A DNA stretch of 64,000 bases from contig NZ_PVNH01000008.1 in NCBI RefSeq assembly GCF_003001955.1, forward strand, positions 124,001 to 188,000, written 5' to 3'. Of this stretch, positions 1 through 64,000 are shown one piece after another. A model generated the notes under the pieces. That model did not search any database. It was not told the origin of the DNA and worked only from the letters and a program-made list of their open reading frames with translations. This DNA comes from Prauserella shujinwangii (GTDB lineage: Bacteria > Actinomycetota > Actinomycetes > Mycobacteriales > Pseudonocardiaceae). How positions within the stretch are numbered: the stretch's first letter is position 1; the number at the start of each line of letters is the position of its first letter. The translations under genes and the position numbers were made by a program.

Positions 1-1446
1 GTGGATCTCCCGGATCCGGCCGCCGTCCTCGCGCTTGAACTCGAGACCGACCTCCACCACGTTCGTTCCGGCGACCTGCGGGCCGGAGACGATCTTGACC
101 TTCTCGATGCCGTTCCAGAACCGCTCGTAGGCCTCCTGGCCCTGCGCGCGCAGCCCGGGGCCGAGCCGCTCCCAGGCGCGTTCGGTCTGCCGGGGCAGGA
201 GTGAGTAGTAGTCCTTGACCGCCTTGGTCAGCACCTCGGGGTCGGTCGTCTCGGACGTCGTGGTGGTCGTGGTCGTGGTGGTGGTCGTCGTGGTCGTGGT
301 GGGGGCGGCCGAGCCGGCCGGAGCGGGGCTGGCGGTCGTGGTGGCGGCCGCCGCGTTCCCCGCGGCATCCTCGTTCGCCGAGGTCGAGGCACCCGCGCCG
401 ACGAACAGCTCCGCGACGAGCACGCCGACGGCCGCGGCGGCCAGCAGGGCGAGCACGGACAGGACGACCCGCTTGCCGGACCGAGCGCCGGGTGCCGGTG
501 GCGGCGGACCCTCCGCGGGCACGGGTGGGGGCGGCACCGGCGCGGGGTGCAGGTCCAGCCTGGTGGAGGGCGGGCGCGGGGCCGCGGGAACGGTCGGCGG
601 ATCCGCCGGGGCCGCGGGCTGCCTGCCCGCGGCCACGTCCCCGAGCAGCTCGACGACACGGGCCATCGTGGGCCGGGCGGCCGTCTCGGGTCGCAGCATC
701 GCGTTGAGCGGCCCGGTCAGCGGCCCCGCCTGCCGGGGCGGGTCCACCCGGCCGGTCGCGACGGAGTGCAGCAGGGCGATCTCGTTCGTGTTGGAGCCGA
801 ACGGGGGCCTGCCCTCGACGGCGGCGTAGAGCGTGGCGCCGAGCGAGAAGACGTCGGACGCGGGGCCGGGCTCCTCGCCGCGCGCGGACTCCGGCGAGAG
901 GAACGCGGGGGTCCCGGCCAGCAGGCCGGTCTTCGTGACGGTGATGTCGCCTGCCGCACGGGAGATGCCGAAGTCGGTGATCTTCACGGCGCCGTCGTCG
1001 CCGAGAAGGATGTTGCCGGGTTTGATGTCCCGGTGGATCACCCCGGCGGCATGCGCTGCGACCAGCGCGGACGCGGTCTGCGCTCCGATCCGCGCGACCT
1101 CCGTGGGCGGCAGCGTGCCGCGTTCGTCGAGCACCGCGGCGAGGCTGCGCGACGGCAGGTACTCCATGACGAGGACGGGCCTGCCCTCGTCGTCCGCGAC
1201 GTTGTAGACGGCGATGGCGTTGGGGTGCTGCAGGCGCGCGGCGATCCGGCCCTCGCGGAACGCCCGCTGCCGGGCGCTCTCGGCCTCCGCCTGGCTCAGC
1301 CCGGGTGGCAGGAGCAGCTGCTTCACCGCGACCGTGCGGTCCAGCCGCTCGTCCACCGCGCGCCACACGACGCCCATGGCTCCGCTGCCGATGCGGCTGT
1401 GCAGCCGGTAGCGGCCGGCGATCAGCCGTCCCTCGTCACTACTCAC
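1..1446 (-). CDS. Membrane-anchored serine/threonine protein kinase (3' end outside window)
   Basis: Eukaryotic-type (Hanks) protein kinase, at least 482 residues and still open at the left edge. The GTG start at 1446 follows a GGGAGGT ribosome site. Visible motifs are the glycine loop GSGAMGVV (20-27), VAVK with Lys42, the catalytic loop HRDIKPGN (138-145) and DFG (158-160). A Pro/Ala-rich juxtamembrane stretch (about 275-325) leads to one membrane helix (about 326-350), so the kinase is cytoplasmic and the C-terminal part extracytoplasmic. The outer part opens with Ala/Thr-rich sequence and a run of 15 threonines (383-397), then a small folded-looking segment with no PASTA repeats. It is a PknD/PknH-style sensor kinase in architecture; its ligand and substrates are unknown. 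Confidence 0.93.
   Translation of the reverse strand, partial: MSSDEGRLIAGRYRLHSRIGSGAMGVVWRAVDERLDRTVAVKQLLLPPGLSQAEAESARQRAFREGRIAARLQHPNAIAVYNVADDEGRPVLVMEYLPSRSLAAVLDERGTLPPTEVARIGAQTASALVAAHAAGVIHRDIKPGNILLGDDGAVKITDFGISRAAGDITVTKTGLLAGTPAFLSPESARGEEPGPASDVFSLGATLYAAVEGRPPFGSNTNEIALLHSVATGRVDPPRQAGPLTGPLNAMLRPETAARPTMARVVELLGDVAAGRQPAAPADPPTVPAAPRPPSTRLDLHPAPVPPPPVPAEGPPPPAPGARSGKRVVLSVLALLAAAAVGVLVAELFVGAGASTSANEDAAGNAAAATTTASPAPAGSAAPTTTTTTTTTTTTTTTSETTDPEVLTKAVKDYYSLLPRQTERAWERLGPGLRAQGQEAYERFWNGIEKVKIVSGPQVAGTNVVEVGLEFKREDGGRIREIH
256..300 (-). repeat. 15-codon threonine tract inside the kinase gene
   Basis: Fifteen consecutive ACC/ACG codons encode a poly-threonine linker just outside the membrane helix of the kinase. 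The mixed codons argue against simple slippage of one triplet. Such Thr/Pro/Ala linkers in actinobacterial surface proteins are often O-mannosylated; that role is inference here. Confidence 0.85.
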
Positions 1447-1685
1447 CGGCACCTCCCTGTCACGCGGCCAGACTAGAGCGTCCACCCGCCACGTCCGCCG
1501 TGGCCCGTGGCCGCCGGGCGGCCGGTGCGCCGCACGGTGAACCGGCGGCACCGCCGTCTCGCGCTACCGGGAGTGGGCCCGAGGTCACTGTCCGAGAGCG
1601 CCGCGACCCGCTCCCACCACTACTCACGAACGAGTGGTTCACCCCGTTTCGCCGTGCGCGAACGGCGGCTCGTATGCTACGGGCG
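1447..1685. promoter_or_regulatory. Divergent promoter region between kinase and small membrane protein
   Basis: This 239-base gap separates divergent genes. A -10 hexamer TATGCT (1673-1678) lies 7 bases before the ATG of the plus-strand gene. An imperfect inverted repeat (CCACT...AGTGG, 1615-1637) lies upstream of that promoter and could be an operator. I see no gene in this gap. Confidence 0.5.
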
Positions 1686-2042
1686 ATGAGCGGATGGTTG
1701 CACGTGTGGCACGAGTCCGCCGCGCGCCGTGAGCTGGCGTCGCTGGCGGACCGGCTCAGCCGTGCCGGCGTCGGTCTCGGCGCGCTCACCCCGGGTCTGC
1801 TCGCCAGGGTCGACCAGCACGCCGCCGCCGTCCGCGACATCCTGGCGTTCAGTGGCGGCCGCGTCGACGTGGTGGAACTGGCGGGCTACGCGCGGGGCGT
1901 GCAGGACGTCGCCGCCGAGTCCGGATGGCAGTCCGCGGGCACGGACTGGTTCGCCCTGCGGCTCGCCGCGGTGTGCCTGCTCGCGGTCGCGGGCCCCGTA
2001 CTGCTGCCCGGCACCGGCCTCGATCCGTCGCTGTTCTCCTGA
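1686..2042 (+). CDS. Small hypothetical protein with C-terminal membrane segment
   Basis: A 118-residue protein I do not recognise. The ATG at 1686 is chosen because a TATGCT -10 box ends 7 bases upstream, which suggests a leaderless transcript; an in-frame ATG at 1674 overlaps that -10 box and is less likely. The N-terminal two thirds are amphipathic and helical (Arg/Glu/Ala-rich), and a hydrophobic stretch near the C-terminus (ALRLAAVCLLAVAGPVLLPG) could anchor it in the membrane. It is divergent from the Ser/Thr kinase gene. A functional link to that kinase is only suggested by position. Confidence 0.6.
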   Translation: MSGWLHVWHESAARRELASLADRLSRAGVGLGALTPGLLARVDQHAAAVRDILAFSGGRVDVVELAGYARGVQDVAAESGWQSAGTDWFALRLAAVCLLAVAGPVLLPGTGLDPSLFS

Positions 2043-2109
2043 GGACCCGCCCGGGCACGACGGTGGGGTGCGGCCCTCGGCCACACCCCACCTGTCTCGC
2101 CGGGTCACC

Positions 2110-2901
2110 TCACCCCGGGTAGTCCCTGGGCGCCCCCGCCTGCCCGGCGGGCTGCTGCGGCGTCGGCTCGGTGGGCGGGTCCTGAGCACCCACCCTGGCC
2201 GCGTCCTCCCGGCCCCGCTGGTAGGCCTGCGTCTGCGCCTTGGCGTTCGGCAGTTCGCGCTCGGCGCGGTTGAGCCAGCCGTCCCAGCGCTGCTGCATCG
2301 GCCGCACCAGACCGCCACCGACGCCGACCACGATCACACCGCCGAGGGTGGCGAGCACGGTGACCAGCACGGGCGTGGTCACGCTGGTGGCCACCCCGAT
2401 CTGGTTGAGCGCCGCGATGACACCGAGCGCCACGATGAACACCTGCGCGACCCTGGCGATCACGGCGCCGTAGCCGAGCCCGCTGAGCGCGCTGCCGACC
2501 AGATCGCGCACGGCGCTGGCGATCGCCGCCGCCACCACGACGATCACGATCGCGACGATCGCGCGCGGCAGCCACGCCACGATGGCGGTCAGCATCGTGC
2601 TCACCGGGTTGGGCCCGAACACACCGAAGGCGATCTGCAACGCGATCAGCAGGACCGCGTAGTACACCAGGGCCGCGATCAGTCCGGTGGCGTCGTACTT
2701 GGACCGTGCGAGCGCCTGCTGGATGCCGCCGCGCTCGGCGGCCCGGTTGAAGTTCAGCCGGTCGAGGACGACGTGCACGAGCTTGCGCAGCCCCTTGGCG
2801 ACCAGCCAGCCGATCAGCAGGATCACCAGGAAGACGGCGAACTTCGGCAGGAACGTGATCACCGCTCGGAGCGCGTCGTTGAACGATTCCATGATGTTCA
2901 T
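2110..2901 (-). CDS. Mechanosensitive-channel-like membrane protein (conserved TM-helix repeat family)
   Basis: A 263-residue integral membrane protein starting at ATG 2901 behind GGAAGGACG. It has about five hydrophobic helices: FAVFLVILLIGWLVAK near the N-terminus, two around ALVYYAVLLIAL and AIVAIVIVVVAAAIAS, and two in the C-terminal half ending with a Gly-rich VVGVGGGLV segment. This layout matches the CmpX-like conserved TM-helix family related to small-conductance mechanosensitive channels, but the beta domain of MscS is missing. The C-terminal 50 residues are hydrophilic and Pro/Gln-rich. A role in osmotic or membrane-tension response is family inference. Confidence 0.75.
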   Translation of the reverse strand: MNIMESFNDALRAVITFLPKFAVFLVILLIGWLVAKGLRKLVHVVLDRLNFNRAAERGGIQQALARSKYDATGLIAALVYYAVLLIALQIAFGVFGPNPVSTMLTAIVAWLPRAIVAIVIVVVAAAIASAVRDLVGSALSGLGYGAVIARVAQVFIVALGVIAALNQIGVATSVTTPVLVTVLATLGGVIVVGVGGGLVRPMQQRWDGWLNRAERELPNAKAQTQAYQRGREDAARVGAQDPPTEPTPQQPAGQAGAPRDYPG

Positions 2902-3070
2902 CCGGTTCCACGTCCTTCCTCGGCCGACGGCGGTCACCACCGGCCGGAATGTCGCGAATGGACAACGCTGGGTACCCGGAACCCCAGGTTCACATGACCG
3001 GCCGGGAAGCGCCGAGCCGAACCAGGACAACCCACCGTTCGAGTGATAGTCCGCGTGCCGTGCGGAGACG

Positions 3071-3973
3071 TCAGTCCACAGCGGAGCACACGCGGGCGAG
3101 CGCCGCGATGTCGGCAGGCCCCACGCGGCAGCAGCCACCGACGAGCGCCGCCCCCGCGCCGAGCCAGCCCGCGACGTCACCGGGCGCGAACCGCGACTCG
3201 CCCGTCCACTCTCTCCGGACGGCGTCCCAGCCCTCACCGCTGTTCGGGTAGACCACCACGGGTTTCCCGGTGACCTCGCGTGCGATCCGCACCGCGGCTG
3301 CGACGTCCCCCGGCGCGCAGCAGTTCACCCCGACCGCGAGGATCCGGCCCCGGCCGGCCGCGACGGAGAACGCCTCCCGCAGCGGCTGCCCCGCGCGCGT
3401 GCGCGCACCGTCCACGGTGTACGAAAGCCAGGCCGGGACGTCGACCACGTCCAGTGCCTCGAGCAGAGCCTCGGCCTCCTCGGCGTCCGGCACGGTCTCC
3501 AGCGCCAGCACGTCCGGGCCGGCCTCCGCGAGCACCTCCAGCCGCGGCCGGTGGAACGCGACGAGCTCCCGCCGGGTGAGCCCGTAGCGGCCGCGGTACT
3601 CGGATCCGTCCGCCAGGAACGCCCCGTAGGGACCGACCGACGCCGCGATCCACCGCGCGCGGCCGTCCCCGGACACCTCGTCCCGCGCCCGGCGGGCCAG
3701 ATCCACGCTGCGGCGCAACAGGACCTCGGCGTCGCGCGCGCCGAGGCCGCGCGTGGCGAAGCCGGGGACGCTCGCCTGGTAGCTCGCGGTGATCGCGACC
3801 TCGGCCCCCGCGCGGAAGAACGCCGCGTGCGCCGCCGCGATCTCGTCCGGTGCGTCGGTGAGCAGACGGGCCGACCACAGCGCGTCGGACAGGTCGTGCC
3901 CGCGCGCCTCCAGCTCCGTCGCGAGCCCGCCGTCGAGCACGATCGGCCGCCCGCCGAGATCCTCCGGCCGCAC
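3071..3973 (-). CDS. mmuM: Homocysteine S-methyltransferase
   Basis: A 300-residue member of the homocysteine S-methyltransferase family, which moves a methyl group from S-methylmethionine or S-adenosylmethionine to homocysteine to form methionine. The zinc-binding cysteines are visible as GVNCCAP in the middle and GGCCRVGP near the C-terminus; the N-terminal LDGGLATELE is the usual opening of the barrel. The GTG at 3973 is preferred because TACCCT sits exactly 7 bases upstream, suggesting leaderless transcription; longer in-frame extensions run into a large palindrome. The gene stands alone, divergent from the DnaJ-NERD gene. Confidence 0.9.
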   Translation of the reverse strand: MRPEDLGGRPIVLDGGLATELEARGHDLSDALWSARLLTDAPDEIAAAHAAFFRAGAEVAITASYQASVPGFATRGLGARDAEVLLRRSVDLARRARDEVSGDGRARWIAASVGPYGAFLADGSEYRGRYGLTRRELVAFHRPRLEVLAEAGPDVLALETVPDAEEAEALLEALDVVDVPAWLSYTVDGARTRAGQPLREAFSVAAGRGRILAVGVNCCAPGDVAAAVRIAREVTGKPVVVYPNSGEGWDAVRREWTGESRFAPGDVAGWLGAGAALVGGCCRVGPADIAALARVCSAVD

Positions 3974-4059
3974 GCGGACCAGGGTAACCAGCCGTCCGGC
4001 AGCGGGCAGGCACCGCGGTCCGGACCGGTTGCGGGCCGCCGCCCTGGTGGGACGCGACC

Positions 4060-4112
4060 GCACCCGATGTGGCTTTCGGTGCGTCGGACGCACCGAAAGC
4101 CACATCGGGTGC
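4060..4112. repeat. Near-perfect 53-bp intergenic palindrome
   Basis: Two perfectly complementary 26-base arms (4060-4085 and 4087-4112) flank a single G. The arms contain GATGTGGCTTTCGGTGCGTC on one side. The centre GTGCGTCGGACGCAC recurs in altered form at 48944-49143 and 62851-62867. It lies between two divergent genes, so it is not an ordinary gene-end terminator. Confidence 0.9.
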
Positions 4113-4221
4113 ACGCCCGGGCCATAGCACATCCCCGGTCCACTCGGACGTGCCGGGCGGTCGGTGCTCGGACGCGAGCGCAGACGCCATAGGGTGAGCG
4201 CGCCCCCACCGGAGGTGATGC

Positions 4222-5361
4222 GTGCACGACGTCGACTACTACGAGCTGCTGGGTGTGCGGCCGGACGCCACGCCCGCGCAGATCAAGTCGGCCTACCGGA
4301 CGCTGGCCAGGACGATGCACCCGGACACCGGCGGCACCGCGGGCACCTTCCGGTTGCTGCGGGAAGCCTACGAGACGCTGGGCGACCCGGTGCGCCGCGC
4401 GGAGTACGACCGGGGCGGAGCGGGCGAGCCGGACCCCGCGGAGGACGAGCAGGCGAGCCGCGCCGCGGGCAGCACGGTCACCAGGGCCCGGCCCCGCTCG
4501 GCCCCGCGGGCGCACCGGGCCCGGCGGTTCGGCGACGATCCCGACTACGTCCCCCAGCCGGTGCGGCTCGACGTCGGCGCGATCCCGTGGTGGCACACGG
4601 TCGACTCGGCCGAACGGGTGCACTACGCCCACCCGGGCTCACCGGGGCACGCCCCCGGGCTCGCCGCGGTGGCCGCCCTGCTCGTGCTCGCCGGCCCGCT
4701 CCTGCTGCCGGTCGACTTCACGGTGCCGCTGCTGGTGGTGTGGCTGCTGCTGACCGCGCTCACCGTCGCGGGCGGGTACCACCTGGTGCGCAGGCACCTG
4801 CGGTCACTGCGGTCGGCGCGGGCGTTCCGCGGCGAGTTCGGCGGCCGGACCGTGTTCGGCCGTCCCGGCTCCGACGCCGACCAGGTCGGCGAGCGGCTCA
4901 CCGCCGACCTGCTGTCCCGCTACCTCACCCGGCTGCCCGGCGCGCGGGTCTTCCACGGCCTCGCGTGGCCGGACTCGGTGTTCGCCGACATCGACCACGC
5001 GGTGCTGTGCGGCAGGCGGCTCGTGCTGATCGAGTCGAAGCTGTGGCTGCCCGGCCACTACACGCTCGACGCCGACGGCGGGCTGCTGCGGGACGGACGG
5101 CGGTTCCGCGGTGGCGGCACCCGGCTGGCGGACGGCGTCGAGGCGTACCGCCGGCTGCTGCCCGAGGTGGAGGTGCGCGGGGCGCTTGTGCTGTACCCGA
5201 GCCGCGCGGGCCGGATCAGCACCGGTCCCGCCGGGGACGCCGAGGTGCCGCCGCTGACGCCGGAGGCGTTCGTGCACGAGATCGGGGACTGGCTGGCCGC
5301 CGACCCGTCCACGGTCGACCGGGCCGTGTTCCGCACGGTGCTGGACCGCGTCGTCACCTAA
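4222..5361 (+). CDS. DnaJ-domain protein fused to a membrane segment and NERD nuclease-related domain
   Basis: A 379-residue protein starting at GTG 4222 behind GGAGG, with a -10 TAGGGT at 4190-4195. Residues 5-66 form a J-domain with the HPD tripeptide (33-35) that stimulates Hsp70 ATPase. A charged linker leads to two membrane helices (about 146-190). Residues about 220-330 match the NERD (nuclease-related) domain, with DIDHAVLCG (256-264) and LIESK (269-273) carrying the acidic and Lys residues of the nuclease-like core. The protein would tether a J-domain and a NERD domain to the cytoplasmic membrane face. Its partner DnaK and nucleic-acid target are unknown. Confidence 0.85.
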   Translation: MHDVDYYELLGVRPDATPAQIKSAYRTLARTMHPDTGGTAGTFRLLREAYETLGDPVRRAEYDRGGAGEPDPAEDEQASRAAGSTVTRARPRSAPRAHRARRFGDDPDYVPQPVRLDVGAIPWWHTVDSAERVHYAHPGSPGHAPGLAAVAALLVLAGPLLLPVDFTVPLLVVWLLLTALTVAGGYHLVRRHLRSLRSARAFRGEFGGRTVFGRPGSDADQVGERLTADLLSRYLTRLPGARVFHGLAWPDSVFADIDHAVLCGRRLVLIESKLWLPGHYTLDADGGLLRDGRRFRGGGTRLADGVEAYRRLLPEVEVRGALVLYPSRAGRISTGPAGDAEVPPLTPEAFVHEIGDWLAADPSTVDRAVFRTVLDRVVT

Positions 5362-5363
5362 AC

Positions 5364-5433
5364 CGTGTCCGCCGTCCGTGCCCGCGTGCCCGCGCCGCAC
5401 GACGCGATCTCGCGTGCGCGGATCGCGGACACG
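5364..5433. terminator. Gene-end inverted repeat after the DnaJ-NERD gene
   Basis: Nine-base complementary arms CGTGTCCGC (5364-5372) and GCGGACACG (5425-5433) enclose very GC-rich sequence with internal GCG/CGC repeats, starting 3 bases after the stop codon. A transcript could fold into a strong stem; there is no U-tract, as is usual for GC-rich actinobacteria. The terminator role is inference. Confidence 0.45.
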
Positions 5434-5515
5434 CGGGCGCGGCTCCGTTCGTTCACCGGGATCTCGCCACGGGTTGCCTAACCTCGCGGAACGGAGGAGC
5501 ACGGAGGGAGGGCGC

Positions 5516-6223
5516 ATGCCGGGCGGTGAGCGGATGGGCGAGACGAACCGGGTGAACGCGTTCGCGGTGGCGGGACTGGCGGGGCTGGCCTGCGGCGCGG
5601 TGCTGATGGCGCTGCTGCACGTGCTGCCCTACGCCCACGGGGTCGACCCGGTGCGGCGCACGATCAGCGAGTACGCGCTCGGGCCGGGCAAGTGGCTGTT
5701 CGACGTCGCGGTGCTGCTGGTGGCCCTCGGTTCCGCCGCGGTGTTCGGCGGGCTCGTCCGGCACGGCGTGGTGCGGGCGCGCTCGGCCGTCACCGGGTTC
5801 GGTGCGCTGTGGACGGCGGGGCTGCTCACGATCGTGGCGTTCGAGAAGACGGACTGGTCGGTGGGCCCGAGCCTGGGCGGCACCATCCACCGGTACGCCA
5901 GTGTGGTGGCGTTCGTCTGCCTGCCGCTGGCGGTGCTGCTCGCCGCCCGCGCCGTCCACCCGCACTCCCCCGTCCGGCGGCGGCTGACCCGGGCGCTCGC
6001 CGTGACGTCGCTGCTGTGGTTCGGGGTCATCCTCGGCGCGGTGGCGGTCATGCTCGCCGGTGGGCCGCCGTGGTGGCGGGCGATCCCGCTGGGGCTGGTC
6101 GAGCGCGCGCTGGCGCTGAACGAGGTCCTGGCGATCACCGCGCTCGCCCTGGGCACGCTCCGGGGCCGGACCGGCATGATGGACGTCACAGCGCGTCGCG
6201 GTAGGCTGCGAGTACCTTGCTAA
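5516..6223 (+). CDS. DUF998-family integral membrane protein
   Basis: A 235-residue protein with about six hydrophobic helices, starting at ATG 5516 behind GGAGGGAG. The conserved early motif with HVLPYAHGVDPVRRTISEYA and the following FDVAVLLVALG helix fit the DUF998 family, whose function is not known. Its last codons overlap a TetR-type palindrome (6221-6234) that belongs to the next operon, so the stop codon TAA is the first half-site. The gene is probably transcribed separately from that operon. Confidence 0.8.
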   Translation: MPGGERMGETNRVNAFAVAGLAGLACGAVLMALLHVLPYAHGVDPVRRTISEYALGPGKWLFDVAVLLVALGSAAVFGGLVRHGVVRARSAVTGFGALWTAGLLTIVAFEKTDWSVGPSLGGTIHRYASVVAFVCLPLAVLLAARAVHPHSPVRRRLTRALAVTSLLWFGVILGAVAVMLAGGPPWWRAIPLGLVERALALNEVLAITALALGTLRGRTGMMDVTARRGRLRVPC

Positions 6224-6234
6224 GCGCACGCTTA
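6221..6234. promoter_or_regulatory. TetR-type operator R1, copy 1
   Basis: The perfect 12-of-14 palindrome TAAGCGCACGCTTA lies 19 bases before the GTG of the SDR gene and just downstream of a possible -10 TAGGCT (6202-6207). The same half-sites occur at 15778-15791 and 16468-16481. The likely binder is the TetR protein encoded at 15803-16420, whose own promoter carries a copy. Confidence 0.75.
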
Positions 6235-6252
6235 CTCGATGAGGAGGTACCA

Positions 6253-7014
6253 GTGACAGAGTCCCCTGACCGTGTCGCGATCGTCACCGGGGCGGGCCGT
6301 GGTATCGGCGCCGCCGTCGCGCGGCAGCTGGCCGCCGACGGGTTCGCCGTCGGGCTGCTCGACCTGGACCAGTCCGGCTGCGAGGCCGGGGCCGAGGCGA
6401 TCACCGGCGACGGCGGGCGCGCGGTCGGCGTCGGCGTGGACGTCAGCGACACCGACTCGGTCGAGGCGGCGGTGCGGACGGTCGCCGAGCGGCTCGGCGC
6501 TCCCACCGTGCTGATCAACAACGCGGGCATCACGCGGGACAACCTCCTGTTCAAGATGAGCGACGAGGACTGGGACTCGGTGATCGGAGTCCACCTGCGG
6601 GGCTCGTTCCTGATGAGCCGCGCCGTGCAGCGGCACATGACCGAACAGGGCTGGGGCCGCATCGTCAACCTGTCGAGCACGTCCGCGCTCGGCAACCGCG
6701 GCCAGGCGAACTACTCCACGGCGAAGGCAGGCCTGCAGGGCCTCACCAAGACGCTCGCGATCGAGCTGGGCAAGTTCGGCGTCACCGTCAACGCGATCGC
6801 TCCCGGCTTCATCGTCACCGACATGACCGCCGCCACCGCGGAGCGGCTCGGGGTGCCGTTCGACGAGTTCCAGAAGGCCGCCGCGCAGGAGATCCCGGTG
6901 CGCCGGGTGGGCAAGCCCGAGGACATCGCGAACGTCGTGTCGTTCCTCGTCAGCGACCGGGCGTCGTTCGTCTCCGGCCAGGTCGTCTACGTCGCGGGAG
7001 GGCCGAAGGCATGA
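6253..7014 (+). CDS. FabG-like short-chain dehydrogenase/reductase
   Basis: A 253-residue classical SDR. GTG 6253 is chosen because GAGGAGGT lies 5 bases upstream and the product then starts just before the Rossmann motif TGAGRGIG. The catalytic Tyr and Lys are in YSTAKAG, after NNAGIT and a Ser-rich strand. It most likely reduces or oxidises a 3-keto/3-hydroxyacyl-CoA using NAD(P)H. It is the first gene of an operon with a MaoC hydratase (4-base ATGA overlap), and an R1 palindrome upstream suggests TetR repression. Substrate chain length cannot be read from sequence. Confidence 0.9.
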   Translation: MTESPDRVAIVTGAGRGIGAAVARQLAADGFAVGLLDLDQSGCEAGAEAITGDGGRAVGVGVDVSDTDSVEAAVRTVAERLGAPTVLINNAGITRDNLLFKMSDEDWDSVIGVHLRGSFLMSRAVQRHMTEQGWGRIVNLSSTSALGNRGQANYSTAKAGLQGLTKTLAIELGKFGVTVNAIAPGFIVTDMTAATAERLGVPFDEFQKAAAQEIPVRRVGKPEDIANVVSFLVSDRASFVSGQVVYVAGGPKA

Positions 7015-7472
7015 GCGAGCCGCGCGTGTTCGCGAACCTCGACGAGTTCGTCGGCGCCGTCGGAGAGCCGCTCGGCCGCAGTGCGTGGCACACGGTCACG
7101 CAGGAACAGGTGAACCTGTTCGCCGACGCCACCGGCGACCACCAGTGGATCCACGTCGACCCGGAGCGTGCCGCGGCGGGCCCGTTCGGCGCGCCGATCG
7201 CCCACGGGTACCTGACGCTGTCGCTGATCCCGATGTTCGGCCAGGAGATCTACCGCGTCGAGAACCTGCGCATGGGCATCAACTACGGCCTGAACAAGGT
7301 GCGTTTCCCGCAGCCGGTGAAGGTCGGCTCGCGGATCCGCGCGAACGCCGAGCTGGTCGAGGTCACCGACGCGGCGCAGGGCAAGCAGGCGATCGTGCGG
7401 TGGACGATCGAGATCGAGGGAGAGGCCAAGCCGGCCTGCGTCGCGGAGACGGTGGGCGTGCTGGTCCCGTGA
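7011..7472 (+). CDS. MaoC-like (R)-specific enoyl-CoA hydratase
   Basis: A 153-residue single hot-dog domain protein. The hydratase-2 motif is clear: FADATGDHQWIHVDPERA followed by GPFGAPIAHGYLTLSL, supplying the catalytic Asp and His. Proteins of this kind hydrate trans-2-enoyl-CoA to (R)-3-hydroxyacyl-CoA. The start ATG overlaps the stop of the preceding SDR, so the two are co-translated and probably act as a hydratase/dehydrogenase pair on the same CoA ester. Confidence 0.9.
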   Translation: MSEPRVFANLDEFVGAVGEPLGRSAWHTVTQEQVNLFADATGDHQWIHVDPERAAAGPFGAPIAHGYLTLSLIPMFGQEIYRVENLRMGINYGLNKVRFPQPVKVGSRIRANAELVEVTDAAQGKQAIVRWTIEIEGEAKPACVAETVGVLVP

Positions 7473-7506
7473 CCGCGGGCCGGGAGCGGCCCGGCACTCG
7501 GGTGAC

Positions 7507-7524
7507 ATACCGACTGGTCGGTAT
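7507..7524. promoter_or_regulatory. TetR-type operator R2, copy 1, overlapping a -10 box
   Basis: ATACCGACTGGTCGGTAT is an 18-base palindrome with one central mismatch. A -10 hexamer TATCGT (7522-7527) overlaps its right end. An almost identical site lies in front of the TetR gene at 12528-13127, so that protein probably represses this promoter and its own. Confidence 0.75.
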
Positions 7525-7553
7525 CGTCGTGTCGCCGATGACGAGGAGGTCGG

Positions 7554-8576
7554 ATGAGCGACCAGGATCCACCCGGTCTCGAGCTGGCGCGGCTGCGCGC
7601 GCACCTCGACCGGGAGCTGCCCGGGCTGGTGTCCGGGCCACTGAGCGCCGAGGTGGTGGAAGGCGGGCGCTCCAACCTGACGTACGTGGTGGACGACGGG
7701 ACGAACCGGTGGGTCGTCCGGCGGCCTCCGCTCGGCCACGTCCTGCCCACCGCGCACGACATGAAGCGTGAGCACCGGGTGATCAGCGCGCTCGGTGAGA
7801 CCGCGGTTCCGGTGCCGCGCACGCTGCTGCTCTGCGAGGACGACTCCGTGCTGGGCGCTCCGTTCTACGTGATGGAGTTCGTGCCGGGCGTCCCGTACCG
7901 CAGCCGCGACCAGCTCGCCGAGCTCGGCCCCGAGCGCACGCGGGCGATCGCGGACGCGCTCGTCGACACGCTGGTCGACCTGCACGCGGTGGATCCGGGC
8001 GCCGTGGGGCTCGCCGACTTCGGCAGGCCCGAGGGCTTCCTGGAACGGCAGCTGCGCCGCTGGAAGAAGCAGCTCGACGCCTCGCGCAGCCGCGAGCTGC
8101 CGGGCATCGACGAGCTGCACGACCGGCTCGCGGCCCGGATCCCGGAACCCCAGGCCGCGTCGATCGTGCACGGCGACTACCGCCTCGACAACGTCCTCGT
8201 CGGCGACGGCGACCGCATCAACGCCGTGCTGGACTGGGAGATGTCGACGCTCGGCGACCCGCTCACCGACCTGGCGCTGCTGGTGGCGTACGCGGAACGC
8301 GACACGCTGAACCTCAGCTTCGTGAGCGACGTCAGCTCCGCGCCCGGCTATCCCGGCACCGACGACGTGATCGCCCGGTACGCCGAGCGCTCCGGCCGGG
8401 ACGTCTCCGCACTGAACTGGTATCTCGGCATGGCGTTCTTCAAGCTGGCCGTGATCCTCGAGGGCATCTACTACCGATTCAGCCAGGGCCAGACGGTCGG
8501 TTCCGGGTTCGAGGAGATCGGCTCCGGCGTCGCTCCGCTCGTGGCGCACGGCAACGCCACCCTGAAGGAGGACTGA
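7554..8576 (+). CDS. APH-fold phosphotransferase, ACAD11 N-domain / LvaA-like
   Basis: A 340-residue aminoglycoside-phosphotransferase-fold kinase, started at ATG 7554 behind GAGGAGG. The catalytic loop IVHGDYRLDNVL and the metal motif VLDWEMSTLGDP are intact. In animals this domain is fused to an acyl-CoA dehydrogenase in ACAD10/11, and in Pseudomonas LvaA/LvaC act on 4-hydroxyacyl-CoA by phosphorylating the 4-hydroxyl. Here the next gene is an ACAD11-type dehydrogenase starting on the last base of this stop codon, so the same split arrangement applies. I infer a kinase for hydroxyacyl-CoA rather than an antibiotic-resistance enzyme. Confidence 0.85.
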   Translation: MSDQDPPGLELARLRAHLDRELPGLVSGPLSAEVVEGGRSNLTYVVDDGTNRWVVRRPPLGHVLPTAHDMKREHRVISALGETAVPVPRTLLLCEDDSVLGAPFYVMEFVPGVPYRSRDQLAELGPERTRAIADALVDTLVDLHAVDPGAVGLADFGRPEGFLERQLRRWKKQLDASRSRELPGIDELHDRLAARIPEPQAASIVHGDYRLDNVLVGDGDRINAVLDWEMSTLGDPLTDLALLVAYAERDTLNLSFVSDVSSAPGYPGTDDVIARYAERSGRDVSALNWYLGMAFFKLAVILEGIYYRFSQGQTVGSGFEEIGSGVAPLVAHGNATLKED

Positions 8577-9802
8577 TGGATTTCGCGTTCGACCCGCGCA
8601 CCGAGGAGCTGCGGGAACGCCTGCTGGAGTTCATGGACTCGCACGTCTACCCCGCCGAGCCGGTGTTCGCCGAGCAGCTGGCGGCCAGGGAGGACGAGTG
8701 GTCGACGGTGCCCGTCGTGGAGGAGCTGAAGGCCGAGGCCCGCAGGCGCGGCCTGTGGAACTTCTTCCTGCCGGGTGAGCACGGCGGCGGGCTGACCAAC
8801 CTGCAGTACGCCCCGCTGGCCGAGATCACCGGGCGCAGCCCGCAACTGGCTCCGGTCGCGCTCAACTGCGCCGCGCCCGACACCGGCAACATGGAGGTGC
8901 TGTCGATGTTCGGCAGCGAGCGGCAGCGCAAGGAGTGGCTGGAGCCGCTGCTCGACGGCGAGATCCGGTCGGCGTTCGCGATGACCGAGCCGGACGTGGC
9001 CTCGTCCGACGCGCGCAACATCGCCACCCGCATCACCCGGGACGGGGACTCCTACGTCATCAACGGCCGCAAGTGGTTCATCTCCGGCGCGATGAACCCG
9101 AACTGCCGGATCTTCATCGTCATGGGCAAGACCGACCCCGGCGCCGAGCCGCACCGGCAGCAGAGCATGGTGCTGGTCCCCCGCGACACCCCCGGCCTGC
9201 GGGTGGAGCGCGGCATGCGGGTGTTCGGCTACACCGACGGCGACCACGGCGGGCACGCCGAGGTGGTGTTCGACGACGTGCGGGTGCCCGCGGAGAACCT
9301 GATCGGCGAGGAGGGCGGCGGCTTCGCGATCGCCCAGGCGCGGCTGGGCCCCGGCCGGATCCACCACTGCATGCGGCTGATCGGCATGGCCGAGCGGGCG
9401 ATCGAGCTGATGTGCCGCAGGGCGACGTCCCGGGTCGCGTTCGGCAAGGCGCTCGCGCAGCAGGGCGTGGTGCAGGAGTGGATCGCGGAGTCCCGGGTGC
9501 GCGTCGAGCAGCTGCGGCTGCTCGTGCTCAAGACGGCGTGGCTGATGGACACGGTGGGCAACCAGGGCGCGCACACCGAGATCCAGGCGATCAAGATCGC
9601 GACTCCCGCGTCGGTCGAGTGGATCCTCGACAAGGCCATCCAGACCCACGGCGCGGGCGGCGTGAGCCAGGACTTCCCCCTCGCCGGCCTGTGGGCCGCG
9701 GCGCGCATGCTGCGGCTGGCGGACGGGCCGGACGAGGTGCACAAGCGGTCGCTCGCGCGCCGTGAGCTCAAGCAGTACCTCCCGGAGGGTGAGCACCGAT
9801 GA
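8576..9802 (+). CDS. Acyl-CoA dehydrogenase, ACAD11 / LvaC type
   Basis: A 408-residue FAD-dependent acyl-CoA dehydrogenase-fold enzyme. MTEPDVASSDA and WFISGA are the FAD/substrate-binding signature. The C-terminal segment with RIHHCMRLIGMAERA, RVAFGK, AWLMDTVGNQ and THGAGGVSQDFPLA resembles the C-terminal half of ACAD10/11. Its ATG shares a base with the stop codon of the upstream phosphotransferase, indicating tight translational coupling. Together the pair should convert a phosphorylated 4-hydroxyacyl-CoA to an enoyl- or 3-hydroxyacyl-CoA. This reaction is by analogy to the Lva and ACAD11 systems. Confidence 0.88.
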   Translation: MDFAFDPRTEELRERLLEFMDSHVYPAEPVFAEQLAAREDEWSTVPVVEELKAEARRRGLWNFFLPGEHGGGLTNLQYAPLAEITGRSPQLAPVALNCAAPDTGNMEVLSMFGSERQRKEWLEPLLDGEIRSAFAMTEPDVASSDARNIATRITRDGDSYVINGRKWFISGAMNPNCRIFIVMGKTDPGAEPHRQQSMVLVPRDTPGLRVERGMRVFGYTDGDHGGHAEVVFDDVRVPAENLIGEEGGGFAIAQARLGPGRIHHCMRLIGMAERAIELMCRRATSRVAFGKALAQQGVVQEWIAESRVRVEQLRLLVLKTAWLMDTVGNQGAHTEIQAIKIATPASVEWILDKAIQTHGAGGVSQDFPLAGLWAAARMLRLADGPDEVHKRSLARRELKQYLPEGEHR

Positions 9803-10992
9803 GTGAGTCCATAGTGGATGCCGACGAGCTGCGGCACCGGGTCGCCGCGTTCCTCGCCGAGCACGATCCGGCCACCACCGACCGGCTGGAGTTCCTGCGC
9901 GCCCGCTTCGACGCGGGCCTGGCCTGGGTGCACTACCCCGCCGGGCTCGGCGGGCTCGGCGCGCCGCGCGCGCTGCAGCAGGTGGTGGACGCCGAGTTCG
10001 CGGCGGCGGGCGCGCCGGACAACAACCCGCGCCGGATCGGCATCGGGCTCGGCATGGCCGCGCCGACGATCCTGCGGTTCGGCACCGAAGAGCAGAAGCG
10101 GCGTTTCCTCCGTCCGTTGTGGACCGGCGAGGAGGTGTGGTGCCAGCTGTTCAGCGAGCCCGGCGCGGGCTCCGACCTGGCCGCGCTGGGCACCCGCGCC
10201 GTCCGCGACGGTGCGGACTGGGTGGTGACCGGGCAGAAGGTGTGGACGTCCACCGCGCACACCGCGCGCTGGGCGATCCTCGTCACGCGGACCGACCCGG
10301 ACGTGCCCAAGCACCAGGGCATGACGTACTTCGTCTGCGACATGACCGATCCCGGGGTCGAGGTCCGCCCGCTGCGGCAGATCACCGGCGAGGCGGAGTT
10401 CAACGAGGTCTTCCTCAACGGCGCGCGCATTCCCGACGCGCACCGGCTGGGCGCCGTCGGCGAGGGCTGGAAGGTCGCGCAGACCACGTTGATGAACGAG
10501 CGGGTCGCGATCGGCGGCCACGCGCTGCCCCGCGAGGGCGGGATGGTCGGCGTCGTGGCCGGCACCTGGCGGGAGCGGCCCGAGTTGCGCACGCCCGACC
10601 TGCACGACCGGCTGCTGCGGCTGTGGGTCGAGGTGGAGGCGTTCCGGCTCGCCGGGGTCCGGCTGCGCCAGCAGCTCGCCGTGGGCGAGCCGGGACCGGA
10701 GGGCTCGGGCATGAAGCTGGCGTTCGCCCGGCTCAACCAGGCGCTGTCCGGACTGGAGGTCGAGCTGCTCGCCGACGAGGGCCTGACCTACGACGACTGG
10801 ACGATGCGCAGGCCCGAGCAGGTCGACTTCACTGGCCGTGAGGCCGGTTACCGCTACCTGCGGGCGAAGGGCAACTCGATCGAGGGCGGCACGTCGGAGA
10901 TCCTCCGCAACATCGTCGCCGAGCGCGTGCTCGGCCTGCCCGCCGAGCCGCGCGTGGACAAGGACGTCGCCTGGAAGGACCTGCCGCGATGA
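9799..10992 (+). CDS. Acyl-CoA dehydrogenase, probable alpha subunit of a heteromeric enzyme
   Basis: A 397-residue acyl-CoA dehydrogenase. QLFSEPGAGSDLA and KVWTSTAHTA are the flavin-binding signature, and the C-terminal GNSIEGGTSEILRNI is the usual FAD/dimer contact region. It overlaps the upstream dehydrogenase by ATGA and the downstream one by four bases. It lacks the usual middle-chain catalytic-Glu context, while the next gene keeps that region. That complementation resembles the alpha2beta2 FadE pairs of mycobacterial sterol and branched-lipid degradation. Heteromer formation is inference. Confidence 0.85.
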   Translation: MSESIVDADELRHRVAAFLAEHDPATTDRLEFLRARFDAGLAWVHYPAGLGGLGAPRALQQVVDAEFAAAGAPDNNPRRIGIGLGMAAPTILRFGTEEQKRRFLRPLWTGEEVWCQLFSEPGAGSDLAALGTRAVRDGADWVVTGQKVWTSTAHTARWAILVTRTDPDVPKHQGMTYFVCDMTDPGVEVRPLRQITGEAEFNEVFLNGARIPDAHRLGAVGEGWKVAQTTLMNERVAIGGHALPREGGMVGVVAGTWRERPELRTPDLHDRLLRLWVEVEAFRLAGVRLRQQLAVGEPGPEGSGMKLAFARLNQALSGLEVELLADEGLTYDDWTMRRPEQVDFTGREAGYRYLRAKGNSIEGGTSEILRNIVAERVLGLPAEPRVDKDVAWKDLPR

Positions 10993-12113
10993 GTGACCCT
11001 GACCTGCTCTACTCCGACGTCGAGGACGACCTCAGGGCGAGCGTGCGGGACCTGCTCGCCGACCGCTGCGAGGCCTCGGCGCTGCTGGCGCGCGTCGAGA
11101 GCGCCGAGCCCTACGACCGGAAGCTGTGGACCACGCTGGCCGCCGAGCTGGGCACCGCCGGGCTGCACGTCCCGGAGGAACGCGGCGGGCAGGGCGCCTC
11201 CACCCGCGAGACGGCGCTCGTGCTGGAGGAACTCGGCCGCAGTGTGGCCCCGGTGCCGTTCCTGGGCAGCGCGGTGCTCGCGACGACGGCGCTGCTGGGC
11301 GCCGACCCCGCCGGGGAGGAGGCCGCCGGGCTGCTGCGGCGGCTGGCCGCGGGCGAGGCCACCGGGGCGCTCGCCGTGCCGCTGGCGACCGGTCCGGGAG
11401 CGCCGTTCCCGCAGCTGGTCGGCGCCGACCCGGAGGGGACGCTGACCGGCCGGGTCGGCACGGTGGCCGACGCGTCGGCCGCCGACGTGCTCGTGGTGCC
11501 CGCGACCGGCCCGGACGGGCCCGCGCTGTACGCGGTGGACGTGGCCGCCGAGGGCGTCGCCGTGACCGAGCGCGTGTCGCTCGACCTGACGCGCCGGGTC
11601 GCCGACGTGGCGCTGTCGGGAGCGCGCGGGCGGCTGCTCGCCGGGCCGGAGCGCGCCGCTGCCGCACTGGACCGGGCGCTGCTCACCGGCGCCGGCCTGC
11701 TCGCCTCGGAACAGCTGGGCGTCGCGCAGTGGTGCCTGGACCAGACGGTGGGCTACGTGCAGGAGCGCTACCAGTTCGGCAGGCCGGTGGGGTCGTTCCA
11801 GGCGCTGAAACACCGGCTCGCCGACGTCTGGCTGGAGCTGGTGGCCGCCAGGGCGGCGGCCCGGTACGCGGCGGACGCGCTGGCCTCGGATCGCCCGGAC
11901 ACCGGCGTGGCGGTGGCGGTCGCGCAGTCCTACTGCGCGTCGGTGGCGGTGCACGCCGCGGAGGAGTGCGTGCAGTTGCACGGCGGCATCGGGATGACGT
12001 GGGAGCATCCGGCGCACCTGTACCTCAAGCGCGCCAAGGCGGACGAGATCGCGCTCGGCACGCCCGGCAGGCACCGCACGACGCTGGCGGACCTCGTCGA
12101 CCTGCCCGCCTGA
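10989..12113 (+). CDS. Acyl-CoA dehydrogenase, probable beta subunit
   Basis: A 374-residue divergent acyl-CoA dehydrogenase. The central FAD-binding Thr/Ser motif is poorly conserved (an Ala/Pro-rich stretch replaces MTEP...GSD), but the C-terminal region is good: YQFGRPVGSFQALKH and VQLHGGIGMTWEHPAHLYLKR, where Glu of TWEH is the expected base. Loss of one half-site here and the other in the preceding gene fits an obligate alpha2beta2 enzyme. This is the last gene of the four-gene operon from 7554; a 46-bp palindrome follows. Confidence 0.83.
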   Translation: MSDPDLLYSDVEDDLRASVRDLLADRCEASALLARVESAEPYDRKLWTTLAAELGTAGLHVPEERGGQGASTRETALVLEELGRSVAPVPFLGSAVLATTALLGADPAGEEAAGLLRRLAAGEATGALAVPLATGPGAPFPQLVGADPEGTLTGRVGTVADASAADVLVVPATGPDGPALYAVDVAAEGVAVTERVSLDLTRRVADVALSGARGRLLAGPERAAAALDRALLTGAGLLASEQLGVAQWCLDQTVGYVQERYQFGRPVGSFQALKHRLADVWLELVAARAAARYAADALASDRPDTGVAVAVAQSYCASVAVHAAEECVQLHGGIGMTWEHPAHLYLKRAKADEIALGTPGRHRTTLADLVDLPA

Positions 12114-12131
12114 CCGCCCGCGCGCCACAGC

Positions 12132-12177
12132 CTCGTGAGCGGGAAACGTGGTTCTAACCACGTTTCCCGCTCACGAG
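12132..12177. terminator. 46-bp perfect palindrome between convergent genes
   Basis: Two 22-base fully complementary arms (12132-12153 and 12156-12177) flank a CT centre. The arm reads CTCGTGAGCGGGAAACGTGG at its outer part. The same sequence family recurs at 47087-47132. It sits between the converging ends of the dehydrogenase operon and cutA, so a bidirectional terminator is the simplest reading. Confidence 0.8.
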
Positions 12178-12180
12178 CGG

Positions 12181-12504
12181 TCAGTCGCGGGTTTCGGTCA
12201 CCAACCAGGACAGGTACTCGCCGTGCCCGCCCGTGATCGGCGTGACGATCACCTCGGGCACGTCGTAGGTGTGGTGCTCGGTGAGGTGCGCGACGAGGGG
12301 GTCCGCGCGGTCCGCGGCGGTCTTGACCTCCACCCGCCACTCGCGGGCGTTCTCGACGATGCCTTCCCAGCGGAACACACTCGTGATCGGACCGACGATC
12401 TGCGCGCACGCGCCGAGGTTCGCCTCGACGGCTCCGGCCGCGAGCGTGCGCGCGGCCTCCTCCGAGTCGGTGGTGGTGGCGACGATGACGTGATCAACCG
12501 GCAT
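12181..12504 (-). CDS. cutA: CutA1 divalent-ion tolerance protein
   Basis: A 107-residue CutA1 family protein of standard length, starting at ATG 12504. The conserved beta-strand GACAQIVGPITSVFRWEG, the EWRVEVKT strand and HTYDVPEVIVTPITGG are all present. CutA1 forms a very stable trimer with a PII-like ferredoxin fold and has been linked to copper tolerance in enterobacteria; its true role is unclear. It lies between the catabolic operon and the TetR gene but is not obviously part of that pathway. Confidence 0.92.
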   Translation of the reverse strand: MPVDHVIVATTTDSEEAARTLAAGAVEANLGACAQIVGPITSVFRWEGIVENAREWRVEVKTAADRADPLVAHLTEHHTYDVPEVIVTPITGGHGEYLSWLVTETRD

Positions 12505-12527
12505 GGCTCCACCCTACAAACGCCGCG

Positions 12528-13127
12528 TCAGTCCGGCCGGAGTGCGCCGAGCAGCAGGTCCGCGAAGTGGTCGCCGACCTCCTTCGCGGAGAGCTCGCCC
12601 TCGTGCCGGTACCAGAAGCCGAGGTGGTGCACGGCGCCGAAGAAGAAGTCCACGATCACCTCGGCGGGCTTGTCCGCGCGGAACTCCCCCGCCCGCTGCC
12701 CCTCCTCGATCAGGCCGCGGAACCGCTCGTGGTACTCGCGCCGCTCGGCCCGGACCGCCCGCTGCATGTCCGGGCTGAGGTGGTGCATCGACTGCAGGAA
12801 GATCTTCGTGTCGTCGAGGCTGGCGATGCTGCTCACGACCACGTCCGACGCCGCGGAGAACAGCCGCTCGCGGATCGGCGCCGCGGTGGCCGCGAACTTC
12901 TCCAGCCGCTCGGTCTGGTCCCGCAGGACCCGCGCGTACACCTCGTACAGCAGGTCGTCCTTCGACCCGAAGTAGTGGTACATCGCGCCCTTGGTGACAC
13001 CGGCGGCCGCCACGATCTCCTGCACGGAGGTGCGGTCGAAGCCCTGCTCGGCGAACAGCCGGGTCGCGACCGACAGCAGCCTGCGTGGCACCGAGCCCTG
13101 CTCGTCGGCGTCCCCGGCTCCCGTCAT
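12528..13127 (-). CDS. TetR-family repressor of the R2 operator
   Basis: A 199-residue TetR regulator. The N-terminal HTH is canonical: FAEQGFDRTSVQEIVAAAGV followed by KGAMYHYFGSKDDLL. ATG 13127 is supported by a -10 TATGCT 7 bases upstream, which suggests a leaderless mRNA. A palindrome ATACCGACCGGTCGGTGT (13138-13155) overlaps this promoter and is repeated before the phosphotransferase/ACAD operon at 7507. The ligand is probably an acyl-CoA of the pathway. The divergence and the shared operator make this the best candidate regulator of the 7554-12113 operon. Confidence 0.88.
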   Translation of the reverse strand: MTGAGDADEQGSVPRRLLSVATRLFAEQGFDRTSVQEIVAAAGVTKGAMYHYFGSKDDLLYEVYARVLRDQTERLEKFAATAAPIRERLFSAASDVVVSSIASLDDTKIFLQSMHHLSPDMQRAVRAERREYHERFRGLIEEGQRAGEFRADKPAEVIVDFFFGAVHHLGFWYRHEGELSAKEVGDHFADLLLGALRPD

Positions 13128-13137
13128 GCCGGGCAGC

Positions 13138-13155
13138 ATACCGACCGGTCGGTGT
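13138..13155. promoter_or_regulatory. TetR-type operator R2, copy 2 (autoregulatory)
   Basis: ATACCGACCGGTCGGTGT matches the site at 7507-7524 in 16 of 18 positions. It overlaps the -10 TATGCT of the TetR gene on the minus strand. Confidence 0.75.
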
Positions 13156-13182
13156 CGTGCCCCGGACGCGCGGACCCGTTCC

Positions 13183-14163
13183 TCACCCACGGGCTCCGGC
13201 CTCGAGGAACCGGCGCGGGTTGTGCACCAGCATGGTCTCGATCTCCTGCTCGCTGACGCCGCGGCCGCGCAGGGCGGGCAGCACGTCCCGGGTGATGTGC
13301 AGGTAGTGCCAGTTCGGCATCAGCCGGGGCAGCTCCGCCTGCGGGAACCAGTCGATGTAGCAGGACGCGTCGTGGGAGAGCACCAGGTGCCCGGCGTAGC
13401 CCCGGGCGCACAGCTCGGCGACGGTGTCGACGCGCTGCTCGAACGGCAGGATCGTGTCCACACCGAACCGGTCCATGCCGAGCAGCGAGCCCCGGTCGGC
13501 CAGCTCGATGAGGTAGCCGAGGTCCGTGCTGTCCCCGCAGTGCCCGATGAGGACCCGCGACAGGTCGACGCCCTCCTCCTCGAACACGTTCTGCTGGGCG
13601 AGCCCCTGCCTGCTCGCCGCGTGCGTGTGCGTCATGATCGGCGTGCCGGTGGCCCGGTGCGCGGCGGCGACGGCACGCAGCACGCGGCCCACGCCCTTGG
13701 TGACGCCCGGGGTGTCCGTGGCGCACTTGAGCACGCCGGCCTTCACGCCCGTGCCCGCGATGCCCTCGGTGATGTCGCCGACGAACATCCCGACCAGCGG
13801 ATCCTCCCCGCCGAGCAGCGTGCCCGGGCCGCGGAAGTGCAGGTAGTGCGGCACGTCCCGGTAGGTGTAGAGACCGGTCGCCACGACGATGTTGAGATCC
13901 ACCTCCGCGGCGACGCGCTGGATCCGCGGCAGGTAGCGGCCGAGCCCGATCACGGTGGGGTCGACGATCGTGCCGATACCCTCCGCGGCCAGCTCGCGCA
14001 GCCGCGCGATCGCGCGCGGCACCTGCTCCTCCTCGCGGAAACCCTCGTCCTCCGGGTAGTTGGCCAGGAATTCGGGGCTGAGCACGAAGATGTGCTCGTG
14101 CACCAGCACCCGGCCCAGCGCGGCCGGGTCGACCGCGCCCCGTACCGTCTCGACCGTCGCCAC
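13183..14163 (-). CDS. Phosphotriesterase-family metal-dependent hydrolase
   Basis: A 326-residue TIM-barrel amidohydrolase of the phosphotriesterase family. GTG 14163 follows GGAAGGAGGG. The metal ligands are visible: HEH near residue 20, the carbamylated Lys in GVLKCAT, THTHAASRQG, IGHCGDS and LSHDAS. Characterised relatives are lactonases and esterases rather than true phosphotriesterases. Encoded next to two SDRs and acyl-CoA enzymes, a lactone- or ester-opening step in the same catabolic route is plausible. It is separated by 35 bases from the upstream SDR and is probably in the same minus-strand operon (15733 to 13183). Confidence 0.85.
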   Translation of the reverse strand: MATVETVRGAVDPAALGRVLVHEHIFVLSPEFLANYPEDEGFREEEQVPRAIARLRELAAEGIGTIVDPTVIGLGRYLPRIQRVAAEVDLNIVVATGLYTYRDVPHYLHFRGPGTLLGGEDPLVGMFVGDITEGIAGTGVKAGVLKCATDTPGVTKGVGRVLRAVAAAHRATGTPIMTHTHAASRQGLAQQNVFEEEGVDLSRVLIGHCGDSTDLGYLIELADRGSLLGMDRFGVDTILPFEQRVDTVAELCARGYAGHLVLSHDASCYIDWFPQAELPRLMPNWHYLHITRDVLPALRGRGVSEQEIETMLVHNPRRFLEAGARG

Positions 14164-14198
14164 GGGCACCCTCCTTCCGGCTCGGGCGCGCCCGGCAC

Positions 14199-14984
14199 CT
14201 ACTGGTTGAGCACGCTCTCGATCTTGCGCTGCAGCTTGTTCATGCCGCCGAGCCAGCGCTCGTTCTGGGTCGCCCTCGCCGCGTAGTACTCGGCGACCTC
14301 GGGGTGCGGCAGCACGAGGAAGCGCCCGTCCCCGAACGCCTCCAGCACCGTGTCGGCGACCTGTTCCGGTTCGATGGCCGACCGGCCCATGAGCAGCTCG
14401 CCGCCGGGTCCGCTGTCGGCGAGCATCCGGGTGCGCACGCCCTGCGGGCACACGGCCTGCACGGTGATGCCGCGGTGCCGGTAGCTCGCGGCCAGCCACT
14501 CCGCGAACGCCAGCGCCCCGTGCTTGGTGACCGAGTACGGCGCGGAACCGAGGCTGGTGAGCAGCCCCGCCGCCGACACCGTGGCGAGGAAGTGACCGCG
14601 TCCCCGGTCGAGCCAGTCGGGCAGCAGCTCCCGCGCGGCCCGCACGTGCGCCATCACGTTGACGTCCCAGGCCTGGGCCCAGGCGTCCTCGGGAACCTCC
14701 GGTCCGCCCAGCGGGGCGACGCCGGCGTTGGCGCAGAACAGGTCGATCGCGCCGAGGGTCTCCTTCGCGGTGGCGACGAGCCCGCGCACGCCCTCCTCCC
14801 CCGCGGCGTCCCCGGCGACGGCCACGCCGCCGATCTCCTCGGCCACCGCGCCCGCCGCCTCGCCGTCGAGGTCGGCGACCACGACGCGGGCGCCCTCGGC
14901 CGCGAACCGCCGGGCCATGGCGGCCCCGATCCCCGCACCTCCGCCGGTGATGACCACCCCGGCCCCGGACAGCCGCACGCTCAC
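14199..14984 (-). CDS. Short-chain dehydrogenase/reductase
   Basis: A 261-residue SDR with the cofactor motif TGGGAGIG, NAGVAP and the catalytic pair in YSVTKHG. An acidic residue after beta-2 (VVVADLDG) favours NAD over NADP. GTG 14984 overlaps the stop of the preceding SDR gene by GTGA, so the two are translationally coupled. The C-terminus is longer than in FabG and ends with a helical tail (NKLQRKIESVL). The substrate is not evident. Confidence 0.88.
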   Translation of the reverse strand: MSVRLSGAGVVITGGGAGIGAAMARRFAAEGARVVVADLDGEAAGAVAEEIGGVAVAGDAAGEEGVRGLVATAKETLGAIDLFCANAGVAPLGGPEVPEDAWAQAWDVNVMAHVRAARELLPDWLDRGRGHFLATVSAAGLLTSLGSAPYSVTKHGALAFAEWLAASYRHRGITVQAVCPQGVRTRMLADSGPGGELLMGRSAIEPEQVADTVLEAFGDGRFLVLPHPEVAEYYAARATQNERWLGGMNKLQRKIESVLNQ

Positions 14985-15733
14985 AGGCCACCGCCCAGCG
15001 TGACACCGCCGTCGACAACGAGCGTCTGCCCGGTGATCCAGCCGGCCTGGTCGGACAGCAGGAACGCGGCCGCGCCCGCGATGTCCTCCGGCACGCCGAG
15101 CCGTTTCATCGGGTACGCGGCGGCGACCTCGTCCTCCCGGTTCTCGTAGAGGGCGGTCGCGAACTTGGTCTTCACCACCGCCGGGGCGATGGCGTTGACC
15201 CGGATCCGGGGCGCCAGCTCCTCGGCGACCTCCTGCGTCAGCCGGATGAGGGCGGCCTTGCTCACGCCGTACATGCCGATGCCGGGTGACGTGCGCACGC
15301 CCGCGATCGACGAGACGTTGACGATCGCGCCGCCGTGCTCGCCCATCCACGCGTCGCGGGCGGCCCGGATCCAGGCGAGCGGCGCGAGGACGTTGACCGC
15401 GAAGATCTTGGCCGCGGCGTCGGTCTCGACGTCCAGGACGGAGCCGTACACCGGGTTGATCCCGGTGTTGTTGACCAGCAGGTCGAGGCTGCCGAACGTC
15501 TCGAGGGTCCGCGCGACCGCCTCCTGCTGGTGGTCGGCGTCGTCGGCCTTGCCGGGCACGCCGAGAGCCACGGAGGGGCCGCCGAGCTCCTCGACCGCGG
15601 CCGCGAGCGGCTCCGGCTTGCGCGCCGTGATGCAGACCTTGGCTCCGCGCTCCACCAGCTCCTTGGCGATGCCGAGGCCGATGCCCCGGCTGGCGCCGGT
15701 GACGATGGCGACGCGGTCCTTGAACGAGTTCAC
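14981..15733 (-). CDS. FabG-like short-chain dehydrogenase/reductase
   Basis: A 250-residue SDR starting at GTG 15733 behind GAGGAGAAC. TGASRGIGLG binds the dinucleotide, NNTGINP follows, and YGVSKAALI carries the catalytic Tyr and Lys. Length and the C-terminal SDQAGWITGQTLVVDGG are typical of FabG/3-oxoacyl-type reductases. Its -10 box TAGTGT (minus strand, 15774-15779) overlaps the R1 palindrome shared with the divergent TetR gene. It leads the minus-strand operon SDR-SDR-phosphotriesterase. Confidence 0.9.
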   Translation of the reverse strand: MNSFKDRVAIVTGASRGIGLGIAKELVERGAKVCITARKPEPLAAAVEELGGPSVALGVPGKADDADHQQEAVARTLETFGSLDLLVNNTGINPVYGSVLDVETDAAAKIFAVNVLAPLAWIRAARDAWMGEHGGAIVNVSSIAGVRTSPGIGMYGVSKAALIRLTQEVAEELAPRIRVNAIAPAVVKTKFATALYENREDEVAAAYPMKRLGVPEDIAGAAAFLLSDQAGWITGQTLVVDGGVTLGGGL

Positions 15734-15777
15734 TGGTAGCGTTCTCCTCTACTCGCAGGCGCTGCGCCCGGGGACAC

Positions 15778-15791
15778 TAAGCGCTCGCTTA
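15778..15791. promoter_or_regulatory. TetR-type operator R1, copy 2, between divergent promoters
   Basis: The palindrome TAAGCGCTCGCTTA lies between two facing -10 boxes and overlaps each by two bases: TACAAT on the plus strand (15790-15795) and TAGTGT on the minus strand (15774-15779). One bound dimer would block both the SDR operon and the tetR gene. Confidence 0.82.
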
Positions 15792-15802
15792 CAATCCTTG
15801 CC

Positions 15803-16420
15803 ATGTCGTTGTCGCTGTCGGCCGAGTTGTGGCCGGATGTCCAGCCGGAGACCGCGCGCAGGCTGATGCTGGCCGGGGTCGAGTCCTTCGCCAGCCGCGG
15901 GTACCACGCCACCACCACACGCGACATCGCGGGCAGCGCCGGGATGAGCCCGGCCGCGCTGTACGTGCACTTCCCCTCCAAGGCCGCCCTGCTGTTCGCC
16001 ATCAGCCGCAGTGGCCACGAGCAGGCACTGGGTGTCGTGGAGAAGGCGGCGGCGGCCCACGCGGACTCTCCGCCTGCCGCGATGCGGGCGATCGTCGAGC
16101 AGTTCGTGGCCTGGCACGCACGCAGGCACACGGTGGCCCGCGTCGTGCAGTACGAGCTCGGCGCGCTGCCGGAGCAAGAGTACGCCGTGGTCGCGGGCCT
16201 GCGCAGGCGGATCGAGCAGATCGTGCGCGATCTTGTGGCGGCCGGGGTTTCGGCGGGCGAGTTCCGCACGACCGACCCGCGCACCGCCGCCCGCGCGGTG
16301 CTGTCGCTCGGCATCGACGTCGCCCGCTGGTACTCCGATCGCGCGCCGCTGACCCCGGAGGAGCTCGGCAAGCAGTACGGCGAGCTGGCACTCCGGATGC
16401 TCGGCGCGGCGTCCGACTGA
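15803..16420 (+). CDS. TetR-family regulator of the R1 operator
   Basis: A 205-residue TetR protein. Its HTH is FASRGYHATTTRDIAGSAGM followed by SPAALYVHFPSKAALL. The ATG at 15803 stands 7 bases after TACAAT, so the mRNA is likely leaderless. The promoter overlaps an R1 palindrome, giving autoregulation, and further copies lie before the SDR/MaoC operon (6221) and the deaminase gene (16468). It is thus the best candidate for a local regulator of all three. Mycobacterial relatives sense long or branched acyl-CoA; the ligand here is unknown. Confidence 0.88.
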   Translation: MSLSLSAELWPDVQPETARRLMLAGVESFASRGYHATTTRDIAGSAGMSPAALYVHFPSKAALLFAISRSGHEQALGVVEKAAAAHADSPPAAMRAIVEQFVAWHARRHTVARVVQYELGALPEQEYAVVAGLRRRIEQIVRDLVAAGVSAGEFRTTDPRTAARAVLSLGIDVARWYSDRAPLTPEELGKQYGELALRMLGAASD

Positions 16421-16467
16421 CCCCGGCTCACGCTCACCTCCAGACCGACCTCGGCGCAGCGACATAC

Positions 16468-16481
16468 TAAGCGGTCGCTCA
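16468..16481. promoter_or_regulatory. TetR-type operator R1, copy 3 (imperfect)
   Basis: TAAGCGGTCGCTCA keeps the TAAGCG half-site fully and differs at one position of the second half. It lies 76 bases before the deaminase gene and 48 bases after the tetR stop codon. Confidence 0.5.
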
Positions 16482-16556
16482 GCTCGTCCGCTACCCGTGT
16501 CCGTTCCCCGGCAGGCCCGCTTGCCCGTACCGGCCAACCGGACCAGGGTGAGGCGC

Positions 16557-17024
16557 ATGGACGAGATCGACCCCGCCGCGCTGCTGGCCGTCGCGCTGGA
16601 CGAGGCCCGGCGCGGAGCGGCCGAAGGCGGCGTGCCCGTCGGTGCGGCGCTGTTCGGCCGGGACGGCGAGCTGCTGGGACGGGGCCGCAACCGCCGCGTC
16701 CAGGACGGCGACCCCTCGACGCACGCCGAGACCTCCGCCTTCCGCGCCGCGGGCCGCAGGCCGCACTACCGCGACACGATCATGGTGACGACGCTGTCCC
16801 CGTGCTGGTACTGCAGCGGGCTCGTGCGGCAGTTCGGCATCCCGCACGTGGTCATCGGCGAGGCGCGGACGTTCTCCGGCGGGCACGACTGGCTGGCCGG
16901 GCACGGCGTGCGCATCACCCTGCTGGACGACCCCACGTGCGCGGAGCTGATGGCCGGGTTCGTCCGGCGGCGGCCCGACCTGTGGTTCGAGGACATCGGC
17001 GAGGACCCGCCCGCCCGCGGCTGA
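16557..17024 (+). CDS. Cytidine/deoxycytidylate-fold nucleoside or cytosine deaminase
   Basis: A 155-residue zinc deaminase. The zinc site is intact: THAETSAF provides His and the catalytic Glu, and SPCWYCSG provides the two Cys ligands. The pattern and the length resemble yeast-type cytosine deaminase and related nucleoside/guanine deaminases, which release ammonia from the amino group of a base. ATG 16557 is preferred; GTG 16548 is possible. It lies 48 bases beyond a possible R1 operator, which is odd for a pyrimidine enzyme and may mean the operator serves readthrough or that the substrate is unusual. Confidence 0.82.
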   Translation: MDEIDPAALLAVALDEARRGAAEGGVPVGAALFGRDGELLGRGRNRRVQDGDPSTHAETSAFRAAGRRPHYRDTIMVTTLSPCWYCSGLVRQFGIPHVVIGEARTFSGGHDWLAGHGVRITLLDDPTCAELMAGFVRRRPDLWFEDIGEDPPARG

Positions 17025-17101
17025 CCAGCGCACCGACGACTTCCGGACCCGGCGGCGGTAGACACCGGTGGAACGCCGACTCTTCCGTGAAGGAGTGCCC
17101 C

Positions 17102-17395
17102 ATGCAGGTCATCGTCGCCGGCGCGGTCCACGTGGCTCCGGAGAACCGGGACCGGTTCGTCGCCGGGCACCGCCAGCTCGTCGAGCGGGCGCGGGCGTAT
17201 CCCGGCTGCCTGGACCTGTCCATCTCCGCCGATCCGCTCGAGGCGAGCCGGGTGAACATCTTCGAGCACTGGGAGTCGCAGGAGGTGCTGGACGCCTGGC
17301 GGGCGAGCGCGCCGTCACCGTCGGTCCGGATCGACCTCGAGGACGGCCACATGGCCAAGCACGAGATCGCCCGCTCCGGGCCGCCGTTCGACTGA
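17102..17395 (+). CDS. Antibiotic biosynthesis monooxygenase (ABM) domain protein
   Basis: A 97-residue ferredoxin-like dimeric alpha+beta barrel protein with ATG 17102 behind AAGGAG. Conserved features are the N-terminal VIVAGAVHVAPENRDRFV strand-helix, YPGCLDLSIS and NIFEHWES. Members include YgiN-type quinol monooxygenases and heme-degrading enzymes, but many are uncharacterised. It follows the deaminase by 77 bases on the same strand. Function cannot be set from sequence. Confidence 0.8.
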   Translation: MQVIVAGAVHVAPENRDRFVAGHRQLVERARAYPGCLDLSISADPLEASRVNIFEHWESQEVLDAWRASAPSPSVRIDLEDGHMAKHEIARSGPPFD

Positions 17396-17422
17396 TCCGG
17401 CACCGGCCGGGAGGTCCGGAAC

Positions 17423-17456
17423 GGGGCACTCGCGTGCCGGGGCGGGGGACTCGCGT
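17423..17456. repeat. Short direct repeat at a convergent gene end
   Basis: GGGGCACTCGCGT (17423-17435) is repeated as GGGGGACTCGCGT (17444-17456) between the converging ends of the ABM-domain gene and the TetR gene. The same phrase GGCACTCGCG appears twice at 39901-39935, again between convergent genes. It belongs to the recurrent intergenic sequence families of this window. Confidence 0.6.
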
Positions 17457-18067
17457 CAGGCGGACTCGCGGACGGTGCGGGTGGCCACGGCGGGCTCGAG
17501 GATCCTCGCCCACTGGCGGGTGATCTGCCTGCGCCGCCGGGTGTCGTCGGTGAGCAGGTTGGCGAGCCCGAGGCCGCGGGCGAGGTCGAGGGTGGCCTGC
17601 ACGGTCTCCCGCACCCCGGGCCGGGCCTCGTCGGCGCCGAGCAGCTCGACGGCGACCCGGTGCGCCTCCCGGCCGACCCGCGCCTCCAGCGGGACGAGCA
17701 CCGCCCGCAGGTTCTCGTCGGTCGACGCGGCGACCCAGAGGTGCAGCGCGGCGCGGAACATCGGGCCCGTGTAGAGGTCGAGCAGCATCTCGGCGACCGG
17801 CTCGGCCCGCGACGGCCCGTCGGGCAGCGCCGCCGCGCGGGCCCGCAGCTCGCTGATCTGCTCCTCGCCGAGGTACTCGACGGCGGCGGCGACCAGGTCC
17901 TCCCGCGTGGGGAAGTGGTGCTGGGCGGCCCCGCGCGAGACGCCGGCGCGCTCGGCGATCACCGCGACCGTGGTGCCGTTCCAGCCGCGTTCGGCCAGGC
18001 ACTCGACGGCGGCGTCGACCAGCCGCCGCCGAGTGGTCCTGCTGCGCTCCTGTTGGGGCTGGCGCAT
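17456..18067 (-). CDS. TetR-family regulator, AtuR-like
   Basis: A 203-residue TetR protein with the HTH LAERGWNGTTVAVIAERAGV followed by SRGAAQHHFPTREDLV. It is the last gene of the eight-gene operon that starts at 27281, two bases after the SDR stop codon. In Pseudomonas the acyclic-terpene (atu) genes are controlled by the TetR protein AtuR. By position this protein should repress the operon through the 18-bp palindrome at 27334-27351. The C-terminal ligand domain is helical and Arg/Leu-rich; the inducer is unknown. Confidence 0.85.
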   Translation of the reverse strand: MRQPQQERSRTTRRRLVDAAVECLAERGWNGTTVAVIAERAGVSRGAAQHHFPTREDLVAAAVEYLGEEQISELRARAAALPDGPSRAEPVAEMLLDLYTGPMFRAALHLWVAASTDENLRAVLVPLEARVGREAHRVAVELLGADEARPGVRETVQATLDLARGLGLANLLTDDTRRRRQITRQWARILEPAVATRTVRESA

Positions 18068-18069
18068 GG

Positions 18070-18903
18070 TCAGGCCGGTTCGACCCAGAAGTCGAGCTGC
18101 AGGTCTTCCTCCCGCTCCCCGATCCGGTAGCGGGAGAAGTCGGTGACGCCCTCCGCCGCCAGCACCTCGTCGTCGATCAGGAACCGGCCGGTCAGTTCCC
18201 GGCTCGGCTTGGTGAGGATCGCGTGCGCCGCGTCGGCCATGATCTCCGGGGTGCGCGAGTGGCTCGCCAGCTCCGCGCCGACCACGTTGCGGATCGCGGC
18301 GGTGTCGATGGTCGTGCGGGGCCACAGCGAGTTGGCCGCGACGCCGTCGCCGCGCAGCTCCGCCGCAAGGCCGATGGTCACCAGGCTCATCGAGTACTTC
18401 GCGATGCTGTAAGCCAGGTGACCGGCCTCGAACCACTTCTCCTCCAGCCGGATCGGCGGCGAGAGCGTGAGCACGTGCGGGTTCTCCGCCCGGCGCAGGT
18501 GCGGGATCGCGGTGCGGGACAGCAGGAACGAGCCCCGCGCGTTGATGTCCTGCATCAGGTCGTACCGCTTCATCGGGATCGACTCCGACGGCGTGAGGTC
18601 GATGGCGCTGGCGTTGTTGACGACGATGTCGATCCCGCCGAACTGCTCGACCGTGCGCGCGACGGCCGCCTCGACGGCCTCGTCGTCGCGGATGTCGCCG
18701 ACGATCGGCAGCGCCTTGCCACCGGCCTCCTCGATGGCCTTCGCCGCCGTGTGGATGGTGCCGGGCAGCTTGGGGTGCGGCTCGGCGGTCTTCGCGATCA
18801 GCGCGACGTTCGCGCCGTCGCGGGCGGCCCGCACGGCGATCGCCTCGCCGATGCCCCGGCTGCCGCCCGACATGATCAGGGTCTTTCCCGCCAGCGTGCT
18901 CAC
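18070..18903 (-). CDS. AtuB/AtuG-type (HSDL2-like) short-chain dehydrogenase
   Basis: A 277-residue SDR starting at GTG 18903. It carries SGGSRGIG and YSIAKYS, and the subfamily marks AKTAEPHPKLPGTIHTAA, NNASAIDLTP, HVLTLSPP and SLWPRTTIDTAAI. These are shared by citronellol-catabolism dehydrogenases (AtuB/AtuG) and animal HSDL2, which is strong evidence for the subfamily. It is expected to oxidise an alcohol/aldehyde or hydroxyacyl intermediate of a branched isoprenoid chain. An imperfect palindrome TACCGATCAGTA (18920-18931) in the 22-base gap upstream may be an internal operator or chance. Confidence 0.88.
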   Translation of the reverse strand: MSTLAGKTLIMSGGSRGIGEAIAVRAARDGANVALIAKTAEPHPKLPGTIHTAAKAIEEAGGKALPIVGDIRDDEAVEAAVARTVEQFGGIDIVVNNASAIDLTPSESIPMKRYDLMQDINARGSFLLSRTAIPHLRRAENPHVLTLSPPIRLEEKWFEAGHLAYSIAKYSMSLVTIGLAAELRGDGVAANSLWPRTTIDTAAIRNVVGAELASHSRTPEIMADAAHAILTKPSRELTGRFLIDDEVLAAEGVTDFSRYRIGEREEDLQLDFWVEPA

Positions 18904-18925
18904 AACAGGCTCCTCGTGTTACCGA

Positions 18926-20083
18926 TCAGTAGGACTTGGGCAGGCCCAGGCTATGCTGCGCGACGAAGTTCAGCACCATCTCCCTGCTCACCGGGGCGAT
19001 CCGGCCCACCCGGACCGCGCCGATCAGCGTGCCGAGCCCGTACTCGGACGCCAGGCCGTTCCCGCCGTGCACCTGCACCGCCTGGTCGACGGCCTTGATC
19101 GCCACCTCGGCCCCCGCGTACTTCGCCATGTTGGCGGCCTCTCCGGCGCCGAAGTCGTCCCCCGCGTCGTACAGCGCCGCGGCCTTCTGCGTCATCAGCT
19201 TCGCCAGTTCCAGCTCGATCTTCACCTGCGCCAGCGGGTGAGCGAGCCCCTGGTGGGAGCCGATCGGGGCGCCGAACACGCTGCGTTCCTTCGCGTAGCC
19301 CACCCCCTTGCCGAGCGCGTACCTGGCGATGCCGAGCGAGAACGACGCGCCCATGATCCGCTCCGGGTTGAGCCCCGCGAACAGCTGCGCGATCGCCGCG
19401 TCCTCGGAGCCGACCAGCGCGTCCGCGGGCAGCCGGACGTCGTCGAAGAACAGCCCGAACTGCTTGTCCGCGGACACCAGGTCCATCGCGATCTCCCGGT
19501 ACTCGAAGCCGGGCGTGTCCGTGGGCACGATGAACAGCGCGGGCTTGAGGTTGCCGGTGCGCGCGTCCTCCATCCGCCCCACGACGAGCACGGCGTCGGC
19601 CTCGTCGACGCCGGAGATGTACACCTTCCGGCCGTTCAGCACCCAGCCGCCGTTGTCCCGCCGCGCCGTGGTGGTGATCCGGTGGGAGTTGGAGCCCGCG
19701 TCGGGCTCGGTGATGGCGAACGACATGCGCACCTGGCCGGAGGCGAAGCCAGGCAGCCAGTGCTTCTTCTGCTCGTCGGTGCCGAACCGCGCGAGCACCG
19801 TCGCGCAGATGGCGGGCGAGACGACCATCAGCAGCATCGGGGTGCCCGCGGCGCAGAACTCCTCGCACACCGCGGCGAGGTCGCCGATGCCCGCGCCCCC
19901 GCCGCCGTACTCCTCCGGCACCGAGACGCCGAGGTAGCCCAGGCGGCCCGCCTCGTCCCACAGCTCGCTGGTGTGCCCGCCGCCGCGGGCCTTCTCCAGG
20001 TAGTACTCGTGCCCGTAGCTCCGGCCCAGCTCGGCGACCGCCTCGCGCAGCGCCTGCCGCTCCGCGGACTCGACGAAGTTCAT
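18926..20083 (-). CDS. AtuD-like acyl-CoA dehydrogenase
   Basis: A 385-residue acyl-CoA dehydrogenase starting at ATG 20083, overlapping the stop of the carboxylase alpha gene by ATGA. SFAITEPDAGSNSHRITT and RKVYISGVDEA are the flavin/substrate signature, and QVHGGNGLASEYGLGTL is the C-terminal catalytic-helix region. Position next to an AtuB-like SDR and a biotin-dependent carboxylase matches AtuD, the citronellyl-CoA dehydrogenase that makes the substrate of geranyl-CoA carboxylase. The exact substrate is inference. Confidence 0.87.
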   Translation of the reverse strand: MNFVESAERQALREAVAELGRSYGHEYYLEKARGGGHTSELWDEAGRLGYLGVSVPEEYGGGGAGIGDLAAVCEEFCAAGTPMLLMVVSPAICATVLARFGTDEQKKHWLPGFASGQVRMSFAITEPDAGSNSHRITTTARRDNGGWVLNGRKVYISGVDEADAVLVVGRMEDARTGNLKPALFIVPTDTPGFEYREIAMDLVSADKQFGLFFDDVRLPADALVGSEDAAIAQLFAGLNPERIMGASFSLGIARYALGKGVGYAKERSVFGAPIGSHQGLAHPLAQVKIELELAKLMTQKAAALYDAGDDFGAGEAANMAKYAGAEVAIKAVDQAVQVHGGNGLASEYGLGTLIGAVRVGRIAPVSREMVLNFVAQHSLGLPKSY

Positions 20084-22059
20084 TCCCGCTCCTCACTGCC
20101 GCTGACCACCGCGAGCACCGCACCCTGCTCCACCTGCTGGCCCGCCGTCACCGGAAGGTCGGTGACGACGCCGTCCGCTGGCGCCGCGATCCGGTGCTCC
20201 ATCTTCATCGCCTCGAGCCACAACAGCGGCTCCCCCGCACGCACCCGGTCCCCGGCCGAGACCGCGACCCGCACGACCGTGCCCGGCATCGGCGCGAGCA
20301 GCGAGCCCGCCGCGACCGCCGCGTCCGGATCGGTGAACCGGGGCAGCGGGGTCAGGCTCACCGGGCCGAGCGGCGAGTCGACCGCGACCAGGCCGGGGTA
20401 CCTGCCGACGTCGAACGTCCTGCGGACGCCCGCGACCTCGAGGACGACCCGGTCCGGATGCGCCGCCACCAGCGCGACCTCGGGGTGCCCCTCGGCCCGC
20501 AGCCCCGAGCGGGTGTGCCGGTAGCGCACCTCGTACTCGGCGCCGCCTGCCGCGTAGGCCTTGCGCTGCGGCGCCGAGGGCACGTTGCGCCACCCGGCGG
20601 GCAGCCCGCCGAGCACGGTGGCGCTCGCCCGGTTGTGCGCGGCCTCCGCCAGTGCCGCGGCGAGCGCCGACAGACGCACCGCCCGCTCCCCCGCCAGCGG
20701 CGCGGCGAGCGTGTCGAGGCCGTGCCGGCCGAGGAAGGCCGTGTCGGTCTCCCCGGCCAGGAAGGCGGGGTGGCGCAGGACGTTGACGAGCAGGTCCCGG
20801 TTGGTGACGACACCGTGGATGCGGGCTCGCGCGAGCGCGGAGGCCAGCGTGCGCGCGGTCGCCGCGCGGTCGGGGCCCCACGCGATCACCTTCGCCAGCA
20901 TCGGGTCGTAGTGCACGCCGACGACCGAACCGCCGGTCACCCCGCTGTCCAGCCGCAGCCCGTACCGCGCCGGGACGGCGAACTCGGCGGCGACGCCGGG
21001 CACGGCGAACGCGTGCAGCGTCCCGCTCTGCGGCCGCCAGCCGGCGGTGGGATCCTCGGCGTACAGCCGGACCTCGATGGCGTGGCCGGTCCACTGTGGA
21101 GGTTCCGGGGGCAGCGGCGCGCCCTCGGCCACGGAGAGCTGCAGCGCCACCAGGTCGAGCCCGGTGACGCACTCGGTGACGGGATGCTCGACCTGCAGCC
21201 GGGTGTTCATCTCCAGGAAGAAGAACTCGCCGTCGGCGGTGGCGAGGAACTCGACCGTGCCCGCGCCGACGTAGCCGATGGCCGAGGCCGCCTGCCGGGC
21301 GGCGGTGAACAGCCGTTCTCGCATCGCCGGATCGACCAGCGGCGAGGGCGCCTCCTCGACCACCTTCTGGTGCCTGCGCTGGATCGAGCACTCCCGCTCC
21401 CCCACCGCCCACACGGTGCCGTGGGTGTCGGCGAGCACCTGCACCTCGATGTGCCGCCCGGTCTCCAGGTACCGCTCGCAGAACACGGTCGGGTCGCCGA
21501 AGGCGGACGCGGCCTCGGCGCCGGCGCCCTCGACCGCCTCGGCGAGCCCGTCGAGCGAGCGCACGATCCGCATGCCCCGGCCACCGCCGCCCGCGGACGC
21601 CTTGACCAGCACGGGCAGGTCGGCCTCGGTGACCCGGTCCGGGTCGAGCTCCGGCAGCACCGGCACGCCGGCCTCGGCCATGCGGCGCTTGGACTCCACC
21701 TTGGAGCCCATCGTCTCGATGGCCTCGGGTCCGGGGCCGACCCAGGTCAGCCCCGCGTCCAGCACGGCGCGCGCGAACGCGGCGTTCTCGGAGAGGAAGC
21801 CGTACCCGGGGTGGACGGCGTCGGCTCCGGCCTCGGTGGCGGCCTTGACGATCAGGTCGCCACGCAGGTACGTGTCGGCGGGAGCGCTGCCGGGCAGCCG
21901 GACCGCCGCGTCGGCGGCGACGACGTGCGGGGATCCCGCGTCGGCGTCGGAGTACACGGCCACGGTGCCGATCCCGGAGTCGCGGCAGGTGCGGAACACG
22001 CGCAGCGCGATCTCCCCGCGGTTGGCGACGAGCAGGTTCTCGATCAATTCCAGCCTCAC
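20080..22059 (-). CDS. Biotin-dependent acyl-CoA carboxylase alpha subunit (geranyl-/3-methylcrotonyl-CoA type)
   Basis: A 659-residue fusion of biotin carboxylase and biotin carboxyl carrier domains. The BC part opens with LLVANRGEIALRVFRTCRD, has the ATP loop KASAGGGGRGMRIV, and ERDCSIQ-like ECSIQRRHQKVVEEAPS. The BCCP part at the C-terminus has EAMKMEH with biotinyl Lys619. The central BT region is present at about 450-580, as in MccA/AtuF. GTG 22059 overlaps the beta-subunit stop (GTGA). The enzyme carboxylates an alpha,beta-unsaturated branched acyl-CoA; whether geranyl- or methylcrotonyl-CoA is undecided. Confidence 0.93.
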   Translation of the reverse strand: MRLELIENLLVANRGEIALRVFRTCRDSGIGTVAVYSDADAGSPHVVAADAAVRLPGSAPADTYLRGDLIVKAATEAGADAVHPGYGFLSENAAFARAVLDAGLTWVGPGPEAIETMGSKVESKRRMAEAGVPVLPELDPDRVTEADLPVLVKASAGGGGRGMRIVRSLDGLAEAVEGAGAEAASAFGDPTVFCERYLETGRHIEVQVLADTHGTVWAVGERECSIQRRHQKVVEEAPSPLVDPAMRERLFTAARQAASAIGYVGAGTVEFLATADGEFFFLEMNTRLQVEHPVTECVTGLDLVALQLSVAEGAPLPPEPPQWTGHAIEVRLYAEDPTAGWRPQSGTLHAFAVPGVAAEFAVPARYGLRLDSGVTGGSVVGVHYDPMLAKVIAWGPDRAATARTLASALARARIHGVVTNRDLLVNVLRHPAFLAGETDTAFLGRHGLDTLAAPLAGERAVRLSALAAALAEAAHNRASATVLGGLPAGWRNVPSAPQRKAYAAGGAEYEVRYRHTRSGLRAEGHPEVALVAAHPDRVVLEVAGVRRTFDVGRYPGLVAVDSPLGPVSLTPLPRFTDPDAAVAAGSLLAPMPGTVVRVAVSAGDRVRAGEPLLWLEAMKMEHRIAAPADGVVTDLPVTAGQQVEQGAVLAVVSGSEERE

Positions 22060-23663
22060 ATCCGGAAGACGCCGAAACCGGTGCCGTCGAACTGGGCACC
22101 CCGGACCGGGTTGTTGTGGATGGCGGACAGGCACAGGCCCAGCACCGTGCGGGTGTCGCGGGGGTCGATGACCCCGTCGTCGTAGAGCCTGCCGGACAGG
22201 AACATCGGCAGCGACTCGGCTTCCACCTGCGCCTCGACGGCCTCGCGCATGGCCGTGTCGGCGGCCTCGTCGAACGGCTGGCCACGCGACTCGGCGGCCG
22301 CACGCGCCACGATCGAGAGCACACCGGCGAGCTGCTGGGGCCCCATGACGGCGGACTTGGCGCTCGGCCAGGCGAACAGGAAGCGGGGGTCGTAGGCGCG
22401 GCCGCACATGCCGTAGTGGCCCGCGCCGTAGGAGGCGCCGATGAGCACCGAGAGGTGGGGCACCTTGCTGTTGGACACCGCGTTGATCATCATCGCGCCG
22501 TGCTTGATGATGCCGCCCTGCTCATAGTCCCTGCCGACCATGTAGCCGGTGGTGTTGTGCAGGAACAGCAGCGGGGTGTCGGTCTGGTTGGCCAGCTGGA
22601 TGAACTGCGCGGCCTTCTGCGACTCCTCGCTGAACAGGATCCCGCGCGCGTTGGCGAGCACCCCGACGGGGTAACCGTGCACGCGGGCCCAGCCGGTGAC
22701 GAGGCTGTTGCCGTACTCGGGCTTGAACTCGTCGAACTCGGAACCGTCGACGACGCGGGCGAGCACCTCGCGCGGGTCGAACGGCACCTTGAGCCCTTCG
22801 GGCACCACACCCAGCAGTTCCTCGGGGTCGTAGCGGGGCTCGGTGGCGGGCGCGGGCGCGGGCCCGTGCTTGCGCCAGTTCAGCCGCGCCACGATCCGCC
22901 TGCCGAGGCGCAGCGCGTCGGGCTCGTCGCGGGCCAGGTAGTCGGCGAGGCCGGAGACCCGGGCGTGCATCGCGGCGCCGCCGAGCGCCTCGTCGTCGGA
23001 CTCCTCCCCGGTGGCCATCTTGACCAGCGGCGGGCCGCCGAGGAACACCTTGGACCGCTCCTCGATCATCACGACGTAGTCGGACATCCCGGGCACGTAG
23101 GCGCCGCCCGCGGTCGAGTTGCCGAACACGAGCGCGACCGTCGGGATCCCGGCCGCCGAGAGGCGGGTGAGGTCGCGGAACAGCCTGCCGCCGGGAATGA
23201 AGATCTCCTTCTGCGTGGGCAGGTCCGCGCCGCCGGACTCGACGAGGTTGATGACGGGCAGCCGGTTCTCCAGCGCGATGTCGGCCGCCCGGAAGATCTT
23301 GCGGGTGGTCCACGGGTTGCTCGCGCCGCCGCGCACCGTGGGGTCGTTGCCGATGATCATGCACTCGACGCCGGAGACGACGCCGATGCCGGTGACCACG
23401 CTGGCGCCCACGCGGAAGTCGCTGCCCCAGCCGGCCAGCGGCGAGAGCTCGAGGAACGGCGCGTCCTCGTCGAGCAGCAGCTCGATGCGCTCCCGCACCA
23501 GCAGCTTGCCGCGCTCGCGGTGGCGGGCGGTGTACTTCTCGCCGCCGCCCGCCACCGCCTTCGCGTGCTCGGCCTCCAGCTCGTCCAGCTTGGCGAGCAT
23601 CGCCTCGCGGTAGGCGGCGTACTCGGGACCCGTGGTGTCCAGAGTGGACTTCAGTGTGCTCAC
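22056..23663 (-). CDS. Acyl-CoA carboxylase carboxyltransferase (beta) subunit, AtuC/MccB type
   Basis: A 535-residue carboxyltransferase, the usual length for MccB/AtuC. N- and C-domain crotonase-fold oxyanion signatures are seen in LVESGGADLP, FGNSTAGGAYVPGMSDY, FLHNTTGYMVGRDYE and IGASYGAGHYGMCGRAY. GTG 23663 overlaps the next dehydrogenase stop by GTGA. It pairs with the alpha gene downstream to carboxylate the gamma carbon of an enoyl-CoA. The pocket residue that separates geranyl-CoA (Gly) from 3-methylcrotonyl-CoA (Phe) carboxylases should be decisive but I cannot align it here. Confidence 0.93.
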   Translation of the reverse strand: MSTLKSTLDTTGPEYAAYREAMLAKLDELEAEHAKAVAGGGEKYTARHRERGKLLVRERIELLLDEDAPFLELSPLAGWGSDFRVGASVVTGIGVVSGVECMIIGNDPTVRGGASNPWTTRKIFRAADIALENRLPVINLVESGGADLPTQKEIFIPGGRLFRDLTRLSAAGIPTVALVFGNSTAGGAYVPGMSDYVVMIEERSKVFLGGPPLVKMATGEESDDEALGGAAMHARVSGLADYLARDEPDALRLGRRIVARLNWRKHGPAPAPATEPRYDPEELLGVVPEGLKVPFDPREVLARVVDGSEFDEFKPEYGNSLVTGWARVHGYPVGVLANARGILFSEESQKAAQFIQLANQTDTPLLFLHNTTGYMVGRDYEQGGIIKHGAMMINAVSNSKVPHLSVLIGASYGAGHYGMCGRAYDPRFLFAWPSAKSAVMGPQQLAGVLSIVARAAAESRGQPFDEAADTAMREAVEAQVEAESLPMFLSGRLYDDGVIDPRDTRTVLGLCLSAIHNNPVRGAQFDGTGFGVFRM

Positions 23664-24808
23664 GCCGTGTACCCCAATCGCTTCGCGGCCAGGCCGGCGA
23701 GGATCTCGTTGGTCCCGCCGCCGATGCCGAGGATGCGCATGTCGCGGTAGTGCCGCTCGACCTCCGACTCGCTCATGTAGCCGAGGCCGCCGTGCAGCTG
23801 GACCGCCTCGTTCACCACCCACTCCCCCGCCTCGACGGCGGTGTTCTTCGCGAAGCAGGCCTCGGCGACGACCTCCTCGCCCGCGACGTGCCGGAGCGCG
23901 ACCTGCCGCACGTAGGTGCGGGCGACGTCGACGCGCCGGGCCATCTCGACGAGCTTGTGCTGGACCAGCTGGCGGGACAGCAGCGGCCTGCCGAACGTCT
24001 CTCGCAGCCGGCACCACTCGACGGTGCGATCGAGCGCGCGTTGCGCGGTCGCGTAGGCCTGCACCGCCAGCGAGAGCCGCTCGGTGACGAACTGGGTGGC
24101 GATCTGCGCGAACCCGGCGTTCTCCGGGCCGACGAGGTTGGCGGCGGGCACGCGGGCGCCGGTGAAGGACAGCTCCGCGGTGTCGGAACAGTGCCAGCCC
24201 ATCTTCTCCAGCTTGCGGGTGACGGCGAAACCGGGCGTGCCGCGCTCGACGACGAGCAGCGAGATGCCGTGCGCGCCCGGTTCCCCGGTGCGCACGGCGG
24301 TGGTGACGAAGTCGGCACGGCAGCCGGAGGTGATGAACGTCTTGGCGCCGTCGACGACGTAGTGGTCCCCCTCGCGGCGCGCGGTCGTGCGCACCGACGC
24401 GACGTCGGAACCGCCGCCGGGCTCGGTGACGGCGAGGGCGCCGATCTTCTCCCCGGCGAGGGTGGGCCGGACCCACCGCGCGATCTGCTCGGCGTCACCC
24501 GCCGCGGCGAGGTGGGGCACCGCGATGCCGCACGTGAACAGCGACGCGACGAGCCCGCCCGAGCCGCCCGCGTAGTGGATCTCCTCGGTGACGGTGAGCG
24601 CGTCGGCGAAGTCGCCGCCGCTGCCCCCGACGTCCTCCCCGAAACCGATGCCGAGCAGGCCGATCGCGCCCGCCTTGCGGTGCAGGTCCCTGGGCAGCTC
24701 GCCCGCCCGCTCCCAGTCGTCGAGGTGGGGCAGCACCTCGGCCTCCAGGAAACGGCGCACGGTCTTGCGCAGTGCCACGCGCTCGGGCGTGCGGAACGGG
24801 TCGGTCAC
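23660..24808 (-). CDS. Acyl-CoA dehydrogenase
   Basis: A 382-residue acyl-CoA dehydrogenase, GTG 24808, overlapping atuA by GTGA. LAVTEPGGGSDVASVRTTA and AKTFITSG form the FAD site; RETFGRPLLSRQLVQHK and VQLHGGLGYMSESEVERHYRD carry the C-terminal features and the likely catalytic region, and GGGTNEILAGL closes the fold. It is the second dehydrogenase of the Atu-like operon. It could desaturate a second intermediate of the shortened chain, as LiuA does for isovaleryl-CoA. Substrate assignment is open. Confidence 0.88.
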   Translation of the reverse strand: MTDPFRTPERVALRKTVRRFLEAEVLPHLDDWERAGELPRDLHRKAGAIGLLGIGFGEDVGGSGGDFADALTVTEEIHYAGGSGGLVASLFTCGIAVPHLAAAGDAEQIARWVRPTLAGEKIGALAVTEPGGGSDVASVRTTARREGDHYVVDGAKTFITSGCRADFVTTAVRTGEPGAHGISLLVVERGTPGFAVTRKLEKMGWHCSDTAELSFTGARVPAANLVGPENAGFAQIATQFVTERLSLAVQAYATAQRALDRTVEWCRLRETFGRPLLSRQLVQHKLVEMARRVDVARTYVRQVALRHVAGEEVVAEACFAKNTAVEAGEWVVNEAVQLHGGLGYMSESEVERHYRDMRILGIGGGTNEILAGLAAKRLGYTA

Positions 24809-26493
24809 AGCAGTGCCTCCGGGATCTCCACGTACCTGCCGCGCAACCACTCGCCGAGTGCCTTCGCCTGGGGGTCGAACCGCGCCTGGGCGGCGACACC
24901 CTCCCCCAGCAGGCCGTCGACGACGAAGTTGAGCGCGCGCAGGTTGGGCAGGACGTACCGGGCGACGGGCAGGTCCGCCGTCTCCGGCAGCAGGCGGCGG
25001 AACTCGGCGACGGTGAGCGTGTGCGCCAGCCAGCGCCACGCGCCCTCCGTGCGGGCCCACACGCCGACGTTGGCGCTGCCGCCCTTGTCGCCGCTGCGGG
25101 CGCCGGCGACCGTGCCGAGCGGCAGCCGCCGGGACGGGCCGGGCGGCAACGGCTCGGGCAGCGCGGGCTCGGGCACGTCGGCGAGCTCACGGGTCCGTTC
25201 GGGGTGCGGCACGCCCACCCGGGTCCCGTCCGGGAGCACGGCGACGTGCGGCACCTCGGCGGCGTCGACGTACGCGGCCGTGTAGACGCCGTAGGGCGAG
25301 GCGTCCGCCGGCGGCGCGGTGACGTGGAAGCCGGGATAGCTGGCGAGCGCGAGCTCGACGGCGGCACCGCTGAACGCCCGCCCGGCGACCTTCGGGTCGG
25401 CGTCCTTGACGGCGCAGTGCAGCAGGGCGCTGGCGCGTTCCTCGGTGTCGGCGTCGGCGTGGTCGGTGCGCGCCAGCGTCCACGTCAGTTCGGCGGGTGC
25501 CCTGCCGTGCAGCGCGGTCTCCAGCTGGGTGCGGACCAGGTCCGCCTTGGCCTCGATGTCGAGCCCGGTGAGCACGAACGTCACCGCGTTGCGGAACCCG
25601 CCGAGCGCGTTGAGGCACACCTTCAGCCGTGGCGGCGGCGGCTCCCCGCGCACGCCGCTGATCCGCACCCGGTCGGGACCGTCCTGCCGCAGGTCGAGGG
25701 TGTCGAACCGCGCGGTCACGTCGGGGCCCGCGTACCGGGGCCCGGCGATCTCGTAGAGCAGCTGCGCGGTGACCGTGCCCTCGGTGACGACCCCTCCGGT
25801 GCCCTCGTGCTTGGTGATCACGCTGGTGCCGTCGGCCTCGATCTCGGCGATCGGGAAGCCGGGGACACCGAGGTCGTGCTCGGTGAAGAAGGCGTAGTTG
25901 CCGCCGGTGGCCTGCGCGCCGCACTCGATGACGTGGCCCGCGGCGACGGCCCCGGCGAGCGCGTCGTGGTCGTCACGGGTCCAGCCGTAGTGCGCGGCCG
26001 CGGGGCCGACGATCATCGACGCGTCGGTGACCCGTCCGGTGACGACGACGTCGGCGCCGGCGCGCAGGCACTCGGCGATGCCGAACGCGCCGAGATAGGC
26101 GTTGGCGGTCAGCGGGGAGCCGAAGCCGAGCTCCCCGGCCCGCTCCAGCAGGTCGTCCCCCTCGACGTGGGCGACCGCGACGTCGAGGCCGAGACGGTCG
26201 GCGAGTTCGCGCACGGCGTCGGCGAGCCCGGCCGGGTTGAGCCCGCCCGCGTTGCTGACGATCCGGACGCCGTTGTCCTTCGCCAGCCCCAGGCCGTCCT
26301 CCAGCTGCCGCAGGAACGTCTTGGCGTATCCCCGGGCGGTGTCCTTGAGCCGGTCGCGGCCGAGGATGAGCATGGTGAGCTCGGCGAGGTAGTCGCCGGT
26401 GAGCACGTCGAGCGGCCCGCCGGTGAGCATCTCGGTCACGGCGGAGAAGCGGTCTCCGTAGAAGCCGGAGGCGTTGCCGATGCGCAGGGTCAC
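24805..26493 (-). CDS. atuA: AtuA family protein (DUF1446), acyclic terpene utilisation
   Basis: A 562-residue AtuA homologue, GTG 26493. The N-terminal half has the family marks [31 protein letters not shown] and GGNYAFF; the C-terminal part (from about 450) with [16 protein letters not shown] is the second AtuA domain. AtuA is essential for growth of pseudomonads on citronellol/geraniol but its reaction is not known. Its presence, together with the AtuB-, AtuD-, AtuC- and AtuF-like genes, is the main argument that this island handles isoprenoid-type acids rather than plain leucine. The start overlaps the upstream stop. Confidence 0.9.
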
Positions 26494-27281
26494 GCGAACT
26501 GCCCCGCCTTCCGGCCTTCGCCGGGCGGCCCGGCGAAGGCCTGCGCGACGCGCAGCCATTCCTCGGCCGCCGGTCCCCCGGCGCGCACGTCGGTGTCGGC
26601 GGGATGCCGCCGCTGGGTCACGACGAGACAGAACCCGAGCGCGCTGCCGGTGACCCGTTCCCGCGCGTCCGCGGGGCCGAAGCTCCAGGTGGCGCCGTCC
26701 GGGGCGGTCAGCTCGACGCGGAACTCCTCGGCGGGCGGGGTGAGCGAGTGCAGCTGGAAGGCGAAGTCCCTGGTGCGCACGCCGAACCGGGCGATGTGCC
26801 ACAGCCGCGCGGTGGGAGTGCGGGTGGCGCCGAGCGCGTCGGCGACGTCCTGGCCGTGCGCCCAGGTCTCCATCAGCCGCGCGGTGACCATCGAGGCGGG
26901 GCTCATCGGCGGGCCGAACCACGGCACCTTGGTGCCCGCGGGCACCGCGGCGAGGGCGTCGGCCAGCCGGGCACGGCCCGCGCGCCAGGACGCCAGCAAC
27001 TCGGCGGGCGGGGCGGCGGCTCCCTCGGTGGCTCCCTCGTCGACGAAGCCGGGCCCGGCGGTGAGCGCCGCGCGGACCTCGGCCGCGAACCCGTCCGGGT
27101 CGCGCACCGCGAGCAGGGCCTTGTCGTCGGTCCAGGCGAGGTGGGCGATCTGATGCGCGATCGTCCAGCCCGCCGCCGGGGTCGGCAGGCGCCAGTCACC
27201 CTCGGGCAGCCCGGCCACCAGATCGTCGAGCTCCTGGCTTTCCGCCGCGAGGTCACCCAGGATCGGCCCGAGCTCAGCCAC
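26490..27281 (-). CDS. TIGR03084-family metal-binding protein (DinB/mycothiol maleylpyruvate isomerase-like)
   Basis: A 263-residue protein starting at GTG 27281 with an excellent AAGGAGG eight bases upstream. The N-terminal four-helix bundle resembles DinB/MDMPI enzymes, with [19 protein letters not shown] near residue 45 and [14 protein letters not shown] near 145 providing His residues for a metal. Such proteins are often fused to a C-terminal domain seen here as [13 protein letters not shown]. The family is repeatedly encoded beside atuA-type genes in actinobacteria; a mycothiol- or metal-dependent isomerase role is possible but unproved. It leads the eight-gene minus-strand operon. Confidence 0.82.
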
Positions 27282-27333
27282 GCCAGCACCTCCTTGCGCC
27301 GTCGGCGCCGAGCGTGACACCCGCCGACGGAAA

Positions 27334-27351
27334 AATCAAGCACGCTTGATT
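27334..27351. promoter_or_regulatory. 18-bp perfect palindrome, putative AtuR-like operator
   Basis: AATCAAGCACGCTTGATT is perfectly palindromic in its eight-base arms and sits in the 149-base gap between the Atu-like operon and the divergent hydratase gene. It is AT-rich compared with its surroundings. A plus-strand promoter TTGCCA (27373-27378) / TACGGT (about 27397-27402) lies just beyond it. The TetR protein at 17456 is the likely binder. No second copy was found in the window. Confidence 0.72.
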
Positions 27352-27430
27352 GTTTTGGAGTTATTGGCATGTTGCCAGCAAGCCTGCGGGTGCAATACGG
27401 TCAGGGGCACCGACACCGTGGGGAGACGCC

Positions 27431-28261
27431 GTGCCTGACTACGCCGAAATCACCTACCGGGTGGCCGACCACGTCGCCACCGTCACGCTGCACCGCCCCG
27501 AGGCGCGCAACGGCTACACCGTGCGCATGGCCGACGAGCTGGCCGACGCCTTCGCCCGCGCCGACGCCGACGAGGACGTCCGGGTGGCCGTGCTCACCGG
27601 GGAGGGCAGCGACTTCTGCGTGGGCGCCGACCTGTCCCAGGGCGGCTTCGACTTCGACGAGACCGGCCCGGGCGCGCACTGGCAGGAGCCCGCGGGCCGC
27701 GTGTCCAAACAGGTGTTCGCGATGAACAAGCCGGTGATCGCGGCGATCCGGGGCGCGGCCATCGGAGGCGGCATCACGATCACCCTCTCCGCCGACTACC
27801 GGCTGGCCGCCACCGACGCGCGGTTCGGGTTCGTGTTCACCCGGCGCGGCATCTACCCGGAGGGCGCCTCGGCGTGGTTCCTCCCCCGGCTCGTCGGGCT
27901 CGGCAGGGCGATGGACTGGATGATCAGCGGGCGCGTGTTCGACGCCGAGGAGGCGCAGGCCGCCGGACTCGTGCACCGGCTGCACGAACCGGAGCGGCTG
28001 CTCGACGCCGCCTACGAGCTCGCCGCCGACCTGGTGGCGAACACCGCCCCGGTCTCGGTGGCCGTCACCAGGCAGCTGTTGTACCGGATGTCCGGAGTGG
28101 ACTCCCCCGCACCCGTGCACGAGGTGGACTCCCGGCTCATCGCGAGCATCCCCACCAACCCGGACGCCGTCGAGGGCGTCCTGTCCTTCCTGCAGAAGCG
28201 GCCGCCGACGTTCACCCAGCGCGTGAACGACGACCTGCCGGACTTCCTGCCCTGGAGGTGA
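27431..28261 (+). CDS. Enoyl-CoA hydratase/isomerase family protein, AtuE-like
   Basis: A 276-residue crotonase-fold protein started at GTG 27431. CoA-binding and oxyanion motifs are FCVGADLS and AIRGAAIGGGITITLSADYRLA; a Glu in GIYPEGASAWFLPRLVG is the likely catalytic base while the second Glu position is replaced. By operon context it would hydrate the carboxylated enoyl-CoA (isohexenylglutaconyl-CoA in the Atu route). It is divergent from the carboxylase operon and shares its palindromic control region. It is followed 3 bases later by a decarboxylase-like gene. Confidence 0.86.
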   Translation: MPDYAEITYRVADHVATVTLHRPEARNGYTVRMADELADAFARADADEDVRVAVLTGEGSDFCVGADLSQGGFDFDETGPGAHWQEPAGRVSKQVFAMNKPVIAAIRGAAIGGGITITLSADYRLAATDARFGFVFTRRGIYPEGASAWFLPRLVGLGRAMDWMISGRVFDAEEAQAAGLVHRLHEPERLLDAAYELAADLVANTAPVSVAVTRQLLYRMSGVDSPAPVHEVDSRLIASIPTNPDAVEGVLSFLQKRPPTFTQRVNDDLPDFLPWR

Positions 28262-28264
28262 ACA

Positions 28265-28882
28265 GTGTCGATGCCCGAGTACCCACCCGAACCGTGGCAC
28301 CTCGCCGGGCAGGCGTACCTTTCGGTGTGGACGGTGCCGCGCGCCGACCTGCCCCGCGTGCCCGCCGAGGTCACGCCGGTGACCCTCGGTGGCCGCGCGA
28401 TCGTCTGGACCGCCTGGATCGACTACCGGCCGCCCGGCGCGCTCGCGTACCACGAGCTGCTCGCCGCGGTGGTCGTCCGCAACGGACTGCGCGCCACCGC
28501 CACCATCACCGAGATCTGGGTGGACAGCGAGGTGTCGCTCGCCGGCGGACGTGCGCTGTGGGCGATCCCCAAGGACCTCGCCACGCTCGAGTTCCGGCAC
28601 GGGCGCGGGTTCGCCGCCGCCGCGAGCACCGCGTCCGGCTGGATCGCCACCGCCGCGTTCGTCCCGCGCGGCGTCCCGGCGCCCGCGCCGCCCGCGGGGT
28701 TCTCGATCGCGCAGGCGGCCGCCGAGGGCGTCCGGACCAGCGCGGTGCGTTCGGCCGGGCGGCCGCAACCGGCCACGGCGAGCTGGAACGTCAACGCGGA
28801 CGGCCCGCTCGGCTATCTCGCGGGCCGCCGCCCGCTGGCGAGCGGGCACCTGAAGGACTTCCGGATCCGGTTCGGCGGGTAG
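28265..28882 (+). CDS. Acetoacetate decarboxylase family protein
   Basis: A 205-residue protein, GTG 28265, three bases after the hydratase stop. The lysine equivalent of the Schiff-base Lys lies in LWAIPKDLATLEF, and ITEIWVDS lies upstream in place of the usual acid pair; the C-terminal GHLKDFRIRFGG is also family-like. Acetoacetate decarboxylases make acetone; many relatives act on other beta-keto or alpha-keto substrates or as aldolase/dehydratases. In this island it could process acetoacetate released from a branched chain. That is inference from context. Confidence 0.78.
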   Translation: MSMPEYPPEPWHLAGQAYLSVWTVPRADLPRVPAEVTPVTLGGRAIVWTAWIDYRPPGALAYHELLAAVVVRNGLRATATITEIWVDSEVSLAGGRALWAIPKDLATLEFRHGRGFAAAASTASGWIATAAFVPRGVPAPAPPAGFSIAQAAAEGVRTSAVRSAGRPQPATASWNVNADGPLGYLAGRRPLASGHLKDFRIRFGG

Positions 28883-28887
28883 GCCGC

Positions 28888-29946
28888 TCACGAGCGGGCG
28901 GCGCGCGGGCTGGTTCCCTTCCAGCGCCGGAACGCGTGGATGAAGCTGGAGGCCTCCGCGTAGCCGAGGCGGTAGGCGATCTGCTCCACCGACAGCGCAC
29001 CCGTGGCCAGCAGCTCCTCAGCGAAGGCCTCCCGCACCTCGTCGGCCAGCGCCCGGAAGCTCGTGCCCTCCGCGGCCAGCTTCCGCCGCAGTGTCCGCTC
29101 GGTCATCCCGAGCCCGGCCGCCACCTCCGCCATGCCGGAACGCAAGCCGCCCGGCGCCAGCAGGCGGTCCCGCACGACCCTGGCCACACCGGTGCGCTCG
29201 CGGCGGCGGGCCAGGAGCTGCCCGCACTGCTGCTCGCACAGCGCGGCGGTGTGCTCGTTGGCCTGCGGCATGCGCCGGTCCAGCAGCTCACGGGGGAACA
29301 CGACGCCACTGCTCGCGCAGCCGAACTCCGGGACGGTGCCGAACACCTCCGCGAACGGCGCCGGATCGGCGGGTTCGGGCAGCCGCAGCCGCACCGCCCG
29401 CGCGGGCAGCGGAGTGCCGAGCAGCTCCCGGATGAGCGTGAAGATCGCCGCCATGTCCCTCGCCAGCAGGAACGGCCGCACGTCGGAGGGCACCGCCTCG
29501 TCGTGGCAGCACAGCTGCGCCAGGTCGCCGTCGCCGCGCAGCTCGGGGACGCAGAACACGAACGTCAGCTCGACGTAGCGCAGGGCGACCTCGACCGCGT
29601 CGCGCACGGTGCCACTGCTGATCACCGCGTAGCCCCAGATGCCGTAGGACGTGGCGTGGTACCGCTGGCCCGCCCGCAGCCCCAGCTCCGCCGGGTCGTC
29701 CCCGGACGCGGCGAGCAGGTTGCGCACGACGGCGAGCTCCTGGTGCGCCTCCACCTGGCCCAGCGGGTCCCGCGCCGTGGCGGCGTCGATGCCCGTGCCA
29801 CGGAGCACACGCTCGCCGGGCACGCCCAGCTCCTCGGCGAAACCGGCGAGCAGCGCGACGCTGCCGACGCCCCGCGGGAAGTCCCAGTCGGTCACCGGGG
29901 GACGCCGCACCTCCACCTGGGCACCGTCGACGTCGTCCACCGTCAC
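28888..29946 (-). CDS. AraC-family regulator with N-terminal arabinose-binding-like (DUF/OruR-type) domain
   Basis: A 352-residue AraC/XylS regulator of the OruR/Rv1395 type. GTG 29946 is chosen because the -10 TATTTT lies 7 bases upstream (leaderless). The C-terminal HTH pair is clear: GMTERTLRRKLAAEGTSF with FRALADEVREAFAEELL and IAYRLGYAEASSFIHAFRRW before KGTSPRA. The large N-terminal domain (about 1-240) is the ligand-sensing part seen in regulators next to P450 and Baeyer-Villiger genes. It is divergent from the BVMO gene, with 73 bases between them, and probably activates it. Inducer unknown. Confidence 0.86.
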   Translation of the reverse strand: MTVDDVDGAQVEVRRPPVTDWDFPRGVGSVALLAGFAEELGVPGERVLRGTGIDAATARDPLGQVEAHQELAVVRNLLAASGDDPAELGLRAGQRYHATSYGIWGYAVISSGTVRDAVEVALRYVELTFVFCVPELRGDGDLAQLCCHDEAVPSDVRPFLLARDMAAIFTLIRELLGTPLPARAVRLRLPEPADPAPFAEVFGTVPEFGCASSGVVFPRELLDRRMPQANEHTAALCEQQCGQLLARRRERTGVARVVRDRLLAPGGLRSGMAEVAAGLGMTERTLRRKLAAEGTSFRALADEVREAFAEELLATGALSVEQIAYRLGYAEASSFIHAFRRWKGTSPRAARS

Positions 29947-30019
29947 GTGTCCGAAAATATCAATATCTTGTCCGCCCTGCCGCTGGAGGCATCCCCGGTG
30001 GCGACCTAGCCTTCCCGGC
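29947..30019. promoter_or_regulatory. AT-rich divergent promoter of AraC and monooxygenase genes
   Basis: A short AT-rich island (AAAATATCAATATCTT, 29954-29969) stands out in a 70 % GC background. On the minus strand TATTTT (29954-29959) lies 7 bases before the AraC start. On the plus strand TAGCCT (30007-30012) lies 7 bases before the monooxygenase ATG. CGGAC flanks the AT-rich core on the minus strand on both sides and may be an AraC half-site. Confidence 0.55.
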
Positions 30020-31507
30020 ATGACGACCGTGAACTCGCCGAACGACACCGTCCGCACCGGTGCGCTCATCATCGGCGCCGGTTTCGGCGGCGTGGCGATG
30101 GCGATCGAGCTGCGCCGCTCCGGGTTCCACGACTTCGTCATCCTCGAGAAGGCGGACGACCTCGGCGGCGTCTGGCGCGAGAACACCTATCCCGGCGCCG
30201 GGTGTGACGTGCCCTCGCCGCTGTACTCGTTCTCGTTCGAACGCAACCACCTCTGGCCGCGCCGCTACTCGGCGCAGCCGGACATCCACGCCTACCTCGA
30301 CGGCACCGCGCGCAAGTACGGCGTGACCTCCCACATCCGCTTCGGCACCGAGGTGACCTCGGCCGAGTTCGACGAGGCCAGTGCCCGCTGGCGGGTGCGC
30401 ACCGCGGACGGCGGCGAGTACTCGGCGCGGGTACTGATCCCCGCCACCGGACAGCTCTCCCGGCCCGCGTTCCCCGCCATCCCCGGCATCGAGACGTTCC
30501 GCGGCCGCTCGTTCCACTCCGCCGAGTGGGACCACGGCTGCGACCTCACCGGCAAGCGGGTGGCGGTGATCGGCACGGGCGCGAGCGCGATCCAGTTCGT
30601 GCCCGAGATCCAGCCGAAGGCCGCGCGGCTGACCGTGTTCCAGCGGTCCGCGCAGTACATCATGCCCAAGCGCGACCACGCCTACCGGCGCTGGCACCAC
30701 CGGCTGTTCCGCGCGCTGCCGTTCGTGCAGACGCTCGACCGGCTGAGCTTCTGGCTCTACGCCGAGTTCGCCCAGCAGTGCCTTTCCCGGTGGCAGGTGA
30801 TGATCCCGGTGTTCAAGAAGCAGACCGAGAAGCACCTGCGCGCGCAGGTCGCCGACCCGAGGCTGCGCCGGAAGCTGACGCCCGACTACGAGATCGGCTG
30901 CAAGCGCGTCCTGTTCAGCAACGACTACTTCCCCGCACTCACGAAGTCCAATGTGGAACTCGTGACCGAGCGGATCGCCGAGATCACACCGGACGGCGTG
31001 CGGACCGCCGACGGCACGGAGCACCCTGCCGACGTGATCGTCTACGGGACCGGTTTCGCGGCACTCGACCTGCTCGCGCCCATCAAGATCCACGGACTCG
31101 ACCACCGCCCGCTGTCCGAGGCGTGGAGCGAGGGCGCGCGGGCGCACCTCGGCATCACCGTGCCCGGGTTTCCCAACATGTTCCTGATGTACGGCCCGAA
31201 CACCAACCTCGGCGGCGGTTCGATCATCTACATGCTGGAGAGCCAGGCCCGGTACGTGCGCGACGCGGTCCGCAGGCTCACCGCGCGGCCCGGCGCCTAC
31301 CTGGACGTCCGGCCCGAGGCCGAGCAGCGCTGGGACACCGAGGTGCAGCGGCGCCTCGCCCGCTCGGTGTGGACCCGCTGCAGCAGCTGGTACCGCAACG
31401 AGCACGGCCGGGTGGTCAGCAACTGGCCGGGACGCACCGCGGAGTACCGCAGGCGCACCCGCGGGCTCGACCCCGCGGACTTCCGGGTGGGCACCGCGCG
31501 CACCTGA
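30020..31507 (+). CDS. FAD-dependent monooxygenase, type I Baeyer-Villiger group
   Basis: A 495-residue flavoprotein monooxygenase; ATG 30020 follows TAGCCT by 7 bases. The N-terminal FAD motif is GAGFGGVAMAIEL, the central NADPH motif is VIGTGASAIQFVPEI, and between them FRGRSFHSAEWDHG matches the type I Baeyer-Villiger fingerprint FxGxxxHxxxW. The C-terminus has the usual GPNTNLGGGS. Such enzymes insert oxygen into ketones to form esters or lactones using NADPH and O2. Its AraC neighbour and the Atu-like island suggest a terpenoid or cyclic ketone as substrate. The phosphotriesterase/lactonase gene at 13183 could act downstream, though it is far away. Confidence 0.88.
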   Translation: MTTVNSPNDTVRTGALIIGAGFGGVAMAIELRRSGFHDFVILEKADDLGGVWRENTYPGAGCDVPSPLYSFSFERNHLWPRRYSAQPDIHAYLDGTARKYGVTSHIRFGTEVTSAEFDEASARWRVRTADGGEYSARVLIPATGQLSRPAFPAIPGIETFRGRSFHSAEWDHGCDLTGKRVAVIGTGASAIQFVPEIQPKAARLTVFQRSAQYIMPKRDHAYRRWHHRLFRALPFVQTLDRLSFWLYAEFAQQCLSRWQVMIPVFKKQTEKHLRAQVADPRLRRKLTPDYEIGCKRVLFSNDYFPALTKSNVELVTERIAEITPDGVRTADGTEHPADVIVYGTGFAALDLLAPIKIHGLDHRPLSEAWSEGARAHLGITVPGFPNMFLMYGPNTNLGGGSIIYMLESQARYVRDAVRRLTARPGAYLDVRPEAEQRWDTEVQRRLARSVWTRCSSWYRNEHGRVVSNWPGRTAEYRRRTRGLDPADFRVGTART

Positions 31508-31543
31508 CCCCGATCGGGTCACGTGGGGAAGACCACCCCGACA

Positions 31544-31591
31544 CGCGATCATATTGGGGTCCACGACCTGACCCACCCCAACATGTAGTCT
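31544..31591. promoter_or_regulatory. Tandem NrdR-box-like sites upstream of the ribonucleotide reductase operon
   Basis: Two sites match the NrdR core CwAtATaTwG in part: one around 31544-31559 (right half ATATTGGGG) and a better one at 31576-31591 (CAACATGTAG, 31579-31588). Their centres are 32 bases apart, about three helical turns, which is the usual spacing for paired NrdR boxes. NrdR is an ATP/dATP-sensing repressor of ribonucleotide reductases. No nrdR gene lies in the window. Confidence 0.5.
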
Positions 31592-31612
31592 CCTGCGAGC
31601 CGGTGGCGCACG

Positions 31613-31663
31613 GCCGGGCTCAACGGTGAGCCCGGCCCCGCGCCCTGCCAGAGCCAGGGCGCG
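31613..31663 (+). other. Structured 5' leader of the nrd operon: two strong hairpins
   Basis: Hairpin one pairs GCCGGGCTC (31613-31621) with GAGCCCGGC (31628-31636) around a six-base loop. Hairpin two pairs CGCGCCCTG (31639-31647) with CAGGGCGCG (31655-31663) around a seven-base loop. Both stems are nine perfect G/C-rich pairs separated by two bases and lie about 95-145 bases before nrdA. Another palindrome, GGCCCGCGGGCC, follows near 31712-31730. They could form a regulatory leader or an attenuator. Confidence 0.6.
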
Positions 31664-31755
31664 AGCCCGCCGCAGCCATACCGAACACCGCCCTGCCGCC
31701 CGCGCGCCCACCGGCCCGCGGGCCGGCCGAACACACCCTTTTCCAGGAGCCGCGC

Positions 31756-34584
31756 ATGTCCGTGGGGACCTCCTCCACACCACCGTCCACGACCGAAGCA
31801 GCAGCGCCGCCCGTGCGGGTGATCCGCAGGGACGGCAGCGGGTCGCCGTTCGACCCCGGCAAGATCTCGGTGGCCATGACCAAGGCCTTCCTCGCGGTCG
31901 AGGGCGACGGCGCCGCGTCCTCCTCGCGGGTGCACCACGTCGTCGCCGAGCTCACCGGGCAGGTCGAGGCCTCCCTGCTCCGGCACGCCGGGGCGGAACC
32001 GACCCTGCACATCGAGCACATCCAGGACATGGTCGAGCTCGCGCTGATGCGCGCGGGCCACCACAAGGTCGCCCGCGCCTACGTGCTCTACCGGGAGGAA
32101 CGCGCCAGGGCCCGCGCGGCGGAACGGCCAGGGCCCGCGCGGCAGGACATCCGGGTCAGGGCAGGCGACGGCACGGTGGCGCCGCTGGACTGGGAGCGCG
32201 TCACGCGCGTCGTCGCCGAGGCCGTCGCCGGGCTGCCCGGTACCTCGGCCGAGCCCGTGCTCACCGAGGTCCGGCGCAGCCTCTACGACGGCATCACCGC
32301 CGACGAGCTTTCGCTCGCGCAGGTCATGGCCGCGCGCACGCTCGTCGAGCGGGAGCCCGCGTACTCGAGCGTGAGCGCCCGCCTGTTGCTGGACCGGCTG
32401 CGCGGCGAGGCACTCGGCCACCTGGCGGGCGGGCCCCGGCAGGCGAACCAGGCCGAGATGGCCGAGCGGTACCCGGCCTACTTCCGCGACTACGTCCGGC
32501 ACGCCGTCGGGCTGGAGCTGCTCAGCCCGGAGCTGACGACGTTCGACCTGGACCGGATCGCGGCGGCGCTGCGCCCCGAGCGGGACCTCGACTTCGGCTT
32601 CCTCGGCCTGCAGACCCTCTACGACCGCTACTTCCTGCACGAGCACGGAGTGCGCTTCGAGCTGCCGCAGGCGTTCTTCATGCGGGTCGCGATGGGTCTC
32701 GCGCTGCGCGAGGACGACCGCGAGGCGCGGGCGATCGAGTTCTACGAGCTGCTGTCGTCCTTCGACTTCATGGCCTCCACGCCAACCCTGTTCAACTCCG
32801 GGACCACCCGCCCCCAGCTGTCGTCCTGCTTCCTGACGACCGTGGACGACAATCTCGACGCGATCTTCCGCTCCTACCGCAACAACGCCCTGCTGGCCAA
32901 GTACTCCGGCGGGCTCGGCAACGACTGGACCCCGGTCCGCGGGCTCGGCGCGCACATCAAGGGCACCAACGGCCGCTCCCAGGGCGTCGTGCCGTTCCTC
33001 AAGATCGCCAACGACACGGCGGTGGCGGTCAACCAGGGCGGCAAGCGCAAGGGCGCGGCCTGCGCCTACCTGGAGACGTGGCACATCGACATCGAGGAGT
33101 TCCTCGACCTGCGCAAGAACACCGGCGACGAGCGCAGGCGGACCCACGACATGAACACCGCCAACTGGGTTCCCGACGAGTTCCTGCGCCGGGTCGAGGC
33201 GGACGGCGAGTGGACCCTGTTCTCCCCCGACGAGGTGCCCGACCTGCACGACCTCTACGGCACGGCGTTCGCCGAACGCTACCGCGCGTACGAGGCGGCC
33301 GCGGCGCGCGGCGAGATCGCCGTGTTCCGGACCGTGCGCGCCGTGGACCTGTGGCGGCGGATGCTCACGATGCTGTTCGAGACCGGGCACCCGTGGATCA
33401 CCTTCAAGGACCCGTGCAACCTGCGTTCCCCGCAGCAGCACGCCGGTGTCGTGCACTCGTCGAACCTGTGCACCGAGATCACCCTCAACACCAGCGCCGA
33501 CGAGGTGGCCGTGTGCAACCTGGGGTCGGTCAACCTCGCCCGGCACGTGACCGCGGACGGGCTGGACACCGGGCGGCTGCGGCGCACCGTGCGCACCGCG
33601 GTGCGGATGCTCGACAACGTGCTGGACATCAACTACTACACGATCCCCGAGGCCCGCCGGTCCAACCTGCGGCACCGGCCGATCGGGCTCGGCGTCATGG
33701 GCTACCAGGACGCGCTGTTCACGCTGGGCCTGCCGGTCGCGTCGGACGAGGCGGTCGAGTTCGCCGACCGCAGCATGGAGCACCTCAGCTACCACGCCAT
33801 CGCCGCGTCCGCCGACCTCGCCGCCGAGCGCGGCCGGTACGAGTCGTTCGACGGTTCCCTGTGGAGCCGGGGCATCCTGCCGATCGACTCGCTGCGGCTG
33901 CTCGCCGGGGCGCGGGAGGGCGACGGGCTCGACGTGGACACGTCCACCACGCTGGACTGGGACACGCTGCGGGAGCGCGTGCGCACGGCGGGCATGCGCA
34001 ACTCCAACGTGCTGGCGATCGCGCCCACGGCGACGATCTCCAACATCTGCGGGGTCGGCCAGTCGATCGAGCCGCTGTACCGCAACCTGTTCGTCAAGTC
34101 CAACATGTCCGGCGACTTCACGGTGGTGAACCCGCACCTGGTCGCGAGCCTCAAGGAGCGCGGCCTGTGGGACGAGGTCATGGTGTCGGACCTGAAGTAC
34201 TTCGACGGCAGCCTCGGCGAGATCGACCGCGTGCCCGCCGACCTGAAGCGGCTGTACGCCACCGCGTTCGAGGTGGACAGCCGCTGGCTGGTCGACGCGG
34301 CGTCGCGGCGGCAGAAGTGGATCGACCAGGCCCAGTCGCTGAACCTCTACCTGGCGTCGCCGAGCGGCCGCAAGCTCGACGAGCTGTACCGCCACGCGTG
34401 GCGCAAGGGCCTCAAGACGACGTACTACCTGCGGACGCAGGCGGCCACGCACGTCGAGAAAAGCACCCTGCGGGGCACCGACGGCAAGCTCAACGCCGTT
34501 CCCGTCGCCCCTGCCGCGCCCTCGCCCTCGCCGGAGCCCGCCGCGTGCCGGGTCGACGACCCCGGCTGCGAGGCCTGCCAGTGA
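31756..34584 (+). CDS. nrdA: Ribonucleoside-diphosphate reductase large (alpha) subunit, class Ic partner
   Basis: A 942-residue class I ribonucleotide reductase catalytic subunit; ATG 31756 behind CCAGGAG. An N-terminal ATP-cone ([19 protein letters not shown], about 17-110) and a second, weaker cone-like domain (about 130-210) precede the ten-stranded barrel. Cys358 in LSSCFL and Cys572 in NLCTEI are the active-site thiol and the radical-bearing cysteine position; the C-terminus CEACQ (Cys938, Cys941) is the shuttle pair for thioredoxin. Two ATP-cones are common in enzymes paired with class Ic NrdB. It makes all four deoxynucleotides with NrdB, 23 bases downstream. Confidence 0.94.
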
Positions 34585-34607
34585 ACCATCCACCGCAAGG
34601 AGCAAGC

Positions 34608-35681
34608 GTGACCACTGTGGACACACCGGACACGACCGGGCTCGGCGAGATCGCCCGCGGCGCCGCTCGCGTCAGCGTCGACGACAAGGCCATGCTGGGC
34701 GCCCGCGCCGACGTCAACCAGCTGCTGCCGCTCAAGTACGGCTGGGCGTGGGACAAGTACCTGGCCGGCTGCGACAACCACTGGATGCCCACCGAGGTGG
34801 CGATGCAGGCCGACATCGCGCTGTGGAAGTCCGAGGACGGGCTCACGGCCGACGAACGGCGGATGCTCAAGCGCAACCTGGGCTTCTTCGCCACCGCCGA
34901 GTCGCTCGTGGCCAACAACGTGGTGCTCGCCGTGTACCGGCACATCACCAACCCCGAGTGCCGCCAGTACCTCCTGCGGCAGGCGTTCGAGGAGGCCGTG
35001 CACACGCACACGTTCCAGTACATCTGCGAGAGCCTCGGGCTCGACGAGGGCGAGCTGTTCAACGCCTACCGCGAGGTCCCCTCGATCGCCGACAAGGACG
35101 CGTGGGCGCTGCGGTACACCCGCAACCTGGAGGACCCGGACTTCGCGACCGGCACGCCGGAGGCCGACCAGGCCTTCCTGCGTGACCTCGTGGCGTTCTA
35201 CGTCGTGTTCGAGGGGATGTGGTTCTACACCGGCTTCGCGCAGGTGCTCTCGCTCGGCAGGCGGAACAAGATGGTCGGCATCGCCGAGCAGTACCAGTAC
35301 ATCCTCCGGGACGAGTCGATCCACCTGAACTTCGGCATCGACTGCGTCAACCAGATCAAGCTGGAGAACCCGCACCTGTGGACGCCGGAGTTCCAGCGTG
35401 AGGTGCGGAACATGCTCGCCGAGGCGTGCGAGCTCGAGGTGGCGTACGCCCGCGACACCATGCCGCGGGGGATGCTCGGCCTCTCGGCGGAGCTGTGCGA
35501 GCAGTACATGCACTTCATCACCGACCGCCGGGCGGGGCAGCTGGGTCTCGAGCCGATCTTCGGGCAGCGGGAGAACCCGTTCCCGTGGATGTCGGAGGCG
35601 ATGGACCTGAAGAAGGAGAAGAACTTCTTCGAGACCAGGGTGATCGAGTACCGCAGCGGCGCCGCCCTCGACTGGGACTGA
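34608..35681 (+). CDS. nrdB: Ribonucleotide reductase small (beta) subunit, class Ic (Mn/Fe) type
   Basis: A 357-residue R2 protein, GTG 34608 behind CAAGGAGC. Metal ligands are Glu98, Glu129, His132, Glu202, Glu236 and His239 ([27 protein letters not shown]). The residue four after His132 is Phe136 where class Ia enzymes have the radical Tyr, and the first ligand is Glu, not Asp. This is the Chlamydia-type class Ic signature, and all seven positions match the chlamydial numbering with a constant offset of nine. The enzyme would use a Mn(IV)/Fe(III) cofactor instead of a tyrosyl radical. Confidence 0.94.
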
Positions 35682-35687
35682 GCCAGA

Positions 35688-35792
35688 CCCCCAGGCTACC
35701 TTGGTCGCGGCCCACCCGTCTCCCCCCGCCACCCAGGCGGAGACGCTGTGCGCCGCTGCGTTCGATTCACGCGACCAAGGTGGCCTTGGGGG
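35688..35792. terminator. Long interrupted inverted repeat after nrdB
   Basis: Arms at 35688-35709 and 35770-35792 are complementary over about 22 bases with one mismatch and one inserted base; both contain ACCAAGGT / ACCTTGGT and a run of C or G. The 60-base interior is otherwise unremarkable. The same arm phrase (ACCAAGGTGGCC followed by TGGGGG) is found at 43233-43285. It begins 6 bases after the nrdB stop, so a terminator is likely. Confidence 0.6.
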
Positions 35793-35898
35793 ACCACCCG
35801 CGACCTCCGGCACCGAACGGTTGACGCCTCTTGTCAGATTGCCAACAGTACGGGACCGTGGAGGCGGTTGCTCCGACAGCGAATACGGGGTGGTGACG

Positions 35899-37350
35899 AT
35901 GACGTCGGCCGTCGGCAGGATGACGGGGACCATCAGGGAACGGGTGCCCACGCTCACCGCCCTGCCCCTGCCCAGGGCGGTGGACCGGCGCATCCTCGCG
36001 AAGCGGTGGCCCGTGCGCGAGCTCGCCGCCCCGCCCGCGGGCAGCGGCCTCGAACCGGTTCTCGGCGACGAGGGCCCGCCGCTGATCGGGCACACGCTCG
36101 ACTTCATGCGCTACGGCGTCGACTACGCGCTGCGGCGCATCGAGCTGTACGGCCCCGTCTTCTGGTCCGGCGCGTTCGGCCGCCGGATCGTCACCCTCGC
36201 CAGCCCCGAGGCCACCCAGATCGCACTGGTGAACAAGGACAAGGCGTTCTCCCAGGAGGGCTGGCGGTTCTTCATCGAGCGGTTCTTCCACCGGGGACTG
36301 ATGCTGCTCGACTTCGGCGAGCACCACATGCACCGGCGGATCATGCAGGAGGCGTTCACCCGCGACCGGCTGGTGAACTACGTCGGCCAGATGGGGCCCA
36401 CGCTCCGGGCCGGCATCGCCGACTGGGAGTCGAACCCGGCTCCCCGGCTGTACTGGTCGCTCAAGCAGCTGACGCTCGATGTCGCCACGCGCGTGTTCAT
36501 GAACATGCGCAGCGGCCCCGAGGCCCACGCGGTCAACCGGGCGTTCGTCGACACCGTCCGCGCGGCCACGGCGGTGGTCCGTCTTCCGGTCCCCGGCGGG
36601 CGCTGGGCGGCAGGCCTGCACGGGCGCAAGGTTCTGGAGAGCTACTTCGCCCGCAACCTGCCCGCCAAGCGCGCGGCCCCGGGCGACGACCTGTTCTCCG
36701 CGCTGTGCGAGGCCACCACCGAGGACGGCGAGCGGTTCACCGACGCCGACGTAATCAACCACATGATCTTCCTGATGATGGCCGCGCACGACACCTCGAC
36801 CATCACCAGCGCGGCCGCCGCGTACTACCTCGCCAGGTACCCGGAGTGGCAGGAGCGGGCGAGGGAGGAGTCGCTCCGGCTCGGCGACGACATCCCGGAC
36901 ATCGAGGCGGTCGAGAGCCTGCGGACGCTCGACCTGGTGATCAAGGAGGCGCTCCGGCTGGTGGCGCCGGTGCCGAGCCTGTCCCGGATGACGGTCAGGG
37001 ACACCGAGGTACTCGGCCGGTACATCCCGGAGGGCACGCTGGTCGGGGTCTCCCCCACCGCCAACCACTTCGACGCGCGGTACTGGACCGACCCGCACAC
37101 GTTCGACCCGGAACGCTTCGCCGACGACCGCAGGGAGGACAAGTCACACCGGTACGCCTGGCTGCCGTTCGGCGGCGGGGCGCACAAGTGCATCGGCCTG
37201 CACTTCGGCACGCTGGAGGTGAAGCTGCTGCTGCACGAGATGCTGCGGGCCTACCGCTGGACCGTGCCCAGGGACTACACGGTGCGGTGGGACTACGTGT
37301 CACTCCCCGTGCCCGTGGACGGCCTCCCCGTGCGGCTGCACCGCCGGTGA
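35899..37350 (+). CDS. Cytochrome P450
   Basis: A 483-residue P450. The heme-binding loop FGGGAHKCIGLHFG contains the thiolate Cys, the K-helix ExxR is EALR, and the I-helix oxygen-activation motif is AAHDTST with the Asp-Thr pair. The N-terminus has no membrane anchor, so it is a soluble bacterial P450 that would need separate ferredoxin partners, none of which is encoded nearby. ATG 35899 is used; GTG 35890 is an in-frame alternative. Isolated genes of this kind often hydroxylate lipids or xenobiotics; the substrate is unknown. Confidence 0.92.
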   Translation: MTSAVGRMTGTIRERVPTLTALPLPRAVDRRILAKRWPVRELAAPPAGSGLEPVLGDEGPPLIGHTLDFMRYGVDYALRRIELYGPVFWSGAFGRRIVTLASPEATQIALVNKDKAFSQEGWRFFIERFFHRGLMLLDFGEHHMHRRIMQEAFTRDRLVNYVGQMGPTLRAGIADWESNPAPRLYWSLKQLTLDVATRVFMNMRSGPEAHAVNRAFVDTVRAATAVVRLPVPGGRWAAGLHGRKVLESYFARNLPAKRAAPGDDLFSALCEATTEDGERFTDADVINHMIFLMMAAHDTSTITSAAAAYYLARYPEWQERAREESLRLGDDIPDIEAVESLRTLDLVIKEALRLVAPVPSLSRMTVRDTEVLGRYIPEGTLVGVSPTANHFDARYWTDPHTFDPERFADDRREDKSHRYAWLPFGGGAHKCIGLHFGTLEVKLLLHEMLRAYRWTVPRDYTVRWDYVSLPVPVDGLPVRLHRR

Positions 37351-37545
37351 GCGGCGGCGACGGACACGCGTGATCATCACACAGCGTGTTCCCCGCAGGA
37401 CACACCACCACCCTTTCAGCCGGTAGACATGGCGGACGGGGCATGATGCGGTATCAAGGCTCTCGGCCGACCCACGCCGATCCGGGGTTCCCCGACCTCC
37501 TGACGGCGGTGTGTCGGCCCTCATCGCTTCCGGGAGAGGTGAAGT

Positions 37546-39408
37546 GTGCCGGAACCTGGTGGCGCACCAGGGGTGGAGGAGATCGTCCGGAGATGGGCGG
37601 CGACGCTCGCTGACGCGGAAGGGGTAACACGACCCGGCGACGAACTCGAACGAGTCCTCCGCGCGGTGGCCGAGGAGTCCCGTGCGCAGGCTGACGCCGA
37701 ACGGGAAGCGCTGGTCCATCGCTTCGCGGCGTTCTACGACGCCGCCCCGATCGGCGTGGCGCTCACCGACCGGGACGGCCGGATCGTCGACGCCAACCCG
37801 GCGCTGGCCAAGATGCTCGGCCGCCAGGTCGACGACCTGCGCGGCACCCCGGTCACGGAGCTGGCCGAGTCCGCCGCCGACGCGGAGCTGATCCGGGCGG
37901 CGTTCGCCGACCTCGGCACGGTGCGGCGGCCCCGCGTCCGGGAGCCGCTCGATCTCGCCTCCGCCGAGGACGACGTCCCGGTGCGCGCGAGACTGACGAT
38001 CGCCGGGCTGCCCGGCAGCGAACGGGAGCCGGTGTACCCCGTCCTGATGTTCGAGGACGTCAGCGAGCTCGACCTGCTGCACGAGACCCTGCGCAGGCAG
38101 ACCGTGCACGACCAGCTCACCGGCCTGCCCAACGCGGGCAGCTTCGTCAACCGGCTCGAGGCGACGCTCGCCGGTTCCGCGGACGGCGAGCAGATCGCAC
38201 TCGTCTACCTCGACATCGACGGCTTCAAGGTCGTCAACGACGGGCTGGGACCCGGCGCCGGTGACGAGATGCTGCGCCACGTGGCCCGCAAGCTCAGGGC
38301 GGTGTTCACCGACCACGAGGCCTTCCTCGCCCGGCTCTCCGGAGACGGCTTCGCCGTCCTCCTGCGCGGGAACCTGACCAGCACCGACGTCATCGACCTC
38401 GTCGAGGAGGCGATGGCGGAGCTGGCCGAGCCCATCTACCTCGGCGGCCGGGGCGTCGGGGTCAGCGTCAGCGTCGGCATCGTCGTCCGCGAAGCCGCCG
38501 GGCAGACCCAGGAGGACCTGCACCGGGCCGCCGAGATCACGCTGCACCGCGCCAAGGAGAACGGGCGCGCGCAGTGGATGCTGTTCGAGCCGGAGCTGGA
38601 CCGGTGGGACCGCCGCCGCTACGGCATCGGAGCCGTGATCGCGGGCGGGCTGGAGAACGGCGAGTTCGAGATCGAGTACCAGCCGACCGTCAAGCTCGAC
38701 GGCAGCAACGAGATCGCGGTCGTCAACGCCGCCCTGCGCTGGAACCACCCCGAGCACGGGCAGCTGCGGCCCCGCGAGTTCTACCCGCTCGCCGACACGA
38801 CCGGCATGACGCTCGCCCTCGGCCGCTGGCTGCTCGCCGCGTCCCTGCGCCAGGCCGCGGGCTGGCGCGCCGAGTTCGGCCCCGCCGCGCCGGACCTGTG
38901 CCTGCCACTGCCCAACCGGCTCGCCATCGACAGCAACCTCGTCGGGCTGGTCCGCGACGAGCTGAAGGAGACCGGGTTCCCGCCGGGGAAGATGCGGCTG
39001 TGCGCCGATACCAGGGCGCTGCTCGACCCGCGCGGCGAGGCGCTCGAGGCGCTGTCCGTGCTGTCCGAGCTGGACGTGCAGATCGCGATGGTCGTCACCG
39101 GGGCCGCCGACCTGGAGCTGATCAACGCGCAGAAGCTGCCCGTGGGGTTCGTCGTGGTGTCGGGTCCGCTCGTGGACGCCTTCGCCGACGACGAGCCCGA
39201 CGCCGCGGGCGCCCGCACGCACCTGGCCACGCTGCTGCGGCGCTGCCGGGAGCTCGGCCTGCACCGGGTGGGCGCCGAGAACGTCCGCGGCCTGGAACAC
39301 GCCCGCAGGTTGCGCGAGGTCGGCATCGTCGCCGCCCGCGGGCCCGTCTTCGGCGGGCCGGTCACGTCCGCCGAGGTCGAGGCGCTGATCCGGAAGAACG
39401 CCGGCTGA
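37546..39408 (+). CDS. PAS-GGDEF-EAL protein with both catalytic motifs degenerate
   Basis: A 620-residue protein, GTG 37546 behind GAGAGGTGAAG. A PAS domain (about 60-170) with DRDGRIVDANPALAKMLG is followed by a diguanylate-cyclase fold (about 180-345) that keeps DIDGFKVVND but has SGDGF (265-269) in place of GGDEF. The EAL fold (about 360-615) has VNAALRW (393-399) instead of EALLRW and lacks the DDFGTG loop. Neither cyclase nor phosphodiesterase activity is expected. It probably acts as a c-di-GMP receptor or a scaffold. It stands alone between P450 and bcp genes. Confidence 0.9.
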   Translation: MPEPGGAPGVEEIVRRWAATLADAEGVTRPGDELERVLRAVAEESRAQADAEREALVHRFAAFYDAAPIGVALTDRDGRIVDANPALAKMLGRQVDDLRGTPVTELAESAADAELIRAAFADLGTVRRPRVREPLDLASAEDDVPVRARLTIAGLPGSEREPVYPVLMFEDVSELDLLHETLRRQTVHDQLTGLPNAGSFVNRLEATLAGSADGEQIALVYLDIDGFKVVNDGLGPGAGDEMLRHVARKLRAVFTDHEAFLARLSGDGFAVLLRGNLTSTDVIDLVEEAMAELAEPIYLGGRGVGVSVSVGIVVREAAGQTQEDLHRAAEITLHRAKENGRAQWMLFEPELDRWDRRRYGIGAVIAGGLENGEFEIEYQPTVKLDGSNEIAVVNAALRWNHPEHGQLRPREFYPLADTTGMTLALGRWLLAASLRQAAGWRAEFGPAAPDLCLPLPNRLAIDSNLVGLVRDELKETGFPPGKMRLCADTRALLDPRGEALEALSVLSELDVQIAMVVTGAADLELINAQKLPVGFVVVSGPLVDAFADDEPDAAGARTHLATLLRRCRELGLHRVGAENVRGLEHARRLREVGIVAARGPVFGGPVTSAEVEALIRKNAG

Positions 39409-39432
39409 CCCGCCCTGCCGTATTCTCCAGCC

Positions 39433-39900
39433 ATGCGACACGGTGATCTGGCGCCCGACTTCACGCTGCCCGACGACCAGGGGACGCAGCGCAGGCTCTC
39501 GGAGTTCCTGGAGACGGGACCGGTGGTGCTGTTCTTCTACCCGGCCGCCATGACGCCGGGGTGCACGGCAGAGAGCTGCCAGTTCCGCGACCTCGCGGCC
39601 GAGTTCGCGGAGGTCGGCGCCCACCGGGTCGGCATCAGCCCGGACGCGGTCGGCAAGCAGCGTGAGTTCGCCAGCACGCACGGCTTCGACTTCCCGCTGC
39701 TGTCCGACCCCGAGGGGGAGGTCGCGGCGCAGTTCGGCGTGCGGCGCCGGTTCGGCCCGCTGCTCACCCGCAGGCACACCTTCGTCGTCGACACGGACCG
39801 CCGCGTGCTCGCGGTCATCAAGAGCGAGCTGCGGATGAGCGTGCACGCCGACAAGGCACTCGAGGTGCTGCGCGCCCGGCCGCGGAACTCACGTCCCTGA
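39433..39900 (+). CDS. bcp: Bcp-type peroxiredoxin
   Basis: A 155-residue thiol peroxidase of the Bcp/PrxQ group. PAAMTPGCTAESCQFRD holds the peroxidatic Cys44 and a resolving Cys49 five residues later, typical of the atypical 2-Cys PrxQ alpha2-helix type. ATG 39433 stands 6 bases after a -10 TATTCT, so the transcript is probably leaderless. It would reduce H2O2 and organic peroxides with thioredoxin or mycoredoxin. It converges on the LCP gene across a 53-base gap. Confidence 0.93.
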   Translation: MRHGDLAPDFTLPDDQGTQRRLSEFLETGPVVLFFYPAAMTPGCTAESCQFRDLAAEFAEVGAHRVGISPDAVGKQREFASTHGFDFPLLSDPEGEVAAQFGVRRRFGPLLTRRHTFVVDTDRRVLAVIKSELRMSVHADKALEVLRARPRNSRP

Positions 39901-39935
39901 ACGCGGCACTCGCGGCCCCGAACACGGCACTCGCG
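39901..39935. repeat. Short direct repeat between convergent genes
   Basis: ACGCGGCACTCGCG (39901-39914) is repeated as ACACGGCACTCGCG (39922-39935) directly after the bcp stop codon and before the LCP stop. The same phrase is found at 17423-17456. A terminator role is possible, but the repeats are direct, not inverted. Confidence 0.6.
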
Positions 39936-39953
39936 TTGCCGGGCGCGGCACGG

Positions 39954-41126
39954 TCAGTTGACGATCACGCTGTCCGGCACCGGGGTGTCGTTGCGCAGGG
40001 CGTCGAGCAGTTGCTGCGACTTCGCCTCGTCCCAGTACTCCGCCGAGGCCGACGTGGTCGGCATCGTCGTGGTGACCACGCCCCCGCCGGAGATGCCGCG
40101 CATCGCCCACGCGAGCCCGACCAGGTGGTGCAGGTGGTCGCCGGAGTCCATGGTCAGCGCGTCGGGCGCCGAGGACAGCAGCGGGAACAGGTGGAACGGG
40201 TTCAGCAGCGTGGCCGGACTGGCGATCTCGTCGGCCAGCGCGCCGATGAACTTCCGCTGGTTGGCCACCCGGTCGAGGTCCGAGCGGGGGGTGGCCGAGC
40301 TGTAGCGCATGCGGACGAACCCGAGTGCCTGCGCGCCGTCCAGCGTCTGCTCGCCGGCGGGGATCACCACGCCGGTCTTGGTGTCCTTCATCCGCTCCGG
40401 GATGGTCATCTCGACCCCGCCGACGGCGTCGACGATGTTGGCGAACCCGCCGAACCCGATCTCCGCGTAGTGGTCGATGCGCAGTCCGGTGGCCTGCTCG
40501 ACGGTCTGCGCGAGCAGGGGTGCGCCCCCGAACGAGAACGCCGCGTTGATCTTGTTGGTGCCGTGGCCGGGGATCTCCACCTGGGAGTCGCGCGGCAGGC
40601 TGAGCAGTGTCGGCGCCGTGTCGTTGTCGGGGATGTGGGCGATCATGATCGTGTCGGTGCGCTGGCCGCCGGAGTCGCCGGTCGACAGCCTCGCCTGCTC
40701 CTCCGGGTCCAACCCGGCCCTGGAGTCCGAGCCCACGATCAGCCAGTTGGTGCCCTCGGCCGCGGCCGGCTTGCCGTCGTACTCGGGCAGCGCGTCGATC
40801 CGGTTGATCGAGAACTCCAGGTAGACCCAGGTGCCCGCGACGAACAGCACGAGCACCATGAACAGGCTCAGCGCGACACGGCCGAAGGTCCACTTCTTCC
40901 GCTTCGGCTTCCCGCCGCCGGGCGGCGGGCCCTGCCGCGCGGGCGGCGGCTGGTGGGGCGGCGGCGCGACCCGAGTGCGCTGCGGTGGGCGCTGCCGCGC
41001 GCCCTCCCTCCCCGGCACGGGGAGCATCTGCGCACGCTGGTGCTCCCGGGGACCGCGGGGCGGCTGACGGCGCCCTGGATGGGGCCGCTGCCCGCCGCCG
41101 TGCCCGCCGTGTCCGCCGTAGGTCAT
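39954..41126 (-). CDS. LytR-CpsA-Psr (LCP) family cell-wall glycopolymer ligase
   Basis: A 390-residue type II membrane protein. A long Gly/His/Pro/Arg-rich cytoplasmic tail (1-80) precedes one helix (about 84-104, GRVALSLFMVLVLFVAGTWV). The LCP domain follows with WLIVGSDSR, RTDTIMIAHI, LSLPRDSQVEI, KINAAFSFGG and ALGFVRMRYS carrying the conserved Arg and Asp residues. In actinobacteria LCP proteins such as Lcp1 attach arabinogalactan or other glycopolymers to peptidoglycan. The protein would act at the outer face of the membrane. Its gene is separate from other wall genes. Confidence 0.92.
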   Translation of the reverse strand: MTYGGHGGHGGGQRPHPGRRQPPRGPREHQRAQMLPVPGREGARQRPPQRTRVAPPPHQPPPARQGPPPGGGKPKRKKWTFGRVALSLFMVLVLFVAGTWVYLEFSINRIDALPEYDGKPAAAEGTNWLIVGSDSRAGLDPEEQARLSTGDSGGQRTDTIMIAHIPDNDTAPTLLSLPRDSQVEIPGHGTNKINAAFSFGGAPLLAQTVEQATGLRIDHYAEIGFGGFANIVDAVGGVEMTIPERMKDTKTGVVIPAGEQTLDGAQALGFVRMRYSSATPRSDLDRVANQRKFIGALADEIASPATLLNPFHLFPLLSSAPDALTMDSGDHLHHLVGLAWAMRGISGGGVVTTTMPTTSASAEYWDEAKSQQLLDALRNDTPVPDSVIVN

Positions 41127-41223
41127 CGCCTCTCCCGATTCGGTCTCCGGCCGTGTCGCCGCCTAGTGAACCGCACTCCCCCGGTGTGTGGACGTGCGGC
41201 ACCCCGATCGGGTTGTGCGCACG

Positions 41224-42447
41224 TCAGCCGAACGAGAACTGGTGGACCTTGAGGTAGCCGGAGCGGAAACCCGCCTCGGAGTACGCCAGGTAGAACTCCC
41301 ACATCCGGCGGAACACGTCGTCGAAGCCGAGCTCGGCCACCTCGTCCCAGCGGTGCAGGAACCGCTCCCGCCACTGCCGCAGGGTACGCGCGTAGTCCTG
41401 GCCGAACTCCCGGACCGCCCGCGGCCGCAGCGCGGTGTGCTCGGCCACGCCCTGCCGGATCGACTCCACCGAGGGGATCAGGCCACCGGGGAAGATGTAC
41501 TTGTGCATCCAAGTGTACGAGGACGCGGCCGCGAGCATCCGGTCGTGCCGCATGGTGATCGCCTGGAGCCCGAACCGGCCCCCGGGCCGCAGCCGCCTGC
41601 CCACGGCGCCGAAGTAGTCGGGCCAGTACCGTGCGCCGACCGCCTCGATCATCTCCACGCTGACCACCGCGTCGTACTCACCGGTGGCCTGCCGGTAGTC
41701 CTCCAGCCGCACCTCGACGCGGTCGCCGAGGCCCGCCTCGGCGACCCGCTTGGTGGCGAGCGTGCGCTGCTCCTCGGACAGCGTGAGGGACGTGACGTGC
41801 GCCCCGCGCGCGGCCGCCCGGATGGCGAGCTCGCCCCAGCCGGTGCCGATCTCCAGCACCCGGCTGCCCTGGCCGACGCCGGCGTGGTCGAGCACACCGT
41901 CGATCTTGCGGCGCTGGGCCGCGACCAGGTCGTCGCCGGGGCCGAACAGCGCCGACGAGTAGGTCATCGTCTCGTCCAGGAACAGCCCGAACAGCTCGTT
42001 CGACAGGTCGTAGTGCCGGTGGATGTTGGACCGGGCGCCCTCGATCGTGTTGGACTCGGCGGCGGGCTGCCCGCGGTCGACGAACCGGCGGAAGCGCTGC
42101 AGCGGAGGCGGGACCAGCGTCGCCATCCGCTCGGCGAACGGGGTGAGCACGGCCGCGGGATCCGCTGCCGACCAGTCGCCCGCCATGTAGGCCTCGCCGA
42201 AGCCGATCTTGGCGTCGACCCCCAGCCGGTGGAAGAACGTCTCCGGCCGGTGCAGCCGCATCTCGGGAGCCCCGGGGCCGCCCGCGCCGAGCCGGGTGCC
42301 GTCGGGGAAAGTCACCCGGACGTCCAGTGCCCGCACGGCGCGCCGGAACAGCGCCTCGGCGATTCGGGCGCGGAACACGGAGCGGGGCGGGGTCTTCAGG
42401 CCGGGCCAGGCGTCCGTGCCGGGCCGGTCGACGCTCGAGGTGGTCAA
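41224..42447 (-). CDS. Cyclopropane-fatty-acyl-phospholipid synthase family methyltransferase
   Basis: A 407-residue SAM-dependent methyltransferase. The SAM site is VLEIGTGWGELAIRAA; HYDLSNELFGLFLDETMTYSSALF, LSEEQ and VSVEMIEAVG are standard for CFA/mycolic-acid methyltransferases. The start is TTG 42447 behind AAGGAG; no better ATG/GTG lies in frame before the conserved N-terminal domain. It would methylenate or methylate an unsaturated acyl chain of membrane phospholipid. The alpha/beta hydrolase gene 51 bases upstream on the same strand is likely co-transcribed. Confidence 0.9.
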   Translation of the reverse strand: MTTSSVDRPGTDAWPGLKTPPRSVFRARIAEALFRRAVRALDVRVTFPDGTRLGAGGPGAPEMRLHRPETFFHRLGVDAKIGFGEAYMAGDWSAADPAAVLTPFAERMATLVPPPLQRFRRFVDRGQPAAESNTIEGARSNIHRHYDLSNELFGLFLDETMTYSSALFGPGDDLVAAQRRKIDGVLDHAGVGQGSRVLEIGTGWGELAIRAAARGAHVTSLTLSEEQRTLATKRVAEAGLGDRVEVRLEDYRQATGEYDAVVSVEMIEAVGARYWPDYFGAVGRRLRPGGRFGLQAITMRHDRMLAAASSYTWMHKYIFPGGLIPSVESIRQGVAEHTALRPRAVREFGQDYARTLRQWRERFLHRWDEVAELGFDDVFRRMWEFYLAYSEAGFRSGYLKVHQFSFG

Positions 42448-42497
42448 GGCACTCCTTCCGCTGGAGTCACCCGGCCGGTGCGGCGGGGCGACATCGG

Positions 42498-43196
42498 TCA
42501 GAGAGGTATTCGCAGCCGATGCGGTGCGGGCTTGGTCCACGCCGAGGCGAGCGGTTCGCCGTCCGTCACCGGCATCCCCAGGGTGGCCAGCGTGAACCCC
42601 GTCACCAGGCCGGTCCAGACCGGGGAGCGGCGCAGCATCGCGTGCCCCTCGTCCGCCACCTCGAACCGGGCGATCCGGGCGGCGGTGGCCTGGGCGCGGT
42701 CGGCGAAGGCGCGGGAGTCGGCCGGCCCGGTGATCCGGTCGCGGGTGCCGTGCACGATGAGCACCGACCGGCCGCGCACGGCGTCCACCGGCTCGTCGCC
42801 GGGTGTCCACGGGGCCAGGGCGCACACCCCGACGACCGCGGGGTCGTCGGCCACGCGCAGGGCCACCCGACCGCCCATCGAGTGCCCGACCAGCACCACC
42901 GGGGCGCCGGGGAACTCCGCGCGCAGGCGGCCGAGTGCCCAGCGGGCGTCCCGCACCGGGTCGAGCTGCGGCGCGTTCCAGCCGCGGACGCGGTTGCGCA
43001 GGAGCGCCACCGTGAGCCCGTGCCGGCGGCCCGCGGCCGACAGCGCCCTGGCCAGCGGGACCATCCGGAGGTAGGCCAGCCGCCACGGCCGCACGGAGGC
43101 GACGCCGAACTGAGCCCCGCCGTGCAGCACGAGCGCCACCGCGCGAGTGCCGCTCCGTGCGGGGCGCACCGTCAGCACCGGTTCGTCCCTGACCAT
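42498..43196 (-). CDS. Alpha/beta hydrolase
   Basis: A 232-residue alpha/beta hydrolase. The nucleophile elbow is VLVGHSMGGRVA, with Ser near 111; IVHGTRDRI supplies the acid and DEGHAML the His of the triad. It is most like short lipase/peptidase S9-type hydrolases of actinobacteria. It has no signal peptide. Location just upstream of the CFA-synthase-like gene on the same strand suggests a role in lipid turnover, but the substrate is unknown. Confidence 0.86.
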   Translation of the reverse strand: MVRDEPVLTVRPARSGTRAVALVLHGGAQFGVASVRPWRLAYLRMVPLARALSAAGRRHGLTVALLRNRVRGWNAPQLDPVRDARWALGRLRAEFPGAPVVLVGHSMGGRVALRVADDPAVVGVCALAPWTPGDEPVDAVRGRSVLIVHGTRDRITGPADSRAFADRAQATAARIARFEVADEGHAMLRRSPVWTGLVTGFTLATLGMPVTDGEPLASAWTKPAPHRLRIPL

Positions 43197-43232
43197 CCAC
43201 CCACTCCTCGTCTCCGCTTCCGGTGTTCTCCT

Positions 43233-43285
43233 GCCCCCAGGGCCACCTTGGTGGCGTTCACCGCAACCAAGGTGGCCCTGGGGGC
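43233..43285. terminator. 20-bp-arm inverted repeat between ABC exporter and hydrolase genes
   Basis: Arms of 20 perfectly matching bases (43233-43252 and 43266-43285) surround a 13-base loop. The right arm reads ACCAAGGTGGCCCTGGGGGC, the same phrase as in the repeat after nrdB. It lies 13 bases beyond the end of the exporter gene and probably terminates it. Confidence 0.75.
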
Positions 43286-43298
43286 CGATGCCCGGACG

Positions 43299-45173
43299 TC
43301 AGGCGGCGGCGTGTTCCCGCTCACCCTCGCTGAACTGCGTGCGGTACAGCTCGGCGTACCTGCCGTCCGCGGCGAGCAGTTCCTCGTGCGTGCCGCGCTC
43401 GACCACCTCGCCGTCCTCGACCACGAGGATCAGGTCGGCCGCGCGGACGGTGGACAGCCGGTGGGCGATGACCAGCGCGGTCCTGCCGTCGAGCGCGTCG
43501 GACAGGGCCTCGCCCACCGCCACCTCGGACTCCGAGTCCAGGTGCGCGGTGGCCTCGTCGAGCACCACCACCCTCGGCTGGGCGAGCAGCAGCCGCGCGA
43601 TCGTCAACCGTTGCCGCTCGCCACCGGAGAGCCGGTAACCGCGCTCACCGACCAGCGTGTCGAGCCCGTCCGGCAGCGAGCGGACGAGCGCCGCCAGGCG
43701 TGCCCTGCCGAGCGCGTCCCACAGCTCCTCCTCGCCCGCGTCCGGCCGGACGTAGGTGAGGTTGGCGCGGATCGTGTCGTGGAACAGGTGGCCGTCCTGG
43801 GTGACCACGCCGACCGTGCGCCGCAGGTCCGTGAACGCGAGGTCGCGAACGTCCACCCCGGACAGCCGGACCGCGCCGGAGTCGACGTCGTACAGGCGCG
43901 GCAACAGCGACGCGATGGTGGACTTGCCCGCCCCCGACGAGCCCACGAGCGCCACCATCTGGCCCGGCGCCGCGTGGAAACTGACGCCGTGCAGCACCTC
44001 CTCGCCACCCCGGTTGTCCAGTGTGGACACCTCTTCCAGCGAGGCGAGCGAGTAGCGGTCGGCCGACGGATAGCCGAAGCGCACGTCGTCGAACTCGACG
44101 GAGACGCCACCGGCGGGCAGCGGCACGGGGTCGGGCCGTTCCTTGATCATGGGATCGAGGTCGATCACCTCGAAGACGCGTTCGAACGACACCAGCGCCG
44201 TCATCACGTCCACGCGGACGTTGGCCAGCGCCGTCAGCGGCGTGTAGAGCCGGGTGAGCAGCAGCGCGAGGGCCACGACCGTGCCCGCCGCGAGGTCGCC
44301 GCGCAGGGCGAGCCAGCCGCCGAGCCCGTAGACGAGCGCCTGCGCGAGCGCCGACACGAGGGTGAGGCTGGTCATGAACCAGCGGGTGAGCATCGCGGTG
44401 CGCACACCGATGTCGCGGACGCGCCCCGCGCGGGCGGCGAACTCCGCGGACTCGGCGCGCGGCCTGCCGAACAGCTTGACGAGCGTCGCGCCCGGCGCCG
44501 AGAACCGCTCGGTCATCTGCGTGGTCATGGCGGCGTTCAGCTCGGCGGACTCGTGCTGCAGCGCGGCCATCCGGCGGCCGATCCGCCGCGCGGGGAGCAC
44601 GAACACCGGCAGCAGCACCAGCGCGAGCAGCGTGACCTGCCAGGACAGCGTCACCATCACCGCGAGCGAGAGAACCAGCTGGATCACGTTGGTCACCAGA
44701 CCGGACAGCGTCGCGGTGAACGTCCGCTGCGCGCCGATGACGTCGTTGTTCAGCCTGCTCACGAGCGCACCCGTGCGGGTACGGGTGAAGAACGCGACGG
44801 GCATCCGCTGGACGTGCTCGAACACGGCCCGGCGCAGGTCGAAGATCAGCCCCTCGCCGATGCGCGCGGACTGCCAGCGCTCCACCAGGCCGAGCGCCGC
44901 GTCGGCGATGGCGAGCCCGGCGATGGCGAGGGCCAGCCAGGCGACCGTGGCGGCCGCTCCCCCGCCGACGATGACGTCGACGACCCGGCCCGCGAGCAGC
45001 GGGGTGCTCACGGCGAGCACCGCGGAGACGACGGTGAGGCCGAGGAACACGGCGAGCCGCGCCCAGTGCGGCCGGGCGAAAGCCGCGACCCGCCGGACCG
45101 TGCCCCTGCGCAGTCCCTTCGGCGTGTCCGCCGACCGCATGGCCCCGTTCAGCAACGACCAGGTGTTGTCCAC
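43299..45173 (-). CDS. ABC exporter, fused membrane and ATPase domains
   Basis: A 624-residue half-size exporter. Six membrane helices (about 45-320) precede an NBD with Walker A GSSGAGKST, signature LSGGERQRLTI, Walker B VVVLDEATAH and the H-loop IAHRLST. Full function needs a homodimer or a second half-transporter, but no partner gene is adjacent. GTG 45173 with GGAAGG nine bases upstream is preferred over TTG 45182. A near-perfect 22-bp palindrome resembling a MarR operator lies just upstream. Export of a lipid or drug is plausible. Confidence 0.9.
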   Translation of the reverse strand: MDNTWSLLNGAMRSADTPKGLRRGTVRRVAAFARPHWARLAVFLGLTVVSAVLAVSTPLLAGRVVDVIVGGGAAATVAWLALAIAGLAIADAALGLVERWQSARIGEGLIFDLRRAVFEHVQRMPVAFFTRTRTGALVSRLNNDVIGAQRTFTATLSGLVTNVIQLVLSLAVMVTLSWQVTLLALVLLPVFVLPARRIGRRMAALQHESAELNAAMTTQMTERFSAPGATLVKLFGRPRAESAEFAARAGRVRDIGVRTAMLTRWFMTSLTLVSALAQALVYGLGGWLALRGDLAAGTVVALALLLTRLYTPLTALANVRVDVMTALVSFERVFEVIDLDPMIKERPDPVPLPAGGVSVEFDDVRFGYPSADRYSLASLEEVSTLDNRGGEEVLHGVSFHAAPGQMVALVGSSGAGKSTIASLLPRLYDVDSGAVRLSGVDVRDLAFTDLRRTVGVVTQDGHLFHDTIRANLTYVRPDAGEEELWDALGRARLAALVRSLPDGLDTLVGERGYRLSGGERQRLTIARLLLAQPRVVVLDEATAHLDSESEVAVGEALSDALDGRTALVIAHRLSTVRAADLILVVEDGEVVERGTHEELLAADGRYAELYRTQFSEGEREHAAA

Positions 45174-45201
45174 GACCCCCAACCTTCCCGCACCGACCGC
45201 A

Positions 45202-45223
45202 AACCTCGACTATAGTCAAGGTT
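45202..45223. promoter_or_regulatory. 22-bp MarR-like palindrome at the exporter promoter
   Basis: Ten of eleven pairs match around the centre GACTATAGTC, flanked by AACCT and AGGTT. On the minus strand the site contains TTGACT as a possible -35. This resembles MarR-family operators. No MarR gene lies in the window. Confidence 0.65.
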
Positions 45224-45366
45224 GTTGACCCATCTGAGCTGCACAACGCAGTGTGCTGGGAGATCCTTCCCGACGCCACCGACATTTTCCGGCACCGCGG
45301 GACACCCGGCGCGGGCCATCGCCTAGCCTGGGTCCGACCGGCGGGCTCGACAGCGGAGGGGAACAC

Positions 45367-46680
45367 GTGTCGGCACCTGGGGTTCCACGGTGGCTGCACC
45401 GGAGCTGGGCCGAGCGTCCGCTGCCCCTGGACGCCGCCTTCTACCTGCTGTGCTGCGGGTACGCCGGCACCGTCGCGCTCACCAACGAGTTCTTCGGTTT
45501 CCGCGTGTGGGGCGCCTTCGCCGCGGCGGGGTACGGGCTGGCGCTGCTGCACACCGTCGCGCTGCTGCTTCTCCCCGCGCGACCCCGGGACCGCGCGCCG
45601 TGGTGGCGCTCCCGCTGGACCGGGGTCGCCGCGGCCGGCACGGTCGGGATGCTGGCGCCCCTGGCCACGCTCGTCGTGCGCAGGCTCGGCGGCGGCGACT
45701 GGCAGGAGGCGCCGGGGGCCTGGAGCGCCCAGCCGGAGGTCTGGGTGATCGAGCGGTCGGCGAGGCTGCTGCTGGAGAACGGGACGCCCTACGTCGACGT
45801 CTCGGCCCTCGGCCGGGCACCCCACTGGCTCGACTACACGCCGTACGGGCCGGTGATGGCCGTGTTCGGGATGCCGAGGGCTCTGTTCGGCGGCACTCCC
45901 CTCGGAGCCGCGCTCACCGACGCCCGGATCGTGTTCGCGCTGGTCGCCGCCGGGTGCGTGGTCGCGGCGCTGCGGGTGCTCGGCACGCGCGCCGTGCCGG
46001 TCCGCGCCGCGCAACTGGCCCTCGTCGGCCCGTTCACCGCGCTGACGTTCGCGGTGGCCGGACCCGACCTCGCCATGCTCGGGCTGCTCCTCCTGGCGGC
46101 CGCCCTCGCCGCCACCGACCGTCCCGTGCCCGCGGCCGTCACGCTCGCGGTCGTGACGAGCGCGAAGCTGATCGTGCTGCCTGCGGCCGTGGTGCTGGGC
46201 TTCCTCGTGCTGCGCAGGCTCGGCGGCGGCGCGCTCGGCCGCTACGCCGCCACGTTCGGCGCCGGGTGCGCCGTGCTGAACGTCCCGGTGCTGCTGGCCG
46301 ACCCGGCCGCGTTCACCGAACACGTCATCCGGTTCCCGGCCGGGCTGGGCGCGGTCAGCTCACCCGCGGCGAGCCCGCTGCCGGGGCACCTGATCGCCGA
46401 GACGGGCGCGGCGGGCAAGGCCGTCGCACTCGCCCTGCTCGGTGCGGCCGCGTTGGCGGTACTGGTCTGGCTCGTCCGGCGGCCACCCGGGACGGGTGCC
46501 GACGCGCTGCTGCGCATCGCGGTGGGGTTGGGCGCGTTCACCCTGCTCACCCCCGCCACCCGGTTCGGCTACCTGGTGTACCCGGTCGTCCTGCTCGGCG
46601 CGGTGTTGTTCTTCCCGGGCAGGCCGGACACCAGGGACGAGGGCGATCCGGACGCGTGTGCCGCCGCTACTTCTTCTTGA
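45367..46680 (+). CDS. GT87-type polyprenol-phosphate-mannose-dependent membrane glycosyltransferase (DUF2029-like)
   Basis: A 437-residue polytopic protein with about ten helices. GTG 45367 follows GCGGAGGGG. The region after helix 3 with SARLLLENGTPYVD, WLDYTPYGPVMAVFG and the acidic loop is typical of GT-C mannosyltransferases of the PIM/LM family, where an Asp in the first extracytoplasmic loop is catalytic. It would use polyprenyl-phosphate mannose to elongate a lipoglycan at the outer leaflet. The gene tail overlaps the convergent small HTH gene by 14 bases. Confidence 0.78.
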   Translation: MSAPGVPRWLHRSWAERPLPLDAAFYLLCCGYAGTVALTNEFFGFRVWGAFAAAGYGLALLHTVALLLLPARPRDRAPWWRSRWTGVAAAGTVGMLAPLATLVVRRLGGGDWQEAPGAWSAQPEVWVIERSARLLLENGTPYVDVSALGRAPHWLDYTPYGPVMAVFGMPRALFGGTPLGAALTDARIVFALVAAGCVVAALRVLGTRAVPVRAAQLALVGPFTALTFAVAGPDLAMLGLLLLAAALAATDRPVPAAVTLAVVTSAKLIVLPAAVVLGFLVLRRLGGGALGRYAATFGAGCAVLNVPVLLADPAAFTEHVIRFPAGLGAVSSPAASPLPGHLIAETGAAGKAVALALLGAAALAVLVWLVRRPPGTGADALLRIAVGLGAFTLLTPATRFGYLVYPVVLLGAVLFFPGRPDTRDEGDPDACAAATSS

Positions 46681-46876
46681 CCCGGGTCGCGCCGCCGCGG
46701 CCGCGGAGCTGCACTCCCGATTCGGAGAGAACCCGGTGCACGAATCCGTACGAGCGTCCGGTGGACTCGGCGAGGGCCCGAATGCTCGCGCCCTTCTCGT
46801 ATTTCTTCTTCAGATCGGCGGCTAGCTTGTCGCGCGTGTTTCCGGTGATGCGCGCGCCCTTCTTCAGGTCAGCCAC
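46667..46876 (-). CDS. Small helix-turn-helix DNA-binding protein (Rv1473A-like)
   Basis: A 69-residue basic protein starting at GTG 46876 behind GGAAGGTGG. The conserved core GARITGNTRDKLAADLKKKY is followed by an HTH (SIRALAESTGRSYGFVHRVL) and a Lys/Arg-rich C-terminus ending RVKKK. As far as I remember, mycobacteria carry a similar small HTH gene (Rv1473A) beside the ABC-F gene Rv1473, and here the ABC-F gene is the next minus-strand gene. It may be a nucleoid or translation-linked regulator. Its 3' end overlaps the convergent glycosyltransferase gene. Confidence 0.75.
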   Translation of the reverse strand: MADLKKGARITGNTRDKLAADLKKKYEKGASIRALAESTGRSYGFVHRVLSESGVQLRGRGGATRVKKK

Positions 46877-47086
46877 GTCAATCCACCTTCCAAACCTTCC
46901 GCCCCGGTCGGGTAATTCGGGCCACATTCGACCCCTGCCTGCCGCAATGATCGAACAGACAGCCGCCGAATGCCAGACGGCGAGGCAAAAACCTCCGAAA
47001 ACCCGGCCATATTGGGCCGATTCAGTGCTTGCTCACCCGCAACTAACGAGATCGGCCGGAAGAACGTCTCAGCGCCCGGCCCGCCC
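46877..47086. other. Intergenic region upstream of the small HTH gene
   Basis: About 210 bases, less GC-rich than its surroundings. I see no gene. It contains a short hairpin (CGCCG...CGGCG, about 46972-46990), and GGCCGAT / ATCGGCC arms around 47015-47057. It must hold the promoter of the HTH gene, but no clear -10/-35 pair is visible. A tRNA or small RNA could not be supported. Confidence 0.3.
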
Positions 47087-47132
47087 CTCGTGCGTGTTTT
47101 CCGTGGTGCGGACCACGTTCCTCACTCACGAG
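47087..47132. terminator. Imperfect palindrome after the ABC-F gene
   Basis: Arms at 47087-47107 and 47112-47132 match over ten outer bases (one mismatch) and six inner bases. The reverse complement of the right arm, CTCGTGAGTGAGGAACGTGG, is almost the same as the arm at 12132, so both belong to one repeat family. It lies 15 bases after the ABC-F stop codon on the minus strand. Confidence 0.65.
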
Positions 47133-47147
47133 CGGTGACCAGGCGTT

Positions 47148-48776
<1,629 letters not shown>

Positions 48777-48845
48777 AGGAGACTCCGTGGTGAGGGGAAC
48801 GTCGGAAACCGGACAGCGCGAGACACCCGCGCGGGGCGGGGACAG

Positions 48846-48866
48846 CTATTCCAGCCGGACGACCAC
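48846..48866 (-). CDS. Putative six-codon leader peptide upstream of the ABC-F gene
   Basis: The mini-ORF GTG GTC GTC CGG CTG GAA TAG (MVVRLE) starts exactly 7 bases after a -10 TACACT (48874-48879), so it would be translated as a leaderless ORF at the very 5' end of the ABC-F mRNA. It ends 69 bases before the ABC-F start. Antibiotic-induced ABC-F genes are often controlled by ribosome stalling on such short leaders. Nothing in the sequence proves it is translated. Confidence 0.45.
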   Translation of the reverse strand: MVVRLE

Positions 48867-48943
48867 GACACCCAGTGTACGGACCGGGGTCCACCGGTTT
48901 TCGCCCCGGTGACCCGGCTCACCCATCCCCCGGCGCCACCTCC
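48867..48943 (-). promoter_or_regulatory. Promoter and 5' region of the ABC-F leader
   Basis: TACACT (48874-48879 on the minus strand) is the best -10 for the ABC-F transcription unit. AAAA lies about 18 bases upstream near the -35 position, reminiscent of the AT-rich element next to WhiB7-dependent -35 boxes, but the match is weak. Confidence 0.35.
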
Positions 48944-49143
48944 CCAATGTGGCATCGGTTGCGTTCGGCGCACCCAATGCGGCGTTCGGTGCGTTCGGCG
49001 CACCCAATGCGGCATCCGGTACGTCCAACGCACCCAATGCGGCATCCGGTACGTCCAACGCACCCAATGCGGCATCCGGTGCGTTCGGCGCACCCAATGC
49101 GGCATTCGGTGCGTCCAACGCACCCACTGTGGCATTGGGGAGC
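48944..49143. repeat. 30-bp tandem repeat array, about 6.6 units
   Basis: Six contiguous units of exactly 30 bases start at 48944, 48974, 49004, 49034, 49064 and 49094, with a partial seventh from 49124. Each unit begins CCAATGCGGCAT (or a close variant) and ends with GCGCAC or AACGCAC; units 3 and 4 are identical. The ends CCCCAATG and CATTGGGG are inverted relative to each other. It fills the gap between the acVLRF1 stop codon and the ABC-F leader. No spacers separate the units, so it is not CRISPR. Confidence 0.9.
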
Positions 49144-49144
49144 T

Positions 49145-49822
49145 TCAGGCGGGGTCGCGGACGACGATCTCCACGGAGCGGGCGCGGCCGGCCGCCTCGT
49201 CGAGCACCGTGCGGCGCGGTTCGCCGAGGTCGGGCAACGTGGTCACGGCCAGCGCGAACACCCGCTCCAGCCTCGGGTCGCGGCGCAGCTCGTCGAGCGC
49301 CTTCCGGTCCCCGCCGAGCACGACGCCGTCGAGCTCGCCCAGGTGCGGGCCGAGCACGTCGAGGGCGTCGTCCGCCGCCGCGCGCAGCGCCTGCCTCGCC
49401 TGCCCTTCCCTGCGGCGGGCGAACCGCTGTTGCGACCATCCGCCCGCCGCGCTGCGGCCGTGCACGAGGTGCCGGTCGGTGCGGGAGACGAGCACGCGGC
49501 CGCCCTCGGCGACGCCGACGCTGTGCCCGCCGAGCCGGACCAGCAGCAGCCCGAGCCGCCGCGGCACCCCGGCGTGCTCGACCAGCGGCGCCACCGCCAG
49601 CCCCGGCCGCACCTCCCCGGCCGCGCCCGGCAGCGGCGGGAACGGGACGCGCGCCGTGGCCGTGGTGCCGTCGCCCCCGGTCACCACCACCCGCTCGGGA
49701 CGGAGCACGGTCTCCCGCACCCCGTCGTTGCGCTCGGCGAACCGGGCGAACCAGCGATCCAGTCGCTCGGGTTCCACCTCGACGGCCCGGCCGCCACCAC
49801 TCACCGCACGCGTGCGCGCCAC
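49145..49822 (-). CDS. Actinobacterial VLRF1-type (acVLRF1) peptidyl-tRNA hydrolase
   Basis: A 225-residue protein with the release-factor-like VLRF1 fold. The catalytic loop GRSAAGGWSQQRFARRRE contains the Gln residue used to cleave peptidyl-tRNA on stalled 60S/50S ribosomes (Vms1-like). The N- and C-terminal parts, for example GVVLGGDRKALDELRRDP, belong to the same eRF1-like domain. GTG 49822 lies 10 bases after the dGTPase stop codon on the same strand, so the two genes are probably co-transcribed. It serves ribosome-associated quality control, in the cytoplasm. Confidence 0.88.
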   Translation of the reverse strand: MARTRAVSGGGRAVEVEPERLDRWFARFAERNDGVRETVLRPERVVVTGGDGTTATARVPFPPLPGAAGEVRPGLAVAPLVEHAGVPRRLGLLLVRLGGHSVGVAEGGRVLVSRTDRHLVHGRSAAGGWSQQRFARRREGQARQALRAAADDALDVLGPHLGELDGVVLGGDRKALDELRRDPRLERVFALAVTTLPDLGEPRRTVLDEAAGRARSVEIVVRDPA

Positions 49823-49832
49823 GACCGCCTCC

Positions 49833-51398
49833 TCACAGGACGAAGGACTCCGACCACGGCTGGGCCGTGCGGCCCTCGATGGCGTCGAGCATCCGGACGG
49901 CCTGGTTGTCGGTCAGCGAAGCCACGAAGTCCACCACCGCCCTGCCCCGGGCGAGCCCGCGGACGGCGTCGGTGCCCTCGACCGGCTCCCCGGTGGCACC
50001 GACCAGCAGGTCGGGGGCGCGACGCGCGAGGCTCGCGTACTCCGCCCCGGCGACCTCGACCAGGTCGTGCAGCCTGCGCGGCAGCCGCGACGCCTCGTCC
50101 CGGTCGGCCAGCCACGCGTCGAGCGCGTCCACCAGCGATGCCAGCACGTTGGCCTGGCCGCGCTGGTGCAGGGCCAGGTCGGCGCGGAGCAGCACGAACC
50201 GGCGGTGCACGAACTTCAGCACCTGCACCTCGTGCCACTGCGCGGGACGCAGGGTCACGTGGCCGGTGCGCGTCGACGGGGCCGGGGTCACCAGGACGCC
50301 GTCGACGAGCCGGGCCGACCAGCGGGCGGAGAACGCCGCCAGCGCCTGCTCCGCCTCGATCGATCCGTCGAACGGGCTGGCGAGCAGGTCGTCGACCAGT
50401 TCGGCCCGCACCCGCGCGACCGCCTGCGCGAACGCGTCGTCGTCGACGATCCACGAGTCCTTGGCGTGCATGCGGCGGCGCAGCAGCTCCAGCGAGCGGC
50501 CCGGCTTGCGGTCCGCCGACCGCAGCTGCGCTTCGCTGAGCTCGGCCAGCTCCCCCACCCGCGCCAGCCACTGGCCGAGCTCGGTGGCCACCGAGGCGTG
50601 CTGCAGCACCCCGATGCGGTGGAAGTCCTGCAGGTCGTGGATGGCGTAGGCGATGTCGTCGGCCATGTCCATCACCGACGCCTCCACCGTCTGCTGCCAG
50701 TGCTCGACCCGCCCCGTGAACGGGGCCCTGGCCTGCACGAGGTCGTCCAGCTCGGTGCTGTAGGCGGAGAACTTGCTCGACCCCGTGCCGGGTGCGCCGT
50801 CCGGCTCGCCCGCGCCCCTCGGCGGCACCCGCATCCGGGCGGGGTGCGGGTCCGGGAAGTGCAGCCGCGCCCACGGGTACTTGAGCAGCGCCGCCCGCGC
50901 GGCCGCGGTGAGGTTGAGCCCGACCGGGGTGGGTCCGCCGACCTCGGTCGTGGTGACGATCCGGAACGTCTGCGCGTTGCCCTCGAAGCCGTCGGCCAGG
51001 CCGTAGCGGTGGCGGGCGATCCGGTCCAGCACCTGCTCCCCGAGATGGCCGAACGGGGGGTGACCGAGGTCGTGCCCCAGCGCGGCGGCCTCCGCCACGT
51101 CGGGGTCGCACCCGCCGAGCTTCGCCACGAGCTCGCGGGAGTCCTCGGCTCCGGTGATCCGCTCGGCGATCGCCCTGGCCACCTGCGCGACCTTGAGGCT
51201 GTGCGTGAGCCGGTTGTGCAGCAGACCGGAGCCACCCGCGCTGACCACCTGCGTGACGCCGCCGAGCCGCGCGAAGAACGGGGAGGCCGCGATGCGGTCC
51301 CGGTCGATCCGGAAGGGGCTGCCCGCCAGGTCGGTCAGGCCGGGCGGGGCCGGCTCGGCGTCCCTGCGCTCCGTTCGGGGATCCGGCGCTGCTGACAT
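49833..51398 (-). CDS. dgt: Deoxyguanosinetriphosphate triphosphohydrolase-like protein (HD domain)
   Basis: A 521-residue HD-domain phosphohydrolase. The metal site H...HD...D is visible as LLHNRLTHSLKVAQVAR, GHDLGHPPFGHLGE and DMADDIAYAIHDL. Family members release triphosphate from dGTP or other dNTPs. ATG 51398 is preferred because TAGGGT lies 7 bases before it; GTG 51407 is an alternative. Given that this window also carries ribonucleotide reductase, dNTP homeostasis is represented by both synthesis and breakdown. It leads an operon with acVLRF1. Confidence 0.92.
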   Translation of the reverse strand: MSAAPDPRTERRDAEPAPPGLTDLAGSPFRIDRDRIAASPFFARLGGVTQVVSAGGSGLLHNRLTHSLKVAQVARAIAERITGAEDSRELVAKLGGCDPDVAEAAALGHDLGHPPFGHLGEQVLDRIARHRYGLADGFEGNAQTFRIVTTTEVGGPTPVGLNLTAAARAALLKYPWARLHFPDPHPARMRVPPRGAGEPDGAPGTGSSKFSAYSTELDDLVQARAPFTGRVEHWQQTVEASVMDMADDIAYAIHDLQDFHRIGVLQHASVATELGQWLARVGELAELSEAQLRSADRKPGRSLELLRRRMHAKDSWIVDDDAFAQAVARVRAELVDDLLASPFDGSIEAEQALAAFSARWSARLVDGVLVTPAPSTRTGHVTLRPAQWHEVQVLKFVHRRFVLLRADLALHQRGQANVLASLVDALDAWLADRDEASRLPRRLHDLVEVAGAEYASLARRAPDLLVGATGEPVEGTDAVRGLARGRAVVDFVASLTDNQAVRMLDAIEGRTAQPWSESFVL

Positions 51399-51447
51399 AG
51401 CTGACACCCTAGGTGACCTGCCGCGCCAGACGTGGTGTGATCACCGG

Positions 51448-52599
51448 GTGGCGGACGTCGTCGTGCTCGGGGCGGGCCCCGCCGGGCTGGCGCTCGCGGG
51501 GGCGTGCGCCCGGGCGGGGCTGCACACGGTCGTGGCCGACCCCGACCCGCACCGCCCGTGGGCACGGACGTTCGGCCTGTGGCGCGACGAGCTGCCCGGC
51601 CTGCCCGCCGGGGCGGTCGCGGCCGCACCGGGCACCGCGCTGGCGGCGGGGCGGGAGCCGCACCCCGTGCCCCGCGAGTACGTGGTGCTGGACAACGCCG
51701 GGCTGCGCCGGTGGCTGGCCGACGACCGGGTCCGGCTGGTGAGCGGGCGCGCGGTGGCGGTACGGCACGGCGGCGCGGGCTCGTCGGTGGAGCTCGCGTC
51801 CGGCGAGCGGCTCCCGGCCAGGGTGGTCGCGGACGCCCGCGGCGCACCCGCCCGCCGGGTCCCCGGCGCCGAGCAGGTGGCCTACGGCCTGGTGCTGCCC
51901 GCGCGGGCGCTCCCCGGAGCGGACGACACGGCGGTGTTCATGGACTGGCGCGGCATCCCGCCGGGACCGGACCCCAGCTTCCTGTACCGGGTGCCGCTCG
52001 GCGACGGTCGCGTGCTGGCCGAGGAGACCTCGCTGGCGCGCAGGCCGGGGCTGGACCCGGCGGTGCTGGCCCGGCGGCTGCGCCGGCGGCTGGCGGCCGC
52101 CGGGGTGGACACCTCGGGGTGCTCCGAGGTGTCCGAGGAGCTGGTCCGGATCCCGCTCGACACGCCGCCGCCCCGGCCGGGGCGCACCGTGCCGTTCGGG
52201 GCCGCCGCCGGTCTCGTCCACCCGGCGACCGGGTACAGCGTGGCGGCGTCGCTGATTCTCGCACCGCGGGTGGCGGGCGCGATCGCCACCACGCTGCCGA
52301 GGGGTCCGGTAGCGGCGGTGCGGGCGGCCCGCGGGGAGGTGTGGTCGCCGAGCGCGCTGGCCGTGCACGTGCTGCGGCGGCACGCGCTGCGCGCGCTGCT
52401 CGCCCTGCCGCCCCGGGAGGTGCCGGGGTTCTTCGACGTGTTCTTCGCGCTGCCCGCCGAGCGGCAGCGCGCCTTCACGTCGGGCCGGGAGGATCTGCCG
52501 GGAACGGCGGCGGCGATGGCCGCCCTGTTCCGGTCGGTTCCGGGGCGGCTGCGGCCCACGCTGGCCGGGTTCGGCAGGCCCCGGCCCGCCCGCGCGTGA
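51448..52599 (+). CDS. Lycopene cyclase (CrtY/CrtL-like) family protein
   Basis: A 383-residue FAD/NAD(P)-dependent carotenoid cyclase-type protein. GTG 51448 starts directly at the Rossmann fold VVVLGAGPAGLALAGACA. Characteristic cyclase motifs are FMDWR, FLYRVPLGDGRVLAEETSLA and the C-terminal FGAAAGLVHPATGYSVAASL. These enzymes form beta-ionone rings on lycopene. No phytoene synthase or desaturase is encoded nearby, so the gene either completes a pathway located elsewhere or acts on another polyene. It is divergent from the dgt gene with only a 49-base gap. Confidence 0.83.
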   Translation: MADVVVLGAGPAGLALAGACARAGLHTVVADPDPHRPWARTFGLWRDELPGLPAGAVAAAPGTALAAGREPHPVPREYVVLDNAGLRRWLADDRVRLVSGRAVAVRHGGAGSSVELASGERLPARVVADARGAPARRVPGAEQVAYGLVLPARALPGADDTAVFMDWRGIPPGPDPSFLYRVPLGDGRVLAEETSLARRPGLDPAVLARRLRRRLAAAGVDTSGCSEVSEELVRIPLDTPPPRPGRTVPFGAAAGLVHPATGYSVAASLILAPRVAGAIATTLPRGPVAAVRAARGEVWSPSALAVHVLRRHALRALLALPPREVPGFFDVFFALPAERQRAFTSGREDLPGTAAAMAALFRSVPGRLRPTLAGFGRPRPARA

Positions 52600-52633
52600 G
52601 CACGTCGGCACGCACGCGCGGGCGAGCGGGCGG

Positions 52634-53068
52634 TCAGACCGTGAAGCCGAGGGCGCGCAGCTGCTCGCGGCCCTCGTCGGTGATCTTCTCCGGGCCCCAC
52701 GGCGGCATCCACACCCAGTTGATGCGGAAGTCGGAGACGAGCCCGGCGCCGCCGGTGAGCACCGACGCCGTCTGGTCCTCGATCACGTCGGTCAGCGGGC
52801 AGGCCGCCGACGTCAGCGTCATGTCGATGGTGGCGGTGTTGTCCGGCTCCACCCGGATGCCGTACACGAGGCCGAGGTCGACGACGTTGATGCCGAGCTC
52901 GGGGTCGACCACGTCGCGCATGGCCTCCTCGACGTCCTCGACCTTGGCGACGTCCGCGCTCGGCCGCGCCTGCTCGGGCAGGTCCGCGGCCGTGCGGCCG
53001 TCCCGGTGCTCCGGAGCCGGGTTCTCCGGATTCTCCGTGGTGGTGGCCTGGGTCTGTTCCTCGGTCAT
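52634..53068 (-). CDS. sufT: SufT/DUF59 Fe-S assembly factor
   Basis: A 144-residue MIP18/DUF59-type protein. VEEAMRDVVDPELGINVVDLGLVYGI and MTLTSAACPLTDVIE with a conserved Cys are the family marks; the N-terminal 45 residues are an extra acidic/Thr-rich tail. SufT helps deliver or maturate Fe-S clusters. It is the last gene of the sufR-B-D-C-S-U-T run, 46 bases after sufU, the same order as in mycobacteria. Confidence 0.92.
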   Translation of the reverse strand: MTEEQTQATTTENPENPAPEHRDGRTAADLPEQARPSADVAKVEDVEEAMRDVVDPELGINVVDLGLVYGIRVEPDNTATIDMTLTSAACPLTDVIEDQTASVLTGGAGLVSDFRINWVWMPPWGPEKITDEGREQLRALGFTV

Positions 53069-53114
53069 GAGCCTTCCACTCCCGTTCTTCGCGTCGCGGC
53101 AGCGCCGACGGCCG

Positions 53115-53578
53115 CTAGTCGATCACGGTCTTCGCCGCACGGTCGCCGTGCGGTGTCTGCGCCAGCGCGTCCTTGAACGCCATCCAGCCGAGCAGCGCGC
53201 ACTTCACGCGGGCCGGGTACTTGGCGACACCGGCGAACGCGACGCCGTCCTCCAGCACGTCCTCGTCCGGCTCGACCTGCCCCCGGCCCTGCATCAGCTC
53301 GACGAAGGCGTCCATCGTGCCCAGCGCCTCGTCGACGGTGTGCCCGACGACGAGGTCGGTGAGCACCGACGTCGCGGCCTGGCTGATCGAGCAGCCCTGG
53401 CCCTCGTACGAGACGTCGTCGATCGTGCCGTCGCCGACCCGGACACGCAGCGTCACCTCGTCGCCGCACGTCGGGTTGACCTGGAACGACTCACCGTCGT
53501 AGGGCTCCCGCAGGCCGCGGCCGTGCGGGTTCTTGTAGTGATCCAGGATGATCTCCTGGTACATGTTCTCCAGGTCCA

Positions 53579-53579
<1 letters not shown>
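53115..53579 (-). CDS. sufU: SufU, zinc-dependent sulfur-transfer / scaffold protein
   Basis: A 154-residue SufU. The three conserved cysteines lie in NPTCGDEV, GQGCSIS and KCALLGW, with the SufU-type insertion around LVVGHTVDEAL. It accepts persulfide sulfur from SufS through a zinc-bound site. ATG 53579 overlaps the sufS stop (ATGA). Confidence 0.95.
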
Positions 53580-55680
<2,101 letters not shown>

Positions 55681-55730
55681 GCCTCTTCGTTTCTCTCGTC
55701 AGTGGCTCAGAAGACGGTGGTGGAGCGCGC

Positions 55731-56906
55731 TCAGGCGCCGATCGCCTGCAGTTCGGCCTCGATCGCGTTCTCGAGCCGCTCGCGGACCTCCGGGATGTCG
55801 ATCCTCATGAGGATCTCGTGGAAGAAGCCGCGCACGACCAGCCTGCGTGCCTGCTCCTCCGCGATTCCCCGCGACTGCAGGTAGAACAACTGCTCGTCGT
55901 CGAACCTTCCCGTCGCGCTCGCGTGCCCGGCGCCCTCGATCTCGCCGGTCTCGATCTCCAGGTTCGGCACCGAGTCGGCGCGGGCGCCCTCGGTGAGCAC
56001 GAGGTTGCGGTTGAGCTCGAAGGTCTCGGTGCCCTCCGCCGCGGCGCGGATCAGCACGTCACCGATCCACACGGCGTGGGCGCCGTCGCCCTGCAGTGCC
56101 CCCTTGTAGAGCACGTTGGACTTGCAGTGCGGGGCCTCGTGGTCGACGAACAGCCGGTGCTCCTGGTGCTGGCCGGTGTCGGCGAAGTAGAGGCCGAGCA
56201 TGTCGACGTCGCCGCCGGGGCCCGCGAACGTGGCCGTGGGGCTGACCCGCACGAGGTCGCCGCCCAGCGTGACGACGATGTGCTTGAGCGTGGCGTCGCG
56301 GCCGAGCCGCAGGTGCTGCTCGGACACGTGCACGGCGTCGTCGGCCCAGTCCTGCACGCTGACCACGGTGAGCTGCGCGCCGTCGCCGATCACGAACTCG
56401 ACATTGTCGGCGTAGGTGCCGGAGCCGACGTGGTCGAGCACGATCGCCGCCTCCGCGAACCGCTCGGCGCGGACCTGCACGTGCCCGAACGCGGTCCTGC
56501 CCTCGCCGGGGCCGGTGATCCGGACGACCGTCGGCTTCGAGGCCTTGGTCTCCTTCGGCACGGTCACGAGCGTGGCGCCGGTGAACGCCGAGTACGCCTG
56601 CGCGGCGACCCGGTCGGAGGGCGTGCCCGCCTCGCCGAGGCGGGCATCGTCCCGGCCGACGGTCTCGACCCGCACCTCGGGCGCGGCCTCGGCGTCGACC
56701 TTGACCTCACCGGTGGCGGCCGCGGAGCCGTCGTGCAGGCCCCGCAGCCGCTTCATCGGGGTGAACCGCCAGTTCTCCTCGCGCCCGCCCGGGACCTCGA
56801 AGGCCTCGACGTCGTAGGAGGAGAACCGCTCCCCGCGGGAGGTCGCGGGGACGACCGCTTCGGCGGCCGAGGCTGTGTTGGCGGTGTTTTCCTCAGTCAC
56901 CGTCAT
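55731..56906 (-). CDS. sufD: SufD scaffold protein
   Basis: A 391-residue SufD with the beta-helix core (VEFVIGDGAQLTVVSVQDWA and H-rich turns) and the C-terminal SufC-binding region EEQARRLVVRGFFHEILMRI. It starts one base before the sufB stop region, so both are translated together. SufD pairs with SufB and contributes to iron acquisition and cluster formation. Confidence 0.95.
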   Translation of the reverse strand: MTVTEENTANTASAAEAVVPATSRGERFSSYDVEAFEVPGGREENWRFTPMKRLRGLHDGSAAATGEVKVDAEAAPEVRVETVGRDDARLGEAGTPSDRVAAQAYSAFTGATLVTVPKETKASKPTVVRITGPGEGRTAFGHVQVRAERFAEAAIVLDHVGSGTYADNVEFVIGDGAQLTVVSVQDWADDAVHVSEQHLRLGRDATLKHIVVTLGGDLVRVSPTATFAGPGGDVDMLGLYFADTGQHQEHRLFVDHEAPHCKSNVLYKGALQGDGAHAVWIGDVLIRAAAEGTETFELNRNLVLTEGARADSVPNLEIETGEIEGAGHASATGRFDDEQLFYLQSRGIAEEQARRLVVRGFFHEILMRIDIPEVRERLENAIEAELQAIGA

Positions 56907-56907
56907 G

Positions 56908-58356
56908 TCAGCCGACGGCTCCTTCCATCTGCAGCTCGATCAGGCGGTTCAGTTCCAGCGCGTACTCCATGGGCAGCTCGCGGGCGATCGGCTCGACGAA
57001 CCCGCGCACCACCATCGCCATCGCCTCGTCCTCGGTGAGGCCACGCGACATCAGGTAGAACAGCTGGTCCTCGCTGACCTTGGACACGGTGGCCTCGTGG
57101 CCCATGGACACGTCGTCGTTGCGGATGTCCACGTACGGGTACGTGTCCGACCGCGAGATCGTGTCCACCAGCAGCGCGTCGCACTTCACCGTGGACCGCG
57201 AGTGGTGCGCCCGCTTGGCGACCTTCACCAGGCCGCGGTAGGACGTGCGGCCGCCGCCCCTGGCCACCGACTTCGACACGATGGTCGAGGACGTGTGCGG
57301 CGCGAGGTGCTCCATCTTGGCGCCCGCGTCCTGGTGCTGGCCCTCGCCCGCGAACGCGACCGAGAGGACCTCGCCCTTGGCGTGCTCGCCCATCAGGAAG
57401 ACCGACGGGTACTTCATGGTGACCTTGGAGCCGATGTTGCCGTCGACCCACTCCATGGTCGCGCCCTCTTCGGCCTTGGCGCGCTTGGTGACCAGGTTGT
57501 AGACGTTGTTCGACCAGTTCTGGATCGTCGTGTAGCGGCAGCGGCCGCCCTTCTTCACGACGATCTCGACGACGGCCGAGTGCAGCGAGTCCGACTGGTA
57601 GATCGGCGCGGTGCAGCCCTCGACGTAGTGCACGTAGGCGTCCTCGTCGACGATGATCAGCGTCCGCTCGAACTGGCCCATGTTCTCCGTGTTGATCCGG
57701 AAGTAGGCCTGCAGCGGGATGTCGACGTGCACGCCCTTCGGCACGTAGATGAAGGAGCCGCCCGACCACACGGCGGTGTTCAGCGCGGAGAACTTGTTGT
57801 CACCGGCGGGGATGACGGAGCCGAAGTGCTCCTTGAAGATCTCCGGGTGCTCCCGCAGCGCCGTGTCGGTGTCGAGGAACAGCACGCCCTGCGACTCGAG
57901 GTCCTCCCGGATCTTGTGGTAGACGACCTCGGACTCGTACTGGGCGGCGACACCGGCGATCAGGCGCTGCTTCTCCGCCTCCGGGATGCCGAGCTTGTCG
58001 TAGGTGTTCTTGATGTCCTCGGGCAGCTCGTCCCAGCTGGTGGCCTGCTTCTCCGTGGACCGGACGAAGTACTTGATGTTGTCGAAGTCGATGCCCGACA
58101 GGTCGGCGCCCCAGTTCGGCATCGGCTTGCGCTCGAACAGCTTGAGCGCCTTGAGACGCGTCTCGCGCATCCACTCGGGCTCGTCCTTCTTCTCCGAGAT
58201 CTCGGAGACGACGTCCTCGTTCAGGCCACGCCGGGCCTTCGCACCGGCCTCGTCCGGGTCGGCCCAGCCGAACGCGTACTTGCCAAGGGAGTCGATGGTC
58301 TCTTCCTGGCTCAGCTGCGCGGTGGTGGGATTGCGCTGCTCGGCAGCGGCAGTCAT
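56908..58356 (-). CDS. sufB: SufB scaffold protein
   Basis: A 482-residue SufB, ATG 58356 behind [42 protein letters not shown] and GTSYRGLVK-like motifs are standard, and no intein is inserted, unlike in some mycobacterial sufB genes. It carries the nascent Fe-S cluster with SufC and SufD. The 169-base gap to sufR has no second clear promoter, so sufR may be the first gene of the operon. Confidence 0.96.
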
Positions 58357-58525
58357 GCGGTTGTCCCTCCATTCGGAGCACGGTCATCCACGTGCGCGGC
58401 GACGGATGCGGGCAGCCAGGCGGCACCTGCGCGGCCCTGCCCCGCCACGGCAGCCGCATACCCGGGCCGCCGGTGACCGAAGCATCGCCACGACGCGTGC
58501 GTCGTCCTCACTTCTCGCTCCGTTC

Positions 58526-59269
58526 TCACGTTCGTCGATGACTTTCTTGCATACCCGGCGGGCTGTCCGCGGGTACGTGTGTGGTGCACGCGGCGTCACC
58601 GCGTGCGATGGTCGCCAGCCGCTGCACATGGGTCCCGAGCAGCTCGGCGAAGGCCTCCGTCTCGGCCTCGCACAGCTGCGGGAACTCGGCTGCCACGTGG
58701 GCGACCGGGCAGTGGTGCTGGCAGAGCTGCTCGCCCACGCCGACCCTGCGGGTCGACGCAGCGTAGCCCTCCCTGGTCAGGGCGGTGGCGAGGGCCTCCG
58801 CCCTGGTCGCGGGATCGCCGCTGCGCGTGATCGCGTCCCGGTGGGGTTCCACCAGTGACGCGACGCGCCGCTCGGCGAACGCGCGCACCGCCTCCTCGCC
58901 CGCGTGCTCGGCGAGGAACCGGATGGCGGACACCGCCAGGTCGTCGTAGGCGTGCCCGAACCGGGCTCGGCCCTGCTCGGTGAGCAGGAACAACTTGGCC
59001 GGTCGGCCCCGGCCCCTCGGGCCCCGCCGAGGCGCGTTCCTGGTCTCGGCCTCGTGGTCGGCGACCAGCGCGTCCAGATGCCTGCGCACCGCGGTGGGAC
59101 TGATCCCCAGTTCCTCCGCGACGGCCACCGCCGACAGGGGTCCCTGCTCGAGGAGCAGGCGGGCGACCTCGTGCCTGGTCCTGCCCTCGACCGAAGAGGC
59201 GGGGGCGGCCGGGGGCCCGGGGGCGCCGGAGGCCGGCTGGGCAGGGAGGTCCGCAGGCACGGGCCGCAC
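58526..59269 (-). CDS. sufR: SufR-type transcriptional regulator of the suf operon
   Basis: A 247-residue regulator (GTG 59269; GTG 59311 would give 261 residues but lies inside the promoter). The N-terminal winged HTH is TRHEVARLLLEQGPLSAVAVAEELGISPTAVRRHLDAL in pieces; the C-terminal cysteines in EQLCQHHCPVAHVAAEFPQLC are suited to bind an Fe-S cluster. SufR senses cluster status and represses the suf operon in cyanobacteria and mycobacteria. It is followed on the same strand by sufB and is divergent from the mptB gene. Confidence 0.88.
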   Translation of the reverse strand: MRPVPADLPAQPASGAPGPPAAPASSVEGRTRHEVARLLLEQGPLSAVAVAEELGISPTAVRRHLDALVADHEAETRNAPRRGPRGRGRPAKLFLLTEQGRARFGHAYDDLAVSAIRFLAEHAGEEAVRAFAERRVASLVEPHRDAITRSGDPATRAEALATALTREGYAASTRRVGVGEQLCQHHCPVAHVAAEFPQLCEAETEAFAELLGTHVQRLATIARGDAACTTHVPADSPPGMQESHRRT

Positions 59270-59308
59270 GCCCGCCTGCTCACCGGTCTCCCGGGCTCCC
59301 TGCTTTTT

Positions 59309-59323
59309 CACAACATAAGTGTG
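59309..59323. promoter_or_regulatory. Putative SufR operator over the sufR -10 box
   Basis: On the minus strand CACACTTATGTTGTG has inverted CACA/TGTG ends around a -10 hexamer TATGTT (59312-59317). The site is AT-richer than its neighbourhood and sits at the only good promoter of the suf operon. Arms are just four bases, so the call is tentative. Confidence 0.4.
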
Positions 59324-59405
59324 TCGTATTTCGCGGCCCCCGGCAAAGGGACACGAAATCCGAGTGACCGGACTCACGTCCAGCGGCACTCGATACGCTC
59401 TCGTG

Positions 59406-61061
59406 GTGGTTTCGGGCAAGAGCGGGACGCGGCAGCAGGACGTGCGCGACGGGCACGCCGCCGTCCCCGGGGCCGCCGTCCGCTCCCCCGTGCACCCCGG
59501 CGACCCGGAACCGCTCGACGCGGGCGAGGTCCGCGCGCTGAACGTCGTGCGCACGCTGGGCACGGTCGGCTCGCTGCTGCTGGCGTTCGGGGCGCTGGGC
59601 GCGGGCGCGGCGCCGGTGCTCAACCCCGTGCTCGGAATCCCGGTGCTCCGGCTGTTCGCCCGCATCCCCACCGTGTCGCTGGCCGTCGCGTTCGCCGGGA
59701 TGGGCCTCATGGTGCTCGCCTGGCTGCTGCTCGGCCGGTTCGCCCGGCCGAGACGGGCGCGGCTGGCGAGCGACGGGCAGCTGCTGCGCACGCTGGCGGC
59801 GTGGGTGATCCCGCTGGCCCTGATCCCCCCGCTGTTCTCCCGGGACGTCTACAGCTACCTCGCCCAGAGCGAGATCGTGCACCGCGGGATGGATCCCTAC
59901 GCCATGGGCCCCGCGGAGGCGCTCGGCGTCGCCGACCCGCTCACCGCGGGCGTGTCCAACCTGTGGCGGGAGACGCCCGCTCCGTACGGGCCGCTGTTCT
60001 TGCAGGTGGGCAGCTGGATCTCGGCGGTCGTCGGCACCAACGTGGCGGCGGGCGTGCTGTGGCAGCGGGCCCTCGCGCTCGCCGGCCTCGGCCTCATCCT
60101 GTGGGCGCTGCCCCGGCTCGCGCGCCGGTTCGGGGTGCAGCCCGCCACCGCGCTGTGGCTCGGGGCGCTCAACCCGCTCGTGCTCTTCCACCTGGTGGCG
60201 GGCGCGCACAACGAGGCGCTGGGGATCGGGCTGATGCTGGCCGGGCTGGAGATCGGGATCCGGCGGCTGCCGATCCGGGTCGCCGGGGACAGCCCGCCCC
60301 CGCTGGCGCCCGGCGAACTGCGCCACCTCGTGCTGGGGGCGGTGGTGATCTCGCTCGCCGCGATGGTGAAGATCCACGCCGTCGTCGCGCTGGGCTTCTT
60401 CGGGGTGATGATCGCGCGGCGCTGGCACGGCCGGATCACCGATCTGCTGCGTGCGGCCGCGCTGATGCTCACCGTCTTCGCCGTGGTGACCGTGGCCGTC
60501 GGGTTCAGCACCGGTCTCGGCTTCGGCTGGGTCGGGGCGCTGGGCACGCCCAGCGTCGTGTGGAGCTGGATCTCGCCGATCGCCGAGCTGGGCCAGATCG
60601 GCGGTGTGCTCGGGGTCGCGCTCGGGCTCGGCAACCACACCGCGGCGGTGATCGCGATCCTCGGCATGCTGGGCTACCTCGTGGCGGCCGCGATCACGGT
60701 CAAGTTCCTGTGGGACAGCTTCCGCTGGCGCTACCGGCCGATCATCGGCCTCGGCGTGTCGCTGGGCGCCTTCATGATGCTGCACGTGGCCATGCAGCCG
60801 TGGTGGCTGCTGTGGGCGGTGATCCCGCTCGCCGCGGCGGCGGGCACCTCCCGCTTCCGCGTGGCGGCGACCGCTCTCAGCGTGGTGCTCGCGCTGGTGA
60901 TCCCGCCGACCGGCAGCACGTTCGACGGGCGGTCCTACATCCTGCCGCAGGCCTACGTCGCGGGCGGGCTCATCATCCTCGGCGCGGCACTCGCGACGTG
61001 GCGTGCGGCGCCGCTGCTGTTCCGCCGGCGCGCGGACGGGACACCCGCCGACGCGAGCTAG
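59406..61061 (+). CDS. mptB: Alpha-(1->6)-mannosyltransferase MptB-like
   Basis: A 551-residue GT-C membrane glycosyltransferase with about 13 helices. GTG 59406 stands 6 bases after a -10 TACGCT; the adjacent GTG 59403 is less well spaced. The first extracytoplasmic loop has SRDVYSYLAQSEIVHRGMDPY with the catalytic Asp, and PAPYGPLFLQ is a second family motif. MptB primes the alpha-1,6-mannan backbone of lipomannan-like lipoglycans with polyprenyl-phosphate mannose. The arrangement next to sufR and upstream of an ABC pair and ctaA matches Rv1459c-Rv1456c. Confidence 0.88.
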   Translation: MVSGKSGTRQQDVRDGHAAVPGAAVRSPVHPGDPEPLDAGEVRALNVVRTLGTVGSLLLAFGALGAGAAPVLNPVLGIPVLRLFARIPTVSLAVAFAGMGLMVLAWLLLGRFARPRRARLASDGQLLRTLAAWVIPLALIPPLFSRDVYSYLAQSEIVHRGMDPYAMGPAEALGVADPLTAGVSNLWRETPAPYGPLFLQVGSWISAVVGTNVAAGVLWQRALALAGLGLILWALPRLARRFGVQPATALWLGALNPLVLFHLVAGAHNEALGIGLMLAGLEIGIRRLPIRVAGDSPPPLAPGELRHLVLGAVVISLAAMVKIHAVVALGFFGVMIARRWHGRITDLLRAAALMLTVFAVVTVAVGFSTGLGFGWVGALGTPSVVWSWISPIAELGQIGGVLGVALGLGNHTAAVIAILGMLGYLVAAAITVKFLWDSFRWRYRPIIGLGVSLGAFMMLHVAMQPWWLLWAVIPLAAAAGTSRFRVAATALSVVLALVIPPTGSTFDGRSYILPQAYVAGGLIILGAALATWRAAPLLFRRRADGTPADAS

Positions 61062-61084
61062 CACACGCCGTACCCTTGGTTTCC

Positions 61085-62008
61085 GTGGGTGACGCCGTCG
61101 AGATCACCGGACTGGTGAAGCGCTTCGGGTCCGTGACCGCGGTCGACGGCCTCGATCTGAAGATGCCGCGCGGCGGGCTGCTCGCCCTGCTCGGCCCGAA
61201 CGGCGCGGGCAAGACCACCACCGTGGAGATCTGCGAGGGTTTCGTCCGCCCGGACGAGGGCACCGTGCGCGTGCTCGGGCTCGACCCGCGCCGCGACGGC
61301 ACGGCGCTGCGGCCCCGGATCGGGGTCATGCCCCAGGGCGGCGGTGCCTACCCCGGAGTCCGCGCCGAGGAGATGCTGGGACTCGTGGCGGCGTGCGCGG
61401 CCGACCCGCTCGACCCCGCGTGGCTGCTCGACGTGCTCGGCCTCGGCGGCGCCCGGCGCACGCCGTTCAAGCGGCTCTCCGGCGGCCAGCAGCAACGGCT
61501 GTCCCTGGCGTGCGCGCTCGTCGGCAGGCCGGAGCTGGTGTTCCTCGACGAGCCGACCGCGGGCATGGACCCGCAGGCGCGGCGCCTGGTGTGGGACCTG
61601 CTGGAGGCGCTGCGCGCCGACGGCGTGAGCGTGCTGCTCACCACGCACCTTATGGAGGAGGCGGAGACGCTCGCCGACGACATCGTCATCGTCGACCGCG
61701 GGCGGGTGATCGCGCAGGGGTCGCCGAGCGCGCTGACCGCCGAGCACGCGGACGACGCCCAGCTGCGGTTCCGGGCCAGGCCGGGTCTCGACACCGAGCT
61801 GCTGTCCGCCGCGCTGCCCGAGGGCTACCTGGTGCGCGAGTCCGCGCCCGGCGCCTACCGGGTCGCCGGGATCGTCGACCCGCAGGTCGTGTCCACGGTG
61901 ACCGCGTGGTGCGCGCAGCAGGGCGTGCTCGCCGAGGAGCTGCACGTGGGCAAGCGGGACCTGGAAGAGGTCTTCCTCGAACTGACCGGACGGGAGCTGC
62001 GCACGTGA
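61085..62008 (+). CDS. ABC-2 type transporter ATPase
   Basis: A 307-residue ATPase, GTG 61085 shortly after a TACCCT box (61071-61076). Walker A is GPNGAGKTTTVE, the signature LSGGQQQRLSLA, Walker B LVFLDEPTAGMDP and the H-loop TTHLMEEAE. A C-terminal regulatory domain follows from about 220. The permease gene overlaps its stop (GTGA). It corresponds in position to Rv1458c; the exported molecule, perhaps a lipid or lipoglycan precursor, is unknown. Confidence 0.92.
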   Translation: MGDAVEITGLVKRFGSVTAVDGLDLKMPRGGLLALLGPNGAGKTTTVEICEGFVRPDEGTVRVLGLDPRRDGTALRPRIGVMPQGGGAYPGVRAEEMLGLVAACAADPLDPAWLLDVLGLGGARRTPFKRLSGGQQQRLSLACALVGRPELVFLDEPTAGMDPQARRLVWDLLEALRADGVSVLLTTHLMEEAETLADDIVIVDRGRVIAQGSPSALTAEHADDAQLRFRARPGLDTELLSAALPEGYLVRESAPGAYRVAGIVDPQVVSTVTAWCAQQGVLAEELHVGKRDLEEVFLELTGRELRT

Positions 62009-62808
62009 CGACCACGCCGTCCGCCGGCCGGCCGCGCTTCGCGCCGGGGACCTTCACCCCCGCGCCCGGGAGCGGGCGGCGCGGCCGGATGCTGCTGACC
62101 CACGCGCGGGTGGAGACCAGCCTCACCCTGCGGCACGGCGAGCAGATCCTGCTGACCCTGCTCATCCCGCTTGCCCTGCTCGTCGGCCTCAGCCTGCTCG
62201 ACATCCTGCCCACCGAGGGGTCCCTCGCCCGCGTGGACTGGATCACGCCGCGGATCCTCGCCCTCGCGGTCATGTCCTCGGCGTTCACCGGACAGGCCAT
62301 CGCACTGGGCTTCGACCGCAGGTACGGCGTGCTCAAGCGGTTGTCGGCGACCGCGCTGCCGCGCTGGCTGCTGGTGGCGGGCCGGCTCGCCGCCGCGCTC
62401 GTCGTCGTCGCGCTGCAGGTGGTGGTGCTCGGTGCGGTCGCCGCGCTGCTCGGCTGGGCGCCCAGCCTTTCCGGCGCCGCCTACGGAGTGGTGCTGCTCG
62501 TCGCGGGCACCCTGAGCTTCGGGGCGCTCGGTGTCCTGCTGGGCGGCTCCCTGCGCCCCGAGCTCGTGCTGGCGCTGGCGAACCTCGTGTGGTTCGTGCT
62601 GCTGCTGGCGGGCGGGATCCTGCTGGCCCCCGCGACGCTGCCCGGGGCGGCCGGGGACATCGTGGCGCTGCTGCCGTCCGGCGCGCTCGCCGAGGGCCTG
62701 CGGGCCGCCCTCACCGAGGGGACGGTGAGCTGGAGGCCGCTGGCCGTGCTGGCCGCATGGGGCGCTGTGGCCGCCGCCCTCGCCACCCGCACCACCCGCC
62801 TCACCTGA
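62005..62808 (+). CDS. ABC-2 type transporter permease
   Basis: A 267-residue permease with six helices, GTG 62005 overlapping the ATPase stop. After a Pro/Arg-rich cytoplasmic N-terminus, helices start at ILLTLLIPLALLVGLSLL; the ABC-2 loop with LALGFDRRYGVLKRLSATALPR is typical. It forms a dimer driven by the preceding ATPase and corresponds in place to Rv1457c. Confidence 0.9.
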   Translation: MTTTPSAGRPRFAPGTFTPAPGSGRRGRMLLTHARVETSLTLRHGEQILLTLLIPLALLVGLSLLDILPTEGSLARVDWITPRILALAVMSSAFTGQAIALGFDRRYGVLKRLSATALPRWLLVAGRLAAALVVVALQVVVLGAVAALLGWAPSLSGAAYGVVLLVAGTLSFGALGVLLGGSLRPELVLALANLVWFVLLLAGGILLAPATLPGAAGDIVALLPSGALAEGLRAALTEGTVSWRPLAVLAAWGAVAAALATRTTRLT

Positions 62809-62834
62809 CCACCACCCCGCCCACGGCGCGCGGG

Positions 62835-62885
62835 CGGTGAAGGCCACCATCAGTGCGCCGAACGCACCCGGGGTGGCCTTCACCG
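62835..62885. terminator. Inverted repeat between the ABC permease and ctaA genes
   Basis: Fourteen-base arms CGGTGAAGGCCACC (62835-62848) and GGTGGCCTTCACCG (62872-62885) surround a 23-base loop. Inside the loop GTGCG / CGCAC (62853-62867) could pair again; this inner core resembles those at 4060-4112 and 48944-49143. It follows the permease stop by 26 bases. Confidence 0.7.
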
Positions 62886-62936
62886 CGGGCGGGCACCGGC
62901 GCGAGCGGGCACTACGCACGGTCGTACACTCGGGCC

Positions 62937-63911
62937 GTGCAGCTCTCCTCGCTCGTCGCCCGCCTGCCGTACCCGTCGTGGGCGGTTCAGCGGGCGGTCG
63001 CCGTCGCCGCGATCGTCACCCAGGGCGGGATCGGCGTCACCGGGTCGATCGTGCGCGTCACCGGCTCCGGGCTCGGATGCCCGACCTGGCCGCAGTGCGT
63101 CTCCGGCAGCATGTTCCCCGTCGAGCATCCCGAGTACGAGACGCTCAACCAGTGGATCGAGTTCGGCAACCGGCTGCTGACGGGCGTGGTCATCCTGGTC
63201 GCCGCGCTGTGCGTGCTCGTCGCGTGGCGGGTGGTGCTCGACCACCCGGGGCGGCAGCGGCTGCTCCGGCTCGCGTGGGTCATGCCCGCCGGGGTGGTGG
63301 CCCAGGCCGCGATCGGCGGGCTGACCGTGCTGACCCACCTGTTGTGGTGGACGGTGGCCGTCCACTTCCTCGTCTCCAGCGTGCTGGTGTGGTTCTCCGT
63401 GCTGCTGTTGCACGCCTTCGGCGAGGGCGACGAGACACCCCGCTGGCGGGTCCCTCCCTCGGGCAGGGCGCTGCTGGTCGCGCTCGTCGCCGCGCTGGGC
63501 GCCGTGCTCGTCGCGGGCACCACCGTGACCGGCGCGGGACCGCACGGCGGCGACCCCGGCACCCCCCGCCTGCAGGCCCCGATCGAGGTGCTGGCGCAGG
63601 TGCACGGCGCGCTGCTCGTGGGCTACCTGGTGGTGCTCACCCTGCTGGGCCTGCGGTGGCTGCGCACGGGCGCGTCCGGGACGCTGTGGCGCCGCTACGC
63701 CGCCACCTGGGCCGTCTCGCTCGCCCAGGGCGGGGTCGGCAGCCTGCAGTACGCGCTGGGCGTGCCGGAGGCGCTGGTCTCCCTCCACGTCCTCGGCGCC
63801 GCGCTGGTCATCGTCGCGACCGCGTCGCTGTGGTGCGCCGCCCGCGACCGCGGCCCGGCCACCAGCAGGCACCCGGCCCCCACGGCCGAGGCGGCCGCCG
63901 CCGCCCGCTGA
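62937..63911 (+). CDS. ctaA: Heme A synthase (Cox15/CtaA)
   Basis: A 324-residue membrane protein with seven to eight helices. GTG 62937 stands 6 bases after TACACT, consistent with a leaderless mRNA. Family features are GGIGVTGSIVRVTGSGLGCPTWPQC with the first helix and two Cys (residues in CPTWPQC), EFGNRLLTG, LWWTVAVHFLVS and the later His in LAQVHGALLV. It oxidises the C8 methyl of heme O to make heme A for cytochrome aa3 oxidase, at the cytoplasmic membrane. Confidence 0.94.
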   Translation: MQLSSLVARLPYPSWAVQRAVAVAAIVTQGGIGVTGSIVRVTGSGLGCPTWPQCVSGSMFPVEHPEYETLNQWIEFGNRLLTGVVILVAALCVLVAWRVVLDHPGRQRLLRLAWVMPAGVVAQAAIGGLTVLTHLLWWTVAVHFLVSSVLVWFSVLLLHAFGEGDETPRWRVPPSGRALLVALVAALGAVLVAGTTVTGAGPHGGDPGTPRLQAPIEVLAQVHGALLVGYLVVLTLLGLRWLRTGASGTLWRRYAATWAVSLAQGGVGSLQYALGVPEALVSLHVLGAALVIVATASLWCAARDRGPATSRHPAPTAEAAAAAR

Positions 63912-64000
63912 CCCGACCTTCTCCCGGCCGTCACACTCCGGCCATTCCGCTGCCCCGATGCGCCGGTACCCTGTGTCGGCCCGCGTCCGAACGGGTACCA
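63912..64000. promoter_or_regulatory. Region downstream of ctaA with a possible -10 box
   Basis: The last 89 bases hold no complete gene. A TACCCT hexamer (63967-63972) could be the -10 of a gene that starts beyond the window. Confidence 0.3.

Follow-up and report, generated by a model that had tools for sequence, protein, structure and literature searches.

An array of 30-bp repeats lies between the end of a ribosome-rescue gene (acVLRF1) and the putative promoter of an ABC-F family ATPase gene, within a stretch of 64,000 nucleotides, called here the window, that was analysed as a whole. The question raised by this locus is whether such an array serves one of its two neighbours or is a repeat that has settled between them. 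The second answer is favoured: judged from sequence comparison, the array is probably a tandemly expanded copy of a non-autonomous palindromic repeat, dispersed and apparently self-spreading, of the kind represented by MITE, REP or RPE sequences. Features of the locus are collected in Table 1.

Table 1. Positions, within the window, of the repeat array, of its neighbouring genes and signals, and of a second family copy.
Feature	Position	Strand	Remarks
acVLRF1 family peptidyl-tRNA hydrolase gene (ribosome rescue)	49145–49822	−	NCBIfam NF041024, E = 7.4e-81; stop codon at 49145–49147 (TCA on the + strand) flush with the right edge of the array
Whole array	48940–49144	.	A/B palindrome modules ABABABABABABA; outer ends CTCCCC / GGGGAGCT
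Six contiguous 30-bp units	48943–49122	+	Units at 49003 and 49033 identical
Partial seventh unit	49123–49144	+	Closes the element (CCCACTGTGGCATTGGGGAGCT)
Probable relic of the ancestral stop codon of acVLRF1	48919–48921	−	GGGTGAGCC context, shared with Q. albus (L104) and outgroups; beyond the array
Putative −35, GAAAAC, of the ABC-F leader promoter	48897–48902	−	17 bp from the −10; by eye, five-genome alignment
Putative −10, TACACT	48874–48879	−	Identical in five aligned genomes; promoter function inferred
Short leader ORF MVVRLE*	48846–48866	−	Conserved upstream of the ABC-F gene
ABC-F family ATPase gene, TTG start	47148–48776	−	Best NCBIfam match ribo_prot_ABC_F (E = 1.3e-105; 354 bits, below the curated cut-off of 380)
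Second family copy in the window, 45 bp, three-module form (ABA)	4064–4108	.	Between divergent genes

The array comprises 205 bases, with units starting at 48943, 48973, 49003, 49033, 49063 and 49093 and a partial one at 49123. Tandem Repeats Finder delimits it at 48943–49135 (period 30, 6.4 copies, no indels, score 253–302), which confirms the exact tandem array of six units plus a partial one, two of them identical, reported in the original prediction. It is the period that is exact and not the units, since internal 90-bp stretches are 78–88% identical to a reference copy. Each 30-bp unit consists of a palindrome A (CCAATGYGGCATTGG) and a palindrome B (GGTGCGTnnnACGCACC), whose centres alternate at 15 bp. 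The array opens and closes with an A module, and the extra C/G residues at its ends define the extent of the element as 48940–49144. An apparent ‘independent flipping’ of A modules was rejected, being no more than the polarity that a near-perfect palindrome has.

Within the window, CCAATGYGGCATT is matched 12 times (at most two mismatches), versus 0.94 expected and 5 in the richest shuffle, and most of these matches are in the array. Searches of this genome returned 79 matches on both strands with the array as query and 115 with an 87-nt consensus, and the 12-mer CCAATGYGGCAT occurs 102 times, versus none for its reversed control. When ∼455 kb around the sites were scanned with a two-module weight matrix, 57 elements were called, versus none in shuffled sequence; these merge into ∼51 insertion sites among the loci fetched from this genome. 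Most commonly, a copy reads ABABA, which makes a near-perfect inverted repeat of 87 bp; other copies have from 3 to >20 modules, and length differences between copies are multiples of the 30-bp A+B unit. The view of the array as the expansion of a dispersed intergenic palindrome therefore holds. The companion claim that each unit is half of that palindrome is nearly right insofar as the unit is A+B, but the common dispersed copy is 2.5 units long. Beyond this genome, the exact 16-mer CCCCAATGTGGCATTS was found in 48 of 390 Pseudonocardiaceae genomes and in 6 of 46 genera, a patchy distribution (0–170 matches within one genus) that represents a minimum because an exact pattern misses diverged copies; its reversed control is absent among the matches listed. 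Named genomes with the family, again among the matches listed, are those of Amycolatopsis species and of Qaidamihabitans albus. The 87-nt consensus had no match among phage and plasmid sequences. Long homologous flanks of Amycolatopsis copies were considered as parts of a larger transposon and, by eye, were read instead as mosaics with other palindromes.

Other repeats accompany the family in this genome. Arrays at L045, L049, L051 and L075 include a further repeated module of ∼55 bp (CCAGCCGTCTC..GGTGGGCACTCC type) and are thus mosaics. A relative of a second palindrome family (CTCGTGAGTGAGAAACG..CGTTTCTCACTCACGAG) lies just 3′ of the ABC-F stop codon (47085–47131), and a third (GCAGTGAATGGCACATTCCCTGCACTCAACGCAGGGAATGTGCCATTCACTGC) is present at L046, L056, L043, L078 and L059, often in convergent gaps.

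The history of the locus was approached by comparison with the congener Q. albus, with one genome per species. In Q. albus, the acVLRF1 stop codon leads directly into the conserved spacer, with no A module; likewise, no A module was found within 600 nt downstream of acVLRF1 in other-genus orthologues with a script-readable C-terminus, a check informative for about half of the orthologous loci, namely those whose reading frame was recognised. Here, acVLRF1 terminates at a new TGA on the array edge, and a TGA that looks ancestral is found past the array. Since the junction is empty in Q. albus and in the readable outgroups, the array is read as a lineage-specific gain; on this comparative evidence, insertion took place at the acVLRF1 stop codon and expansion followed. 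The same pattern extends to the family. Of 20 comparable sites, i.e. those whose two flanks are both represented in the available Q. albus sequence, most have no family copy in that species and three are shared. Among the latter, L077 is of equal length in both species, L079 has five modules here versus three in Q. albus, and L083 has ∼4 modules in Q. albus versus 11, with an additional short AB stretch, here. Copy number may vary between strains, as had been suggested; between species, length variation is seen at L079 and L083.

Some sites empty of the family hold something else. Different repeated palindromes occupy the Q. albus junction at 7 of the 16 sites that are not shared, as counted by reading, versus 21% of all its gaps (p = 0.04), and an ordinary hairpin at 2042–2112 of the window stands opposite a Q. 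albus copy. The Q. albus contigs C1, C12, C23 and C45 (L238–L337) carry a palindrome family of their own, CTCGTGAGTGCG-n-CGAGTTAGAACTCG-n-CACTCACGAG, present in 141 intergenic gaps in ∼2 Mb, including 72 among 150 convergent gaps of at least 40 nt. Its arm-to-arm length is the same in 167 of 171 cases, and its arm pairing is slightly above that of shuffles. In that form, it is absent from this genome, where the outer arms of the second family resemble it and the core is different. Another repeat (GTGTCCTGCGGG..CCGGGTGCGG), flanked by direct repeats of ∼30–45 bp, was observed at operon junctions in Q. albus C45 and C12, the orthologues of L046 and L062.

How such copies might be moved can be sketched from these observations. 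A trans-acting recombinase or transposase would recognise the phased palindromes and insert copies close to stop codons or at whatever sites suffer least harm, after which the 30-bp unit would expand via slippage or unequal crossing-over. The transcribed array would fold into a highly stable hairpin 3′ of acVLRF1, and a side effect may be stabilisation or partial termination of that message. At L066, a target-like duplication (CGCCTCGTGAGCG) is present on both sides of the copy and a single CGCCTCGTGAGCG is found in Q. albus, a pattern consistent with insertion accompanied by target duplication. One flank is common to L061 and L066 and may itself belong to the copied unit. Among codirectional flank pairs, 6 score high versus 1.7 expected (p = 0.005), a weak support for target duplication in general. 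A parent insertion sequence would have ends matching CTCCCCAATGTGGCAT, and no transposase with such ends was encountered. For the Y1_Tnp/RAYT domain (PF01797), matches were confined to two genomes of genus g51, with none in the present genome, that of Q. albus and 31 others; this absence excludes a RAYT system as the resident cause.

The location of the copies bears on function as well as on mobility. Of the 51 copies here, 36 have a stop codon no more than 40 nt away, as do 8 of 9 in Q. albus. With Q. albus gene pairs as the background for gap orientation, and with Amycolatopsis loci that are a non-random sample chosen by exact element match, divergent (promoter) gaps are avoided (p = 0.001 here, 8e-7 in Amycolatopsis). 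Against the same background, the excess of copies in convergent gaps is strong in Amycolatopsis (37/72) and Q. albus (7/9) and weak here (13/51). Between codirectional genes, the median distance is 21 nt to the upstream stop versus 73 nt to the next start, start distances being approximate as gene starts come from a simple purpose-written caller. At short-gap codirectional sites, 7 of 20 combine an [AG]TGA stop with an NTGA start, versus 8% in the background (p = 0.0025), and two overlap in Q. albus. One frame with the downstream gene is shared by 20 of 33 codirectional copies (p = 0.001), a bias not seen in Amycolatopsis. No translationally coupled start was identified at the genes downstream of copies. 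At L045, L049, L062, L064, L075, L046 and L084, exactly 29 nt separate the end of the array from the called start codon of the gene that follows. In these codirectional gaps, the 23 nt between array and gene are more alike than in random genes, which is not the case in Amycolatopsis.

The enrichment in convergent gaps, together with the presence of other palindromes at the same Q. albus junctions, also fits a functional 3′-end element. The family would then be a dedicated bidirectional terminator or mRNA 3′-stabiliser, homogenised and kept by selection, and the array a long one after acVLRF1. The hairpin opposite a Q. albus copy agrees with this proposal, as does the predicted fold of the array RNA, which is very stable (−140.7 kcal/mol, z = −9.3). 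However, the U-tract of a terminator is lacking, with no terminator-like site at 48700–49400, covariation of the pairing arms does not exceed that of shuffles within this genome or within Amycolatopsis, and copies are also found inside likely operons (L064, L066) and coding sequence. On balance, a selected 3′-end device is possible, if rather unlikely. Rfam returned nothing above the gathering score, with sub-threshold matches to microRNA hairpins only. Two candidate signals were discarded: an end pair covarying between lineages reflects the lineage consensus, and a complementarity of the flanks extending beyond the element, suspected by eye, is not real (p = 0.39).

What is conserved is spacing. 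Successive A modules are spaced by exactly 30 bp in all 207 intervals in Amycolatopsis and in 130 of 136 here, despite a mean identity to consensus of 81–88%. This fixed spacing, and a pairing that is not conserved, point to recognition of the dyads as double-stranded DNA, the recognising factor being perhaps a host protein, perhaps the mover itself. Along these lines, it may be conjectured, with the odds clearly against it, that phased palindromic repeats without RAYT spread in Pseudonocardiaceae through an undescribed mover, which would recognise them as double-stranded DNA at the fixed 15/30-bp dyad spacing, so that they colonise gene ends in species-specific, mutually replacing families and enter genes in frame. 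Alternatively, with dyads every 15 bp and repeats every 30 bp (∼1.5 and 3 helical turns), the array could be a set of phased binding sites for an architectural or recombination protein. This proposal accounts for the near-invariant spacing, but no known binding protein corresponds to it and the Q. albus family is also nearly fixed in length, so that a low frequency of indels may be a general trait of such repeats; it is considered unlikely.

Returning to the preferred reading of an expanded dispersed repeat, little is left for a role in the expression of the downstream gene. The original prediction had placed the array upstream of the ABC-F gene as a possible influence on its expression, and the two indeed share one intergenic region; by position, the array belongs to the 3′ end of acVLRF1, starting ∼40 bp upstream of the putative −35. 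An effect on ABC-F expression is unlikely because the putative promoter (GAAAAC-17-TACACT, by eye) and the leader MVVRLE* are conserved across genera and stand intact beyond the array, which is absent from Q. albus and the readable outgroups. As family copies elsewhere adjoin many other genes, a cis-regulator whose copy number tunes ABC-F expression is very improbable. The leader itself (48846–48902), with its TACACT −10 in several genera, is possibly a leaderless, antibiotic-responsive attenuator.

A protein-coding reading, as a decapeptide PN-x-x-x-G-x-x-x-A, is more improbable still. One frame is stop-free, and four Amycolatopsis copies (L141, L179, L200 and L233) lie in frame in genes as RPNVALGAS..NATLG or close variants: in a NuoG-like gene (two species, same place), between two ABC domains of an ABC transporter and within a WS/DGAT protein. 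In this genome, the L054 copy is at the N-terminus of an OpuAC-type gene, with which it is in frame from an ATG further upstream. Most copies, however, are intergenic, and acVLRF1 stops before the array, in another frame. The in-frame Amycolatopsis copies read as a decapeptide repeat linker. Finally, although tandem repeats are prone to misassembly, a collapsed or over-expanded assembly can practically be dismissed since the units differ among themselves, the array is only 205 bp long and the same design recurs in independent genomes.

These results add an actinobacterial palindromic repeat family that has no RAYT, the transposase linked to REPs elsewhere, and show a lineage-specific insertion at a stop codon, with sister species filling the same gene ends with different palindromes. 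How palindromes spread without RAYTs, and whether they have a role at 3′ ends, can be tested in culturable soil bacteria. For annotation, the family can yield decapeptide-repeat ORFs, spurious or real.

Several known systems offer points of comparison. Like intrinsic terminators, the family places a GC-rich hairpin just past stop codons, but it has no U-tract and no compensatory changes, and it also occurs in operons and genes. Like MITEs, it is a short, gene-less inverted-repeat element (87-bp terminal inverted repeats) whose sites are empty in a sister species, but target duplication is not consistent in the family, being clear at L066 only. MIRUs, which occur as tandem copies, are likewise short actinobacterial repeats, and the set of [AG]TGA/NTGA junctions recalls them; unlike them, the family is palindromic and also common at convergent gene ends. 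MIRUs insert at the stop/start junctions of neighbouring genes, with an ORF translationally coupled to the next gene (−4 overlap) (PMC12548453). Rickettsia palindromic elements occupy intergenic sites as well as in-frame positions within genes, where they encode a recurrent peptide (PMC10969869). Likened by description only, the family shares both locations and a common peptide, whereas it belongs to an unrelated phylum, sits mainly at gene ends with few intragenic copies, and undergoes tandem expansion. With REP/BIME sequences mobilised by RAYT (TnpA-REP), it has in common high-copy palindromes that are mostly extragenic, downstream of genes and assembled into composite arrays. REPs are defined by a GTAG or CGTC tetranucleotide at one end (PMC3733652), whereas the consensus of the family ends, by inspection, in AGCG/AGCT-CCCC and its mirror image; moreover, nearly all of its host genomes searched lack Y1_Tnp and its unit is longer and strictly 30-bp modular. 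As far as the open-access papers searched show, the family has not been described, and a lineage-specific insertion of a palindromic repeat such as this one is ordinary in kind and new as a family.
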